Below, in pieces: positions 1-52,762 of a stretch of DNA of 52,762 nucleotides. This DNA is from Candidatus Aenigmatarchaeota archaeon. GTDB lineage: Archaea > Aenigmatarchaeota > Aenigmatarchaeia > QMZP01 > JAFGSV01. The translations under genes and the position numbers were made by a program. The stretch is taken from contig JAFGFG010000002.1 of NCBI GenBank assembly GCA_016931255.1, positions 1-52,762 of the forward strand, written 5' to 3'. Each line of letters begins with the position of its first letter. Position 1 is the first letter of the stretch. Below the pieces are notes generated by a model. It saw nothing but the letters and a program-made list of their open reading frames with translations, was not told the DNA's origin and did no database searches.

Positions 1-942
1 ACCGCATACATGGCACATGCCATTCTGGTAATCATCCGTGACAGTGCATGTCTTTTCACCTTCGCAGCCGCAGTCAGTGCAGCAGTTATCCGGATTTTCA
101 TTAACAAGAGAATCACAATAGCCGTTTCCGCATAGCGAAGGTATGCCGTTGAAGACAGTCATGGGGACAGAAATCCCGTTGCCGAATATGAATAAGTAGT
201 CATTTTCAAAATTACTGAGAGAGTTGGATGCTATTATTTTTGTTTGCATTTCATCGTCAGCTATATTTTCTTTATCACCGGACAATGCATGAATTTTGCT
301 TACTTCCTCGCTGTTGACAGTTTCGAGTGTTATGCTCTCTACCCAATTTCCGGGAATCATGAAATAGCTTGTGAGGAAGTTGATTGCCCAATCCCTGTTT
401 ACCCCGTCTTTGAGGTTTACTGACATGCTTTCTATGTTTTTTCTGTTATTGACGAATTCATTGATAGATAATCTTTCAATCCTGTCCCAGTAACCTGTCC
501 ATATGTTCTTGCCTGCGTATTCCATCTGGACTAGTGTAAGGAAATTCCCGGTACTTCCGGTAGACACATCCTCCCACAGGAATGTTCCCTTCTCTCCTGA
601 GAGATAATTTACAGCTTCAACAGGCTTTATACCATCATCTTCCATGCATGCAGAAGGGCTCTTGTTTTTGCAGCTGTAGAGCAGTATGCTCTTAACTTCA
701 TATGCAGGATTTGTCCCTACGACATTCACACTTATTTCAACATTCTCCCACCTCGAATCATCAGAACTATGAAACACATTGATGTTCACATCAACATTCC
801 GTTCATCGGATATTTCAGTTACTAACGGCTCGTATCCGGGCATGAAGAAGCTTATCTGAACAGCAGACGCAATTGGCATGTTGAATATAAGGACTGCGCA
901 TAAAGCAGCTGCCAACTGAATTGAAACCATCAGACGATTCAT
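1..942 (-). CDS. secreted Cys-rich protein, 3' end outside window
   Basis: This is a partial gene: 314 codons are visible and the C-terminus runs off the window edge. The ATG at 942 overlaps the stop of the preceding gene (ATGA), which indicates translational coupling. The N-terminus is a clear signal peptide (basic MNRLM, a hydrophobic stretch to about residue 26, then a small-residue cleavage region). The middle is probably beta-rich and resembles nothing I can name. Near the window edge there is a Cys-rich segment with the motif CGNGYCDS followed by CCTDCGC, a type common in surface proteins of uncultured archaea. It is the last visible gene of an operon of membrane-anchored pilin-like proteins, so an extracellular role in the same assembly is likely. 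Function is unknown. Confidence 0.8.
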   Translation of the reverse strand, partial: MNRLMVSIQLAAALCAVLIFNMPIASAVQISFFMPGYEPLVTEISDERNVDVNINVFHSSDDSRWENVEISVNVVGTNPAYEVKSILLYSCKNKSPSACMEDDGIKPVEAVNYLSGEKGTFLWEDVSTGSTGNFLTLVQMEYAGKNIWTGYWDRIERLSINEFVNNRKNIESMSVNLKDGVNRDWAINFLTSYFMIPGNWVESITLETVNSEEVSKIHALSGDKENIADDEMQTKIIASNSLSNFENDYLFIFGNGISVPMTVFNGIPSLCGNGYCDSLVNENPDNCCTDCGCEGEKTCTVTDDYQNGMCHVCG

Positions 943-2774
943 ACACTGCACCCCACAGGCACGTCACCCGGTTTTACATGGGAAGCTACATCTATGCATT
1001 TTTCATACAAAGCTTCCAGCTGTTCTTTTGTTGCCGCACCATTAACAACCTTTGGCAGATAGATGTAAATATCGTTCTCATTGAAGTCTATCACAACATC
1101 ATTATCGAATACAGAAATATCTCCAACACTGACAGTTGCATTGTATGTCGCTGTTGCAGGGAGGTCTATGATGCCTGTGTTGAATATACCTTCTATCAAC
1201 TCACCGGAAACAATTTTGTAATGGTTGCTGTGCTGTAATAGAATGGAGTCAGTGCAGCCGTTCGGCATCATATTCATTGTGATATCGGATTCTTTGTTCA
1301 CTGTATTTTCAGCGCCGGTGATTACAGGGTTAGGGTCATCAGGATAAATATTTATCAGGAGGTTGTAGTATTTCACATTGAACTTCTTGAAAAGAGGCAT
1401 GCTTATTGTCCTGTCATCAAGGTCAGATGTGCTGACGATTTCGCAGTAGAAATCATCTTCAGGAATGTAAAGCTCAAGCCTGGCGTCTGTCATATCTGGA
1501 AGATTCCTTTCAAGAACGCCTTCTGTTGTCATGCCTATGTCGCATATACCGTACGTGACGTCAACCTGCTCGAGGAGGTTTCCGCTGTAGTCCGTCACCG
1601 TTATCTTGGATGGGTTAGTTGCCTGAATAATGCATATTTCTTCTTCGTTGTCTGTCCCGCTTACGTCATCAAAATTGCAGTCATCCGATGGCTCGTTCTC
1701 AGCTATGTTGACAAAGTTTATGAATTGGAAATCATCATCGAAATTCCTGTCATGTATGCTTACCAGAACCGGAAAAGTTACATCGTAAGTTACATCATAC
1801 AATGTCAGCCCGGGAATGTATGCACTGAATTTGACCGGGTCAGGATGTGTCCTGAAGAGCAGCTCCGGATTGGTCTTTTTCAGGTTTTTGCCTTCATTGG
1901 CGAAATAGAGCTTGATGTCCATGTCGCTGTATTTACCCCATTCATTCTCTTCGTACTTGTATACCTGAGGTATGAAAGCATAATTAAGCATCTCTTCAGG
2001 AAGCGTTCCATCATCCCTTAGCACGGGCCTTTCCCATTCATACGTATGGATGAGAGTATGCCATATGAGCTGCTCCATGCAGTCGCGAAGGTTGCTCCAT
2101 TTCTTTTTGAATACAAGTGAGGATGTCACTCCTTCAGTGGGAAGCCAGCAACCCTCGGGGTCTGAAAATGTAAGCAGCTTAAGCAGGTTTTTGTCAAGCA
2201 TCCTGTATTCAGCCTGGGTTTTTGTGAAATCCTCAGAAAGCCGGAGTACCCTGTTCAAATCACTCTTTATCAATAATGTGTAATCAGATGGAGACCTGAC
2301 GCCGTCAACAAATGTGGGAAGCTCAATTTTTACAGACACACCGTCATCATTTATCAGGACATCTGTTTTCAGTTCATCCTTCCTGAATGAAATCTCATTG
2401 CCGGCAATCACAACGCTTTCGGGCATTGATTCCATGATGCTTTTTCGTATCCCTTCGTTGAGATTTGATCTGACATCAGGTATGTGCGTCTCATCGCATG
2501 ACTGCCAGTAGACAACTCCATGACATGTGTTTTCAACGTAGTTCTCATCCTCAATGTCGTAGTAACCACCTTGTGAATAAACCTTTCGCATTGCGTCTTC
2601 AGACAACTGAATTAGTACGTCGCGGACAAATGTCTCGGAACTTGTTTGTGCACCATGTGTGGTTCCTGGTGTTAGGTCCCGGTTTATGCCAGAGAAACTG
2701 TATATTGCAACTAAGGCAGCAACAGCGATTAGCCCGATAATTAGTGCGAATTCAGCCTGGGCTTTATGTGACAT
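939..2774 (-). CDS. large pilin-like membrane-anchored protein
   Basis: The protein has 611 residues. Its N-terminus (KAQAEFALIIGLIAVAAL) resembles archaeal class III (type IV pilin) signal peptides: a short charged start, then Gln-Ala-Glu-Phe leading into one hydrophobic helix at about residues 8-25. The remainder is a large predicted extracytoplasmic domain with scattered Cys residues (about 77, 84, 88, 210, 231, 371, 386) that could form disulfides. It ends with an ATGA overlap onto the next gene. The length far exceeds a usual major pilin, so it may be a minor, tip or adhesin-like subunit. I recognise no catalytic motif. The pilin-like reading rests only on the N-terminus and on its neighbours, which are all of the same type. 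Confidence 0.75.
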   Translation of the reverse strand: MSHKAQAEFALIIGLIAVAALVAIYSFSGINRDLTPGTTHGAQTSSETFVRDVLIQLSEDAMRKVYSQGGYYDIEDENYVENTCHGVVYWQSCDETHIPDVRSNLNEGIRKSIMESMPESVVIAGNEISFRKDELKTDVLINDDGVSVKIELPTFVDGVRSPSDYTLLIKSDLNRVLRLSEDFTKTQAEYRMLDKNLLKLLTFSDPEGCWLPTEGVTSSLVFKKKWSNLRDCMEQLIWHTLIHTYEWERPVLRDDGTLPEEMLNYAFIPQVYKYEENEWGKYSDMDIKLYFANEGKNLKKTNPELLFRTHPDPVKFSAYIPGLTLYDVTYDVTFPVLVSIHDRNFDDDFQFINFVNIAENEPSDDCNFDDVSGTDNEEEICIIQATNPSKITVTDYSGNLLEQVDVTYGICDIGMTTEGVLERNLPDMTDARLELYIPEDDFYCEIVSTSDLDDRTISMPLFKKFNVKYYNLLINIYPDDPNPVITGAENTVNKESDITMNMMPNGCTDSILLQHSNHYKIVSGELIEGIFNTGIIDLPATATYNATVSVGDISVFDNDVVIDFNENDIYIYLPKVVNGAATKEQLEALYEKCIDVASHVKPGDVPVGCSV

Positions 2775-2784
2775 ATATAAAATA

Positions 2785-3249
2785 TTACTTGGTTTGGATA
2801 TATAACTTGACTTCTATACGGTTACCGCCCGAAGAAAGGAATGTTGTGGCATCCCAGAATCCCGGCTCATCAGTCACTCTCGAATCTCCCCACTGCCTTT
2901 CAGATGAGATGAAATTTTCAGGCCTCGTCTCCAGAAGCCATACATAATCAGGATTTCCTGTTGCAAGAAGTGTCCTGTTAACAAGTTCCCCTATTTTTTT
3001 GTTTGATTCATCCTGACTGCAGTCATAACCTCCGAAGTAGAATGCCTTCACAATGTCACCCACAGTGCCGCATTCTGTATCAGTGTTCAGTAGCGATATG
3101 AGCATGTTTGTGACATAAAGGTTCCTGTATTCAGCTTTTGTATCTTCACCGGGTGTTTCAGACAGAGCTGTACTGAACAGGAAGAACATTATGAAAACAA
3201 GAAGCACTATTGAAATGAGAATAGCGACCATGCTTGTCTGTCCCTTCAT
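2785..3249 (-). CDS. small pilin-like protein
   Basis: The protein has 154 residues. The N-terminus MKGQTSMVAILISIVLL matches the look of class III signal peptides (Lys-Gly-Gln just before a hydrophobic helix at about 7-27). The rest is a small soluble domain with three Cys residues (about 59, 76 and one nearby). The start overlaps the stop of the upstream gene by 4 nt (ATGA), placing it in the same operon as its neighbours. It is the size of a true pilin. No homologous family is recognisable by eye. A role as a structural subunit of a surface filament or secretion pseudopilus is inferred. Confidence 0.7.
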   Translation of the reverse strand: MKGQTSMVAILISIVLLVFIMFFLFSTALSETPGEDTKAEYRNLYVTNMLISLLNTDTECGTVGDIVKAFYFGGYDCSQDESNKKIGELVNRTLLATGNPDYVWLLETRPENFISSERQWGDSRVTDEPGFWDATTFLSSGGNRIEVKLYIQTK

Positions 3250-3815
3250 TCACTGTCACCCCCTATGACTCCTATAGTTAGTACGCCCATTGAAACCGTG
3301 CTGCTGAATTTTCTGTATATGTTGACAGGAACAGACCTGTAAACCATCCTTGGCAGCTTTTTACACCCATCGTTTTCCTCGTATTTCCACATGGAGCATT
3401 CGGGATAATTGCTGCTTGTGCATACGGTTTTTTCTGAATCCAAAACATCTTCAACAGTGCTTTCGCATTCGTATAATTCATAACCTCCCAATCCCTCGCA
3501 GCTCGGAATGTCGTGAAATGCTGATATCTCCACATATACATCCTCGCCGAATATGTCCCTGATATCATCGCATGTCATTACAGTGAGTTTGGCATCCTCG
3601 AATACCGAAACCTTCTGGAATGCCGGACTTGTGAGAAGGTTCGTTGACAGCATCTTCTGAAGCATGAACATAGATTTTCCTTCAAGCTCTGTTGAGTAGC
3701 TCGTTCCTAGTGTTATGAACTGGAAACCGAATATCAGTACAAGTGCAAAGAGTGTTATGAACATTATCATGAGTATGAGCATCATATATTCCATTATTTG
3801 TATCTGTCCGTTCAT
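3246..3815 (-). CDS. small pilin-like protein
   Basis: The protein has 189 residues and starts MNGQIQIMEYMMLILMIMF, an Asn-Gly-Gln segment with Met-Glu before one long hydrophobic helix at about 9-32. The Glu near the start of the helix corresponds in position to the conserved Glu5 of mature type IV pilins. The soluble part has about seven Cys residues between 80 and 152. Both ends overlap neighbours by 4 nt (ATGA), so translation is probably coupled along the operon. It is probably a minor pilin-like subunit; the exact role is unknown. Confidence 0.7.
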   Translation of the reverse strand: MNGQIQIMEYMMLILMIMFITLFALVLIFGFQFITLGTSYSTELEGKSMFMLQKMLSTNLLTSPAFQKVSVFEDAKLTVMTCDDIRDIFGEDVYVEISAFHDIPSCEGLGGYELYECESTVEDVLDSEKTVCTSSNYPECSMWKYEENDGCKKLPRMVYRSVPVNIYRKFSSTVSMGVLTIGVIGGDSE

Positions 3816-4951
3816 TGCTCACACCCCTCCTGCTTGAGGACTTCAAATGCCGAAGCACTGTCTTCCATGTCAGGCATCGATGTTCCGGAGCTTATGTCAT
3901 CCATAATATCTTCCAGAGATTCCTGAAAATTCATGTACGGGTTGTCATAGTAGTTGTACGGCTCCTTGTACGTGAAATCCCCGTGCTCGAAGTCCACGTA
4001 GCCACAAGCCATTGGGAAAGGCGTTCCGCACTGGTTACAGCTCTGTATGTTGAGGTCTTCCATCTTCTGCGTTATCAGTGTAACCCTTTCATTCATAAGT
4101 CTGGCTGCGATTTCCAGTTCTTTGCCGAACTGCTCATTCCTGAAATCAAGAGCCGCCTTTCCTGATGTCAAAAGAAAGTATATGTCTTTGACATCTTCAT
4201 ACGAGCCGGTGAGCGGCTCGGACTTGGTTTCCTCGAAACCCCCTATCAGTTCGCTGTAATAGCCGTTTGAAGGGTTGCTAGGAACCAGCAGAATGTCATT
4301 TCTCAGAGGTGCTACAGTGTCATCGTCTGCTATGGTCACAAGCCTGAAATAATCGGGAATCGGCACATCACACCTTTCGTAAATCTTCCCTTCCATATTC
4401 TTTTCACTATCGGTATTTTCACCTCTCACGAATCTGAGGAATTTTTCCTTGTCACCCATCATGACATCTGTTCTGTTGCATACCGCAAAGTCAACATCAT
4501 CCGGAAGCAGCAACACTATACTTTCAATCAGGACTCTTGATTCAGCATCGTTTTTCATGGGGTTGAATATAATGCTGAGTGATTTGGGGTATGCATACAC
4601 CCAGCAGAATCTGAACCAGTTGTAGTCATCACATGTCCTTTCCACATCCATTTCATCTTCCGACGGTATAAGGAAAGTGTTTACTGAAAGCGTCTTCTGG
4701 TTGGACGGATATTTCAGCTTTGGTGTTTCATAGACAACAAAATCCAGACCCTGAAATCCCTGGAAAGTTCCCGGATTACCGCTGGTATATGTGCGCATAA
4801 GCGTTGTATCAAGAACCTGCACGAGCTCCAGTTCTTCACCCTTCTCACCTATGTTTCCGTAAATGTCCGTTATCTGAAGGAAGAACGTCATTACGAATAT
4901 GAATATTATTATGCCGAGAACGACCTTGAAAATCTGGAAGACACTAAGCAT
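3812..4951 (-). CDS. single-span membrane protein of the pilin-like operon
   Basis: The protein has 379 residues with one N-terminal hydrophobic helix (about 6-27), then a Glu-rich juxtamembrane stretch and a large domain that would face outward. The region around residues 300-310 has a CNQCG motif, with further Cys residues near 108, 117 and 158. The N-terminus (MLSVFQIFKVVLG) is less pilin-like than the others because it lacks the Gly-Gln and Glu positions. It overlaps the next gene by 4 nt and lies 22 bp after the preceding one. No known family is recognised. Co-transcription suggests it belongs to the same envelope structure. Confidence 0.7.
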   Translation of the reverse strand: MLSVFQIFKVVLGIIIFIFVMTFFLQITDIYGNIGEKGEELELVQVLDTTLMRTYTSGNPGTFQGFQGLDFVVYETPKLKYPSNQKTLSVNTFLIPSEDEMDVERTCDDYNWFRFCWVYAYPKSLSIIFNPMKNDAESRVLIESIVLLLPDDVDFAVCNRTDVMMGDKEKFLRFVRGENTDSEKNMEGKIYERCDVPIPDYFRLVTIADDDTVAPLRNDILLVPSNPSNGYYSELIGGFEETKSEPLTGSYEDVKDIYFLLTSGKAALDFRNEQFGKELEIAARLMNERVTLITQKMEDLNIQSCNQCGTPFPMACGYVDFEHGDFTYKEPYNYYDNPYMNFQESLEDIMDDISSGTSMPDMEDSASAFEVLKQEGCEQ

Positions 4952-4973
4952 AATAAGACGTTGTTCTCAGCGC

Positions 4974-5546
4974 TTAAATTACCTCGACATCGACCCAGGC
5001 GCCGTCATTGTCGTACTGCCTCTTCAGCCATATTTCCGTTCCCGGAGAAATGCATAATATGTCATCATCTTCTGTTTTGCTCGGTCCCAGATAAGAGAAG
5101 TCGTGCCACTCCGGAGCGCCGCCTGTTGTAAAGAACACAAGGACAGGCTCCATGTCATCTTCGCGGCTGCTTTCCAGTATCGGGAGCAGCTGGTAGATTT
5201 CATTGTCCTTGTAGTTCATTTTCTCCAATGTGCTTTCCATGTCAAACCAGAAGTCTGTGTACTCAACTCGCTCGCACGGAGGGTTGTAGCAGTCATCTAT
5301 TGTGAACAGAGGCACGAAGCATACGCTCTGGACATTCGAAGGCAGTGAAAGGCTGAATTTCTGGGAACTTTCCCCTCCGAGGCTGTAAACCCTGTCTATG
5401 GCATTGTCGAAAGAGTTCATCACCCTTCTGAACTCAGCCTCGTGCTGCATGTCCTGCACTGTGAACAGCTGGTCGTAACCGAACACAATGACCATGACCA
5501 TCATCAGTATTGCCACAATCATGCCGAAGATGAGACCGATGTTCAT
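4974..5546 (-). CDS. single-span membrane protein of the pilin-like operon
   Basis: The protein has 190 residues. A hydrophobic helix fills about residues 3-23 and is followed by a segment (FTVQDMQHEAEFRRVMNSFD) that could extend the helix, as in pilins. A small beta-rich domain has Cys residues near 76, 86 and 90, and another near 174. It sits 41 bp after the preceding gene on the same strand. I see no enzymatic motif. By position and topology it is a further subunit of the same surface system. Confidence 0.7.
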   Translation of the reverse strand: MNIGLIFGMIVAILMMVMVIVFGYDQLFTVQDMQHEAEFRRVMNSFDNAIDRVYSLGGESSQKFSLSLPSNVQSVCFVPLFTIDDCYNPPCERVEYTDFWFDMESTLEKMNYKDNEIYQLLPILESSREDDMEPVLVFFTTGGAPEWHDFSYLGPSKTEDDDILCISPGTEIWLKRQYDNDGAWVDVEVI

Positions 5547-5587
5547 ATTATATTCTTGTCAGCTTCCAATAAAAATCGCTTAGTCTC

Positions 5588-6178
5588 TTACTGTACGCGA
5601 ACTATGAAGTCCGTGTCGCCGAATGAGTCTCCAAGTTCCTCGCATACTACTTCTTCCAGATTTTCCGCGCCGCATGAATACAATCTGTAGTTGTAGAATC
5701 CCTCAACACCTTCGGGTATTCGCATAAGGACTGTCACCCTACCGACACTGCCTGTGTTGGGTATCTGCTTGTATGGAGCGAAAAGGAACTTTATGCCGCT
5801 TTCTTCGTCACCAGCGGCTGAGACTTCTTCATTAGCATCTTCCGGTGCTCCACAACCATCTGTGTTAGTTCCGGCAACCACGCAAAGTTTGAACCAGTTA
5901 CTGTTCTTCTGCTCATTGGTCTTCTTTATGCCGACTATGAATTCAACTTCAGAACCCGCCGCAAAGTTAACCTTTGTCGGTATTGTTGATGCCACGGCAT
6001 CAGAACCCTCTGAGAACTTCTTCATCATCTCGTTCTCAGCGTTGCTCGTCGCATAGTCGCCGATTCTTGTCAATGTTGGAAATATGGAATTGAGCCATCC
6101 CATGATGAATATCATCACCAGTGCTGATATGACCATGACTATGAGAAATCCGATGCTGACCTCTATGGCGCCTTTCAT
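5588..6178 (-). CDS. pilin-like protein, first gene of the operon
   Basis: I place the start at the ATG at 6178, because only from there does the protein begin with MKGAIEVSIGFLIVMVIS, a class III-type signal (Lys-Gly, then Glu, then a hydrophobic helix to about residue 27). This gives 196 residues; the longer frame upstream reads through the Nre C-terminus. The soluble domain has four Cys residues. An AT-rich TATA-like stretch (TTTTTATAC, minus strand, near 6200) lies about 25 nt upstream, so the gene can begin a leaderless transcript. It is the best candidate for a major pilin-like subunit of this cluster. Confidence 0.75.
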   Translation of the reverse strand: MKGAIEVSIGFLIVMVISALVMIFIMGWLNSIFPTLTRIGDYATSNAENEMMKKFSEGSDAVASTIPTKVNFAAGSEVEFIVGIKKTNEQKNSNWFKLCVVAGTNTDGCGAPEDANEEVSAAGDEESGIKFLFAPYKQIPNTGSVGRVTVLMRIPEGVEGFYNYRLYSCGAENLEEVVCEELGDSFGDTDFIVRVQ

Positions 6179-6210
6179 AATATACAATTGCCCAAAGTTG
6201 TATAAAAAGA

Positions 6211-7425
6211 TTAATTGGGCCTGAGGAAATCGCCAAGCGTGCGCCTTGACAGTATGGTGCTCTGCCTCTCGTAATCCTTCAGCGGCAGGCGAAGCTTTTC
6301 TTCTATATGCTTCAGCGCCTCGTGCTTGGTGGCGAATTTCAGGCATTCCCCGCGGAACGCGTTCCTGACATTCTCAAGCACCTGCCATACCCCTAATGGA
6401 ATAATATAGCCCTCGCCGACCTCCCTGAAGACCACAACGCGCGCCTGCCTTCTGAGAACTTTCAGGCCTTCTGTAACAGCGAGGCGGCTCGCATAGAATC
6501 CCCCGCCCTGAAGGTCTGCGTATTTCTTCCTTCCATGGTAAGGCTCGTATTCAGCGAGTATCTGCACGCTCTTGGCGTCCATCGACCACGGGGTTCCCGG
6601 TGCCCATGCCTCGAAGTTCTCGAACTCCCATTCGCCAGGCATCAGCAGCACCTGATAGTGGTTGTCGAGATAGCTGCTTGAATAAACCATGTAATCGCTG
6701 ACACTCGGATAGTCCTTTATCTCCCTTATCAGCTAGTCTGCTATCATGGTCTGGCTGGCTGTTATGCTCCATCTCGTGGGAACAAGCTTCCTCCTATCTT
6801 CTGTTCCCAGCGCGCCTGAACTGAGTATGGTGCTGACCTTGTAGACATCTTCTCCTTTTTTGTATAGCATGTAACCTGATTCCCTTGCGGTCAGCTCGTC
6901 GCTGACAATCCTGTCAACATGTCTTCCTATCTTCACGTTGCCTGCGATGTCCAGCTTCTTTATGCTCGCGCTCGGCCCCATAGGCTGGTTGACATCCGAG
7001 AAGCTGACGCGGTACACAGGTTTTCCCTTGAGCAGGAGTTCTATGTCCGGCGCCTTTGATGCGAGCGCAATCTCCTGAAGCTGGTCCACTGCTTTGCCCT
7101 TTCCGAAGATGTTAATGGACTCCTTGGTCCTCATGAGTGTCGAGCGCATCTCGATGAGGTCCTGATAAGGAGTCCCGAACCACTGCGACGGCTTGTCTAT
7201 GATTCCAATATTCTCCTCGGTCATAGGCGCAAGCGGTCCTGTGAAAACATCCGGGTAGCCGTGCCTGCCTATGAACACGGATGTCGCAGGTCCGAAGAAT
7301 TCATCTTTCAGGTTTCCCTCTATTTTCGGGCGCACGCTGAAGCGGCTCATCAGCGGGCACGACCCGAGTCCGCACAGGTTCCTCGCGCCCTTGCATACAA
7401 CACAGCTTCTCACACCACCAACCAC
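6211..7425 (-). CDS. nre: Nre-family DNA repair protein with in-frame TAG at codon 231
   Basis: Nre proteins are archaeal DNA-repair factors that work with PCNA and are normally about 400 residues. Read through the TAG, this gene is 403 residues plus the TAG. The N-terminus has the family zinc finger (Cys 8, 11, 18 and 23, with KGARNLCG). The centre contains FFGPATSVFIGRHGYP, and RRKLVPTRWSIT lies just before the break. The TAG is at 6735-6733. After it, the same frame continues LIREIKDYP and then MVYSSSYLDNHYQ, with the family sequence LLMPGEWEFENFEAWAPG. No frameshift is needed. I chose the GTG at 7425 because AGGTG lies 6 nt before it and a longer frame would overlap the upstream gene. TAG ends at least nine other genes here, so this is a nonsense mutation, readthrough or a sequencing error. 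Confidence 0.85.
6733..6735 (-). other. in-frame TAG codon inside nre
   Basis: On the minus strand the reading is ATA GCA GAC TAG CTG ATA AGG GAG. The residues on both sides match the Nre family without a gap, so a single base change from a sense codon such as TAC, TAT, CAG, AAG or GAG explains it. No tRNA-Pyl or pyrrolysyl-tRNA synthetase gene is visible in the window. Confidence 0.85.
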
Positions 7426-7465
7426 AGAAAGCACCTGTGGATATTTGGAATAGAGAAATAAAACC

Positions 7466-8098
7466 TTAGAATTTCCTGGCGCATACACTGCCCAACGGAC
7501 ATTTCTCACAAATCGGTTTCACCCTGCAATGCGCTTTTGCATGCTCGACTATCAGCGCGTGGTACTCCCTGTACAAACCGGCATCCTCCGTGACATTGCT
7601 CTCGAAGAATTCCCGCCACTCATCGTATGTTCTGAAGCACTGGAAGCCGAGCCGCGTGAAGATGCGTTTTGTGTATGCATCTATGACGAACGAGCGCCTT
7701 CCCAGCGCGTAAAGCAATATGCTGTCCGCTGTCTCCGGGCCTATGCCTTTCTGCGAGAGCAGCTCTTCCCGGGTCACGCTTTCCGAAAAATTTTCAAACG
7801 AGCCGAAGTCCATGATGAACACTGAAAATATCTTCAGTCTTTGAGCTTTCTGCCTGAAGAATCCGCTCGGCCTGACAGATTTTTCTATTTCCTTTATATT
7901 CGCATTGCTCAATGCTTCAGGTGACGTAAGACCGGCATCCTCCAATCCCTTCAGAGCTTTTTCAACATTTATCCAGTTCGTGTTCTGCGTGAGTATGGCC
8001 CCTGCAATTATCTCGAATTCCCTTGGAAAGAAGTCATGGTCTATGGGCCACCACCCTTTTGTTTTGTGGTGTTCAAGAAGCGCATGATAGACAGACAT
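7466..8098 (-). CDS. MagIII-like endonuclease III-family DNA glycosylase
   Basis: This is a base-excision repair protein of the HhH-GPD superfamily, 210 residues from the ATG at 8098. The helix-hairpin-helix and GPD segment reads QKGIGPETADSILLYALG followed by VIDAYTKR, where Asp 140 is the catalytic acid. Glu 122 stands where bifunctional endonuclease III has its Schiff-base Lys, as in MagIII 3-methyladenine glycosylases, so monofunctional base removal is expected. The C-terminus has a four-Cys [4Fe-4S] pattern (Cys 191, 197, 200, 206). An alternative ATG at 8107 exists; 8098 fits better with a TTAAAG box near 8119. It is followed on the same strand by nre. Confidence 0.88.
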   Translation of the reverse strand: MSVYHALLEHHKTKGWWPIDHDFFPREFEIIAGAILTQNTNWINVEKALKGLEDAGLTSPEALSNANIKEIEKSVRPSGFFRQKAQRLKIFSVFIMDFGSFENFSESVTREELLSQKGIGPETADSILLYALGRRSFVIDAYTKRIFTRLGFQCFRTYDEWREFFESNVTEDAGLYREYHALIVEHAKAHCRVKPICEKCPLGSVCARKF

Positions 8099-8144
8099 CG
8101 TGTCCATGCTAAAACACTTTAACCTACTCCATAAAAAGATATGT

Positions 8145-9215
8145 ATGAAGAAGGGCTTCTTTCACATGGCTGAGGTCATAATAGTCTCAATCCTTGTGTT
8201 CGCAATACTGTCGCAGTTCTACAACATTCCCAAGCCGAAGCCTGAGTGGAGCAGTACAAAGCTCGGCATGACAGCATACGACCTTATATCATCCATGGAG
8301 GAGAAGGGCATGGACTGGTTCGACTTCACTGAGGTCAACCACACGCTTTACAGCGCGCTTCCAAGGAACATAGGGTATGATGTCAGTATAGGCGCTTATG
8401 TGAGGCCTGTGACTTATGTTGGATGCGTATGCAACCCCCAGAACTTCACATTCCTTAAGAACTATGTGCTTGATAACTACACGTTCAACGATGTGTTCAG
8501 GGAAGTCAATGTCGTAAGAATAGACCCGGCGGCATTCGGCTCGCTGACAGCAGATGACCTCTCGGATTATGACGTTCTCCTTTTCTGGGGACTTCCACCA
8601 TCCGTCAATGTGGCTGAGCTGGAGGATTACTTCTCAACCGGAAGGGGTGCTGTACTCTTCTCAAACCTCACAGCAGTGGATATAGGTTCTAATCCATGGA
8701 TAGAGACACTGTTCAATGTGAAGTGGTCTGTGTCCACGTACACGTCAGGGCCGTCAGACTTCATGTACTTCAGCCCGACAGATAGGGGCGATGTGCTGGC
8801 AAAGATTTTCGGGGAGGGCGGCTCTTTCAATCCCGGTGTTCTTGGAGACTTCAGCGGCGGCACTGTGTATCCTGATGACGGCAACGTGAAAAAAGTCCTG
8901 GTCGCTCTTGACAACAATTATGAGAGCGGGGATGACAGCGGGAAGCATGTTCCCCTGACAATAATAGACTGGGCAGTAATGGGAAACGGGAGGACAGCAT
9001 GGATGCCTGAAGCCAACATAAGCCTTGGTAGCATTCAGACAGCAGCACGCCGCCAGCTTCTCAAGACAGTGATACTCTGGTCAGCAGCTGAAAGGGACTA
9101 CAGTCTCATAGGCACGATTCTGGCGCAGAGCTCTAGTGCTTCAATAAGGAAGTCCTACAACACCGATTTCTACGAACCGGTGAGAATAGAGCTTACTGTC
9201 GGAAACTTCTTCTAA
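8145..9215 (+). CDS. membrane-anchored protein with pilin-like N-terminus
   Basis: From the ATG at 8145 the protein has 356 residues and begins MKKGFFHMAEVIIVSILVFA, which resembles a class III signal peptide (Lys-Lys-Gly, then Ala-Glu, then a hydrophobic helix). A TTTAA box about 26 nt upstream fits a leaderless start. The middle contains a segment (DYDVLLFWGLPPSVNVAELE, then GRGAVLFSNLT) reminiscent of class I glutamine-amidotransferase-like or ThuA-like folds, without an obvious catalytic Cys. No known family is identified. It is divergent from the glycosylase gene and precedes aIF1A. Confidence 0.65.
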   Translation: MKKGFFHMAEVIIVSILVFAILSQFYNIPKPKPEWSSTKLGMTAYDLISSMEEKGMDWFDFTEVNHTLYSALPRNIGYDVSIGAYVRPVTYVGCVCNPQNFTFLKNYVLDNYTFNDVFREVNVVRIDPAAFGSLTADDLSDYDVLLFWGLPPSVNVAELEDYFSTGRGAVLFSNLTAVDIGSNPWIETLFNVKWSVSTYTSGPSDFMYFSPTDRGDVLAKIFGEGGSFNPGVLGDFSGGTVYPDDGNVKKVLVALDNNYESGDDSGKHVPLTIIDWAVMGNGRTAWMPEANISLGSIQTAARRQLLKTVILWSAAERDYSLIGTILAQSSSASIRKSYNTDFYEPVRIELTVGNFF

Positions 9216-9240
9216 AGCTTAAAAGCTAATTGTCCAGTAT

Positions 9241-9528
9241 ATGGTTATGGAAGAGGAGACAATACGAGTGAGAACCCCGAGGGGCGAAGAGGTCATAGGA
9301 ACTGTTTTCGAGGTTCTCGGCGGGAGCCGGTTCAGGGTCGAGTGCACTGACGGAAATGAAAGGATATGTCGTGTTCCCGGACGGTCCAAGAGAAGGATGT
9401 ATGTCAGGATGGGCGATGTGATTATTGTTAAGCCGTGGTCATTGGAAGGAAACATCAAGGGTGACATTGTATGGAGATACAAGCCTGCGCAGATCTCGTG
9501 GCTTACCAATAAAGGGTTTCTTAAGTAG
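9241..9528 (+). CDS. eif1A: translation initiation factor aIF1A
   Basis: This is the archaeal homologue of eIF1A, an OB-fold (S1-like) factor that binds the ribosomal A site in initiation and helps scanning and start selection. The protein has 95 residues, close to the usual size. Recognisable elements are RVRTPRGEEVIGTVFEVLGG, the basic segment RVPGRSKRRMYVRMGDVIIV, and KGDIVWRY. The ATG at 9247 is an alternative start and lies about 26 nt after a CTTAAAAG box. It begins a run with the KH protein and topoisomerase VI, an order known in other archaea. A RIO1 kinase gene often found between aIF1A and the KH gene is absent here. Confidence 0.95.
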   Translation: MVMEEETIRVRTPRGEEVIGTVFEVLGGSRFRVECTDGNERICRVPGRSKRRMYVRMGDVIIVKPWSLEGNIKGDIVWRYKPAQISWLTNKGFLK

Positions 9529-9542
9529 GGCGATGCATCCGC

Positions 9543-10037
9543 ATGATAGAACACGTGAGAATACCAGCTGAGAGGGTTCCTGTACTTTTGGGAAAGAACT
9601 ATTCGTCGCTGAAGCAGATAGAGGAAGAGACCGGAGCCATAATAACACTTGATGACGGGGTCAAAATAGAGAGCAACGACCCGCTGATGCTTCTCAAAAC
9701 CAAGGACATCGTGACAGCGATAGGTCGCGGTTTTATTGTAAAGAAGGCGCTCCGCCTTCTTGAGGATGAATGCGAGCTCAGGGTATTGTCGCTTTACGGC
9801 GAATCCCAGAAGAAGAGGACCACGATGATGGGCAGGGTCATCGGAAACAGGGGCAGTAGCAAGGCCATAATAGAGAAGGAAACGGGAGCATCCATTTCTG
9901 TCAGGGGCAAGACCATAGCGATAATCGGGACACCGGATGAGCTCATCCCAGCGGAGAATGCCCTCCAGGAAATACTTCGCGGCAAGACCCACGGATATGC
10001 ATACGGTGTCATGAAGCGCGTGAAAAGGAAGTACTGA
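9543..10037 (+). CDS. KH-domain RNA-binding protein, archaeal Dim2/Pno1-like
   Basis: The protein has 164 residues with two KH domains. The first holds LLGKNYSSLKQIEEETGAII near residues 16-35. The second holds GRVIGNRGSSKAIIEKETGA near 98-117, with an intact GNRG loop. This is the architecture of the archaeal homologue of eukaryotic Dim2/Pno1, which binds the 3' region of small-subunit rRNA during ribosome assembly. It lies 14 bp after aIF1A, in keeping with a translation or ribosome-biogenesis role. The C-terminus is basic. Confidence 0.9.
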   Translation: MIEHVRIPAERVPVLLGKNYSSLKQIEEETGAIITLDDGVKIESNDPLMLLKTKDIVTAIGRGFIVKKALRLLEDECELRVLSLYGESQKKRTTMMGRVIGNRGSSKAIIEKETGASISVRGKTIAIIGTPDELIPAENALQEILRGKTHGYAYGVMKRVKRKY

Positions 10038-10105
10038 AATGACCACTGCATTGTGCAAATAATTAAAAATAAGAACCCCGCTAACATATCCTATAAGGTA
10101 TTTGT

Positions 10106-11755
10106 ATGGCTACTGCTGAAGAGATGGGAAAGAAGCAACGAAGCATCTCAGTGTCAGAGTTCTTTGAGAAGAACCGTCACCTTCTGGGCTACGACAACAA
10201 GGCCAAGGCCATGCTTATCATTGTCAAGGAAGCTGTTGACAACAGCCTTGATGCATGCGAGGAGGCGGGCATACTTCCTGAGATTTACATCGGAATAAAG
10301 CAGCTGTCGGAGGAGAAGTATCAGATAATAACAAGGGACAACGGACCTGGAATCGTCAGGGAGCAGGTACCGAAAATATTCGGAAGCCTTCTCTACGGAA
10401 GCAAGTTTCACCGGCTTAAGCAGACGAGAGGCCAGCAGGGGCTTGGAATTTCCTGCGCTGTCCTTTATGCGCAGCTGACAACAGGAACTCCCACATCCGT
10501 GAAGACAAGTACTGGAGACGGGAAGACGCACAGCTACCAGATAAGGATAGACGTCGCAAAGAACAAGCCCATAATAATGGAGACGAGCATTGATGAGGAT
10601 GGAGAGCAGTGGCACGGCGTCGAGACAATGTTCACAGTCGAGGCAACATACAGGGAAAACAAGCAGTCAGTAATTGAGTACATAAAGCAGACAGCAATTT
10701 CCAATCCGTATGCTGACATAATATTTGACTCACCAAACGGAAGGGTAGAGTTCAAGCGTGGTGTCAGCAGGCTGCCGCCGGAGCCGAAGGAAATAATGCC
10801 GCATCTAGAGGGAGTGGAACTCGGCGTGCTCATGAGGATGCTCGAAAATACAACAGCAAGAACAGTCCATTCATTCCTTACAAGTGAGTTCAGCAGGGTG
10901 GGAAAGCAGAGCGCCAATGAGATAATGCTTAATGCAGGGCTGACGAAGGACATCAATGGTCAGGAAGTCCCGGATACCAAGTATAAGCCATCCAGGGTCA
11001 GTGATGACCAGGCCAGGAACATAATCGAGGCCATAAAGAAGGTCAAGCTCATGAGGCCGCCGACAGACTGCCTTTCGCCACTGGGTAGCGAGCTGATTGA
11101 GTCGGGTCTGATGAAGGAGTTGAACCCGGAGTTCACAGCCGCCATTACAAGGTCTCCCGATGTTTACAGGGGATGGCCGTTCCAGATTGAGGTCGGTCTC
11201 GCATTCGGAGGGTCAATACAGGGACACAACCTTCTGAGGTTCGCAAACCGTGTTCCTCTGTTGTATCAGGGAGGTGTCTGCGCCATCACCAAGGCAGTCA
11301 ACGAGACGGACTGGAAAAGGTATGGCATCGACATGAACAAGGGAAATATTGAAGAGCCGCTTATAGTTTTCGTTCACATAGCATCAGTATGGGTTCCTTT
11401 CACATCAGAATCCAAGGAAGCCATTGCGAACTATGATGTCATAGTCAAGGAAATCAAGCTTGCATTCCAGGAATGCGCAAGAAAGCTGTCCGCTTATCTT
11501 TCCGGAAAGAGGAAGAGTGCGATGCTCTCGAAGAAGAGGTCCATATTCGAGAGGTACGCTGGCGAGACTGCCAGTGCGATATCACTGATAACAGGCATCC
11601 AGAAAAGCGAGATAAAGCAGATGATAATGGACCTGATAGACAATAAATGGGAGGAGCTGAATGGAGATTCCGTCGGAGAAGTCGAAGGGGAAAATCAGGA
11701 AGATGGGTCAGGAAGTTCTGAGTCAGATTCAGACGAAGAAGAATCCGAGTATTGA
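10106..11755 (+). CDS. top6B: DNA topoisomerase VI subunit B
   Basis: This is the ATPase subunit of the type IIB topoisomerase that relaxes and decatenates archaeal DNA. The protein has 549 residues. GHKL ATP-binding motifs are present: EAVDNSLDAC (42-51), DNGPGI (78-83) and GQQGLGIS (109-116). A helix-two-turn-helix and transducer region follow. The C-terminus is a short acidic, Ser-rich tail (about residues 520-549), and the DNA for that tail also encodes the start of top6A in another frame. The order aIF1A-KH-top6B-top6A is conserved in many archaea. Confidence 0.97.
   Translation: MATAEEMGKKQRSISVSEFFEKNRHLLGYDNKAKAMLIIVKEAVDNSLDACEEAGILPEIYIGIKQLSEEKYQIITRDNGPGIVREQVPKIFGSLLYGSKFHRLKQTRGQQGLGISCAVLYAQLTTGTPTSVKTSTGDGKTHSYQIRIDVAKNKPIIMETSIDEDGEQWHGVETMFTVEATYRENKQSVIEYIKQTAISNPYADIIFDSPNGRVEFKRGVSRLPPEPKEIMPHLEGVELGVLMRMLENTTARTVHSFLTSEFSRVGKQSANEIMLNAGLTKDINGQEVPDTKYKPSRVSDDQARNIIEAIKKVKLMRPPTDCLSPLGSELIESGLMKELNPEFTAAITRSPDVYRGWPFQIEVGLAFGGSIQGHNLLRFANRVPLLYQGGVCAITKAVNETDWKRYGIDMNKGNIEEPLIVFVHIASVWVPFTSESKEAIANYDVIVKEIKLAFQECARKLSAYLSGKRKSAMLSKKRSIFERYAGETASAISLITGIQKSEIKQMIMDLIDNKWEELNGDSVGEVEGENQEDGSGSSESDSDEEESEY
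11649..11656 (+). promoter_or_regulatory. Shine-Dalgarno of top6A inside top6B
   Basis: GGGAGGAG lies inside the top6B coding sequence, 4 nt before the top6A ATG. This strong site decides the long-overlap start over the internal ATG at 11703. Confidence 0.75.
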
Positions 11756-12755
11756 GCTTCCGGTGAGAAGCCTCTCGAACATATATTTCGACCCTGTCCA
11801 CAGGCTTATCAGGATAGGTGACAAGAAGAGCCAGCGGCAGTACCTGAACCTCTCGCATACGAGAAAATTCATGCAGACGCTTCTCGTGGCTTCGGAATGC
11901 AAGAAGATAATAGAGCAGAATGTGACCACGAGCATAAGGGATCTCTACTATGCGCTCAAGCACACCATAGAGGGCACGAAGGAGAATACGTTCGACGACC
12001 AGTCGGAGAGCGACCCTGTGCTGGAGGACCTGGAATCCGCTCTCAATCTTTTAAGGGAAGAACTTCACCTCAAGGCAGACAGGAAAGGTTACATGGCCGG
12101 TCCGGTTGTAATCGAGGACACCGGCGACAGGATAGACTGCTCGAAGATGGGTTCTTCCGGATGGGCCATACCGAGCGATGTCGAGCCGGGAATGATAAAG
12201 TTCGTGGAGAACAAGGCGGGATTCGTGCTGGTCATAGAGAAGGACGCTGTCTGGCAGAGGCTCAACGAGGACAAGTTCTGGAGGACGCATAACTGCCTTA
12301 TAATCACAGGAAAGGGACAGCCTGCAAGGGGCTGCCGCCGTCTTATAAACAGGCTGCACAATGAGCTGAAATTGCCTGTGTATGTCATAGCTGACGCAGA
12401 CCCGTGGGGGTATTACATATATTCTGTCATCAAGCAGGGCTCCATAAACCTTTCATTCCTCTCGGACAGGCTCGGGACACCCAACGCCAGATTCATAGGC
12501 CTGACAGTCAGGGATGTAGCCGATTACGCCATATCCAGCAATGTCACAATAAAGCTCAACAAGGGCGACCATAAGAGGATAAAGGAGATGATGAACTACG
12601 TATGGTTCAAGCCGAAGGAGTGGCAGCGGGAGCTGAAACTCATGCTGAGGGAGGGCTACAAACTCGAGCTTGAGGCGCTTTCCTCAAAAGGCATAAGGTT
12701 CATTTCCGAGAAGTACCTTCCGGACAAGATAAAGAGGCAGGACTTCCTTCCATAG
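11661..12755 (+). CDS. top6A: DNA topoisomerase VI subunit A (Spo11-like)
   Basis: This is the DNA-cleaving subunit of topoisomerase VI, homologous to Spo11, 364 residues. The catalytic Tyr lies in SIRDLYYALK (Tyr 97, or Tyr 96). The Toprim domain has Glu 193 (VIEKDAVW) and Asp 245/Asp 247 (IADADPWGYY), which bind magnesium. The ATG at 11661 is chosen because GGGAGGAG lies 4 nt upstream. It also gives about 30 residues before LPVRSLSNI, as in other archaea. This start makes a 95-nt overlap with top6B in a different frame. The gene ends TAG TAA TAA. Confidence 0.96.
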   Translation: MEIPSEKSKGKIRKMGQEVLSQIQTKKNPSIELPVRSLSNIYFDPVHRLIRIGDKKSQRQYLNLSHTRKFMQTLLVASECKKIIEQNVTTSIRDLYYALKHTIEGTKENTFDDQSESDPVLEDLESALNLLREELHLKADRKGYMAGPVVIEDTGDRIDCSKMGSSGWAIPSDVEPGMIKFVENKAGFVLVIEKDAVWQRLNEDKFWRTHNCLIITGKGQPARGCRRLINRLHNELKLPVYVIADADPWGYYIYSVIKQGSINLSFLSDRLGTPNARFIGLTVRDVADYAISSNVTIKLNKGDHKRIKEMMNYVWFKPKEWQRELKLMLREGYKLELEALSSKGIRFISEKYLPDKIKRQDFLP

Positions 12756-12784
12756 TAATAAAAAACATTCATACATAAATCTTA

Positions 12785-13423
12785 ATGGCAAGCTACTGTT
12801 TATCATCCTTCAGGAAAATACACTGCGATGATGGCATAATTTCTGCATGCGACCGGATGAACTCGATGTACGGGTTTTCTCTGGATGATATCGGAGACAA
12901 AATGATTCTTGACCCCTCGGTGATGTCCAAATGCGCGAATATCAATAATTACACCAGGTTCCTGTCGGAGTACGGGATGATAAACATGTTCGACACTCTT
13001 TCAGAAGAGGGGTTCAGCATAGAATATCCACTGGAAAGTGAGACGCGCGGCAGCAAACTGTATTTCATGCCATGTAAACCCGGAAAGAGCATCCAGATAA
13101 TGTATCAGAATTCTGAATCCAGGACCGAGTGCGACATGGTGGCCAAGATAGGTGGCTCTTGGGTGATTGTGGAGGCCAAGTCAGGGGTCAACTCTTTCAA
13201 GGTCAAGGACGCTTTTGAGAAGATATATATATTCAACAAGGAGCTTGGCGTAGACCCGGGATTCATTCTCGCTGTGCCAAATGACCATTATATCATCACG
13301 AAGAACAACGCAGCCAATTTGTTTGAGGAGCGCGGCGGAAGGATAGTGACATTCCCTAACAGCGCTCAGGATTTTACCGATGTCGCATACAGGCTTGTAA
13401 GTCACATGAAGAAAAAGGCCTGA
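12785..13423 (+). CDS. PD-(D/E)XK nuclease-like protein
   Basis: The protein has 212 residues and I do not recognise its specific family. Residues 115-134 read ECDMVAKIGGSWVIVEAKSG, which fits the restriction-endonuclease-fold pattern: an acidic residue (Glu 115 or Asp 117), a short beta hairpin, then Glu 130-x-Lys 132. A following helix (KVKDAFEKIYIF) is typical of the fold. The N-terminal ~80 residues are distinct and contain several Cys. It lies 30 bp downstream of topoisomerase VI on the same strand, with an AT-rich stretch before it, and precedes two tRNA genes. A nuclease role is inferred from the motif only. Confidence 0.65.
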   Translation: MASYCLSSFRKIHCDDGIISACDRMNSMYGFSLDDIGDKMILDPSVMSKCANINNYTRFLSEYGMINMFDTLSEEGFSIEYPLESETRGSKLYFMPCKPGKSIQIMYQNSESRTECDMVAKIGGSWVIVEAKSGVNSFKVKDAFEKIYIFNKELGVDPGFILAVPNDHYIITKNNAANLFEERGGRIVTFPNSAQDFTDVAYRLVSHMKKKA

Positions 13424-13428
13424 CGCTG

Positions 13429-13437
13429 AATATTTAA
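13429..13437 (+). promoter_or_regulatory. TATA box of the tRNA-Asn/tRNA-Phe unit
   Basis: ATATTTAAAA sits about 30 nt before the tRNA-Asn 5' end, the usual archaeal TATA position if a few nucleotides of 5' leader are trimmed. Confidence 0.55.
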
Positions 13438-13466
13438 AAGCTGATGCTCGATATAATTAGTTACGT

Positions 13467-13538
13467 GCCCCTGTAGCTCAGCGGTAGAGCGCTCGGCTGT
13501 TAACCGAAAGGCCGCAGGTTCAAATCCTGCCGGGGGCG
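13467..13538 (+). tRNA. tRNA-Asn (GTT)
   Basis: A full cloverleaf of 72 nt can be drawn. The acceptor GCCCCTG pairs with CGGGGGC (one G-T pair), with G as discriminator. The D arm is GCTC/GAGC, and the anticodon loop CTGTTAA gives GTT. The T arm is GCAGG/CCTGC with loop TTCAAAT. The outermost anticodon-stem pair is a C-A mismatch. CCA is not encoded and no intron is seen. Confidence 0.95.
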
Positions 13539-13544
13539 TTTCAA

Positions 13545-13618
13545 GGGGCGATAGCTCAGCCTGGGAGAGCACTCGACTGAAGATCGAGATGTCGAGGGTC
13601 CAAATCCCTCTCGCCTCA
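13545..13618 (+). tRNA. tRNA-Phe (GAA)
   Basis: The cloverleaf spans 74 nt. The acceptor GGGGCGA pairs with TCGCCTC, with A as discriminator. The anticodon stem is CTCGA/TCGAG around loop CTGAAGA (anticodon GAA), and the T arm is GAGGG/CCCTC. It lies 6 bp after tRNA-Asn, so the two are almost certainly co-transcribed. CCA is not encoded. Confidence 0.95.
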
Positions 13619-13644
13619 TTTCTGTCTTTAGGAGGGGTCATAAA

Positions 13645-14208
13645 ATGCCAGGGAAAGCCGCTGAAATGAAGAAAGAGCCGGAGATAACTGTAGCTGAGCT
13701 TCTTGTAAACAAAATAATCATTCCCGAAGGATACGAAGAGCTCCTAGAGAAGGCTTACGGAAAGGTGACAGGGAAGAACCTTGAACTCTCATTTGTCGAG
13801 GCGCTGTACCTCTTGGAGAACAACAAGATAGTGCTGACCAAGAGCGAGAAGGAAGTCGGGTTCAACAAGCTGCTTGCTGCAGGCCTGAAGCTCGACACGA
13901 GGCTCCATGAGAGATTCATAGTCTACGAGGACCTGAGGGAAAGGGGGCTCATCGTCAAGACTGGTTTCAAGTTCGGATGCGATTTCAGGGTCTACAAGCG
14001 GGGCATATCACTCAGGAAGGGACCAAAGGCGTCAGGGGAGCACACGAGGTGGATAGTCTCGGTCGTTTCCGAGGATTACACATGCTCATTTCACGAGCTC
14101 AGCAGGGCAGTAAGGCTCTCGCACTCGATAAGGGCCAGGATGCTCTGGGCGGTTGTTGACAGTGAGAACAATGTTACATACTATGAGGTTTTAAGGCTAA
14201 GGCCGTAA
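13645..14208 (+). CDS. endA: tRNA-splicing endonuclease EndA, catalytic Lys replaced
   Basis: EndA cuts the bulge-helix-bulge at intron-exon junctions of archaeal tRNAs and rRNAs. At 187 residues this is the size of homotetrameric or catalytic subunits. The family core is clear: YEDLRERGLIVKTGFKFGCD, then FRVYKRG with catalytic Tyr 117, then EHTRW with His 133. The third catalytic residue is normally the Lys in HSVRKK; here the segment is HSIRARMLWAVVD, giving Ala 164 followed by Arg 165. So Tyr and His are kept and Lys is lost. It may be the structural subunit of a two-subunit enzyme, or work with altered chemistry. The start has a strong AGGAGG upstream. It lies 26 bp after tRNA-Phe. Confidence 0.9.
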   Translation: MPGKAAEMKKEPEITVAELLVNKIIIPEGYEELLEKAYGKVTGKNLELSFVEALYLLENNKIVLTKSEKEVGFNKLLAAGLKLDTRLHERFIVYEDLRERGLIVKTGFKFGCDFRVYKRGISLRKGPKASGEHTRWIVSVVSEDYTCSFHELSRAVRLSHSIRARMLWAVVDSENNVTYYEVLRLRP

Positions 14209-14224
14209 TAATATAGGTGATTTT

Positions 14225-14434
14225 ATGGGAAGAATAAAAAGCACAGCAGTGAAGACCCTTGCAAGGGAGATAATAGAAGGGCATGGTGACAAGTTTACCG
14301 CAAGCTTCGCGAAGAACAAGAAAGTCGTGAACAAGGTCAGGGAAATAGACAGCAAGAAGATAAAGAACGTGGTGACAGGCTACATAACCAAGGAAAATGT
14401 GCGAAAGAAAATGGATTCAGTTAAAAACGTGTGA
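14225..14434 (+). CDS. rps17e: 30S ribosomal protein S17e
   Basis: This archaeal/eukaryotic-type small-subunit protein has 69 residues. The start MGRIKSTAVKTLAREIIE, the central KFTASFAKNKKVV and the end VVTGYITKENVRKKM match the family throughout. AGGTGAT lies just before the ATG. It is followed directly by an HPF-like gene, so the two are probably one transcript. The length is typical. Confidence 0.95.
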   Translation: MGRIKSTAVKTLAREIIEGHGDKFTASFAKNKKVVNKVREIDSKKIKNVVTGYITKENVRKKMDSVKNV

Positions 14435-14439
14435 TAATT

Positions 14440-14829
14440 ATGACTTCTGAAAACATTCCGAAGGCGTATGACAGTCGCGACGATGAATTCTACAGGCAGA
14501 TTGGTGACGTCAACATAAGGATCTCCGGTCTCAACGAAGAGGAAAAGGATGTCAGAGACGGTGTTTATGCTGAAATAGTGAAGAGCCTTGTGAAGACAAA
14601 GAAGATGGTTCATGTCATTGACTTCACGCTCAATATCAAGAAATATCACGAGGCAGGCAGCCGGAAGAAATACGCAATAAATATCAGAATCATATGCGAC
14701 AGCGGTGATTTCCAGGCCGATGCCAGCGAGTGGGACATATTCAAGGTAGTAAGAATTGCGCTCGACAAGCTGGAAAAGGAAATATTCAGGCATATGGAAA
14801 AAGAGAAAATGCAGCCAAAATCCCGCTGA
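14440..14829 (+). CDS. HPF/RaiA-like ribosome-associated protein
   Basis: The protein is 129 residues from the ATG at 14440; a GTG at 14431 overlapping the S17e stop is also possible. The region HVIDFTLNIKKYHEAGSRKK followed by YAINIRIICDSG, and the end ASEWDIFKVVRIALDKLEKE, have the beta-alpha-beta-beta-beta-alpha look of the ribosome hibernation factor family (HPF, RaiA). These bind the decoding region and block translation during stress. The position directly after S17e supports a ribosomal role. The family call is by pattern, not search. Confidence 0.7.
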   Translation: MTSENIPKAYDSRDDEFYRQIGDVNIRISGLNEEEKDVRDGVYAEIVKSLVKTKKMVHVIDFTLNIKKYHEAGSRKKYAINIRIICDSGDFQADASEWDIFKVVRIALDKLEKEIFRHMEKEKMQPKSR

Positions 14830-14830
14830 T

Positions 14831-16333
14831 TCACTTCTTCAGAACCTTTCCGGCCTTCCTGAACTGCAATTTACCGGTCATTATTTTTTTGAGTACATCC
14901 GGGAGAGCATCCGTCTTTACCCTTACCTGCATCTGGTCGTCCCTGTTCCTCAAAGTCACGGACTTGTCGCTGGCTGTTTCATAGTCAACAGTAACGCAGA
15001 ATGGCGTTCCCGCTTCATCCTGCCTGTAGTAGAGCTTTCCTATGAATCCCTGGTCATACAGCACATAGAATCCCGCATCATTGAGCATATCGTAAACTTT
15101 CATGGCCTTTTCAGGAAGTCCGTCTTTTTTCACGAGCGGAAATACTGCAATCTGGTAAGGAGATGCCTCAGGCGGAAATGAAAAATACACACGGTCGCCA
15201 TCCTTCTTTGCGCTTGATTCCATTGCAGCGTAAACAGGCCTGTCTATTCCATAGGCAACTTCGACCACATGCGGTATGAATATGTTTCCGTCAATGTTGA
15301 CTTCCATTTTCTGCTTGCTGAACTCCTGATGCCTTCCAAGGTCGTAATCAGTCCTTGCTGCAACACCGACAAGTTCAATTTTTCCGAATGTGTCTGACAT
15401 GAATTCCACGTCCCATGTGTCTGATGAATAAAAGCTTCTTTCATCATCCTTATGCTGCCTCAGTCTCAGCCTCTTGGGGTCTATGCCCATCTTTTCGAAC
15501 AGCTCCAGTGATGTCGCCAGCAGGTATGATATCCATTCAGTTGTATGCTTCTTCGCAACTATGCCGCCTATGGTCATCTCTGTTTCCTTTCCGTTTTTGG
15601 CCTGTGTGCCCTTGGTAAGCACCCGGACCTTCATATTTTTGACCCTGCCGAATCTTGGATGTCTGGTGTCAGCTTTCGGGTCCATGAAGAACTGTGCCTC
15701 AGCCTGAGAGAATTCCCTTAATCTGATGAGTCCCTGTCTTGGTGATATCTCGTTCCTGTATGACCTTCCTATCTGTATGACGCCCATCGGAAGCTTTTTC
15801 CTTCCAAGCTCGAACAGCCTCCTGAAAGGCATGTATGTGGTCTGCGCTGTTTCAGGACGGAGGCATCCGGTTATCTTGTTTTTTCCCGGTCCTATGGACG
15901 TCTTGAACATCATATTGTAATCATAAGGCTCTCCAAGTTCCCCTCCGCACTTGGTGCATTTTATTTTGTTCTCGCGGATTTTTGCGAGTATCTTGTTGAG
16001 ACTCATGCCTTCCGCATCTATCTTCAGCTTTTCCTCAAGAAGATGGTCAGCCCGGTGCGGCTCACCGCACTTGGTGCATTCCATGTTCATGTCAGTGAAA
16101 GACTCGACATGGCCGCTGGCTATCCACGGATCCTCTGGTGTCAGTATCGGAGCCTCTATGTTCAGGCAGTGCTCCTTCGTGATGTAATGGTCCCGTATTA
16201 ATTTTTCAATTCTCAGCTTCAGAAGAGAGCCCAAAGGACCATAAGTATAGAAACCACCAACACTTCCGTATATCTCGAAAGACGGCCAGAAGAAGCCTCG
16301 TCTCTTGGCTATGTCCATTATGTTTATGGTCAT
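14831..16333 (-). CDS. glyS: glycyl-tRNA synthetase (class II, dimeric type)
   Basis: This enzyme charges tRNA-Gly and is the alpha2 type found in archaea and eukaryotes, 500 residues from the ATG at 16333. The N-terminus has AKRRGFFWPSFEIYGSVGGF and YTYGPLGSLLK (class II motif 1 region). GCLRPETAQTTY, then IGRSYRNEISPRQGLIRLRE, cover motif 2, and the C-terminal anticodon-binding domain begins at PYQIAVFPLV. Two CxxC pairs (CTKCGEPH and CTKCGGEL) suggest a zinc-binding insertion. It converges with the HPF-like gene, with 1 bp between stop codons. A later ATG at 16318 is also possible. Confidence 0.96.
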   Translation of the reverse strand: MTINIMDIAKRRGFFWPSFEIYGSVGGFYTYGPLGSLLKLRIEKLIRDHYITKEHCLNIEAPILTPEDPWIASGHVESFTDMNMECTKCGEPHRADHLLEEKLKIDAEGMSLNKILAKIRENKIKCTKCGGELGEPYDYNMMFKTSIGPGKNKITGCLRPETAQTTYMPFRRLFELGRKKLPMGVIQIGRSYRNEISPRQGLIRLREFSQAEAQFFMDPKADTRHPRFGRVKNMKVRVLTKGTQAKNGKETEMTIGGIVAKKHTTEWISYLLATSLELFEKMGIDPKRLRLRQHKDDERSFYSSDTWDVEFMSDTFGKIELVGVAARTDYDLGRHQEFSKQKMEVNIDGNIFIPHVVEVAYGIDRPVYAAMESSAKKDGDRVYFSFPPEASPYQIAVFPLVKKDGLPEKAMKVYDMLNDAGFYVLYDQGFIGKLYYRQDEAGTPFCVTVDYETASDKSVTLRNRDDQMQVRVKTDALPDVLKKIMTGKLQFRKAGKVLKK

Positions 16334-16361
16334 AATTAATCCATGCAAAGCAGTTTATTTA

Positions 16362-17366
16362 TTATTTCAGCACGCTGCTTATGGTACCGTTGACACTCCT
16401 GTTTATGGCATCCTCTATCTCGTCAAGGGAACTGTATCTGGGTTCCGAGAGATTGTTGAGCGTCTCTGCCATATCCTCAGGCAGCTTCTTGTAAACAGTG
16501 TCCTTGTATTCCTCTATTTTTTCTGTAAGGTTTGCATTTGCCTGCGCAGCGAAAGGTATGCTTATGATAAGGAAAGCCATTATCATTGCCGGCATTATTA
16601 TGAATTCTATCCACAACCAGTTCATGAACTTGAATCTGTTTCCTACAACAACACTGAATACGACAATAGAAAGGCTCATGAGGAACAGTATTGCCAGCGG
16701 AAGGGCGAAGCTGTACAGCGTCAGCGAGAGTACGTAAGACACGAGAACAGTAGCAGCTATAACCCCGAAATACGGCTTGTACTTCCTTATCATGTCACCG
16801 CTGAACTTGAACTTGTATACTATGTAAATTGTGGAATAGACCACAGAAAAAGTCAGTATAATCCAGAACGGGAACCTTGTGAGGTCTCCTGTGAAAGCGA
16901 ACCATCCGCTTGAGTATTTGAAGAATTCTATGACAGTCATGTTGATTGTCGTCGGTATGAGTTTCTTCTTGAGCTTTATCTTGGGATGCGAGTGGATGAA
17001 ATTGAGGAATAGTATAAGAACTATTATGTTCAGATACCATCCGCTGACCATTGATGAGAGCAGCAGACCTGTCACAAGGAATAACAGTCCAAGGATTATC
17101 GCAGTGTTCCTGCTTATCATTCCGCCTGCCACCAGTTTCCATGCGCGCTTGTCCTTGTCTTTTTTGTCTTCCTCATAGTCCACAACATCGTTAAAGAAGT
17201 ACACAGCAGAATACGCAAGCACGAAGCCGGTCACAGAGAAGAGGAATGTCTGCATGTCGAAATAGCTGTACGTGAGCCAGAACAGCACGAAACCCAGAAG
17301 ATACTGTATTATGTTTTTCGGAAGGCTAACAGTTATGCTGTTGTAAAAAAACTGGTGCATGTTCAT
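16362..17366 (-). CDS. UbiA-family prenyltransferase-like membrane protein
   Basis: The protein has 334 residues and about eight hydrophobic segments. The first Asp-rich motif of the UbiA superfamily is present as FFNDVVDYEEDKKDKDKRAW (near 57-76), which binds the prenyl diphosphate through magnesium. The second Asp-rich motif is not evident: the corresponding loop reads KFSGDMIRKYKPY. The C-terminal ~60 residues are soluble, helical and acidic, beyond the usual UbiA end. In archaea the commonest member makes digeranylgeranylglyceryl phosphate for lipids, but the altered second motif leaves the substrate uncertain. It lies 28 bp upstream of glyS. Confidence 0.75.
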   Translation of the reverse strand: MNMHQFFYNSITVSLPKNIIQYLLGFVLFWLTYSYFDMQTFLFSVTGFVLAYSAVYFFNDVVDYEEDKKDKDKRAWKLVAGGMISRNTAIILGLLFLVTGLLLSSMVSGWYLNIIVLILFLNFIHSHPKIKLKKKLIPTTINMTVIEFFKYSSGWFAFTGDLTRFPFWIILTFSVVYSTIYIVYKFKFSGDMIRKYKPYFGVIAATVLVSYVLSLTLYSFALPLAILFLMSLSIVVFSVVVGNRFKFMNWLWIEFIIMPAMIMAFLIISIPFAAQANANLTEKIEEYKDTVYKKLPEDMAETLNNLSEPRYSSLDEIEDAINRSVNGTISSVLK

Positions 17367-17395
17367 GTCATCACTCTAATTTGTTAGTCTCTTCT

Positions 17396-17413
17396 CGTTT
17401 AAATTATTAAACG
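17396..17413. promoter_or_regulatory. inverted repeat between divergent genes
   Basis: CGTTTAA and TTAAACG form 7-bp arms around a 4-nt centre in the 84-bp gap between the divergent UbiA-like and GT2 genes. It could be a shared promoter or operator element. A separate GTATTAAC box lies about 23 nt before the GT2 ATG. Confidence 0.4.
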
Positions 17414-17450
17414 TTTTTCAGTAAAGTATTAACACGAACTGGTGTTTAAT

Positions 17451-18143
17451 ATGCGTATTTCTGTCGCTGTTCCCGCATACAATGAGGAAAAGTCCATTGA
17501 GACTACTCTCAAATCTTTAAGGAAGCAGACTGTGCCATGTGAAATAATCGTCTGCGACAACAATTCAACTGACAGGACATATGAAATAGCCAGCATGTAT
17601 GCGGACAAGGTTGTGAAAGAGCGCCGGCAGGGAGTTGCCCACGCCTTCAATGCGGCGGCAAAAGCCGCTTCCGGTGACCTTATTGCATTCACAGGCGCTG
17701 ACTGCATAGTTCCAGAGGACTGGATTGAAACGCTTTTCGAATGTTTCGATGAACCTGAAGTCATAGCTGCATTCGGGCCTGTGCATTCCACAGGGAGGAA
17801 CTACAGACGAACATTCAAATGCTACAGCATCTTTCACATGATTATTGTCAACCTCAAGATAACATGGGGCATATCGGATGCCAACATGATGATGAGGAAG
17901 AGTATTCTCGATAAGGTTGGATACTTCGACCCCAATATCCAGATGATGGAGGATTCCAATCTCATGAGAAAGATACGCAGGTACGGAAAATTCCGCTTCC
18001 TGAAGGATAACATAGTGAAAACATCACCAAGGAAGTTCGAACGCGAAGGCGCATTGCGCATATTCATTGATTACTTCACCTCACTGATGATACTGAAGCT
18101 CAGAGGAAAGATTCGGGCGAAGAGACTTTCCAATGTGCGGTGA
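17451..18143 (+). CDS. family 2 glycosyltransferase
   Basis: The protein is 230 residues from the ATG at 17451. It is a GT-A fold enzyme: the start ISVAVPAYNEEKSIETTLKS is the nucleotide-binding strand and loop. VCDNNSTDRT follows, and the metal-binding DXD-like position is TGADCIVPEDW. GYFDPNIQMMEDSNLMRKI includes the acceptor-side ED motif. No membrane helices are obvious apart from a weak hydrophobic patch. The sugar and acceptor cannot be told; envelope glycan or protein glycosylation is most likely. The start lies about 23 nt after a TATA-like box, so it is probably leaderless. Confidence 0.9.
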   Translation: MRISVAVPAYNEEKSIETTLKSLRKQTVPCEIIVCDNNSTDRTYEIASMYADKVVKERRQGVAHAFNAAAKAASGDLIAFTGADCIVPEDWIETLFECFDEPEVIAAFGPVHSTGRNYRRTFKCYSIFHMIIVNLKITWGISDANMMMRKSILDKVGYFDPNIQMMEDSNLMRKIRRYGKFRFLKDNIVKTSPRKFEREGALRIFIDYFTSLMILKLRGKIRAKRLSNVR

Positions 18144-18190
18144 GTTAAAAGTTAAAAGATGAAAACAATATTTATAGCAGCAGTTTGCAG

Positions 18191-19447
18191 GTGGCGGTTA
18201 TTTACAGAATCACTCCAGAAGGAAAGAAATATCTGAAGGAAGGACTTCCGGAAGAAAGGCTCGTAAGGCTTCTGAAGAAGCCGATGCTGATAGTCGAGGC
18301 CCGGAAGAAGCATCCAGACTTCACAATAGCGCTTTCCTGGGCCAAGAAGAATGGATGGGTGAAGATTGAAAACGGAAAGATGGTTCTTGTCAGGCAACCG
18401 GAGAAGATAGCTGAAAAGGATGCGCTGGAGAAAATCGATGACGGGAAGAATGTGCCGGAGAAGCTCATGGAACTCCTGATAAGCAGGAAGCTCGTCACCA
18501 GGGACAAGAATGATGCTTACAAGAAGGCACAGAAATTCATTGGGAGAGAGATTACGGGGATGACACCGGAGCTTATCAAGACCGGCCTGTGGAAGAAGGT
18601 GAAGATACGGCCGTACAATGTCAGTGTACGCGGCCAGAAGATATATCCGGGAAAGAGGCAGCCGTATAACAGCTTCCTTGCTCATGTCAAGGACAAGCTC
18701 ATCCAGCTCGGCTTCAGGGAGATGGAAGGACCTACAATAGAAAGCGAGTTCTGGAATTTCGATGCGCTGTTTCAGGCGCAGAATCATCCTAGCAGGGACT
18801 GGACCCAGACATATACACTGAAGAAGCCAAAGACCGGTTCGCTTCCTTCACCAAAGATAGTCGAGCGTGTGAAGGCTGCGCATGAAAACGGGTGGAAGAC
18901 CGGAAGTACAGGATGGGGATACAAGTGGAGCCCTGATAAGGCATCCCAGCTTATGCCGAGAGCCCACGGAACAGCATGCTCTGCGAGGCAGCTTGCAAAG
19001 GGAGTTGAAGTTCCGGGAAAGTATTTCGCAATCAAGAGATGCTTCAGGCCTGATGTGATAGACGCAACCCACGGCGTCGAGTTCAACCAGTGCGACGGCA
19101 TAATAATAGACGAGAGCATGACATTCGACAAGATGCTCGGGATACTGAAGATGTTCGCAACAGAGGTTGCAGGGGCAGAGGAAGTCAGGTTCTGCCCGGA
19201 TTACTATCCGTTCACGGAGCCGTCTGTTCAGCTTTCGGCGAAGCATCCTGAACTCGGATGGATAGAATTCGCAGGTGCGGGAATATTCCGGCCGGAACTA
19301 ACGGAGCCTCTCGGTATCAGGCAGCCTGTAATAGCATGGGGACTGGGAATTGACAGGCTCGCCATGGTGAAGCTCGGAATAAATGACATAAGGCATCTCT
19401 TCAGCCAGGACATAGAGTGGCTGAGGAAGCAGAAGGTGATTGTCTGA
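18191..19447 (+). CDS. pheS: phenylalanyl-tRNA synthetase alpha subunit
   Basis: This is the catalytic subunit of PheRS, about 418 residues. The class II core is clear: EGPTIESEFWNFDALFQAQN, RAHGTACSARQLAKG, KRCFRPDVIDATHGVEFNQC, and the C-terminal GWIEFAGAGIFRPE and AWGLGIDRLAM. Archaeal PheS is usually near 490-500 residues. Here the first ~65 residues, a winged-helix domain, are missing, and an in-frame TAA at 18146 rules out a long upstream extension. The start is GTG 18191 or TTG 18185, just after an ATATTTATA box. The gene overlaps the next ATG by one base (TGATG). Confidence 0.93.
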   Translation: MAVIYRITPEGKKYLKEGLPEERLVRLLKKPMLIVEARKKHPDFTIALSWAKKNGWVKIENGKMVLVRQPEKIAEKDALEKIDDGKNVPEKLMELLISRKLVTRDKNDAYKKAQKFIGREITGMTPELIKTGLWKKVKIRPYNVSVRGQKIYPGKRQPYNSFLAHVKDKLIQLGFREMEGPTIESEFWNFDALFQAQNHPSRDWTQTYTLKKPKTGSLPSPKIVERVKAAHENGWKTGSTGWGYKWSPDKASQLMPRAHGTACSARQLAKGVEVPGKYFAIKRCFRPDVIDATHGVEFNQCDGIIIDESMTFDKMLGILKMFATEVAGAEEVRFCPDYYPFTEPSVQLSAKHPELGWIEFAGAGIFRPELTEPLGIRQPVIAWGLGIDRLAMVKLGINDIRHLFSQDIEWLRKQKVIV

Positions 19448-19887
19448 TGGATAAAAAGCCAATGGTTGGATGTGCAGTCATGCTTATGAAAGGCAACAAA
19501 GTGCTTCTCGGAAAGAGACATAACAATCCTGAAAAGTCCGACAGCCTTCTTCACGGTGAAGGCACATGGACAATGCCCGGCGGCGGGATGAACTTTCATG
19601 AGAATCCGAAGGACTGCGCCAGAAGGGAAGCACGTGAAGAGACAGGAATAGAGGTTGGCGATTTTGACCTCATAAGCGTTACGAACGACAAGGTCCATGA
19701 CGCGCACTTCGTTACACCTGGTTTCAAATGCACTGACTTCAGCGGTGAAGCAAAGATCATGGAACCGGATGAAATAGTCGAATGGAAATGGTTCAGTTTC
19801 GATGAAATACCTGACAATCTTTTCTTCCCGACCAGGAAAATAATTGAGAATTACAGGAATAACAATATCCTGCATGGAGATGATTGA
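19447..19887 (+). CDS. Nudix hydrolase between pheS and pheT
   Basis: The protein is 146 residues from the ATG at 19447, which overlaps the pheS stop (TGATG). The Nudix box is intact: GGGMNFHENPKDCARREARE followed by ETGIEV, near residues 38-63, with all the metal-binding Glu residues. The substrate is not predictable; MutT-like nucleotide sanitising or dinucleotide polyphosphate hydrolysis is possible. Its place inside a PheRS operon suggests removal of by-products such as ApnA, but that is speculation. It ends 1 nt before the pheT ATG. Confidence 0.9.
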   Translation: MDKKPMVGCAVMLMKGNKVLLGKRHNNPEKSDSLLHGEGTWTMPGGGMNFHENPKDCARREAREETGIEVGDFDLISVTNDKVHDAHFVTPGFKCTDFSGEAKIMEPDEIVEWKWFSFDEIPDNLFFPTRKIIENYRNNNILHGDD

Positions 19888-19888
19888 A

Positions 19889-21547
19889 ATGCCGACAATA
19901 GAAGTAAACTATCAGGATTTGCAGTCACTCATAGGCGAGCACATACCGCTTGATGTCCTTCAGGATGAGGGCATACTCTACGCAAAGGGTGAAGTGGAAG
20001 AAATCGAGGGGGAAATGCTGAAGCTTGACATGAAGGACACGAACAGGCCTGACCTTTGGAGTGCGGAAGGTGTTGCCAGAGAAATCCAGGGAAGGTATAC
20101 AACAAAGAGAGGGTTGCCTGTTTATCTTGTGAAGCCGTCAGGCCTGACTGTAAAGGTTGACCCGAAGCTGAAAACAATAAGGCCTCTTACTGTCTGCGCT
20201 GTTGTAAAGAACATCAACATAACCCAAGAGACTCTTTCGCAGATGATACAGCTTCAGGAAAAGATATCCGGGACTTTCGGGAGAAACAGGAATGAAGTGG
20301 CCATAGGCGTATATGATTACCGGAAAATAAAAGGCCCAATAAAGTTCACAACAGTGAAGCCTGACGGAATAAAATTTGCTCCCCTGGATTTTGATGAAAA
20401 AATGACACCATCCCAGATACTGAAGAAGCATCCGAAAGGGCTGGAATTCGGAAACCTTCTCAATGGGCTGAAGGAATATCCCATATTCATAGATGCTGCA
20501 GGAGAGGTGCTTTCCATGCCGCCTGTCATAAATTCAAACCATACAGGAAAGGTGACAGCATCGACAAAAGACCTTTTCATAGAATGCTCGGGATTCAGCA
20601 TGAAGTTCCTGATGCCTGCTCTCAATACAATAGTTGCAGCCCTTGCCGACAGGGGAGGAGAGGTTCAGTCTGTCAGGGTTGAGTACAGCAACGGTCCCAT
20701 AGTCACCCCTGACATGAGCCCCCGAAAATATTCCATCAATGCTGAATACGTGAACAGTGTATCAGGACTCAGGCTTTCCCCGAAGGCCATATGCGACCTC
20801 CTTGAGAAAGCAAGATACAGCGCGAAAGCCACAGGAAATAAGATAAATCTTCTGTATCCGGCTTACAGGCAGGATATAATGCATCCGAGGGATGTTGTGG
20901 AAGATGTCATAATATCGTACGGATTCAACAGGATAACACCGAACATACCCAAGGTCGCGACAACAGGAGAGCTGTGCATGCTGGAGAAATTCAGCGATTC
21001 CGTTGCAGGCATAATGACAGGCATGGGATTTCAGGAGATACTTTCATACATGCTCGCCAACAAGGAAAACCTTTTCCGTAAAATGTCCATGAACGATGGA
21101 GAGGTTGTGGAGATTGAGAACGTGGTCTCATCCAACTGGAGTGTCTTCAGAAGCTGGATGCTTCCGGGAATGCTTGAGTTCCTCTCAAAGAACAAGCACA
21201 GAGAATACCCGCAGAATGTTTTTGAGATAGGCGACGCTGTTCTTCTGGACAGGAACACTGAAACGCGGTCAATGGATGTGAGGAAGATATCCGCTGTGAT
21301 GTGCGATACACGTGTAGGCTACGAAAGCATTGCAAGTGTGGTTGATGCGCTTTTTTCTTCGCTTGGTATAGAGTACGAGCTTGTTCCGGGGACACATCCG
21401 AGCTTCATGAAAGGAAGAACAGCCCAGATAACAGTCAACGGAAAACCTGCGGGCATACTCGGAGAGATAAATCCTGCTGTTCTGAACAGCTGGGGAATAG
21501 AGAATCCTGTTGCAGGATTTGAAATAGAGATTGAGCGGATGAAGTGA
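19889..21547 (+). CDS. pheT: phenylalanyl-tRNA synthetase beta subunit
   Basis: This is the archaeal/eukaryotic-type PheRS beta chain, 552 residues from the ATG at 19889, preceded by GGAGATGATT. The N-terminal segment has LKLDMKDTNRPDLWSAEGVA (near 45-64). The B3/4 editing region follows (NRNEVAIGVYDYRKIKGPIK). The B5 domain lies around YPAYRQDIMHPRDVVEDVII, and the C-terminal catalytic-like domain ends with GILGEINPAVLNSWGIENPV. It forms the alpha2-beta2 enzyme with PheS. It converges with the MinD-like gene with no gap. Confidence 0.96.
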   Translation: MPTIEVNYQDLQSLIGEHIPLDVLQDEGILYAKGEVEEIEGEMLKLDMKDTNRPDLWSAEGVAREIQGRYTTKRGLPVYLVKPSGLTVKVDPKLKTIRPLTVCAVVKNINITQETLSQMIQLQEKISGTFGRNRNEVAIGVYDYRKIKGPIKFTTVKPDGIKFAPLDFDEKMTPSQILKKHPKGLEFGNLLNGLKEYPIFIDAAGEVLSMPPVINSNHTGKVTASTKDLFIECSGFSMKFLMPALNTIVAALADRGGEVQSVRVEYSNGPIVTPDMSPRKYSINAEYVNSVSGLRLSPKAICDLLEKARYSAKATGNKINLLYPAYRQDIMHPRDVVEDVIISYGFNRITPNIPKVATTGELCMLEKFSDSVAGIMTGMGFQEILSYMLANKENLFRKMSMNDGEVVEIENVVSSNWSVFRSWMLPGMLEFLSKNKHREYPQNVFEIGDAVLLDRNTETRSMDVRKISAVMCDTRVGYESIASVVDALFSSLGIEYELVPGTHPSFMKGRTAQITVNGKPAGILGEINPAVLNSWGIENPVAGFEIEIERMK

Positions 21548-22306
21548 TTACTTCAGCCAGTTGAAAAGCCTGTACGAGAGGTTGCTTTTCGGCTTGTAGT
21601 CTTCGCCTATAATGCGTGCTGCTATGCTCATCACATGCTGTGATGCAGGTGAACCCGGGCTGTGGGCCACAACAGGTCTCTTCTTTGCAATGGATCTTCC
21701 TACTGCATCGTCCTCTGGAATTTTTCCGAGGATAGGCATCTCAAGGAAGTTCTCAACAGCCTCCATTGAGAATTCATGGTCCTTTCCCCTGACGCGGTTT
21801 ACAACAACACCAAGATTATGGGTTCCGTACTTCTCAGCAAGGTTTCCAAGCTTCAGTGCATCTGTAAGTGCCGGAAGCTCAGGGTTCGTTATTGTTATGA
21901 GCTCATCAGCAGCCTCGACAGCTGAAAGCGCTTCCTTGCTCAGTCCTGCAGCTGCGTCAACAATTATGAAGTCGCAGCCTCCGACGAGCTTATAGAAAAC
22001 ATCAACCAGTTCATGCGTGTCAGCAAGTCTGAGTTTTTTCAGCGAAATGTCTGCAGGAAGTACCGTGAATCCTGCTGGATGATAATAAAGTGCGTCATTG
22101 AGCCTGGCATCGCCGTTTAGCACATCCTGAAGGGTTACAGGATAAAGCGGTATTCCGAGGTGTATTCCGAGATTGGCTGTCGTGAGGTTGCCGTCAACAG
22201 CTATAACAGACTTCTTGAAGCTTGCGAGCGCAGTCGCAAGATTGGAAACAAAAGTAGTCTTTCCAACACCACCCTTTCCACTTGCGACAGTTATTATTCG
22301 TGTCAT
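21548..22306 (-). CDS. minD: MinD-like P-loop ATPase
   Basis: The protein is 252 residues from the ATG at 22306. The deviant Walker A is VASGKGGVGKTTFVSNLA (near 6-23), and the second Lys-containing signature is typical of the MinD/ParA family. DFIIVDAAAGLSKEAL is the Walker B region. The C-terminus ends with the short amphipathic stretch SYRLFNWLK, which resembles the MinD membrane-targeting helix. Archaeal MinD homologues position surface structures and other cargo rather than forming MinCDE oscillators. No partner gene is adjacent. AT-rich boxes lie upstream, between this gene and tRNA-Arg. Confidence 0.88.
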   Translation of the reverse strand: MTRIITVASGKGGVGKTTFVSNLATALASFKKSVIAVDGNLTTANLGIHLGIPLYPVTLQDVLNGDARLNDALYYHPAGFTVLPADISLKKLRLADTHELVDVFYKLVGGCDFIIVDAAAGLSKEALSAVEAADELITITNPELPALTDALKLGNLAEKYGTHNLGVVVNRVRGKDHEFSMEAVENFLEMPILGKIPEDDAVGRSIAKKRPVVAHSPGSPASQHVMSIAARIIGEDYKPKSNLSYRLFNWLK

Positions 22307-22398
22307 ATGAACCATTTTTTTGTATTCAGGATATTTTAATGTTATTATCCTACTCGATTTATAATCACTATTTGGGAGTAGTTTTTATAAATCTATAG

Positions 22399-22473
22399 CG
22401 GACCCGAAGGGATTTGAACCCTCGACCTTCACCTTAGGAGGGTGCCGCTCTATCCAAGCTGAGCTACGGGCCC
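22399..22473 (-). tRNA. tRNA-Arg (CCT)
   Basis: The cloverleaf spans 75 nt. The acceptor GGGCCCG pairs with CGGGTCC, with G as discriminator. The anticodon loop CTCCTAA gives CCT, and the T arm is GAGGG/CCCTT with loop TTCAAAT. The outermost anticodon-stem pair is a G-A mismatch. No intron and no encoded CCA. Confidence 0.93.
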
Positions 22474-22501
22474 ATCTACAGTAAAAGATAGTTAAGGTTT
22501 A

Positions 22502-24067
22502 TTAAAATTTAAAAAGAGATGCGAGCCATTCGATAAATGAATCATAAATTGTTTTCACTGGATTCAGATTGTCTTCGGTGCCCGCTGCCATGCCTGTTAT
22601 TGCAGCTGACGGTACGGATTCCGGTTCCTCAGCGGATTCCTGGGAAATGTCTTTCGTTGTATTCAGGACAACTGAAGGAGGTGGCTCCTTTAATTTGAGT
22701 GCCCTTGTTATGTCGTATTCCTTTCCGCTGTACTTCAGCCTTATTCTGTAGGTGTATATACCCGGAAGGGTATCATCAGGAAACATGCTTTCAAGTATTA
22801 TCTCCTTGGACGAATGTTCGGGAACCTCCATAATCCTCTGGTTCGCAGTCCATGTCTTCTTCCAGCCGTCCTCCCCGAGCCCGTATGTAAGGCACCTGCT
22901 TCCCTGATATGCATAAGAGTACACGATATATTCGCTCTCGTAAATGCCCGTGTTCTCAAGACGGACTTTGACATTGAAGGGCTCACCTGCATATGCATCC
23001 TCAGGAAATCCGGTGAGTTCAAACAGTTCCAGAACATCGTTCATTGTCACGCTACTGTCAGCGCAGTTGCTGGTCTTGATTTTGCATTCAGGACATTCTT
23101 CACAACAGAAAAGGGGATTATTCCCTTGGACTGTTATGTTGAACTTACCATATGGGATTTCCTTTCCAGTTACATCTTGGTACACCCTTACAAAGCCACT
23201 GTATTCACCATCAGCATACTCATCATTGCAGTTGTTCTTGAGCATAATTGGAATCTGAAGTGCAATCATCTGCATGGTGCTGGACGTTTCTAGTATCATC
23301 GCAGTATCACTTTCATTAAAATGACATGTTATGGTATTGCCTTTTTTGTCTTTGGTTAACCATTTTTGTTTGCCATTATCGTTATTGTGGTTTATGTAGG
23401 CTACTATTCTGAGCGTTGCAGGAGTTCCGTTTGTGAAAAGATAACATTCAATATATTCTACATCACCGAATCTTGCCATGTAGCTGTTGTCAGCAACAGT
23501 CAGCTCCATGTCACTCAGACTGGATTCGTAAGTAATATTATCTGCCATATTGTTATTTGTGATATTAGTCTCATTGACAAACTCTGTAGGCTTAGGACAG
23601 TCATTTGGATAGCCGGGAGTTGCGTTTTCTGTTTCAGTCCATGTGCCGTTGCAGAGCGACCATGAATTACCGACTACTGATGATGTGTAAGTCATGATAT
23701 CTAGAAGTGCAGTCCCGTTAAACATATAGACAGTATCACCGACATTATTCATCCACGGACTTCCGTAAGATAGGTTGATTACAGTAGAGTTGAGTGTGCC
23801 GAATACGCCCTCGAATAAATCCTGCTTATTTGCTACGATGATAAATGTGTCAGTTGTTAGACCATTCAACTGCTTAGAAAATGAAGAACTATCATTTATT
23901 TTGACATCCGAAAGATTAATAGACATATTACAGTTGTTGTGTATTTCCAGCCATTCATTTTTTGCATCTTCAGGATTGGGATGAATTTCAGTTATGCTTA
24001 TGCATGCAGAAACTGCTGGAAAAATCATCAAAATTGTAATGAATGCCGTCAGAAAGGCAATCCTCAT
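22502..24067 (-). CDS. secreted protein with lamin-tail domain
   Basis: The protein has 521 residues. It starts with a signal peptide (MRIAFLTAFITILMIFPAVS, with Cys 21 as a possible lipid-attachment site or the first mature residue). Residues about 22-130 form a lamin-tail (LTD) domain: ISITEIHPNPEDAKNEWLEI, then VANKQDLFEG and GDTVYMFNG. The centre has a CCEECPECKIKTSNC cluster. A beta-sandwich (EPFNVKVRLENTGIYESEYI) follows. The C-terminus has a Ser/Pro/Ala segment with ITGMAAG and then a short hydrophobic end (FIEWLASLFKF) that may anchor it. It is a cell-surface protein; the partner is unknown. Confidence 0.8.
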   Translation of the reverse strand: MRIAFLTAFITILMIFPAVSACISITEIHPNPEDAKNEWLEIHNNCNMSINLSDVKINDSSSFSKQLNGLTTDTFIIVANKQDLFEGVFGTLNSTVINLSYGSPWMNNVGDTVYMFNGTALLDIMTYTSSVVGNSWSLCNGTWTETENATPGYPNDCPKPTEFVNETNITNNNMADNITYESSLSDMELTVADNSYMARFGDVEYIECYLFTNGTPATLRIVAYINHNNDNGKQKWLTKDKKGNTITCHFNESDTAMILETSSTMQMIALQIPIMLKNNCNDEYADGEYSGFVRVYQDVTGKEIPYGKFNITVQGNNPLFCCEECPECKIKTSNCADSSVTMNDVLELFELTGFPEDAYAGEPFNVKVRLENTGIYESEYIVYSYAYQGSRCLTYGLGEDGWKKTWTANQRIMEVPEHSSKEIILESMFPDDTLPGIYTYRIRLKYSGKEYDITRALKLKEPPPSVVLNTTKDISQESAEEPESVPSAAITGMAAGTEDNLNPVKTIYDSFIEWLASLFKF

Positions 24068-24097
24068 ATTGAGGCGTTTGTTTGGGAAAATAAATAT

Positions 24098-24649
24098 CTA
24101 TTCATCCAACTCGCAGTTCGGGCATACCCATCTATTGACAGACTGCCTGAGTCTGTCCGAATAACCGCCGCAGTCTTCACACATTCCTGGTATGGTTTCA
24201 TTCGGTCCCGGGACAATGCTTATCCTGTTTTTCAGCTTCTCAGACATTATCTCTATAAGCTCCGGCGATATGAGAAGTATCTCCTTGTCAGCTATTATGC
24301 CCTTGAGCTTTCCGTTCTCAACAACCGGTATCCTCTTTATACCGTTCTTGACCATGATTTTGGTTACATCGAGGATGTTGTCTCCCGGCTTTGCTGTTAT
24401 GAGCTTTTGCCTTTTCGTTATTTTATCCTTCTTGAGGTCCGCAATCCTGACTTTCTTCGGATCGAGTCCTCTGGCGACTACAGTAGTAACATCCGATTCA
24501 GTGACTATGCCTGTTGGTTCATCGCCGTTCTCAACGACAATGAGACAGCCCACCCTGTTGTTTGTCATGGTCTTGGCTGCGTCATATATAGTCTCCTTCG
24601 GACCTATTATTTTTACAGATGTCTTCATTATTTCCCTCACTTTTACCAT
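24098..24649 (-). CDS. CBS-domain protein with C-terminal zinc ribbon
   Basis: The protein has 183 residues. There are two CBS domains: one from VREIMKTSVKIIGPKETIYD to GIVTESDVT, the other from LITAKPGDNILDVTKIMVKN to GIIADKEILL. Together they form a Bateman module that normally senses adenine nucleotides or SAM. The C-terminus is a zinc ribbon with two CxxC pairs (MCEDCGGY and WVCPNC). Such CBS-plus-ribbon proteins are common in archaea and the target is unknown. It is the gene after the lamin-tail gene on the same strand. Confidence 0.9.
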   Translation of the reverse strand: MVKVREIMKTSVKIIGPKETIYDAAKTMTNNRVGCLIVVENGDEPTGIVTESDVTTVVARGLDPKKVRIADLKKDKITKRQKLITAKPGDNILDVTKIMVKNGIKRIPVVENGKLKGIIADKEILLISPELIEIMSEKLKNRISIVPGPNETIPGMCEDCGGYSDRLRQSVNRWVCPNCELDE

Positions 24650-24748
24650 ATAATCACCTCTCTGACAAATTATTGGAATTGTGATTTAAATTATTCCGGA
24701 AAATCGACGACATAAGTCGAAATTCGTCTCCGGGTAGTCGTGAAAGGT

Positions 24749-24756
24749 TTAAAAAG
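24749..24756 (+). promoter_or_regulatory. TATA box of the cohesin/dockerin unit
   Basis: GTTTAAAAAG with a purine-rich GAAAG (BRE-like) just upstream, about 43 nt before the cohesin gene ATG. A GTGAT Shine-Dalgarno lies 4 nt before that ATG, so this transcript would have a short leader. Confidence 0.5.
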
Positions 24757-24794
24757 CTTTATGATAGAATAATTATATAATATTTGTGATAGAA

Positions 24795-25937
24795 ATGAAC
24801 ATCTTATTGATTTCCATCATAATGGTTTTCATAGTAGCTGCCGGAATTGTTACAATCAGCACTACAGGCTTTTTTTCAGCAACCGGTGACAGTGGTCAGG
24901 ATGCTGCTGCCGGAGACACCGGACCTGCTTTCAGGCTGAGTTTCGGTCCGGACGGAAGCGATGACAGCAATACGAAAGATGAAGTTCCGGCTGGTGGAGA
25001 TGAAAGTGACACAGTCTCGGCACCCGTGACAGGAGCTGTCACAGGAGGCGGAAGCTCCGGGGGAAGTTCAGGAGGAGGCTCGTCTACCACACCTGAAACA
25101 CCATGCACACTGGCAACATGCGATGCGCTTGGATATGAATGCGGGTCATGGAATGATGGCTGCGGCGGCACACTTGATTGCACCAACTGCGGTGAAGGAT
25201 TTACATGTAATTCTTATGGTTTATGTATAATCAATAATCCCCCGACAATTCAGGAAATTGGGATTTTAGATGTAGCAGAAGGAACAAAGCTTGAATTTAG
25301 CTTAATAGTTAGCGATGTCGACGGTGACAATGTGGTTGTTTCAGTCATTGGTGGTCCGGGTTCAATTTTATTTGGGAATGTGTATACATTCGATGCTCCG
25401 TGCAAGGATAATGCTGGCGAGAAAATGGAATATGTGACATTAGAAGCGGTTGATGAATATGGTGCATCATCGACTATGACATTCTATTTAAACATTTCCG
25501 ATAACCGTGCTTACGTTTCAATAGATCCACCTGTAAAGGATGTTTCCATTGGAGATACATTTTTCGTAAATGTCTCCATACAGACAGAGGAGCCTTTCTT
25601 GGGGATGGCTTTCGGACTCGAATACGATGATATGATTCTAAATTTCACTGATGCATCAGAAAGTATGACTTTTGGAGAATTCCTTCAAGTCGATGACATG
25701 TCAAAGCCTGTATTCTTTGGGTATGAAGGAAGAGTTGAGGGTTTCCCAATTCGCGAAGGAGAAGATAACGGTGTGTCAGGGAAAGGTACTCTGGTACATA
25801 TTTACTTTGATGCGATATTAGAAGGCGAAAGTGAACTGAATTTCCTCTTCACTGAAGCTGTGAAGTCAGATGGCGGTGAATTGGAAGAGATTTGCATCAT
25901 TACTGAAGGAGGTGTTGTCAATGTTTACAGTGTCTAG
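24795..25937 (+). CDS. membrane-anchored cohesin-domain surface protein
   Basis: The protein is 380 residues from the ATG at 24795. It has an N-terminal membrane anchor or signal (MNILLISIIMVFIVAAGIVT), an acidic linker and a Gly/Ser-rich linker (residues ~85-97). A Cys-rich motif (ECGSWNDGCGGTLDCTNCG), common in uncultured archaeal surface proteins, comes next. A cadherin-like domain follows (VAEGTKLEFSLIVSDVDGDN), then a C-terminal cohesin-like domain (about 240-375). The latter has VSIGDTFFVNVSIQTEEPF, GMAFGLEYDDMILNFT and GTLVHIYFDA. Cohesins bind dockerin domains on other proteins. The next gene, overlapping by 17 nt, encodes a dockerin. The domain call is by pattern. Confidence 0.8.
   Translation: MNILLISIIMVFIVAAGIVTISTTGFFSATGDSGQDAAAGDTGPAFRLSFGPDGSDDSNTKDEVPAGGDESDTVSAPVTGAVTGGGSSGGSSGGGSSTTPETPCTLATCDALGYECGSWNDGCGGTLDCTNCGEGFTCNSYGLCIINNPPTIQEIGILDVAEGTKLEFSLIVSDVDGDNVVVSVIGGPGSILFGNVYTFDAPCKDNAGEKMEYVTLEAVDEYGASSTMTFYLNISDNRAYVSIDPPVKDVSIGDTFFVNVSIQTEEPFLGMAFGLEYDDMILNFTDASESMTFGEFLQVDDMSKPVFFGYEGRVEGFPIREGEDNGVSGKGTLVHIYFDAILEGESELNFLFTEAVKSDGGELEEICIITEGGVVNVYSV
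25906..25914 (+). promoter_or_regulatory. Shine-Dalgarno of the dockerin protein
   Basis: AAGGAGGTG ends 6 nt before the ATG at 25921, inside the upstream cohesin gene. This near-perfect site settles the start over the upstream in-frame codon at 25870. Confidence 0.85.
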
Positions 25938-28533
25938 AATTTTGACAACGATAATTGTAGCACTATGCGTACTGGCAATAAACTCCGCCGGTGTCTATGC
26001 TGCAACGCTGACAAGTCTTGAAACCCTTGTGATAGAGAAGAACAGTAACATTCTGCTAACCAGTGACATCAACACGGACAACATGGTTGACAGGAGCGAT
26101 TTGATTGAGATATGTAAGATTTACAATACCGACATCACAGAAGATACAAAAAAAGGTGATGTCAATGGAGATTATGTAATAGACGTATCAGACATCGCAA
26201 TAGTGAGCACCGATTATGGAACTACATTATTTGCAAAGTCTTCAGTTTCTGAGGGCGAAACCGCTATATCAATTGAACCTTCATTCACAAGAATTGAACC
26301 GGAAAACGATTTTCAGATTGATGTTGATATAAACACAACAGAGTCAGTATATGCAATTTCAGTTACACTTTATTATGATACATCCATCATGAACTTCTCA
26401 GGCATCTCGGAGGGAAATTTCCTCAAAAAGGATGGACAGAAAACATATCCTGTAGTTGATGTTGACTACGAAAATGGGGCTGTTTTCTTTGATAGTACGC
26501 GATACGATACAATCTATGGAGTCAGTGGTGATGGCACAATTTTCATATTGACATTCGACTCCATTGCTGAAGGAACAGGGCAGATAGAAATAACTGATAT
26601 GCAGATTATTGACGAAAATATGTTTGCACTTCCAGACGAAAATATTTCGATATACAACGGCACTGTTGAGGTTAACATCAACGATAATCCTGTCATAACA
26701 CCGATAGGCAATAAAGTCATGCAGGAAGGCTCATTATTCTCCCTTGAAGTAGAGGCTACGGATGCAGATGGCGATGCAGTGACACTCAATCAGACATCCG
26801 GCCCCGGAACACTCATAGGGACAATATACAACTACACTGCTCCGTGGGACACTGACCATGATAATGAGATATACACAGTGGGCTTTGAAGCTCACGATGA
26901 TTACGGCGGTAGTGATACAGAAAGCTTCCAGCTAACCGTGAATGACATCAACAGGGACCCGACAGTCAATGCAATAGCAGACAAGAATGTCGATGAAGGC
27001 CAGACACTGACATTTGCAGTATCAGGCTCTGACCCTGAGTCAGACACATTATCCTATTCAGTTGTTTCAGGACCCGGCTCAATATTAGGAACCACATACA
27101 GCTATACGCCTGGATGGGATACGAACCACAGTGACGAAATAAGTTCAGTTGTCATTGAGGCTACTGACGGCCACGGCGGCTATGGCGAAACATCATTCCA
27201 GCTCAATGTAAGCGATGTCAACAGGGTTCCTTCGATAGACAGTTACATCCCAACGGACACAACGCCGGAAATGGATGAAGGCACATCTCTCTTTTTCAGC
27301 GTGACAGCATCTGACGGAGACTCGGACACATTGACATATGAATGGAAGCTGAATGGAACAATCGTCTCGTCCATTTCATCATACACTTACAATCCATCTT
27401 ATGATGATTCGGGCGTCTATACGGTCCTTGCGACAGTGTCAGACGGCTATGACACTGACACCCAGACATGGACAGTCACAGTTGACGACGTGGAGATAGA
27501 ATGCAGCTATGATTCCGAATGCGGGACTGACGATTATTTAGGGGAAACATTCTGTTCTGCAGATGAAGTCCACCAGACATACAGGACGTACACATGCAAC
27601 AATCCTGGTACGGGAGACTCCTACTGCTCCCATGCCGACACTGAGCAGACAATTGAAGTCTGCGGATACAAGTGCATTTCAGGTTCATGCGTTGCCAACG
27701 TGGCGCCGACAATAGACAGCTTCTTACCTTCATCAGACCCTACGACAAACGAGACTGCCAGTCAGGGATTCTCAATAACAGCATCCGACATCTATGGGGA
27801 CCCGCTCACGACCACATGGAAGCTCGACGATGCAGTCGTCGGCACTGGAACATCCTACAGCTATGTTCCGGACTATGATTCAGCAGGAATATACACAGTA
27901 CTTGCGACAGTATCTGACGGGGAGCTTTACGACACTCATTCATGGACGCTTACAGTGCTGAATGTAAACAGGGCACCAGAAATAAACAGCTATTTGCCAA
28001 CTGACACGACACCCGAGATAGACGAAGGCGAAAGCATCACATTCAGTGCATCCGCTTCAGATCCTGACGGTGACAGCGTTTCATATTCCTGGAAATTGGA
28101 GGGAGTCGAAGTCTCAACAGCCCAGTCGTTCAGCTATACTACAGGCTACAGCGATTCGGGAACATACAACGTGGCTTTGACAGTCTCAGACGGCAACGGC
28201 GGCACAGACACACAGTCATGGACGCTTACGGTTAATGATGTGGACACTATTGATGTCCAGCTTTATGATGGTGTAAACAATGGAGTCGAACTCCCAGCGG
28301 AACCTGTTTCAAGTGCAATAGAAGATGTGCTCTCGACAATAGACGGGAGTTATTGCCAAGTCCAAGTTTACGACGACGGTGAATGGAAAAAATACACACC
28401 TAATAACAGGCCAGGTGAATGCGACATCACTCTTCCTATCTGGTATCATGACACTCTGACGAAGCTTGACGAATCGCTTCCGTTCAACATAAGGATGATA
28501 GGTGACGCAGTGCTTACTGTGGACATAATTTAG
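25921..28533 (+). CDS. secreted dockerin-cohesin protein with Ig/cadherin-like repeats
   Basis: The protein is 870 residues from the ATG at 25921. Signal peptide: residues 1-28 (ending AGVYA). Dockerin-like module at about 49-100: two calcium loops, DINTDNMVDRSD and DVNGDYVIDVSD, spaced as in type I dockerins. Cohesin-like module at about 114-235 (AISIEPSFTRIEPENDFQID and AISVTLYYDTSIMNFSGIS). Five beta repeats follow: two cadherin-like (PVITPIGNKVMQEG, PTVNAIADKNVDEG) and three PKD/Ig-like with DSGVYTVLATVSDG. One Cys-rich insert (ECSYDSECGTDDY) separates the third and fourth. It has both halves of a cohesin-dockerin pair, so it could polymerise or bind the preceding protein. Confidence 0.85.
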   Translation: MFTVSRILTTIIVALCVLAINSAGVYAATLTSLETLVIEKNSNILLTSDINTDNMVDRSDLIEICKIYNTDITEDTKKGDVNGDYVIDVSDIAIVSTDYGTTLFAKSSVSEGETAISIEPSFTRIEPENDFQIDVDINTTESVYAISVTLYYDTSIMNFSGISEGNFLKKDGQKTYPVVDVDYENGAVFFDSTRYDTIYGVSGDGTIFILTFDSIAEGTGQIEITDMQIIDENMFALPDENISIYNGTVEVNINDNPVITPIGNKVMQEGSLFSLEVEATDADGDAVTLNQTSGPGTLIGTIYNYTAPWDTDHDNEIYTVGFEAHDDYGGSDTESFQLTVNDINRDPTVNAIADKNVDEGQTLTFAVSGSDPESDTLSYSVVSGPGSILGTTYSYTPGWDTNHSDEISSVVIEATDGHGGYGETSFQLNVSDVNRVPSIDSYIPTDTTPEMDEGTSLFFSVTASDGDSDTLTYEWKLNGTIVSSISSYTYNPSYDDSGVYTVLATVSDGYDTDTQTWTVTVDDVEIECSYDSECGTDDYLGETFCSADEVHQTYRTYTCNNPGTGDSYCSHADTEQTIEVCGYKCISGSCVANVAPTIDSFLPSSDPTTNETASQGFSITASDIYGDPLTTTWKLDDAVVGTGTSYSYVPDYDSAGIYTVLATVSDGELYDTHSWTLTVLNVNRAPEINSYLPTDTTPEIDEGESITFSASASDPDGDSVSYSWKLEGVEVSTAQSFSYTTGYSDSGTYNVALTVSDGNGGTDTQSWTLTVNDVDTIDVQLYDGVNNGVELPAEPVSSAIEDVLSTIDGSYCQVQVYDDGEWKKYTPNNRPGECDITLPIWYHDTLTKLDESLPFNIRMIGDAVLTVDII

Positions 28534-28541
28534 GTGATAAA

Positions 28542-29279
28542 ATGAAAAGATGGGCAAAGAACACATTGGTTGGAATTGGAGCATTAGGGCTCTCAGTGGG
28601 TGCCGCAGATTATGCTAGTGCACAGTCGTCCCCTGCAAGCTACTGGGGCAAAGCGTATGACAGGGGTGCAACTGTCGAAGACGGCACAGTTGTAAGGATT
28701 TATGATACAAATGGAACCGGGGACGGGACAGTGAACACAGACGATGACCAGCTCATCGGCGAAGCTACGACATTCACTTACAACAGTGAAAATGGGTGGT
28801 TCGACATTGATGCTGGTACTGATAACCCCGCAACACCGGAAGACGAGGGAGCGGTCACAGGGGCGAATACTTATTTCAGGCTCGTCAGGAAGAGCGACGG
28901 AAAAGAGGATTTGGCGTACACTGATGCCGACATGACGACACATATAGTAACTCACGAAGAACTCACAACCAAGGAGCAGAACGTGTATACAGACTTCGCG
29001 ACAGGTGTAGAACCGGTTGGCAGCAGCCGTGGACTGAAAGTCTATCCGAATCCATTCAACAGCGAACTCTTCATAGAGGACCCATTCCTGGTCGGCGAGA
29101 AAGAGTTCGAGGTATTTGACATCTCAGGGCGCAAGGTTCTTGAGGGCAGATACCAGTCAGGAGAACGGGTTTCAGTTGATGTTGACGGTATGGCCGGCGG
29201 CATTTACTTCATGAGGATAACATCCGGAGAAAATTCTGTCCAGACCAGAGTAGACGTAAAGAAGATAATCAAGCGATGA
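28542..29279 (+). CDS. secreted protein with type IX-secretion-like C-terminal sorting domain
   Basis: The protein has 245 residues. Signal peptide to about residue 27 (ASA/Q). The middle holds a calcium-loop-like sequence (DTNGTGDGTVNTDDD) in a beta domain. Residues about 165-242 read LKVYPNPFNSELFIED, then FEVFDISGRKVLEG, then VDGMAGGIYFMRITSG. This is the pattern of the C-terminal sorting domain (Por_Secre_tail type) used by the Bacteroidota type IX secretion system, or of the related FlgD-like Ig fold. It lies 8 bp after the dockerin gene on the same strand. Archaea normally lack an outer membrane, so the role of this domain is unclear and transfer from bacteria is possible. Confidence 0.8.
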   Translation: MKRWAKNTLVGIGALGLSVGAADYASAQSSPASYWGKAYDRGATVEDGTVVRIYDTNGTGDGTVNTDDDQLIGEATTFTYNSENGWFDIDAGTDNPATPEDEGAVTGANTYFRLVRKSDGKEDLAYTDADMTTHIVTHEELTTKEQNVYTDFATGVEPVGSSRGLKVYPNPFNSELFIEDPFLVGEKEFEVFDISGRKVLEGRYQSGERVSVDVDGMAGGIYFMRITSGENSVQTRVDVKKIIKR

Positions 29280-29963
29280 TTAACGTATCTTCATTGTTGC
29301 GCTTCCGGAGATTTCGATACCCTTCGGGCCTATCTTGAATGGGTAGATGTCTTTTCCGTGGTTGGTTCTTCTCATCTTCCTTATCTGGAAGCTCCTGTTT
29401 GCGTCACCGCCTATGCCAAGGTAATTCAGTATAATGACACCGTCGACAACAAATTCCTCGACACCGAACCTTGAAAGGGCCTTGCTGTCCTCGACTATCT
29501 CTGATGTGACAAGCGATGTGCATCCAGCATTCTTCACGGATTTCATAAGCTTTCCGAGCTGCTTTCTCACTGTTGCATGGTCCTTCATGTAAAGTCCTAG
29601 CATCGACACAGAGTCTACGACAAGCCTCTTTGCCTTGATGTACTCTATCTGGTTCACGAGGACAGAGCTCACATCAGTCTCGAACGGGTCGTGGTACATT
29701 ATCCTGAAGAGCCCTTTTTTTTCGTACTTGTCTAAGTCCCAGCCGAACTGCAGGGCATCCTCTTTTATCTCATCGGCATCCTCTTCCAGTGACAGGTACA
29801 CACACGGCTCGCCCTTCTGTAGTCCTTCCCAGAGAAACTGCAGGCAGAACAGTGTCTTGCCTGTTCCTGTTCCTCCTGTTATCATTGTGACGCTGCCTTC
29901 CGGAAGTCCCCCCTCAAGAAGAGAATCCATTTTTGACATCCCCATGGAGATTCTCATTGACAT
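29280..29963 (-). CDS. KaiC/RadA-like ATPase
   Basis: The protein has 227 residues and one RecA-fold domain. Walker A is TGGTGTGKTLFCLQFL (near 29-44), two catalytic Glu follow in YLSLEEDADE, and Walker B is KRLVVDSVSMLG. SFQIRKMRRTNH is the typical C-terminal strand of the single-domain KaiC-like proteins abundant in archaea. Their roles range from signalling to regulation of surface motility and are mostly unknown. It is divergent from GGPP synthase and shares with it a palindromic TATA element. It converges with the sorting-domain gene with no gap. Confidence 0.9.
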   Translation of the reverse strand: MSMRISMGMSKMDSLLEGGLPEGSVTMITGGTGTGKTLFCLQFLWEGLQKGEPCVYLSLEEDADEIKEDALQFGWDLDKYEKKGLFRIMYHDPFETDVSSVLVNQIEYIKAKRLVVDSVSMLGLYMKDHATVRKQLGKLMKSVKNAGCTSLVTSEIVEDSKALSRFGVEEFVVDGVIILNYLGIGGDANRSFQIRKMRRTNHGKDIYPFKIGPKGIEISGSATMKIR

Positions 29964-29986
29964 GATATAATCTTGTCGTGACGACC

Positions 29987-30002
29987 TAAATAAATTTATT
30001 TA
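29987..30002. promoter_or_regulatory. palindromic bidirectional TATA box
   Basis: TAAATAAATTTATTTA is a perfect 16-bp palindrome. It lies about 25-28 nt upstream of the ATG at 30022 on the plus strand and of the ATG at 29963 on the minus strand. One element can therefore place leaderless starts for both GGPP synthase and the KaiC-like gene. Confidence 0.65.
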
Positions 30003-30021
30003 ATGCAGCCACAGGTATAGT

Positions 30022-31092
30022 ATGGCACCAGGGATAATGGAATTTCTCGCCGACCAGAAGGGAGACATAGACGATGTGATAAAGAAGTACCTTCCCGAAA
30101 AGGTCGATGAAAAGTACATAAAATGGCTTCTTGGGAAGCCCAGCTACGAATACACCACACCTGCCATACAGGCAGCGCTTTCTGATCCAATTTGGGACTT
30201 TCTCAACCGCGGAGGAAAGCGATGGAGGCCAGCGCTTTTCCTTCTCTACACCGAAGCTCTTGGCGGTGATGTTAGGAAGGTCAGGGACTTTACGTCCACG
30301 CTTGAGCTTCTTCATGAAGGAAGCATAATGGTCGACGACATAGAGGATTCTTCAGATCTTAGAAGGGGAAAGCCATGCACACACAAGATATTCGGCGAGG
30401 ACATAGCAATCAATGCAGGTAATTTCATGTATTTCCTTGCATTTGCGCCATTCCTGAAGCATAAGGACGACTTTGAACCAAAAACCCTCCTGAGGGCATG
30501 GAATGCCGCAATAGAAGAGATGATGAGAATTCATTATGGCCAGGCATCTGACATAGCATGGCACAAGGGAATGGCTGATGCTGACAACATAAAGGAAGGT
30601 GAATATCTCCAGATGTGTGCATACAAGACAGGTGTGCTTGCAAGGCTCTCCGCAAGGCTTGCTGTGATACTCAGTGACGGCTCGGATGAGCTTGAGGACA
30701 AGCTCGGGAAGTTTTCAGAATCCATAGGAGTCGCCTTCCAGATACAGGATGACATAATGAACATAGCACCGGGCGAAGGCTGGGGAAAGGAGACTGGAGA
30801 CGACATAAACGAAGGCAAGCGAACACTTCTTGTTCTCCACACAATAAAGAATGCTGAGAAGAAGGACAGGGAAAGGCTCCTTGAGATACTCAAGATGCAC
30901 ACCAAGGAGAGGGCGCTTATAGAAGAGGCCATAAAGATAATCAGGCAGTACGGTTCAGTGCAGTATGCCAAGGAGTTCGCAAGGAACATGGTGAAGACTG
31001 CATGGGAAAATGTTGAGCCGCTTCTTCCGGATAATGAATCCAAGGAAAAAATCAAGGCATTCGCCGACTTCATGGTAGAAAGAGAGATTTGA
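30022..31092 (+). CDS. geranylgeranyl diphosphate synthase (polyprenyl synthase)
   Basis: The protein has 356 residues and condenses DMAPP with IPP units to GGPP for archaeal lipids. Family elements are RGGKRWRPALF (near 63-73), the first Asp-rich motif MVDDIEDSSDLRRGKP and the second QIQDDIMNIA with GDDINEGKRT. Residues just before the first Asp-rich motif (LELLHEGSIM) lack bulky Phe/Tyr at the positions that shorten products, which is compatible with a C20 product, but length cannot be fixed by eye. It starts the isoprenoid cluster; the ATG lies at the expected leaderless distance from the palindromic TATA box. Confidence 0.93.
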   Translation: MAPGIMEFLADQKGDIDDVIKKYLPEKVDEKYIKWLLGKPSYEYTTPAIQAALSDPIWDFLNRGGKRWRPALFLLYTEALGGDVRKVRDFTSTLELLHEGSIMVDDIEDSSDLRRGKPCTHKIFGEDIAINAGNFMYFLAFAPFLKHKDDFEPKTLLRAWNAAIEEMMRIHYGQASDIAWHKGMADADNIKEGEYLQMCAYKTGVLARLSARLAVILSDGSDELEDKLGKFSESIGVAFQIQDDIMNIAPGEGWGKETGDDINEGKRTLLVLHTIKNAEKKDRERLLEILKMHTKERALIEEAIKIIRQYGSVQYAKEFARNMVKTAWENVEPLLPDNESKEKIKAFADFMVEREI

Positions 31093-31097
31093 TTCTC

Positions 31098-32033
31098 ATG
31101 GCTGATATTGGCAGAGGGACAGGCTTCGGAAAGACAATACTTTTTGGTGAACACTTTGCAGTCTATGGGCTGCCAGTGATAGCATCGGCGATAAGCGACC
31201 GGACCGTGGCAGATATTGTACCGTCAGAGAAATACGAGCTTATTGACAATCGCCCCGCCACGCCCGGCTACAAGGAGAAGAAGAAGGGCGAGATGGAGAG
31301 GTCCATGAAGCTGCTACTGGATTACATGAATATAGATGTAAAACGTGACCCAGTCAAAATAATATTGTCAGGAGATCTCTTCTGCACAAGCGGCGTTGGC
31401 GCAAGCGCTGCCATGGCCACTGCAATTGCCCGTGCGTTTTCTGACCTGTACGGCCTTGGCATTGGCGATGAAGAGATTAACCGCATCTCATATGAGGCCG
31501 AGAAGAGCACAGGCACACCTTCGGGTATAGACAATACGTGCTCGACCTTCGGCGGACTGATATGGTTCATCAGGGATATTGACAGTGGGAAGAATACAAT
31601 AGAACCCATAAAACTCGGGAAGCCTCTGGACATAGTGCTGGCCAACACCGGCATCTCTCAGGACACGAAGGCTGTCCTGTCAGACGTGAAGCGCAGCAAA
31701 GAAGCTGATCCGGGGAAGTATGAAGTAACATTCAGCAAATATGAAATGCTTGTAAAGGACGCAAGGAAAGCATTGGAAGCAGGCGATTTTGAAGCTGTTG
31801 CCAGGAACATTGACAAGAATCATGAACTTCTAAGAGAGATAAATGTCTCCTGCGATGAGGTAGAGAAAATCATATCAGCTGCAAAAGCCAGCGGTGCTCT
31901 GGCAGGAAAAATCACCGGTACAGGACGTGGAGGGTATGTCATACTTTTTACTCCCGGAAAAGAGCTTCAGGAAAAGGTTTCGAAAGCCGTGGAATCCATT
32001 GGATATATCACGATGAAGACTACAATTCTTTGA
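31098..32033 (+). CDS. mvk: mevalonate kinase
   Basis: The protein is 311 residues from the ATG at 31098. It is a GHMP kinase that phosphorylates mevalonate at the 5 position. Motif 1 is GFGKTILFGEHFAVYGLPVI, motif 2 (the ATP loop) is SGVGASAAMATAIARAF, with TPSGIDNTCSTFGGL carrying the catalytic Asp. Motif 3 is KITGTGRGGYVILF. It follows GGPP synthase by 5 nt. No phosphomevalonate kinase or diphosphomevalonate decarboxylase is nearby. Instead the cluster continues with the dehydratase and UbiD-type decarboxylase of the alternative archaeal route. Its 3' end overlaps the convergent Nudix-like gene by 14 bp. Confidence 0.95.
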   Translation: MADIGRGTGFGKTILFGEHFAVYGLPVIASAISDRTVADIVPSEKYELIDNRPATPGYKEKKKGEMERSMKLLLDYMNIDVKRDPVKIILSGDLFCTSGVGASAAMATAIARAFSDLYGLGIGDEEINRISYEAEKSTGTPSGIDNTCSTFGGLIWFIRDIDSGKNTIEPIKLGKPLDIVLANTGISQDTKAVLSDVKRSKEADPGKYEVTFSKYEMLVKDARKALEAGDFEAVARNIDKNHELLREINVSCDEVEKIISAAKASGALAGKITGTGRGGYVILFTPGKELQEKVSKAVESIGYITMKTTIL

Positions 32034-32691
32034 ATCCTTCAGGTGCGTTAAGCGGAGGCTTTACTTTCAATAGATGCCTGAGGGGGATATTCTCGATAAG
32101 CACATCACCTTTTCTGATTATGCCGTTCCCATTGATATGCTTATAATCAATACCCTCTATAAGTTCAAGAAGAATCTGGTTGAATGGTGAAAAGTCTTTC
32201 CATCCTTCCGTGAATATATATTCTGCATTCGTAAACTTCGGGTCGCCGCTTTCCGGGTCAACATATCTGGGAAGAGAATAGTCATTGGCTGTCAGGTGCC
32301 TGAGATTCGCGACATAACTTTTTCCTGAGTCGAGATATCTTGCCCATATATCTCCATTCGGCTCTAAGAATACTCCGATGTTATCGCGCTGCTTGAATAT
32401 GATATTGTCATTGAAATATAGGAATTTCCCGCAGTCTCCAGGCATCGTATCCACATCTGTCTCTTCCTTTGTTTCCCTTATGGCAGTTGAAAGAAAACCC
32501 GCACCGTATTCTCTCTGCCCTTCTGGGAGAGTTAAGTGTCCGTATCTCAGCGGGTCGTCTTCCTTCAATCTCCTGACATTGAGAATTCCATTGTTTCTGT
32601 TAACGTAAGCAGCAGCGACTGGTGTGAACTCTGCCTCCTCATCAAGGAATCCGGTACGAATCAGTGCTTCGGAGGCTTTGTATATTTTCAT
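32020..32691 (-). CDS. divergent Nudix-like protein inside the isoprenoid cluster
   Basis: The protein has 223 residues. The Nudix-like segment is GQREYGAGFLSTAIRETKEE followed by TDV. The REUXEE core is kept, but the first Glu of the consensus is Ala and the last Gly is Asp. The remainder (NNGILNVRRLKEDD, FLEPNGDIWARYLDSG) fits a Nudix fold with extra elements. Catalysis is uncertain because two signature positions differ. It is the only gene on the minus strand between mevalonate kinase and the UbiD-type gene. Hydrolysis of a prenyl diphosphate would fit, but that is speculation from position. Confidence 0.65.
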   Translation of the reverse strand: MKIYKASEALIRTGFLDEEAEFTPVAAAYVNRNNGILNVRRLKEDDPLRYGHLTLPEGQREYGAGFLSTAIRETKEETDVDTMPGDCGKFLYFNDNIIFKQRDNIGVFLEPNGDIWARYLDSGKSYVANLRHLTANDYSLPRYVDPESGDPKFTNAEYIFTEGWKDFSPFNQILLELIEGIDYKHINGNGIIRKGDVLIENIPLRHLLKVKPPLNAPEGFKEL

Positions 32692-32819
32692 AATACACCT
32701 ATTGTAACTTTTTAGTAGTTAAATTTATAAAACGTTGTAAACGAGGAAAACGACAATAAACTGATTTGAAAGAGCGTTTTTTAATACTTGTACGGCATAT
32801 TCTAACCATTGGTGGTGCA

Positions 32820-34124
32820 ATGAGTTTCAGGGATTTTCTTGATAAGGCTGAATCGCAGGGCAAACTTGTTAAGATTTCGAAAGCAGCTTCGAAGAAGCTT
32901 GAGATACCTGCAGTCCTGGCAGAGCTTAATGACAAGCCAGTGCTTTTTGAGAATGTTAAAGAAAGCGAATTCCGGGTCGCAGGAAATCTATGTGTTTCAA
33001 AAGATGCTTTTGCAAATTACTTTGGAATCAAAAGCAATGAACTTGTCCCAAAAATGATTAATGCGATAGCAAATCCCTCAAAACCTGAAGTTACTGATAA
33101 TGCTCCGTGTCAGGAAGTTGAGATGGAAGATGTCGATTTGAGCAAACTTCCGATACTTTTTCATTGCTCAAAAGACGGCGGAAATTATGTGAGTTCCGGA
33201 GTGTTCGTAGTCAGGAAAGGAAATGGTGTCCAGAACCTCGACTATCACAGGTCCATGGAAATCGGCAAGAACCGTTTCTCGATAAGGGTTGTCCCGAACA
33301 GGGATTTTGACAACGCAATGAAAGAATCAGGCGACGAAATGGACGCAGTCATGTGTGTTGGATGCTCACCTAATGTTCTTCTTGGAGCAGCAACATCCGT
33401 TGCTTCTGATGTTGATGAGATGCATATAGCAAATACACTTGAACCACTAAAAATTGTGAAGGCAAAAACATCCGACCTGATGGTTCCGGCAGACTGCGAA
33501 TTCGTTCTTGAAGGAAAGATACTGAAGGAAAGAGCAGATGAAGGTCCTTTTGTAGACTTAACAGAGACCTATGATGTTGTAAGGCAGGAACCGGTTTTTG
33601 AGGTCAGAAAGATAACCCACAGGAAGGATGCCATATGGCATGGACTGCTTCCCGGAAAGCTTGAGCACAGGATACTTATGGGAATGCCTAGAGAACCGAC
33701 AATATTCAAAAAAATTAATGAAGCTGGTGTCAAATGTCTTGATGTCAATGTTAATCCTGGCGGCTGTTCATGGCTTCATGGCATAGTTCAGATTGATAAA
33801 AAGAGTGAAGATGACGGAAGGAAGGCAATAGACGCTGCTTTCGACGGGCATAAGTCTATGAAGCATGTATTCATCGTGGACAGCGACATAAATATAAACA
33901 ATCCTCTTGAAGTGGAATGGGCAATGTCTACAAGATTCCAGGCTGACCGCGACATGGTTGTAAAAGAAAATGAAAAGGGCTCTTCACTTGATCCAAGCTC
34001 TGATCCAAATACAAGAAAGACCACGAAAGTGGGATTCGACTTTACTATGCCTGTAGGTGAAGAAAAGAAGCATTTTGTAAAAGCTGAATTTCCTAAAGTT
34101 GATGTTAAGAAATTCTTGGAGTGA
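32820..34124 (+). CDS. UbiD-family decarboxylase (anhydromevalonate phosphate decarboxylase)
   Basis: The protein is 434 residues from the ATG at 32820 (MSFRDFLDKAESQGK). It is a UbiD-type enzyme that uses prenylated FMN. Visible are DYHRSMEIGKNRFSIRVVPN, DEGPFVDLTETYDVV (the segment bearing catalytic acids) and LDPSSDPNTRKTTKVGFD near the end. UbiD proteins usually act on aromatic acids. Here the genes for aconitase-X subunits, UbiX and isopentenyl phosphate kinase follow directly. That matches the alternative archaeal pathway first shown in Aeropyrum pernix, where this enzyme turns trans-anhydromevalonate 5-phosphate into isopentenyl phosphate. GGTGGTG precedes the start. Confidence 0.88.
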   Translation: MSFRDFLDKAESQGKLVKISKAASKKLEIPAVLAELNDKPVLFENVKESEFRVAGNLCVSKDAFANYFGIKSNELVPKMINAIANPSKPEVTDNAPCQEVEMEDVDLSKLPILFHCSKDGGNYVSSGVFVVRKGNGVQNLDYHRSMEIGKNRFSIRVVPNRDFDNAMKESGDEMDAVMCVGCSPNVLLGAATSVASDVDEMHIANTLEPLKIVKAKTSDLMVPADCEFVLEGKILKERADEGPFVDLTETYDVVRQEPVFEVRKITHRKDAIWHGLLPGKLEHRILMGMPREPTIFKKINEAGVKCLDVNVNPGGCSWLHGIVQIDKKSEDDGRKAIDAAFDGHKSMKHVFIVDSDININNPLEVEWAMSTRFQADRDMVVKENEKGSSLDPSSDPNTRKTTKVGFDFTMPVGEEKKHFVKAEFPKVDVKKFLE

Positions 34125-34126
34125 AT

Positions 34127-35299
34127 ATGAAGCTTACAAATGAAGAGCGGGATATGCTCAACGGCAGGAACGGCAACGCTGTCAGGCAGAGTATGGAGAT
34201 ACTCGTTTCCCTTGGTGAGATATTCGGCGCGAAAAGACTCATAGACGTCGCAAGCGTCCAGATTGCAGGTGTATCATATCACAACCTTGGTGATGCCGGA
34301 CTTAATTATCTTGCTGACCTTGCGAAGGACGGAAAGGTAAAGGTTCTGACAACACTCAACCCTGCAGGTATGGATATGGAGAACTGGAAGGTGCTGGGCA
34401 TTCCTGCAGACTTCGCGGAAAAGCAGATTGCAGTGATTGACGCTTTCAAGAAAATGGGCGTCACAGCCACATGCACATGCACTCCTTATTTTGTCGGCAA
34501 CAGTCCCGGTTTCGGCAGCCATGTTGCATGGGCTGAAAGCTCCGCTGTATGCTATGCCAATTCAGTCCTCGGCCTGAAGACCAACAGGGAAGGCGGGCCA
34601 AGTGCTCTTGCTTCTGCACTTACTGGAAAAACACCGGAATTCGGCATGCATCTTGAAGAGAACCGTCAGGCTCAGGTTGCTGTCAATGTCAATGCAAAGA
34701 TGGAGACTGTAACAGATTTCGGTGCACTCGGGCATGTTATAGGAAATAAAATAGGAAACAAAGTCTCTTACATAAGGGGCATTGAAAAAGCGAGTACTGA
34801 GCAGCTGAAAAGTTTCTGTGCTTCCATAGCAACATACGGCGGTGCCGCGCTTTTCCATATGGAGGGGATAACACCAAACAGGACATCCATACCCCAAGAG
34901 AGCATATCGGTTTCCCAGAAGGACATTGACGATGCGAAGAAAGAAATGAATGACAACGGCGAGCCTGATATCTATTCCATAGGCTGTCCTCATCTCAGTC
35001 TCAAAGAGATGGGTGAGATAGCAGGGATGCTCAAAGGCAGGACTGTCAAAAAAGAGATGTGGATATGCGTTGCAAGACCTGTCAAGGAAGATGCGGACAA
35101 AAAGGGATACGTAAAAACTATCGAAGACTCTGGAGCAAAGATTGCCTGCGATACATGTATGGTTGTTGCGCCTATCAAGGGGCGCTTCAAATGCCTTGCG
35201 ACTGACTCTGCTAAGGGCTGTTTTTATGGCCGCGGGAAGAACAAGTTCAAGGTCATTTTCAGGGAAATTCCACAGCTTATAGAGGAGGCGACGGCATGA
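34127..35299 (+). CDS. phosphomevalonate dehydratase large subunit (aconitase X)
   Basis: The protein is 390 residues from the ATG at 34127, 2 nt after the UbiD stop. It is the aconitase-X catalytic subunit (DUF521 type) with an iron-sulfur cluster. Candidate ligands are Cys in CTCTPYFVGNSPGFG, IGCPHLSL and CDTCMVVAP. WAESSAVCYANSVLGLKTNR with EGGPSALASALTGKTPEFG is characteristic of the family. With the small subunit it dehydrates mevalonate 5-phosphate to trans-anhydromevalonate 5-phosphate. Proline-related aconitase-X enzymes exist, but the gene context strongly favours phosphomevalonate. It overlaps the small-subunit gene by 4 nt (ATGA). Confidence 0.92.
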   Translation: MKLTNEERDMLNGRNGNAVRQSMEILVSLGEIFGAKRLIDVASVQIAGVSYHNLGDAGLNYLADLAKDGKVKVLTTLNPAGMDMENWKVLGIPADFAEKQIAVIDAFKKMGVTATCTCTPYFVGNSPGFGSHVAWAESSAVCYANSVLGLKTNREGGPSALASALTGKTPEFGMHLEENRQAQVAVNVNAKMETVTDFGALGHVIGNKIGNKVSYIRGIEKASTEQLKSFCASIATYGGAALFHMEGITPNRTSIPQESISVSQKDIDDAKKEMNDNGEPDIYSIGCPHLSLKEMGEIAGMLKGRTVKKEMWICVARPVKEDADKKGYVKTIEDSGAKIACDTCMVVAPIKGRFKCLATDSAKGCFYGRGKNKFKVIFREIPQLIEEATA

Positions 35300-35685
35300 T
35301 ACTGAAAGGGAGAAAGGTCGCGAAAGGCACAGCTGAAGGCGATGCTCTCGTGTCAAGAGAAGGCATATCATTCTACGGAGGAGTAGACCCTGAAACAGGC
35401 ATAGTTGGAGAGAAGGGACATCAGCTTGAGGGAAAATCGGTTTCAGGAAAGGTACTTGTTTTTCCGACAGGCAAAGGCAGCACAGTAGGCTCGTATGTCA
35501 TATACGACATGAGCAAGAGAGGCACAGCGCCTGCGGCAATTGTAAACAAGGAGATAGAGACAATAATCGCAGTAGGCGCAATCATTTCAGGAGTTCCATG
35601 CGTCGACCGGATTGATATAGAGAAGATAAAGAACGGCGACCGGATCAGAGTTGATGGTGACAAAGGCACTGTCGAAAATGTTTAA
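35296..35685 (+). CDS. phosphomevalonate dehydratase small subunit
   Basis: The protein has 129 residues (DUF126 type), the swivelling domain of aconitase X. GRKVAKGTAEGDALVSREGI, then GKVLVFPTGKGSTVGSYVIY and AAIVNKEIETIIAVGAIISG, are characteristic. PCVDRID follows. The Ser in GKGSTVGS is the usual catalytic position. Start and stop overlap with the large subunit ensures equal synthesis. Together they form the second step of the alternative mevalonate route. Confidence 0.92.
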   Translation: MILKGRKVAKGTAEGDALVSREGISFYGGVDPETGIVGEKGHQLEGKSVSGKVLVFPTGKGSTVGSYVIYDMSKRGTAPAAIVNKEIETIIAVGAIISGVPCVDRIDIEKIKNGDRIRVDGDKGTVENV

Positions 35686-35691
35686 ACCACC

Positions 35692-35700
35692 TTTTTTAAA
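35692..35700 (+). promoter_or_regulatory. TATA box of ubiX
   Basis: TTTTTTAAA is centred about 25 nt before the ubiX ATG, as for a leaderless transcript, so ubiX can be expressed apart from the upstream dehydratase genes. Confidence 0.55.
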
Positions 35701-35721
35701 GCCAAGAGCGAAGCGGTACTC

Positions 35722-36273
35722 ATGAAGAAAATTATAGTCGGCATATCAGGAGGTTCCGGTTCCATACTTGGAATAAAAATGCTGGAAGCGCTCAGAAAAG
35801 CAGGCACTGAAACGCATCTGGTCATAACGGATGTTGCCAAGGATGTCATATTTCAGGAAACCGATTACAAGGTAGAAGATGTAGAAAAGCTTGCATCAAA
35901 GACATACAGGATAGACGATTTCTTCGCTGCGATTGCTTCGGGTTCTTTCAGAACCGACGGCATGGTTATAGTTCCCTGTTCAATGAAAACCCTCGCAGGC
36001 GTGTCATCAGGATACTCCTCGAACCTTCTTCTCAGGGCAGCTGACATTATGCTGAAGGAGAGAAGGAAACTGGTGATTGTCGCAAGAGAAGCACCACTGA
36101 GCCTTATCCACATAAGGAACATGAAGAATGTCACGGATGCAGGCGCTGTTGTGATACCGCCTATGATGACTTTCTATTCAAAGCCCAAGACTGTTGATGA
36201 CATGATTGAGCATATAGTCGGAAAGGTTCTGGACCAGTTCGGCATTGATTCAAAATACAAACGATGGAAGTAG
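35722..36273 (+). CDS. ubiX: flavin prenyltransferase UbiX
   Basis: The protein has 183 residues. UbiX joins a dimethylallyl group to FMN, giving the prenylated flavin needed by UbiD enzymes. The flavin-binding start IIVGISGGSGSILGIKMLEA, VIVPCSMKTLAGVSSGYSSN and REAPLSLIHIRNMKNV are all typical. Its presence next to the UbiD-type gene supplies the cofactor. The prenyl donor derives from the pathway itself, so the pathway must supply its own cofactor. It converges with the SAH hydrolase gene, 1 nt apart. Confidence 0.95.
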   Translation: MKKIIVGISGGSGSILGIKMLEALRKAGTETHLVITDVAKDVIFQETDYKVEDVEKLASKTYRIDDFFAAIASGSFRTDGMVIVPCSMKTLAGVSSGYSSNLLLRAADIMLKERRKLVIVAREAPLSLIHIRNMKNVTDAGAVVIPPMMTFYSKPKTVDDMIEHIVGKVLDQFGIDSKYKRWK

Positions 36274-36274
36274 C

Positions 36275-37540
36275 TTACGTTCCCTCTTCCCATCTGTTGA
36301 GATACTTTATCTGCTCAGCATCAAGCTTGTCTATCTTCACGCCGTATGTCGCCAGCTTCAGCAGCGAGATGTCTGTGTCCACCTGCTCCGGAAGCTCGAT
36401 TACCTCCGGTTTCATCTTTCCCTTGTTTTTGACAAGGTACTCGCATGCAAGCGACTGACCGCAGAATGATGTGTCCATGACAGTGCTTGAATGGCCTTCT
36501 GCCAGCGATAGATTCACAAGTCTTCCCTGTGCCAGAACGAATATCCTCTTGCCGTTCTTCAGTGTGAATTCCTCAACGAGAGGCCGCACTTCCCTCATAC
36601 TTTTTGCTGTCTCCTTGAGGCCCTTGTAATCAATTTCAATGTCGAAGTGGCCGGAATTCGCAACAATCGCGCCGTCTTTCATCTTCTCCATGTGCCTCTT
36701 CTTTATGACATGCTTGTTACCTGTAAGAGTGATGAATATGTCTCCCACGCCAGCCACGTCGTCCATCTTTTTTACTTCATATCCGTCGTAGAATGCCTGA
36801 AGCGCCCTGAATGGGTCTATTTCCGTGACAATCACCTTTCCGCCCATACCCTTTGCCCGAAGTGCAACACCTTTGCCGCAGCTTCCGTATCCTGCGACAA
36901 CAACAGTTTTCCCTGATACAAGAACATTCGTTCCACGTTTGATTCCGTCCCATGTGGATTCCCCTGTTCCTATGTAGTTGTCCAGAAGGTGCTTGGTCTT
37001 GTTGTCATTTACTGCTATTATGGGGTATTTCAGCGCATTGTCCCTGACCATAGCATTGAGACGGACGATGCCTGTTGTGGTCTCCTCGCAGCCGCCGATT
37101 ATGTTCGGTATCAGTTCCGGATGCTTGGAATGAATTTCAGAGACAAGGTCGCAGCCGTCGTCTATTGTTATGTTCGGCTTCTGGTCTATGACATAGCCAA
37201 TGTACCTGTAATAATCCTTGGTGGTCTCGCCCTTGTATGCCCATACATGAACCCCTTCCTCAGCAAGCGCTGCAGCGACATCATCCTGTGTTGAAAGGGG
37301 ATTGCACCCGGTTATTGCAACCTTCGCGCCGCCTGCCTGAAGAGTCCTGACAAGGATTGCGGTCTCCTTGGTAACATGAAGTGCCAGCCCTATTGTTATG
37401 CCTTCGAATGGCTTCTCCTTCTTGAAGCGCTCCCTTATCTTGAGAAGGGCACCCATTTCCATTTCAGCCATGTCCAGCTTTATTTTCCCCTGCCCGGCAA
37501 GACTCATGTCCTTAACTTCGTAATTTTTGCCCTTATCCAT
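36275..37540 (-). CDS. ahcY: S-adenosylhomocysteine hydrolase
   Basis: The protein is 421 residues from the ATG at 37540, preceded by AAGGTGAT. It splits S-adenosylhomocysteine to adenosine and homocysteine, clearing the product of methylation. The NAD-binding loop is VAGYGSCGKGVALRAKGMGG (near 215-234). Other family segments are ALHVTKETAILVRTLQAGGA, IIGGCEETTTGIVRL, NDNKTKHLLDNYIGTGES and GHFDIEID, and the C-terminus carries the end of the tetramer-type fold. It lies within the isoprenoid cluster on the opposite strand; no functional link is obvious. Confidence 0.96.
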   Translation of the reverse strand: MDKGKNYEVKDMSLAGQGKIKLDMAEMEMGALLKIRERFKKEKPFEGITIGLALHVTKETAILVRTLQAGGAKVAITGCNPLSTQDDVAAALAEEGVHVWAYKGETTKDYYRYIGYVIDQKPNITIDDGCDLVSEIHSKHPELIPNIIGGCEETTTGIVRLNAMVRDNALKYPIIAVNDNKTKHLLDNYIGTGESTWDGIKRGTNVLVSGKTVVVAGYGSCGKGVALRAKGMGGKVIVTEIDPFRALQAFYDGYEVKKMDDVAGVGDIFITLTGNKHVIKKRHMEKMKDGAIVANSGHFDIEIDYKGLKETAKSMREVRPLVEEFTLKNGKRIFVLAQGRLVNLSLAEGHSSTVMDTSFCGQSLACEYLVKNKGKMKPEVIELPEQVDTDISLLKLATYGVKIDKLDAEQIKYLNRWEEGT

Positions 37541-37609
37541 AAACATCACCTTATTCAACTTTATTCAGAACCTCAATATTTATATCTGTTCCGGATTCTG
37601 TACCAAAAA

Positions 37610-37616
37610 CTTAAAG
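37610..37616 (+). promoter_or_regulatory. TATA box of the isopentenyl phosphate kinase gene
   Basis: CTTAAAG is centred 25 nt before the ATG at 37638, indicating a leaderless mRNA. Confidence 0.5.
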
Positions 37617-37637
37617 CAGTTTCCACAAGTATAATCC

Positions 37638-38438
37638 ATGAAGAATCTGGTGCTTCTGAAGATAGGCGGTTCGATATGCACGGAAAAGGGGAAGAACAAA
37701 TTCCGTGTGCGTGAAAAGGCAGTCGCGCGCATAGCCAGGGAGATTACTGATGCCAGAAAGGAGAAGGAATTCAGGCTTCTTGTTGTCAATGGCGCAGGAC
37801 CATTCGGACATACCAATGTCACGGAATATGACATCGACAACGGGCTCAGAAATGAGAAGGACTATGAGGGGTTTGCGAAGACAGTGAATGACTGCTCATA
37901 CCTGAATTGGAAGGTTTCCGATATCATGAGGAAGGAGGGGATTCTTTCACTGCCGTTTCCGAGTTCGTCAGTTGTTATACAGGGAAAAAGAAAAATAAGC
38001 ACCTTCTTCACTGATTCTCTGAAGGCACTTTGGAATTCCAACTGGAGCATAGTTCCTGTGATGAACGGGACAATGGTAGCTGATACGGAGATGAAAGGCT
38101 CAGTGGTCAGCGGGGATGCTGTGCTTGAGCATATAGCTGCCCGTTTCAGCCCGGATTTCATGATTTTCGTAACTGATGTTGACGGCATATTTACAGGCGA
38201 CCCGAAGAAGAACAGGAGGGCAAGGCTCATAGAGAGAATCAGTAAAGATGGGTATGGCGACATAAAGAAACACATATCAGGATCATCCAATGTTGATGTT
38301 ACAGGTGGGATGCTCGGAAAGGTGGAAAAAATGCTTGAACTGAAGACAAGGACAATAATAATTAACGGCAATGCACCCGGAAGGGTCAGGAAGGCGCTGC
38401 TTGGCGAGACCGTCAGGGGTACTGTGTTAGGTAAATAA
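37638..38438 (+). CDS. isopentenyl phosphate kinase
   Basis: The protein has 266 residues in the amino-acid kinase fold. The start VLLKIGGSICTEKGKNKFRV and GAGPFGHTNV, with the family-defining His 58 that binds the phosphate of isopentenyl phosphate, identify it. FVTDVDGIFTGDPKKN and DVTGGMLGKVEKMLEL complete the ATP site. It makes IPP from isopentenyl phosphate, the step after the UbiD-type decarboxylase. Together with the absence of a diphosphomevalonate decarboxylase nearby, it supports the alternative pathway. Confidence 0.95.
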   Translation: MKNLVLLKIGGSICTEKGKNKFRVREKAVARIAREITDARKEKEFRLLVVNGAGPFGHTNVTEYDIDNGLRNEKDYEGFAKTVNDCSYLNWKVSDIMRKEGILSLPFPSSSVVIQGKRKISTFFTDSLKALWNSNWSIVPVMNGTMVADTEMKGSVVSGDAVLEHIAARFSPDFMIFVTDVDGIFTGDPKKNRRARLIERISKDGYGDIKKHISGSSNVDVTGGMLGKVEKMLELKTRTIIINGNAPGRVRKALLGETVRGTVLGK

Positions 38439-38440
38439 CT

Positions 38441-38447
38441 TTTAAAA
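38441..38447 (+). promoter_or_regulatory. TATA box of idi2
   Basis: TTTAAAA is centred about 24 nt before the ATG at 38468, immediately after the kinase stop codon. Confidence 0.5.
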
Positions 38448-38467
38448 CGGAACTGTAAATCATATTT

Positions 38468-39460
38468 ATGAGCACATCAAAGAGAAAAGATGAGCATATC
38501 AGGATATGCCTGCATGATAATGTAGAGTCTTCAAGGAGCAATGGATTCGAATGGTACGAATTCAGTCACAATGCCCTGCCTGAGATTAAATGGGAAGACA
38601 TAGACACGAGCACAGCGTTCCTTGGCAAAAGGCTGTTTGCACCGCTCTTCATAGAAGCCATGACAGGCGGAACTGCAGAGTCTGAAAGAATAAACAAGAA
38701 TCTCGCGGAAGCTGCGCAGGAACTCGGAATAGGCATGGGTGTAGGCTCCCAGAGGGCCATGATAGAGACACCTGAGCTCAAGGACACCTATGACGTGAGG
38801 GGGGTTGCTCCTGACATATTCCTTGCAGGGAACATAGGCGCTTCGCATATACTCAAATATCCGGTTGAGAAGATAGAGAAGGCGCTTAATGCCATAGGCG
38901 CTGATGCTCTTGCGATACATCTCAATCCGGCGCAGGAGATTGCTCAGGAAAACGGAGACAGGAATTTCAGCGGGGTTCTCGAGAAGATAAAGGCAATCAC
39001 AAGAGACCTGAAAAAGCCAGTGATAGTTAAGGAAGTCGGCTCAGGAATATCAGCTGATGTCGCAAGAAGGCTTGCAGCTGCAGGGGTTGATGCGATAGAC
39101 ATTGCGGGTGTTGGAGGCACGAGCTGGATAAAGGTTGATTCTATGATAGGCAGGACGCCATACGCCGAATTCTATGGCTGGGGAATTCCAACAGCCGAAT
39201 CCCTGGAGTCATGCCGGAAAGCCGTAAGGACGCCGCTTATAGCATCCGGCGGAATAAGGACAGGCATAGAAGTCGCAAAAGCGCTTTCCATGGGAGCATC
39301 CCTTGCAGGGATGGCACTTCCGCTTCTGAAAGCTGCCAACAGGTCATCGGATGATGTCATCAACCTTCTTGAACAGGTTATAATTGAGCTGAAATCTGTT
39401 ATGTTCCTTACATCATCCAAAAAGATAACGGACCTGAGGAACAAGGCAGTTAAGATTTAA
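38468..39460 (+). CDS. idi2: type 2 isopentenyl-diphosphate isomerase
   Basis: The protein has 330 residues. This FMN-dependent TIM-barrel enzyme interconverts IPP and DMAPP. KRKDEHIRICL at the N-terminus, FIEAMTGGTAESERINKNLA, GVGSQRAMIE, ALAIHLNPAQE, and GVDAIDIAGVGGTSWIKVDS are all hallmark segments, with LIASGGIRTGIEVAKALSMG at the phosphate-binding end. It supplies DMAPP for GGPP synthase and for UbiX. It follows the isopentenyl phosphate kinase gene by 29 bp. Confidence 0.97.
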   Translation: MSTSKRKDEHIRICLHDNVESSRSNGFEWYEFSHNALPEIKWEDIDTSTAFLGKRLFAPLFIEAMTGGTAESERINKNLAEAAQELGIGMGVGSQRAMIETPELKDTYDVRGVAPDIFLAGNIGASHILKYPVEKIEKALNAIGADALAIHLNPAQEIAQENGDRNFSGVLEKIKAITRDLKKPVIVKEVGSGISADVARRLAAAGVDAIDIAGVGGTSWIKVDSMIGRTPYAEFYGWGIPTAESLESCRKAVRTPLIASGGIRTGIEVAKALSMGASLAGMALPLLKAANRSSDDVINLLEQVIIELKSVMFLTSSKKITDLRNKAVKI

Positions 39461-39482
39461 TAACTGAAATCAAAGTCGAATT

Positions 39483-39860
39483 ATGAAAATTCCCAAAAGG
39501 GAAGTCGTGAAGTTCGTCCTTAAATCGGCTCTTCACAGAAAGAAGGCCAGCTCGCAGGACGAGCTTGTCGGTATCATAAACACGGAGCTTCGAAAGGTTG
39601 ACAGTGACTATTCTATAACAGGGAAAAGGATTCGTCTGATAGCTGCATCGATGCCTGACATAAGGATGGATGTTGTCACGCGGAAGGGAAGGGTGCCACC
39701 TAAGTGCCCTTCATGCGGTTATTCCCTCAAGAAGTCGTGGGACCGGAACCTCAGGGGAAGGAAGGTGCTGCGCTCGCTTAAGTGCGGCAGATGCGGATAT
39801 AAAGGCACCTCCGGAAGATGGTCTCCGGGAAAGTACATCTTCTGCGTATCAAAGACTTGA
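39483..39860 (+). CDS. zinc-ribbon protein of unknown function
   Basis: The protein has 125 residues. The N-terminal half (KREVVKFVLKSALHRKKASS, then QDELVGIINTELRKVDSDYS) looks like a small winged-helix domain. The C-terminal half has two CxxC pairs (CPSCGYSL and CGRCGYKG) separated by a basic stretch, a classic zinc ribbon. This suggests binding to nucleic acid or a basal information-processing factor. It follows idi2 by 22 bp. I do not recognise the family. Confidence 0.7.
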   Translation: MKIPKREVVKFVLKSALHRKKASSQDELVGIINTELRKVDSDYSITGKRIRLIAASMPDIRMDVVTRKGRVPPKCPSCGYSLKKSWDRNLRGRKVLRSLKCGRCGYKGTSGRWSPGKYIFCVSKT

Positions 39861-39912
39861 TTAATAAGCGACCTTTCTCATTGTTAATTATTGAGGATGG
39901 AAGTGGTGTGAT

Positions 39913-41091
39913 ATGAAGGTTCTAATGTTTGGCTGGGAGTTCCCGCCATACACTACAGGCGGCCTTGGAACTCACTGCTACAACCTCACAAGGGCTCTAA
40001 GTGGCAGGAATGTGAAAGTCACATTCGTCATGCCAAAGGTCAGCGGGGGCGTCAGCCACAATTTCGTAAAGATTGTCCATGCTGATGACGCCAAGTTCAT
40101 AGAGATAGCATCGGGTCTGACTCCCTATGTCTCCTCTATCGCAGGTCATTACACACCCGGAAAGGAAGGAGCCTCAAGCCTGTATGGTTCAGATTTCTTT
40201 GAAAAGGTCAACCAGTATACTGAATGCGCATCAGTGGCTGTGATGAAAGAGGAATGCGATGTCATACACTGCCATGACTGGATGACATTTCCGGCAGGCA
40301 TACGCGTCAAGAAGGACAAGGGAAAACCTCTTGTCATAACTGTCCACTCCACGGAATATGACAGGAATCCGGTATCTCCAAATCAGTGGATATCACATAT
40401 AGAATGGGAGGGAATGTACAATGCCGACAGGATAATAGCTGTTAGCGAATACATGAAAGCAAGGATAATTGAAAGGTTCAAAGTTCCTGCGAGCAAGATA
40501 GAAATCGTATACAATGCTGTGGAGGCATCCGAATATGCAGGAAGCAGACTCAGGTTCGGCACGGGTGAGAAGATTGTGCTGTTCCTCGGAAGGCTGGCAC
40601 TGCAGAAGGGACCGGACTACTTCCTCAGGGCAGCCAAGCTTGTCATAGAGAAAGAGAAGAAAACGCGGTTCATAATAGTCGGCACAGGTAACATGCTGCC
40701 TGAACTCATAGACCAGTGCATAGAACTGGGAATATCGGAAAATGTCATATTTGCAGGATATCAGGAGAGCATAAAGGAATACTACAAGATGGCTGATGTG
40801 TATGTCATGCCTTCGGTGTCAGAGCCTTTCGGAATAACGGCGCTTGAGGCCATAGCTTCAGGCACTCCTGTCATAATCTCAAAGCAGTCAGGCGTCTCTG
40901 AGCTTATCATGCATTGTCTGAAAGTTGACTTCTGGGATGTTAAGGAGATGGCCAACAAGATACTGGGAGTCCTGAGATATGCTCCCCTGAAGAGAGAAAT
41001 GGAAATGAACAGCTATGCTGAGATATCGAACATAAACTGGGATGTGATAGCTGAAAAAACAGTTAAGGTATATGCGAGCGTAGGTGTCTGA
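39913..41091 (+). CDS. GT4 glycosyltransferase, glycogen synthase-like
   Basis: The protein has 392 residues with a GT-B fold. The N-terminus WEFPPYTTGGLGTHCYNLTR is the starch/glycogen synthase-like loop. CHDWMTFPAG, TVHSTEYDRN and AVSEYMKARI follow. The C-terminal domain has FLGRLALQKGPDYFLRAAKL and MPSVSEPFGITALEAIASGT with the two catalytic-site Glu. It ends 0 nt before the GH57 ATG, so the pair is coupled. It may make an alpha-glucan or trehalose-like product; the donor cannot be told. Confidence 0.88.
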   Translation: MKVLMFGWEFPPYTTGGLGTHCYNLTRALSGRNVKVTFVMPKVSGGVSHNFVKIVHADDAKFIEIASGLTPYVSSIAGHYTPGKEGASSLYGSDFFEKVNQYTECASVAVMKEECDVIHCHDWMTFPAGIRVKKDKGKPLVITVHSTEYDRNPVSPNQWISHIEWEGMYNADRIIAVSEYMKARIIERFKVPASKIEIVYNAVEASEYAGSRLRFGTGEKIVLFLGRLALQKGPDYFLRAAKLVIEKEKKTRFIIVGTGNMLPELIDQCIELGISENVIFAGYQESIKEYYKMADVYVMPSVSEPFGITALEAIASGTPVIISKQSGVSELIMHCLKVDFWDVKEMANKILGVLRYAPLKREMEMNSYAEISNINWDVIAEKTVKVYASVGV

Positions 41092-42282
41092 ATGCCTGCC
41101 GTGTGTTTTTATTTTCAGGTTCATCAGCCGATAAGGCTGAGAAAGTATACTGCATTCGACATAGGAAAGAACGAGGAATATTTCGATGATGAAAGAAACA
41201 GGTTCTTCCTTGAAAGGGCTTCAAGAAAATGCTACATGCCTACCAATGCAAAACTTCTTGAGTTGATGGAGAAATATGATGGTAAATTTAAGGTGACATT
41301 TTCACTGAGCGGTATCTTCATAGAGCAGCTGGAGAAGTTCTTCCCGGATGTTCTGGAATCATTCAGGAAACTCGTTGACAGCGGCTGTGCGGAAATAATG
41401 AATGAGACATACTACCACAGCCTCGCGTACATGATTTCCAGGGAAGAGTTCAGGGATCAGGTCGATATGCACCGGAGGAAGATAAAATCAGTTTTCGGCG
41501 TGCGTCCGAAGGTTTTCAGGAACACTGAAGCTATGTACAACAACGACGTGGCTAAGGTTGTTCATGAGATGGGCTACAATGGAATCGTGGCAGAGGGACT
41601 TGACCACGCACTTGAGTGGCGTTCGCCCAACTACCTGTACAAGGCGAAAGGCTCTGACATACCGGTCTTCCTGAGGAACTACAAGCTGAGCGATGACATA
41701 GCATTCAGGTTTTCAACCAGGGACTGGAGGGAGTGGCCACTGACAGCAGACAAGTTCGCTACATGGCTTTCATCTTCCAACGGTGAACTGGTGAACCTTT
41801 TCATGGATTATGAGACATTCGGGGAGCATCAGTGGACCGAGACAGGCATATTCGACTTCCTTCATCATCTTCCTGAGGAATGCTTCAGGCATGGGAATGT
41901 GAAATTCATGACACTCAGCGAGGCTCTCGCAAACTTCAGACCTGTCGGTGAGTTCGATGTGCATAATCTGAGTTCGTGGGCTGATGTCCACAGGGATGTC
42001 AGCGCATGGCTGGAGAACAGCATGCAGTCCAATGCATTCAATGAGATTAAATCACTTGAGGAAAAGATAAGAAAAAGCGGCAACCGGAATCTCATCGATA
42101 CATGGAGAAAGCTTCAGACTTCGGACAATTTCTACTATATGTGCACCAAATGGTTTGCTGATGGTGATGTCCATAAGTACTTCAATCATTATGACACGCC
42201 TTACGATGCTTACATGAACTACATGAATGTTATTGCTGATATAAAGAACAGGCTTCAGGCGCGTTCAAGAAGAAGAGCATAA
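41092..42282 (+). CDS. GH57 glycoside hydrolase (alpha-amylase-like)
   Basis: The protein has 396 residues in the family 57 catalytic barrel. The N-terminal FYFQVHQPIRLRKY is conserved region 1. ETYYHSLAYM follows, FRNTEAMYNND carries the nucleophile Glu, and FMDYETFGEHQ carries the acid/base Asp. SSWADVHRDVSAWLEN and the last helical domain are typical of small GH57 alpha-amylases linked to glycogen genes. No signal peptide is present, so it acts in the cytoplasm. Its 3' end overlaps the convergent glycogen synthase gene by 28 bp. Confidence 0.92.
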   Translation: MPAVCFYFQVHQPIRLRKYTAFDIGKNEEYFDDERNRFFLERASRKCYMPTNAKLLELMEKYDGKFKVTFSLSGIFIEQLEKFFPDVLESFRKLVDSGCAEIMNETYYHSLAYMISREEFRDQVDMHRRKIKSVFGVRPKVFRNTEAMYNNDVAKVVHEMGYNGIVAEGLDHALEWRSPNYLYKAKGSDIPVFLRNYKLSDDIAFRFSTRDWREWPLTADKFATWLSSSNGELVNLFMDYETFGEHQWTETGIFDFLHHLPEECFRHGNVKFMTLSEALANFRPVGEFDVHNLSSWADVHRDVSAWLENSMQSNAFNEIKSLEEKIRKSGNRNLIDTWRKLQTSDNFYYMCTKWFADGDVHKYFNHYDTPYDAYMNYMNVIADIKNRLQARSRRRA

Positions 42283-44048
42283 GCCTTGAGATAGTTTTCG
42301 AAAAGCGTTCCCCAGTCAGCAAGGAATGAAAGTGATTTTGCCCTTTCCCTTTCTTTTCTGGAGTCCGACGGTTTCATCATCGTTATCCTGTAAAGTATGT
42401 CCTCAAGCTCCTTTGCGGCAGCTGTGTCAGATTTTCCGTCCCTCTTCACAACAGATATCGATGTCTCCGAAGGCCTGAGATGAGTCTCTATGAATTTCCC
42501 GTAGCCGCTGAGGTCTGTTGTGACTGAGTGCAGACCCAGTGCAGCTGCCTCAAGAGGCGTGTATCCCCACGACTCGTAATATGAAGGGAATACGCCTGCA
42601 TCGAATCCTATCATCGCGTTGTAGTATGCCAGTTCCAGAAGGCCATCCTTCTCCGAAAGGTATGCCGGATAGTATACAATCTTCACGCGGTCATCCTTGC
42701 TGTTGTCCAATCCTGCATCCCTGAGTGCATGTATTATGTTGTTCTCGGATTTCATCTGGAAAGGTGTGACCGGAGGTATGCCCTTTCTCATTCCTTTCAG
42801 TTTTTTCCCGAGTTTCTCAAGTTTCCTGAGGAAAGCAGCATCCAGCATAACTTTGGTTTCAGATTTATTCCCGTGTATGAAATCCCTGAGAACATTCTTC
42901 TCAACCTTCTCAGTTGCCTTCTCTATGAGCCTTTCGGCATCCCCGAAAGCCGAGAGGTGTTCCAGTACAGTAGGTTTGGTTCCTGCTGTTTCCGCAGGCA
43001 CGAATATGAATGCGAAAACCATTTTTTTTGATCTGGATTTCCTGAGCCTGTCATTGAGTCCTGCGAGTGAATCTATGAATATGTCTATACCCTTGTTTCT
43101 GAATTCATGCCTTCCGGATATGAAGCAAAGCATTGCGTTATCAGTGTCCACTTCGTAATACGGAAGGAAGTATCCGAGAAGGAAATCCCTTATGTTATCA
43201 GTGTATTTCCGGTACATTTCCGGTATCTTTTCATGCTGAGGGAATTTCTTCATGTCAAGCCCGTTCGGCAGTATGACATCAGGCTTCCTCCCGAGGACGT
43301 ACTGACATTCCTTTCCCATTATTTCAGATACTGTGGTAAAGACATCAGCTGAAGCTGCTGCAGCTTTTTCCATGAGATGCTTCGGATGAACGCCGTATTC
43401 GTAGGCCTTTTCCACAGGCGCAGTTGTCCCATTCTTTTTCCACGTGTTTATTATGTCGTAAAGGTTCTCCCTTCCGGTCTCAGCTACCGCACGCCCGAGT
43501 ACGGTCGAATGGGTTGTGAAAACTGATGGTATATTCATACCAGCTGATTTGAGATGAAGCATGGCAGGGGCGCTGAGCCACTCATGGAAATGGGCCACAG
43601 GGCTGTACCTGAATACACCCTTCTCATTAAGCGACTGGATAAGATAGCCCGCAGCCTTTGCCCAGACTGTGGGTTCATTGAACCAGTTGTCTGTTCCCCA
43701 CGAATCTATCTGGTATTTTTCCCATAGTTCCCTCTTTATGTCATCGGATTTTACTGAAAGTCCCCTGTAATCTATAAGTATTGCCTTCGGATTCTTCTCA
43801 ATTAGCCATGTTCCGTAGTGACATTTTATTCCATGATTTTTTTCCAGCTCAGCGAAAGATTCTGACATCCTGCCGGGTGGTTTCTCTTCACTGAACTCCT
43901 TCGGAAGCCTGCCGATGCAGGGCCCTATTGCAAAATATTCCTTGCTGTTTGCAATTGCATATGACATCTTTGAAACTATGACTGTGTATATTCCACCTAC
44001 CTTGTTCGCTACCTCAAAACTCACTTCAATGAGAGTAAAATCTTTCAA
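42255..44048 (-). CDS. GT3-type glycogen synthase
   Basis: The protein is 597 residues from a TTG at 44048, chosen because AGGTGA lies 4 nt before it and 5 nt downstream of the previous stop. It resembles eukaryotic glycogen synthase (GT3) rather than bacterial GlgA. Visible are IEVSFEVANKVGGIYTVIVS, HFHEWLSAPAMLHLKSAGMN, TTHSTVLGRA, ISGRHEFRNKGIDIFIDSLA and the donor-site PSYYESWGYTPLEAAALG. GT3 enzymes use UDP-glucose. A longer in-frame start at 44105 would overlap the upstream gene by 53 nt. Confidence 0.92.
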   Translation of the reverse strand: MKDFTLIEVSFEVANKVGGIYTVIVSKMSYAIANSKEYFAIGPCIGRLPKEFSEEKPPGRMSESFAELEKNHGIKCHYGTWLIEKNPKAILIDYRGLSVKSDDIKRELWEKYQIDSWGTDNWFNEPTVWAKAAGYLIQSLNEKGVFRYSPVAHFHEWLSAPAMLHLKSAGMNIPSVFTTHSTVLGRAVAETGRENLYDIINTWKKNGTTAPVEKAYEYGVHPKHLMEKAAAASADVFTTVSEIMGKECQYVLGRKPDVILPNGLDMKKFPQHEKIPEMYRKYTDNIRDFLLGYFLPYYEVDTDNAMLCFISGRHEFRNKGIDIFIDSLAGLNDRLRKSRSKKMVFAFIFVPAETAGTKPTVLEHLSAFGDAERLIEKATEKVEKNVLRDFIHGNKSETKVMLDAAFLRKLEKLGKKLKGMRKGIPPVTPFQMKSENNIIHALRDAGLDNSKDDRVKIVYYPAYLSEKDGLLELAYYNAMIGFDAGVFPSYYESWGYTPLEAAALGLHSVTTDLSGYGKFIETHLRPSETSISVVKRDGKSDTAAAKELEDILYRITMMKPSDSRKERERAKSLSFLADWGTLFENYLKAYALLLERA

Positions 44049-44052
44049 CCAA

Positions 44053-45957
44053 TCACCTGTTAGAGTATTGTTCCTGCTTCTTAATGAGTTTAACATCACT
44101 GCCATCGCACGTTATGTTGTAACCCTTACCGGATTTTCTGATATGAATGTTCACAAACTTCCCTCCGATGAAAACAGACCTCGTTATCTCTTTGACTGCG
44201 GAAGGAAGGCTGGGAGAAACAGTCACTTTGTTTTTCAGCGCATCGATCTCTATTCCGAGCATGAACTCATCCACTATGCTTATGAACATGGCTTCGCCCC
44301 ACAGCTGCATAGGGCATCCTAAGAGCTTTCCGGTTTCGGAATCCCAACATTCCCCTATTGAGCCGATTGCATCAGTCCGGATGTCATCCATCATGAGGGA
44401 GATGTTCTTCCATGCATCGTCACTTCTTCCGCATCTGAACTGGGCAGCTGCAGCCCATAATGTTGTAAGAGACCATGTGGACCCGTTGTGATATCCGGAT
44501 GGATTGTAAACATGCTCGTCGCTGGAGACGGTTCTTACACCCTTCAGGGACGAGAAGATGTCGGAGCTTAGTGTTTTCATTACAGGCGCGCACTTTCTGC
44601 CAAGACCAGTCATAATAGCGACAGCTGTATTTGCAGTTTTTTTCCTTACAAGCCCGTGTGAATCTTTCGTGTCCGCATAGAAACTTCCCGTAAAGAACTC
44701 ATCGTCGAACCTTTCCCTGAGCAATTTCATGGCTTCGTGGGCTTCTCTGGCGTTGCCGTCCCTTTCAAGAACCCTTGATAAGTGCTCCACTGATTCAAGG
44801 AACATGTAGAAAAGCGCCTGAACATCAACAGCATTCTTTCTTCTTCTCTGTGTGTCCATCCATGTCTCAGAGTTATCTCTGTCATGGCTGATGAAAGCTC
44901 CTTCCCTCCTTGACATTATGTACCTGAAGGATTCCTCAAGCTTTGGATACACGGTGCGCGCGAAGTCCGTGTCCCCGGTAGCCTTTAGCAGTCTGTCAAT
45001 CGATATTCCCCAGAGCAGGGTGGCATCTATGGAGTTGAATGAATTTCCCATGGATTCTGAGACAAAATTCGGTATGCATCCGTCCCTTGATTTTTCCGAG
45101 AAAAACATTAAGGTCTTCTTAACGTGCTCGGAATCGCCAAGCCTTATCGCAGCGTCAGTAGACCAGAATGTGTCTCTTCCCCAGTACTGCCTGAACCACG
45201 GAAATCCAGCATAGTATCCGTCCCTTCCCTTGAGCATTTCCATGCTAAGGATGCATGACCTGAATGACTCTTCAAGCCTGGGCGAACTCGAGCTTATCTT
45301 TCCCCTGACAATGTCATCATAAGCTTTCTTCTTCTCTTCAAGAAGTGAACTGAATTTTTCTGTTCCGAACGCTCCCGAACCTATGGAAATCACTACATTT
45401 TTTCCGGAAATGCGCAAAGTTCCTGGAAAGAAGTACGACTGCTTCTCCCCTGAAGGCTCATGAACCTCGTATGAATCTTTCCTCTGAAAATCGATATCCT
45501 TCGAAACATTAACAGAGACACTTCCAAGTACATTGCTTATGTTAACTGTGCGGCTGCCATGAACCACTTCATATTTTCTGCTGGTTTCATTCTCATCTGA
45601 CATGCGGATGTTGATTCCAAGCTTTACCCCCAGTTTCATAGTTCTGGATGACGATATCTCAACCATGAGGTCATCAGTTCCATGCGGTATGAACAGAGTT
45701 TCAGTGACACGGCCTTTACTGGTTCTGTAAGTATGGATGCAACTGGAGAATGTGTATTCGGTCTTCTCTATGTTCTCCGGTGAGAGCCATTCACCTCCTA
45801 CACTGACAGCGAAATATTCTAGGAGCTTTCTTTCCCCTGACCAGAGTCCGGTCCATTTGTTCCTGAACCCTGAGTCATAGAATCTGTGAAAAAGAAGGCT
45901 TCGGTTCGAAAGGAAATAGCATGAATCAGCGAATGGCGGCTTTCTAAGAAATCTCAT
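44053..45957 (-). CDS. glycogen debranching enzyme (amylo-alpha-1,6-glucosidase)
   Basis: The protein is 634 residues from the ATG at 45957 (MRFLRKPPFADSCYF). The N-terminal beta domain is followed by an alpha/alpha barrel with FPWFRQYWGRDTFWSTDAAI, NPSGYHNGSTWSLTTLWAAA and CPMQLWGEAMF, as in GDE_C/GH133 proteins. It removes alpha-1,6 branch points of glycogen. The upstream extension of the frame overlaps a small membrane-protein gene and is not used. It is followed directly by glycogen synthase, so synthesis and trimming are in one transcript. Confidence 0.92.
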   Translation of the reverse strand: MRFLRKPPFADSCYFLSNRSLLFHRFYDSGFRNKWTGLWSGERKLLEYFAVSVGGEWLSPENIEKTEYTFSSCIHTYRTSKGRVTETLFIPHGTDDLMVEISSSRTMKLGVKLGINIRMSDENETSRKYEVVHGSRTVNISNVLGSVSVNVSKDIDFQRKDSYEVHEPSGEKQSYFFPGTLRISGKNVVISIGSGAFGTEKFSSLLEEKKKAYDDIVRGKISSSSPRLEESFRSCILSMEMLKGRDGYYAGFPWFRQYWGRDTFWSTDAAIRLGDSEHVKKTLMFFSEKSRDGCIPNFVSESMGNSFNSIDATLLWGISIDRLLKATGDTDFARTVYPKLEESFRYIMSRREGAFISHDRDNSETWMDTQRRRKNAVDVQALFYMFLESVEHLSRVLERDGNAREAHEAMKLLRERFDDEFFTGSFYADTKDSHGLVRKKTANTAVAIMTGLGRKCAPVMKTLSSDIFSSLKGVRTVSSDEHVYNPSGYHNGSTWSLTTLWAAAAQFRCGRSDDAWKNISLMMDDIRTDAIGSIGECWDSETGKLLGCPMQLWGEAMFISIVDEFMLGIEIDALKNKVTVSPSLPSAVKEITRSVFIGGKFVNIHIRKSGKGYNITCDGSDVKLIKKQEQYSNR

Positions 45958-45962
45958 AAAGA

Positions 45963-46187
45963 TTATTTGTCGCGCCGCTTTAATTTGTTCAGTATATCCT
46001 TCCTGACGAGAAGAGCCCCTCTGAACCTCTTCAGATTCTCGCTGTCCTCTGCAAGCTTCGGCACTGCAAGAATCATAAGAAGAACAGATGTTGTTAATAG
46101 ACAATCGGAAAAAATGAAGCATAGCTGGACGATGATGACTGTTTCAATTATGGCGAATATAATCCAGAAGAACTTATTCCATGACAT
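45963..46187 (-). CDS. small two-helix membrane protein
   Basis: The protein has 74 residues. Two hydrophobic segments (about 6-28 and 30-42) are followed by a basic C-terminal tail (RGALLVRKDILNKLKRRDK) that should stay in the cytoplasm. Its ATG immediately follows the stop of the coiled-coil gene, and its own stop lies 5 nt before the debranching-enzyme ATG. No family is recognised. The operon places it with ParA, a winged helix and a coiled-coil protein. Confidence 0.65.
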   Translation of the reverse strand: MSWNKFFWIIFAIIETVIIVQLCFIFSDCLLTTSVLLMILAVPKLAEDSENLKRFRGALLVRKDILNKLKRRDK

Positions 46188-46388
46188 TTATTGCCTCAGT
46201 ATCCTGAGAACCGATTTGTCTATCTTACTGTCGCTGTCAGACGTCTTTTCTGTATCCTTTCTGAGTTTGATGACATCTGCGGTCAGCTTCGCTATTGAGG
46301 CTTCCTGCTTTCTCAGCCTCTCGTCTATCAGCCGGACCATCTCATCAAGGAATGCGTTGATGTCGACACGGTCTTCCTTCAATACCAT
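46188..46388 (-). CDS. small coiled-coil protein
   Basis: The protein has 66 residues and is highly charged. Heptad-like leucines and isoleucines run through residues about 10-45 (MVRLIDERLRKQEASIAKLT), which predicts a coiled coil. It is directly adjacent (0 nt) to the membrane-protein gene after it. There is no known family. It could act as an oligomerisation or adaptor subunit for the ParA ATPase encoded upstream. Confidence 0.6.
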   Translation of the reverse strand: MVLKEDRVDINAFLDEMVRLIDERLRKQEASIAKLTADVIKLRKDTEKTSDSDSKIDKSVLRILRQ

Positions 46389-46430
46389 TATTAGTAGATG
46401 TAGAAAAAACTTAAAAAACCGATACCGCTC

Positions 46431-46640
46431 CTATTCGCAGAGTTCGAACTTCATCTGAAGGTTACCGGTTTTGATTACTTTTATTTTTCCTTCCCTGGCC
46501 AGCCAGCCGAGACCAATGCTTGCCTCTTTCAGCGTTAGTCCGGATGCCTTCTGCAGCTGTGTCAGTGTTTTTGGACCCCTAGAGTTAAGGACCTTCCACA
46601 CCTTGCCAGCATATTTTCCGAAGAAATGCGTACTGTCCAT
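46431..46640 (-). CDS. small winged helix-turn-helix protein (DUF2582-like)
   Basis: The protein has 69 residues. The pattern KYAGKVWKVLNSRGPKTLTQ, then LQKASGLTLKEASIGLGWLA and REGKIKVIK, is a compact winged helix of the DUF2582 type, with the beta wing at KIKVIKTGNLQMKFEL. It starts 0 nt after the ParA stop. DNA binding is expected, so it could take the place of ParB or be the repressor of this operon. Confidence 0.75.
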   Translation of the reverse strand: MDSTHFFGKYAGKVWKVLNSRGPKTLTQLQKASGLTLKEASIGLGWLAREGKIKVIKTGNLQMKFELCE

Positions 46641-47396
46641 TCAGTTTCCCTCCAGATTTATAATTTCTTCAGCGAGGTTCACATACGCATGCGCACCCCT
46701 GCTTTCCTTGTTTGAAATTATTATAGGTTCGTGCATCTTCGGTGATATGGCAAGGTCAACGTTTACCGGTATGTTGGTTTCCATTACCTTTTTGCCGAAC
46801 TTCCCACGTACTATGTTTTCAATCTCTCCAGACAGCTTGCTTCTCTTGTCGTACATAGTCAGCACGAAACCCCTCAGGTCAAGACCGGGATTTATTTCTT
46901 CCTTTATCCGGTCTACTGTCTTAAGCAGCATTTCCATTCCGTCAAGAGCGAAGTAGTTGGTCTGGACAGGGACTATTACATGCGTGGACGCAGTAAGCGC
47001 ATTTATGGTGAGAAGACCAAGGGACGGCGGTGTATCTATCACTATATAATCGAAATCATGCCCTTCACTCAACTTCTTTTTCAGTTTGAACTGCATTCCC
47101 ACGTCATTGAGAAGCTCGATCTGTGTTGCGTAAAGATGCTGGCTTGAAGGCGCCAGATACAGGTTTTCGACCTTCGTCTTGACAGCTATATCACATATCT
47201 TCATTTTTCCGTCAAGAAGAAGATGGCTTGTGGTTTTCCTGTGTTTTTTATCTGTTATGTATGTGGTCGCATTGGCCTGCGGATCAAGGTCCATCAGAAG
47301 AACCTTCTTCCCGTTTTTTGCAAGGCAGGAAGAAAGGTTGGCAGCAAGGTCTGTCTTCCCGACCCCGCCCTTTTGGTTCGCAACAGTTATAATCAT
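46641..47396 (-). CDS. parA: ParA/Soj-type partition ATPase
   Basis: The protein has 251 residues. The deviant Walker A is ANQKGGVGKTDLAANLSS (near 6-23), then LLMDLDPQANATTYI and DYIVIDTPPSLGLLTINALT. VPVQTNYFALDGMEMLL is a ParA signature. It lacks an N-terminal DNA-binding domain, as in chromosomal Soj. No ParB (HTH plus KorB-type) gene is adjacent; instead a winged-helix, a coiled-coil and a small membrane protein follow on the same strand. The role may be chromosome segregation or cargo positioning. Confidence 0.93.
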   Translation of the reverse strand: MIITVANQKGGVGKTDLAANLSSCLAKNGKKVLLMDLDPQANATTYITDKKHRKTTSHLLLDGKMKICDIAVKTKVENLYLAPSSQHLYATQIELLNDVGMQFKLKKKLSEGHDFDYIVIDTPPSLGLLTINALTASTHVIVPVQTNYFALDGMEMLLKTVDRIKEEINPGLDLRGFVLTMYDKRSKLSGEIENIVRGKFGKKVMETNIPVNVDLAISPKMHEPIIISNKESRGAHAYVNLAEEIINLEGN

Positions 47397-47485
47397 ATTA
47401 ATTATTGTGAATCACCCACTCTTAAAAGTCGCAGATGGGTACTGGCTTAAAAGCAAGTGAAATAATAGTTATATTGGGTGGTCGC

Positions 47486-47536
47486 ATGTTCAAATGGCCT
47501 TTTGGAAAAAAGAAGAAAGATGTAAAGAAGAAATAA
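47486..47536 (+). CDS. possible 16-residue basic micropeptide
   Basis: The ATG at 47486 opens MFKWPFGKKKKDVKKK and ends in TAA. A TTATATT box lies about 18 nt upstream and GGTGG 4 nt before the ATG. It sits alone in a 153-bp gap between the divergent ParA gene and the convergent ATP-grasp gene. Phe and Trp followed by a run of Lys would suit membrane-surface binding. Whether it is translated cannot be told from sequence alone. Confidence 0.35.
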   Translation: MFKWPFGKKKKDVKKK

Positions 47537-47549
47537 AATACGTCTCAGT

Positions 47550-48443
47550 TCACTTGGAATCAGAGAAGATGGTTAAGTTTTTTGCTTTTGAGGATAATTT
47601 TTCCCTTACGCAGTTGCTGAATTTTTCGGTTATCCACCAGTAATATTCTTCAGGCATTTTGCTTTTCTCTATATCCGGAACCTCATTCATGGCCTCTATC
47701 ATGAACAGCTCCCCGTCCTCGCTTATGCACCATTCAACAGCATTCACGTCGAAGTCGAGCATTTTGTTAAGTTCTATGGTCGCATCTGTGATTCTCTTGC
47801 CGAAAACCTCCAGATGCTTTTCCAGTGGCTTTTCATAAGAGCCTTCTCCCAAAGGCTTCGGAATCCATTTGGTTATGAGAACATCTTTCTTGTTGATGCA
47901 GAAGACTCTGAAGTATTCCGTGTAGTCTATCTTTTCCTGAAGCAGCATTATGTGATGAGGCTTGAGTGAATTGTAAAGGTTCTCAGCTTCCCTGAAGGAT
48001 GTGACAGTGAACACATTCTCCCACGCAAAACCGTCGAAAGGCTTCATTATGAACGGGAGCTGCATGGTCTTCCTTATGATATCCCAGTCAGGGTCTCTTA
48101 CAGAGCCGCCTAGATTCCATTCCCCGTCATCAGAAGGCAACACGACAGTCTTCGGATGCTTTATTTCAAGCCTTCGGCAGACCTCGCATTCTATTATTTT
48201 GTTGTTTACTGAGGATGAGAATGGATTATTTATTACGTATACGCCTTTCATGGCGAGCATCATGAGAATCTGTCTCAGGTACCTGTTCTGAAAGCTCAGC
48301 CTGTCTATTATGACATCGTAGTTCTCAAGATTGCCGAACCTGTAGTCCCCGAACTGAACGAATTCAGTCTCTGCATCAGAGAACTTTCCCATGACATCAT
48401 TTATGAACTCATATTCCTTCAGGTCGAGCACGCCTATTCTCAT
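47550..48443 (-). CDS. ATP-grasp enzyme, RimK-like
   Basis: The protein has 297 residues. The ATP-grasp signature is seen as QLPFIMKPFDGFAWENVFTV (near 129-148), and LLQEKIDYTEYFRVFCIN is the second nucleotide-binding element. The end of the metal site is NAVEWCISEDGELFMIEAMN, with Glu and Asn ligands. These enzymes join a carboxylate to an amine. The substrate is not predictable; RimK-like ligases add amino acids to proteins or cofactors. It is divergent from the GalT-like gene over a short AT-rich gap. Confidence 0.85.
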   Translation of the reverse strand: MRIGVLDLKEYEFINDVMGKFSDAETEFVQFGDYRFGNLENYDVIIDRLSFQNRYLRQILMMLAMKGVYVINNPFSSSVNNKIIECEVCRRLEIKHPKTVVLPSDDGEWNLGGSVRDPDWDIIRKTMQLPFIMKPFDGFAWENVFTVTSFREAENLYNSLKPHHIMLLQEKIDYTEYFRVFCINKKDVLITKWIPKPLGEGSYEKPLEKHLEVFGKRITDATIELNKMLDFDVNAVEWCISEDGELFMIEAMNEVPDIEKSKMPEEYYWWITEKFSNCVREKLSSKAKNLTIFSDSK

Positions 48444-48486
48444 AAATTCACCTTTCTTTAATTTAATATAACATCAATACTTTATT

Positions 48487-49488
48487 ATGTCGGATGAAAT
48501 AAGGAAGGATTTCTTCGGCCGTGAGGTGATAGTCGCTGCCGACAGGTCCAAGAGGCCCGGGGCATTCTCCGAGAAGAAAAAGGGAAAGCAGATATGTCCA
48601 TTTTGTCCTGGCAACGAGAAGATGACGCAGAGCACCATAATGTCCCTTCCTGATGATAAGAACTGGCAGGTGAGAATATTTCCCAACAAGTTTCCTGTAC
48701 TGAACGAGAAGGTGTACAAGAGGCTCTCGTACGAGAAATTTCCCCTTGAGATGAGCCAGAAGAATTCAATGGCACCGTCCATGTTCCAGAAGTTTACATC
48801 ATTCGGCAGGCACGAAATAATGGTCGAGACGAGGGACCATTACAATGAGTATGACGACATGAGCACAGACAATCTTGAACTTGCTTTGGTTGCACTGAAG
48901 AAGCGATATGAAGAGCTCATGAAGATAGACGGTGTGAACTATGTCACGATATTCAAGAACAAGGGCGAGGATGCAGGTGCGAGCATAAGGCATACCCATA
49001 CGCAGATAGTGGCGTCTCCTATGTTTCCTGAGGTCATATCAAAGGAGATGGATGACGGAGAGGCGTTCTTCAAGGAATCCAAGGAATGCGGCCCGTGCAT
49101 GGTCATTGAGCATGAAGCCAAGAAAAAATCCAGAGTTGTGGTCAACACAAAGGACTGGATATGCATAGCCCCGTTCACATCAGTCTGGCCCTACCAGCTC
49201 AGGATACTGCCGAAGAGGCATTTCTCCGAGCTTTCTGAAATGAACTACAACGAACTGAGAAGCCTTGCAAAGGTCATGAAAAAAGTATTCGGGATGTTCT
49301 CAAAGATTTTCGAGGACATGCCCTATAACATGATATACCTGAATTTCCCGAGGTCTGAGCTCTGGCATTTTCACATAGACATATTTCCGCGTCTTGTGAC
49401 ACATGCTGGATTCGAGTTCTTCGGTCTCAATGTAAACATAACCGCTCCGGAAGACGCAGCAAAGATTCTGAGAAGCGCAGGTAAGTAG
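48487..49488 (+). CDS. galT: galactose-1-phosphate uridylyltransferase-like protein
   Basis: The protein has 333 residues in the HIT superfamily. An N-terminal zinc Cys pair (CPFCPGNE) is typical of GalT. The catalytic region is GASIRHTHTQIVASPMFP, with His-Thr-His-Thr-Gln in place of the usual His-Pro-His-Gly-Gln, and the second half ends ELWHFHIDIFPRL. It transfers a nucleotidyl group between UDP- or ADP-glucose and a sugar phosphate. Given the glycogen genes nearby, use of glucose 1-phosphate is plausible. Substrate certainty is low. The TATA-like TTTAATTTAATA is about 25 nt upstream. Confidence 0.85.
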   Translation: MSDEIRKDFFGREVIVAADRSKRPGAFSEKKKGKQICPFCPGNEKMTQSTIMSLPDDKNWQVRIFPNKFPVLNEKVYKRLSYEKFPLEMSQKNSMAPSMFQKFTSFGRHEIMVETRDHYNEYDDMSTDNLELALVALKKRYEELMKIDGVNYVTIFKNKGEDAGASIRHTHTQIVASPMFPEVISKEMDDGEAFFKESKECGPCMVIEHEAKKKSRVVVNTKDWICIAPFTSVWPYQLRILPKRHFSELSEMNYNELRSLAKVMKKVFGMFSKIFEDMPYNMIYLNFPRSELWHFHIDIFPRLVTHAGFEFFGLNVNITAPEDAAKILRSAGK

Positions 49489-49489
49489 T

Positions 49490-50302
49490 TCAGAACATGT
49501 GCCCGAGCTTTTCCAGAATGCTTTTCATGAAGAGAGCGTCCGTTTCAAGTATAGGCGATTCCGATATCATGTTTATTTCCTTAAGGTCGCTCTCCAGTAT
49601 GACTTTTGCTACTTTCTCCATGTCAGGCTGCCTGTGGTCGAGTGTTAGGTGTCTTCGTTCCCCTTTTTCAGTGAATTCGATATTGGAGAAGTGCGTGTGA
49701 ATATCAGTGTATCCTGCATCCGTGACCTTGCTCAGGGCCTCCCTGAAGTCGATTTTACCCTGATATTTGGCAAAAAGATGGGACCAGTCTATGACAGGTA
49801 TGCATGTCTTTACAGCCCTGCACACCCTTAAAATCTCGTCTACAGTACCGAACTGTGACACCTTTCCGGTAGTTTCAAGCCCCAATTTGACATTCCATTT
49901 ATTGTCTTCTACTAAATTGCCCATCTCGATGCATGCCTGCTTGACCATATCATAAGCTTCTTCTTTGTCGAGTTTACCGTAATATCCCGGATGAAAGACA
50001 ATGACCTCAGCACCCATGAGATGGCCACGGTGAGCCGAGTCTATGATACGTTTCTGGCTGTCTCTGACCTTTTCCGGGTTGCAGAGGTTGATGTAATAAG
50101 GAGCGTGAACAGAGAGCTTTATTTCAGTCTCTTTTTGAACATGTCCTATTTCCATGGCTTTTTCAGGGGACATCGAGACACCGCGCACGAATTCAACTTC
50201 CATGCTGTGGAGTCCGAGTGCTTTCACCTCCCTTATACCCCCCTCGGTTGTTCTCTCATCCGATGATGCGGGAATGCCTGCTGTACCTACAAGTATCCTC
50301 AT
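49490..50302 (-). CDS. nfo: endonuclease IV-like AP endonuclease (TIM barrel)
   Basis: The protein is 270 residues from the ATG at 50302. The three-metal site of endonuclease IV can be followed: VHAPYYINL (His), VFHPGYYG (His), LGLETTGK (Glu), VIDWSHLFA (Asp, His), DIHTHFSNIEF (His), LDHRQPD (Asp, His) and ISESPI (Glu). This full set favours true abasic-site cleavage over a sugar isomerase of the same fold. It works in base-excision repair. It converges with the GalT-like gene, 1 nt apart. Confidence 0.9.
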   Translation of the reverse strand: MRILVGTAGIPASSDERTTEGGIREVKALGLHSMEVEFVRGVSMSPEKAMEIGHVQKETEIKLSVHAPYYINLCNPEKVRDSQKRIIDSAHRGHLMGAEVIVFHPGYYGKLDKEEAYDMVKQACIEMGNLVEDNKWNVKLGLETTGKVSQFGTVDEILRVCRAVKTCIPVIDWSHLFAKYQGKIDFREALSKVTDAGYTDIHTHFSNIEFTEKGERRHLTLDHRQPDMEKVAKVILESDLKEINMISESPILETDALFMKSILEKLGHMF

Positions 50303-50331
50303 GTTTAACATTTCCCTTGGAAATTAAAAAA

Positions 50332-50487
50332 TCAGAAAAATTTCAGCATTATTTCTATTGCGATGAATGCCACGGACGCAGCAATAATATGCTCAGGCTT
50401 TATTTTTATGGATTCCTTTCCCTGATCAAAATACCTGACAAGACCCGCAGTACTCTGCGGCATAACGCTTTTTTCTTTCTTTGACAT
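50332..50487 (-). CDS. secG: protein translocase subunit Sec61-beta (SecG-type)
   Basis: The protein has 51 residues. The sequence MSKKEKSVMPQSTAGLVRYF, then KIKPEHIIAASVAFIAIEIM, matches archaeal Sec61-beta: a basic start, the MPxSxAGLxRYF segment, then one C-terminal membrane helix. It is the small subunit of the SecYEG/Sec61 channel. AGGTG lies 6 nt before the ATG, and ATATTTAAAC lies further upstream, just beyond the rnpB 3' end. It lies 29 bp after the endonuclease IV start region, on the same strand. Confidence 0.93.
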   Translation of the reverse strand: MSKKEKSVMPQSTAGLVRYFDQGKESIKIKPEHIIAASVAFIAIEIMLKFF

Positions 50488-50529
50488 GACAGCACCTGAA
50501 TATAGTTGACGAATCCGTTTAAATATGAT

Positions 50530-50824
50530 GCGCTTGCCGGGAATAGCCCACTTTCTGTCGTCTCCTCACCTTTTACAGTGAACGGAGGCGGTGGTATCTG
50601 TCTAAGCGCTTCAAAGAGCTTGCACCCCGAGTCGTACGCTATTTCACCCGTTCAGGCATTCACGGCTCTTTCGAGTTTCATTGCTCTGTGCCTTCCGGTG
50701 CATTTCTGTGCGATACGCTGGCTTCTCAGCCACTGCCTCTCAGCAGCACGTTTTCGGATAAATCCGAGGTGTGTGGAACTTCCTCAGTGGGCTTTCCCAC
50801 CGAAACCACCCTCCCGGCTCGCGC
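50530..50824 (-). ncRNA. rnpB: RNase P RNA
   Basis: On the minus strand a 295-nt RNA can be folded. The P1 ends pair: GAGCCGGGA at the 5' side with TCCCGGCAAG at the 3' side, extended by GCGC/GCGC. P2 is AGCCCAC with GTGGGCT. CR-I is present as TGAGGAAGTTCCACAC and CR-V as GACAGAAAGTGGGCTATTC, the two halves of P4. The middle holds GGCACAGAGCAATGAAACTC and ACGGGTGAAATAGC. CR-I usually reads GAGGAAAGTCC, so this version differs slightly. Open reading frames over this region on the plus strand are spurious. A TATA box lies 25 nt upstream. Confidence 0.88.
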
Positions 50825-50845
50825 AAAAAGAATATCGCAGAATGC

Positions 50846-50853
50846 TTTATAAA
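50846..50853 (-). promoter_or_regulatory. TATA box of rnpB
   Basis: TTTATAAA centred 25 nt upstream of the RNase P RNA 5' end. It overlaps the stop codon of the preceding CYTH gene. Confidence 0.7.
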
Positions 50854-51218
50854 GGTTTCTTATACCCGAATTCAGCAAGCTTCGGGGCTATGTCCTCGTA
50901 TTTATTGCCTGCAAGCATGCCGCCTGCCAGAAAATCTTCCTGCGTCACGTCAGCGAGGCAGAAATCCGGCTTCCTAAAGGCAGACTTTTCATTTTCAGAG
51001 TTGAACTCGACATCGACGAGCACGAGCCCAGCAAGGTCTCCACTGAAAACGTCTATCTCTATTGAAGTTCCATTATGATTATGGAAGTATCTCACCTTCT
51101 CAAGCCTTTTCCCTTCCAGTTTTGAGAGTGCGAGAAATTCCTCTTTTGTAAGTATTATTGTCTGCTCATTCTGGATGGATTTGTCATTTCCGTCAATCGG
51201 GGTTTTCTTTGTCATCAT
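50847..51218 (-). CDS. CYTH-domain protein lacking the N-terminal half
   Basis: The protein is 123 residues from the ATG at 51218. The C-terminal half of a CYTH (triphosphate tunnel) domain is clear: KLEGKRLEKVRYFHNHNGTS, IEIDVFSGDLAGLVLVDVEF and PDFCLADVTQEDFLAGG. The N-terminal half, which should begin with EIERKF and carry the ExExK triphosphate-binding site, is not encoded here or in the adjacent frames I inspected. The first ~25 residues are unrelated and polar. It may be a broken gene or a half-domain that pairs with itself. The stop overlaps the rnpB TATA box. Confidence 0.65.
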   Translation of the reverse strand: MMTKKTPIDGNDKSIQNEQTIILTKEEFLALSKLEGKRLEKVRYFHNHNGTSIEIDVFSGDLAGLVLVDVEFNSENEKSAFRKPDFCLADVTQEDFLAGGMLAGNKYEDIAPKLAEFGYKKPL

Positions 51219-51267
51219 ACTTTCATGTCTAATTAACATTGTCTGTTCTACACAAAATTTTGTATTA

Positions 51268-51600
51268 TCATTTTCCGAAGATGAAATGGTCCCATAAGTT
51301 TTCGTAGGCGCAGTACGTGAATTCCTTTCCCATGATATGGGTTTCGTGGCACCATACAGGAATAAGCGTGAACACTGCAACAGCAAACAGAGAGAGTATT
51401 ATCCACGCATAAGGCTTCTTCCGAGATTCGGTGTGATATATTATCAGAAATCTGCTTGATGACAGTAATAAGCCGGCAATGCCGAGGATGAATGATATGA
51501 TAAAGCCGGCGAAATTCACCCAGTACCAGAATACGTAGGTCGAAGCAACTATGCCTGCAAGACCTGTGGCGAACTCTGAGAAGAGAATTTTTTCATCCAT
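51268..51600 (-). CDS. small membrane protein
   Basis: The protein has 110 residues with three predicted membrane helices (about 10-30, 31-50, 65-83) and a soluble end with three Cys. No family is recognised. It precedes the CYTH gene on the same strand. The function is unknown. Confidence 0.55.
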   Translation of the reverse strand: MDEKILFSEFATGLAGIVASTYVFWYWVNFAGFIISFILGIAGLLLSSSRFLIIYHTESRKKPYAWIILSLFAVAVFTLIPVWCHETHIMGKEFTYCAYENLWDHFIFGK

Positions 51601-51622
51601 GAATATTATTTACCGAATGAGT

Positions 51623-52279
51623 TTAATCCATTTTCTTTTTTACCCATTCTATGGCGTCCCTGAGGTCTTTGGCATTATAGTCAGTGAAAGAGAAGTCCTG
51701 TCCTTCTGTCAGTTCAGTTGGAATTGCCACGCATATAAGTCCGGCATCCTTTGCTGACTTTGCCCCTCCGAGCGTGTCCTCGAATGCTACGCATTTCTCG
51801 GGCTTGATTCCTATCAGTTTGCATGCTTTCAAATATGTTTCGGGATGAGGCTTACCGTTCTTCACATCGCTTCTGGTGACAACAGCATCGAACATGTCTT
51901 TGAGCCCTGTACGCGTGAGCTTCGGTGTGACCTGTTCTATTGGTGCACCAGTGGCCACTGCAACTGGGATGCTTTTATTTCTGAAGAAAGCGACAGCCTC
52001 CAATGCATAAGGCATGAGCTCGATAGACCTGCTGTTGAGCCATTCTATCAGCAGTTTCTCCTTCCTCATCTTCAGGGTGCCTGGCTCCATGTCAAGGCAG
52101 TGGTCCTCTATGAGCTCCCTGTCTACAATGGTCCCTGTCTTCCCTGCGTATTTGAAGTATTTATTCTTATCGAGCACCACTTCGATATCCCTGAGAACTT
52201 CCGACCACCCCTCGAACTGGAGTTTCTCAGTGTCAGTAAGCGTTCCGTCCAGGTCGAAAACAGCACCTTCTATTCTCAT
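51623..52279 (-). CDS. HAD-family phosphatase, beta-phosphoglucomutase-like
   Basis: The protein is 218 residues from the ATG at 52279. All four HAD motifs are present: FDLDGTLTDTE (nucleophile Asp and acid Asp), VAVATGAP, the Lys in NGKPHPETY and the Asp in FEDTLGGAKSA. A helical cap lies between motifs 1 and 2. Sequence and cap type resemble beta-phosphoglucomutase and related sugar phosphatases. It could serve the glycogen or maltose pathway nearby, but the substrate cannot be told. Confidence 0.88.
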   Translation of the reverse strand: MRIEGAVFDLDGTLTDTEKLQFEGWSEVLRDIEVVLDKNKYFKYAGKTGTIVDRELIEDHCLDMEPGTLKMRKEKLLIEWLNSRSIELMPYALEAVAFFRNKSIPVAVATGAPIEQVTPKLTRTGLKDMFDAVVTRSDVKNGKPHPETYLKACKLIGIKPEKCVAFEDTLGGAKSAKDAGLICVAIPTELTEGQDFSFTDYNAKDLRDAIEWVKKKMD

Positions 52280-52329
52280 GTTCAATGTCTGTCACAGGAA
52301 AATAAAAAAGCCGCGGCTAGGTTCAATTA

Positions 52330-52347
52330 ATCTTTAAGAAAAAAGAT
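52330..52347 (-). repeat. small inverted repeat after the 23S 3' end
   Basis: ATCTTT and AAAGAT arms flank a short spacer just beyond the likely 23S 3' end, with a T-run on the minus strand. It could be part of a processing stem or a terminator. Confidence 0.35.
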
Positions 52348-52349
52348 GA

Positions 52350-52762
52350 TTGGCGATACGTCACTTTAACCAGAGTCTGTTGGGCTTTTAGTAACCGTGG
52401 ACTGAATACCTCGTTACCTTGATACTTACATCCCGGTCCTATCAAACCGGTCGTCTACCGGACCCTCCTTCCCGCTGTGAAAGTTGCCAAACACTTTGGG
52501 AAATGACGAACTCTTTTCAGGAGAGGCTTCGAGCTTAGATGCTTTCAGCTCTTATCCTCAATGGCATAGCTACTCAGCAATGCATACACAACTGATCCAC
52601 CAGAGGCCACAACGCGCCGTTCCTTTCGTACTTGACGCATTTTCCCCTCAGTTCATCAACACATTTAGTAGATATAGACCGTACTGGCTCGCACCGTACT
52701 TAACCCAGCTAACGTGGCTCTTTGATGGGTGAACACCCCCACCCTTGGACGCTGCTGCACGT
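52350..52762 (-). rRNA. 23S rRNA, 3' part
   Basis: The window end carries the 3' part of a 23S rRNA gene on the minus strand, and the gene continues beyond 52762. Conserved domain VI sequences are visible, for example CTGAAAGCATCTAAGCTCGA (reverse of 52532-52551) and the sarcin-ricin loop at 52619-52632. The 3' end is approximate (about 52340-52365). No 5S rRNA gene follows it in the window. The sarcin-ricin loop differs from the usual sequence at one position. Confidence 0.9.

Follow-up and report, generated by a model that had tools for sequence, protein, structure and literature searches.

Three adjacent genes in this archaeal genome encode a cohesin protein (P1), a protein carrying both a dockerin and a cohesin (P2) and a further secreted protein (P3). 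P1 and P2 probably belong to a non-cellulosomal cohesin–dockerin surface display system (probability roughly 0.6), in which P1 would serve as anchor, P2 as adaptor and a MopE-motif protein, or further P2, as cargo. This is the most economical model to be read from the anatomy of the proteins, and from that anatomy we infer dockerin–cohesin pairing, calcium dependence, surface location and a display purpose. The window (the whole stretch of DNA analysed, 52,762 nucleotides) corresponds to contig C1 of a 93% complete genome of 929 kb. Genomes of the class are mostly 0.5–1.3 Mb, sizes that resemble those of DPANN archaea. The original prediction, made from the sequence alone, had placed cohesin and dockerin proteins side by side in an archaeon; the gene positions hold, and the archaeal markers minD_arch and pheT_arch both score over cut-off.

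Anatomy of the gene cluster

The features of the cluster, and a second dockerin encoded on contig C2, are as follows.

24795..25937, + strand: P1, putatively membrane-anchored cohesin protein, 380 aa (open reading frame, start context)
24795..24872, + strand: P1 predicted N-terminal transmembrane helix (hydropathy peak 3.06)
25095..25232, + strand: P1 Cys-rich module after a Ser/Gly linker (read from the sequence; similar module in the P1 of relative G003)
25233..25490, + strand: P1 Big_9-like Ig domain (PF17963, 20.8 bits, below the cut-off of 23.6)
25536..25928, + strand: P1 cohesin (profile built without P1, fold match)
25908..25914, + strand: P2 Shine–Dalgarno-like GGAGGTG (position within 1–2 nt)
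25921..28533, + strand: P2, secreted dockerin–cohesin–Ig protein, putative adaptor, 870 aa (open reading frame, Shine–Dalgarno, orthologues)
25921..26004, + strand: P2 predicted signal peptide, cleavage site approximate (hydropathy, sequence)
26053..26217, + strand: P2 dockerin, calcium loops 26065–26100 and 26158–26193, both intact
26287..26676, + strand: P2 cohesin (Pfam over cut-off; order profile, 139.9 bits; fold search)
26677..27492, + strand: P2 Ig/PKD repeats 1–3 (PF17963, PF18911; boundaries by eye)
27493..27690, + strand: P2 Cys-rich module (55% identity to a stretch of L051 in G006; present in surface proteins of relatives)
27691..28242, + strand: P2 Ig/PKD repeats 4–5 (PF17963, PF18911; boundaries by eye)
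28243..28530, + strand: P2 C-terminal domain, kept in G001 and G002
28542..29279, + strand: P3, secreted protein with a T9SS-like C-terminal sorting domain at 29040–29249 (PF18962, TIGR04183)
G000:C2:179570-179785, − strand: dockerin of the MopE-motif protein (dockerin profile)

The likely start of P1 is the ATG at 24795, with GTGAT upstream. Pfam PF00963 gives no match over the cut-off to the P1 cohesin in either the genome search or the whole-protein scan, but a profile seeded with cohesins of relatives, including P2 and leaving P1 out, matches it at an iE of 2.5e-17. With P1 included in the profile, the genome search gives 104.9 bits. An AlphaFold2 model of the domain (pLDDT 80) finds cohesins as its best PDB matches, with a TM of 0.74 and an E of 9.3e-7 to 2XDH of Archaeoglobus fulgidus in the fold search, in keeping with the jelly-roll of solved cohesins. 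P1 does end in a cohesin, as had been predicted. A membrane anchor was also proposed and is likely, given the N-terminal helix. The P1 of G012 has approximately 75 residues ahead of this helix, which speaks for an anchor that stays uncleaved, though in the present species the helix may instead be a signal peptide that is removed. The combination of N-terminal helix and C-terminal cohesin is common to P1 proteins of several families. P1-type proteins from several families (24795–25937, L033 7046, L035 9181, L046 2004 and L042 8020) carry a short ITGFF-like motif after the N-terminal helix.

P2 overlaps P1 by 17 nt and most likely starts at the ATG at 25921 behind GGAGGTG, rather than at the longer open reading frame start at 25870. 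Its two 12-residue dockerin loops, DINTDNMVDRSD and DVNGDYVIDVSD, both follow the type I pattern D-x-N-x-D-x-x-x-[DN]-x-x-D. The dockerin scores 23.2 bits against PF00404 (cut-off 22.9, E 8e-5) in the genome search and 16.9 in the whole-protein scan; the cohesin scores 27.3 bits against PF00963 (cut-off 24.1, genome-wide E 2.1e-6) and 22.7, respectively. A two-loop dockerin together with a cohesin in the second protein is thus borne out, and the five Ig-type repeats foreseen correspond to five Big_9 stretches in the Pfam scan. Structure prediction, which had been proposed as a check, gives a weaker model of modest quality for P2, yet its fold-search matches are also cohesins. The dockerin half has low pLDDT, with its two helices placed as expected.

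P3, absent from the original prediction, starts 8 nt past the end of P2 behind AGGTGAT. The overlapping genes and strong Shine–Dalgarno sequences suggest co-expression, and P1, P2 and P3 form an operon-like cluster that is probably co-transcribed. The sorting domain of P3 scores 47.7 bits against PF18962 and 46.2 against TIGR04183 (cut-off 23). Pfam and TIGR scans found no enzyme domains in P1–P3.

Genome inventory and spread among relatives

Sensitive order profiles identify exactly two convincing cohesins in the 93% complete genome, those of P1 and P2. A third, weak match (G000:C2:122593) was disregarded at an E of 0.05. A search for further dockerins, also suggested at the outset, located one in addition to that of P2 with sensitive profiles, at the C-terminus of a secreted MopE-motif protein of 723 aa on contig C2. 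One loop of this dockerin is canonical and the second has a Cys at position 9. The MopE match scores 24.6 against a Pfam cut-off of 27; in the G003 relative it reaches 31.2, over the cut-off. Relatives of the protein are present in G001, G002 and G003, and those in G002 (L039 3–812) and G001 (L037 1–681) have a C-terminal dockerin and a cohesin gene close by. The genome yielded no multi-cohesin scaffoldin, only the two single-cohesin proteins, and neither dockerin sits on a Pfam-recognised enzyme, in agreement with the view that this is not a typical cellulosome.

A cohesin profile with 30 rows, including P1 and P2, matches solved cohesins including A. fulgidus 2XDH (2e-9), and a dockerin profile from relatives ranks cellulosomal dockerins first, before calmodulins. 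With the 30-row profile, cohesins are found at E ≤ 1e-5 in 11 of the 41 genomes of the order, the present one included; outside the order, 2 of 59 class genomes sampled have a Pfam match. The P1–P2 tandem occurs in G001, G003, G023 and G037, the last two belonging to family f5, and G012 (family f4) has a variant in which the dockerin is C-terminal. The cluster is syntenic within the genus. Its position is unchanged in G001, where it is flanked by a lamin-tail-domain (LTD) gene on one side and genes for KaiC, GGPPS and mevalonate kinase on the other. Synteny in G003 matches at the LTD side, while G002 has the end of P2, P3 and KaiC at a contig edge. P3 is syntenic in G001 and G002. A P1 orthologue is held by G003 and a positional counterpart by G001; P2 is 46–50% identical to its G001 and G003 orthologues.

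Identity is 29–54% for P1, P2, P3 and the LTD protein, against 60–94% for most neighbouring genes; one other neighbour (32020–32691) is likewise low, at 34%. Such fast divergence fits what is often the habit of surface proteins. The cohesin tree shows P1 diverging further than any other anchor (branch 2.07). Anchor and adaptor cohesins separate within the genus and not across families, so the idea of two ancient classes was rejected. The LTD protein lies beside the cluster at 22502–24067 (− strand) and scores 32.5 bits, just below cut-off. It has 34% identity, a divergence rate about that of P1 and P2, and keeps an aromatic C-terminal tail.

Pfam was run on 14 dockerin-bearing proteins of relatives and on the cargo candidate. 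The relatives' proteins include a subtilase, two polysaccharide deacetylases, two AAT-type acylases, LamG and beta-helix proteins. The original statement that no enzyme is attached therefore holds for the present genome, and is limited to it, since dockerins of relatives sit on hydrolases. In two other genomes of the order (G023 and G006; L042, L051, L070 and L071), secreted proteins that end in a dockerin are encoded in large clusters, and some of these proteins have hydrolase domains.

Proposed modes of assembly

In the model favoured here, the N-terminal helix would fix P1 in the cytoplasmic membrane, with the cohesin shown at the outer end of the protein. Calcium-dependent binding of its N-terminal dockerin would attach secreted P2 to P1, and the P2 cohesin would take the dockerin of the MopE-motif protein, or that of another P2 to give a short chain. 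The Ig/PKD repeats and C-terminal domain of P2 may form the displayed spacer and contact part, and P3 may be a co-encoded accessory surface protein. Against this count the Cys in the second loop of the cargo dockerin, the low-confidence model of the P2 dockerin and the possible cleavage of the P1 helix; the divergent P1 cohesin could also have lost binding.

Alternatively, the dockerin of each P2 might bind the cohesin of the next, building long filaments with P1 as the cap at the membrane; these would serve adhesion or form an S-layer-like coat. The chaining of P2 originally predicted is possible in principle, as P2 carries both halves, and many relatives likewise combine cohesin and dockerin in a single protein. 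In A. fulgidus, where AF2375 also has a cohesin and the AF2375/AF2376 pair holds two cohesins and one dockerin, the single dockerin reportedly bound both cohesins, which counts in favour of filaments. However, the second dockerin protein is another candidate partner for the P2 cohesin, and the Pfam scan found no S-layer or SLH domain in P1–P3. Because that second dockerin is on a separate secreted protein, a complex of anchor, adaptor and cargo explains the findings no less well than a chain. Long filaments seem doubtful. Adhesion is not established and is one of several possibilities, as relatives carry dockerins on proteases, deacetylases and acylases; the host contact and S-layer role raised in the original prediction are speculative.

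The rapid divergence of P1–P3 and the unusually long branch of the P1 cohesin could also mean that the modules survive as Ig-like spacers after the loss of docking. This is unlikely, as the P2 dockerin retains two intact calcium loops and the pair stays adjacent across families of the order. An enzyme complex resembling a cellulosome, which the subtilase, deacetylases and acylases of relatives would favour, is very improbable here and largely refuted for the present genome by the enzyme-free dockerins and the lack of a multi-cohesin scaffoldin noted above. Because related genomes attach dockerins to hydrolases, a general display system is the best description of the P1/P2 pair, and the order-wide occurrence of the modules on proteases, deacetylases and acylases points to an exchangeable platform for surface display. 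A bolder and rather improbable extension is that a host-associated small archaeon builds a calcium-clipped surface filament or contact complex from a minimal set of two cohesins and two dockerins, with cargo varying between related species and the T9SS-type tail put to use as a surface module of archaea.

Known systems and sorting-domain observations

The arrangement itself is already known from A. fulgidus, a non-cellulolytic archaeon in which the adjacent genes AF2375 and AF2376 (PDB 2XDH) likewise encode a dockerin and a cohesin, respectively; binding between these two domains is strong and specific (PMC9705933). Compared with that pair as described there, the dockerin of P2 is N-terminal whereas that of AF2375 is late (residues 432–506), and P2 also bears five Ig/PKD repeats; the third gene, P3, and a second dockerin protein encoded at another site are further differences. 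ANME archaea also have non-cellulosomal surface systems with dockerin and cohesin proteins, but their scaffoldin-like proteins bear as many as five cohesins, against one cohesin per protein here, and dockerins are attached to ABC-transporter binding proteins (PMC9012536). The type I/II cellulosome of C. thermocellum shares the module families and the logic of anchor, adaptor and cargo; unlike it, P1–P3 have no detected cellulase, carbohydrate-binding module or SLH domain, and there is no multi-cohesin scaffoldin.

In the openly accessible literature no DPANN cohesin–dockerin system was found, nor any description of the present lineage, minimal parts list and probable cargo. With this cluster, non-cellulosomal cohesin–dockerin systems reach into a lineage of small-genome archaea with a poorly understood cell surface, and an inventory of two cohesins and two dockerins is small enough for all pairings to be tested in one binding experiment.

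The tail of P3 is a T9SS type-A C-terminal sorting domain despite the archaeal host, T9SS having been described as confined to Bacteroidetes (PMC5445135). A search for SprA_N of the T9SS machinery gave no match in the genome, but none in control genomes either. Scans of viral contigs found nothing related to the cluster, and alignment of the P2 dockerin–cohesin region against genome contigs returned bacterial proteins only. The G001 protein L066 9146–10303 joins a dockerin to the same T9SS-type tail as P3, and a Poribacteria protein (L079 112–936) has part of a cohesin together with a dockerin and, judged by eye, a T9SS/FlgD-like C-terminal tail.
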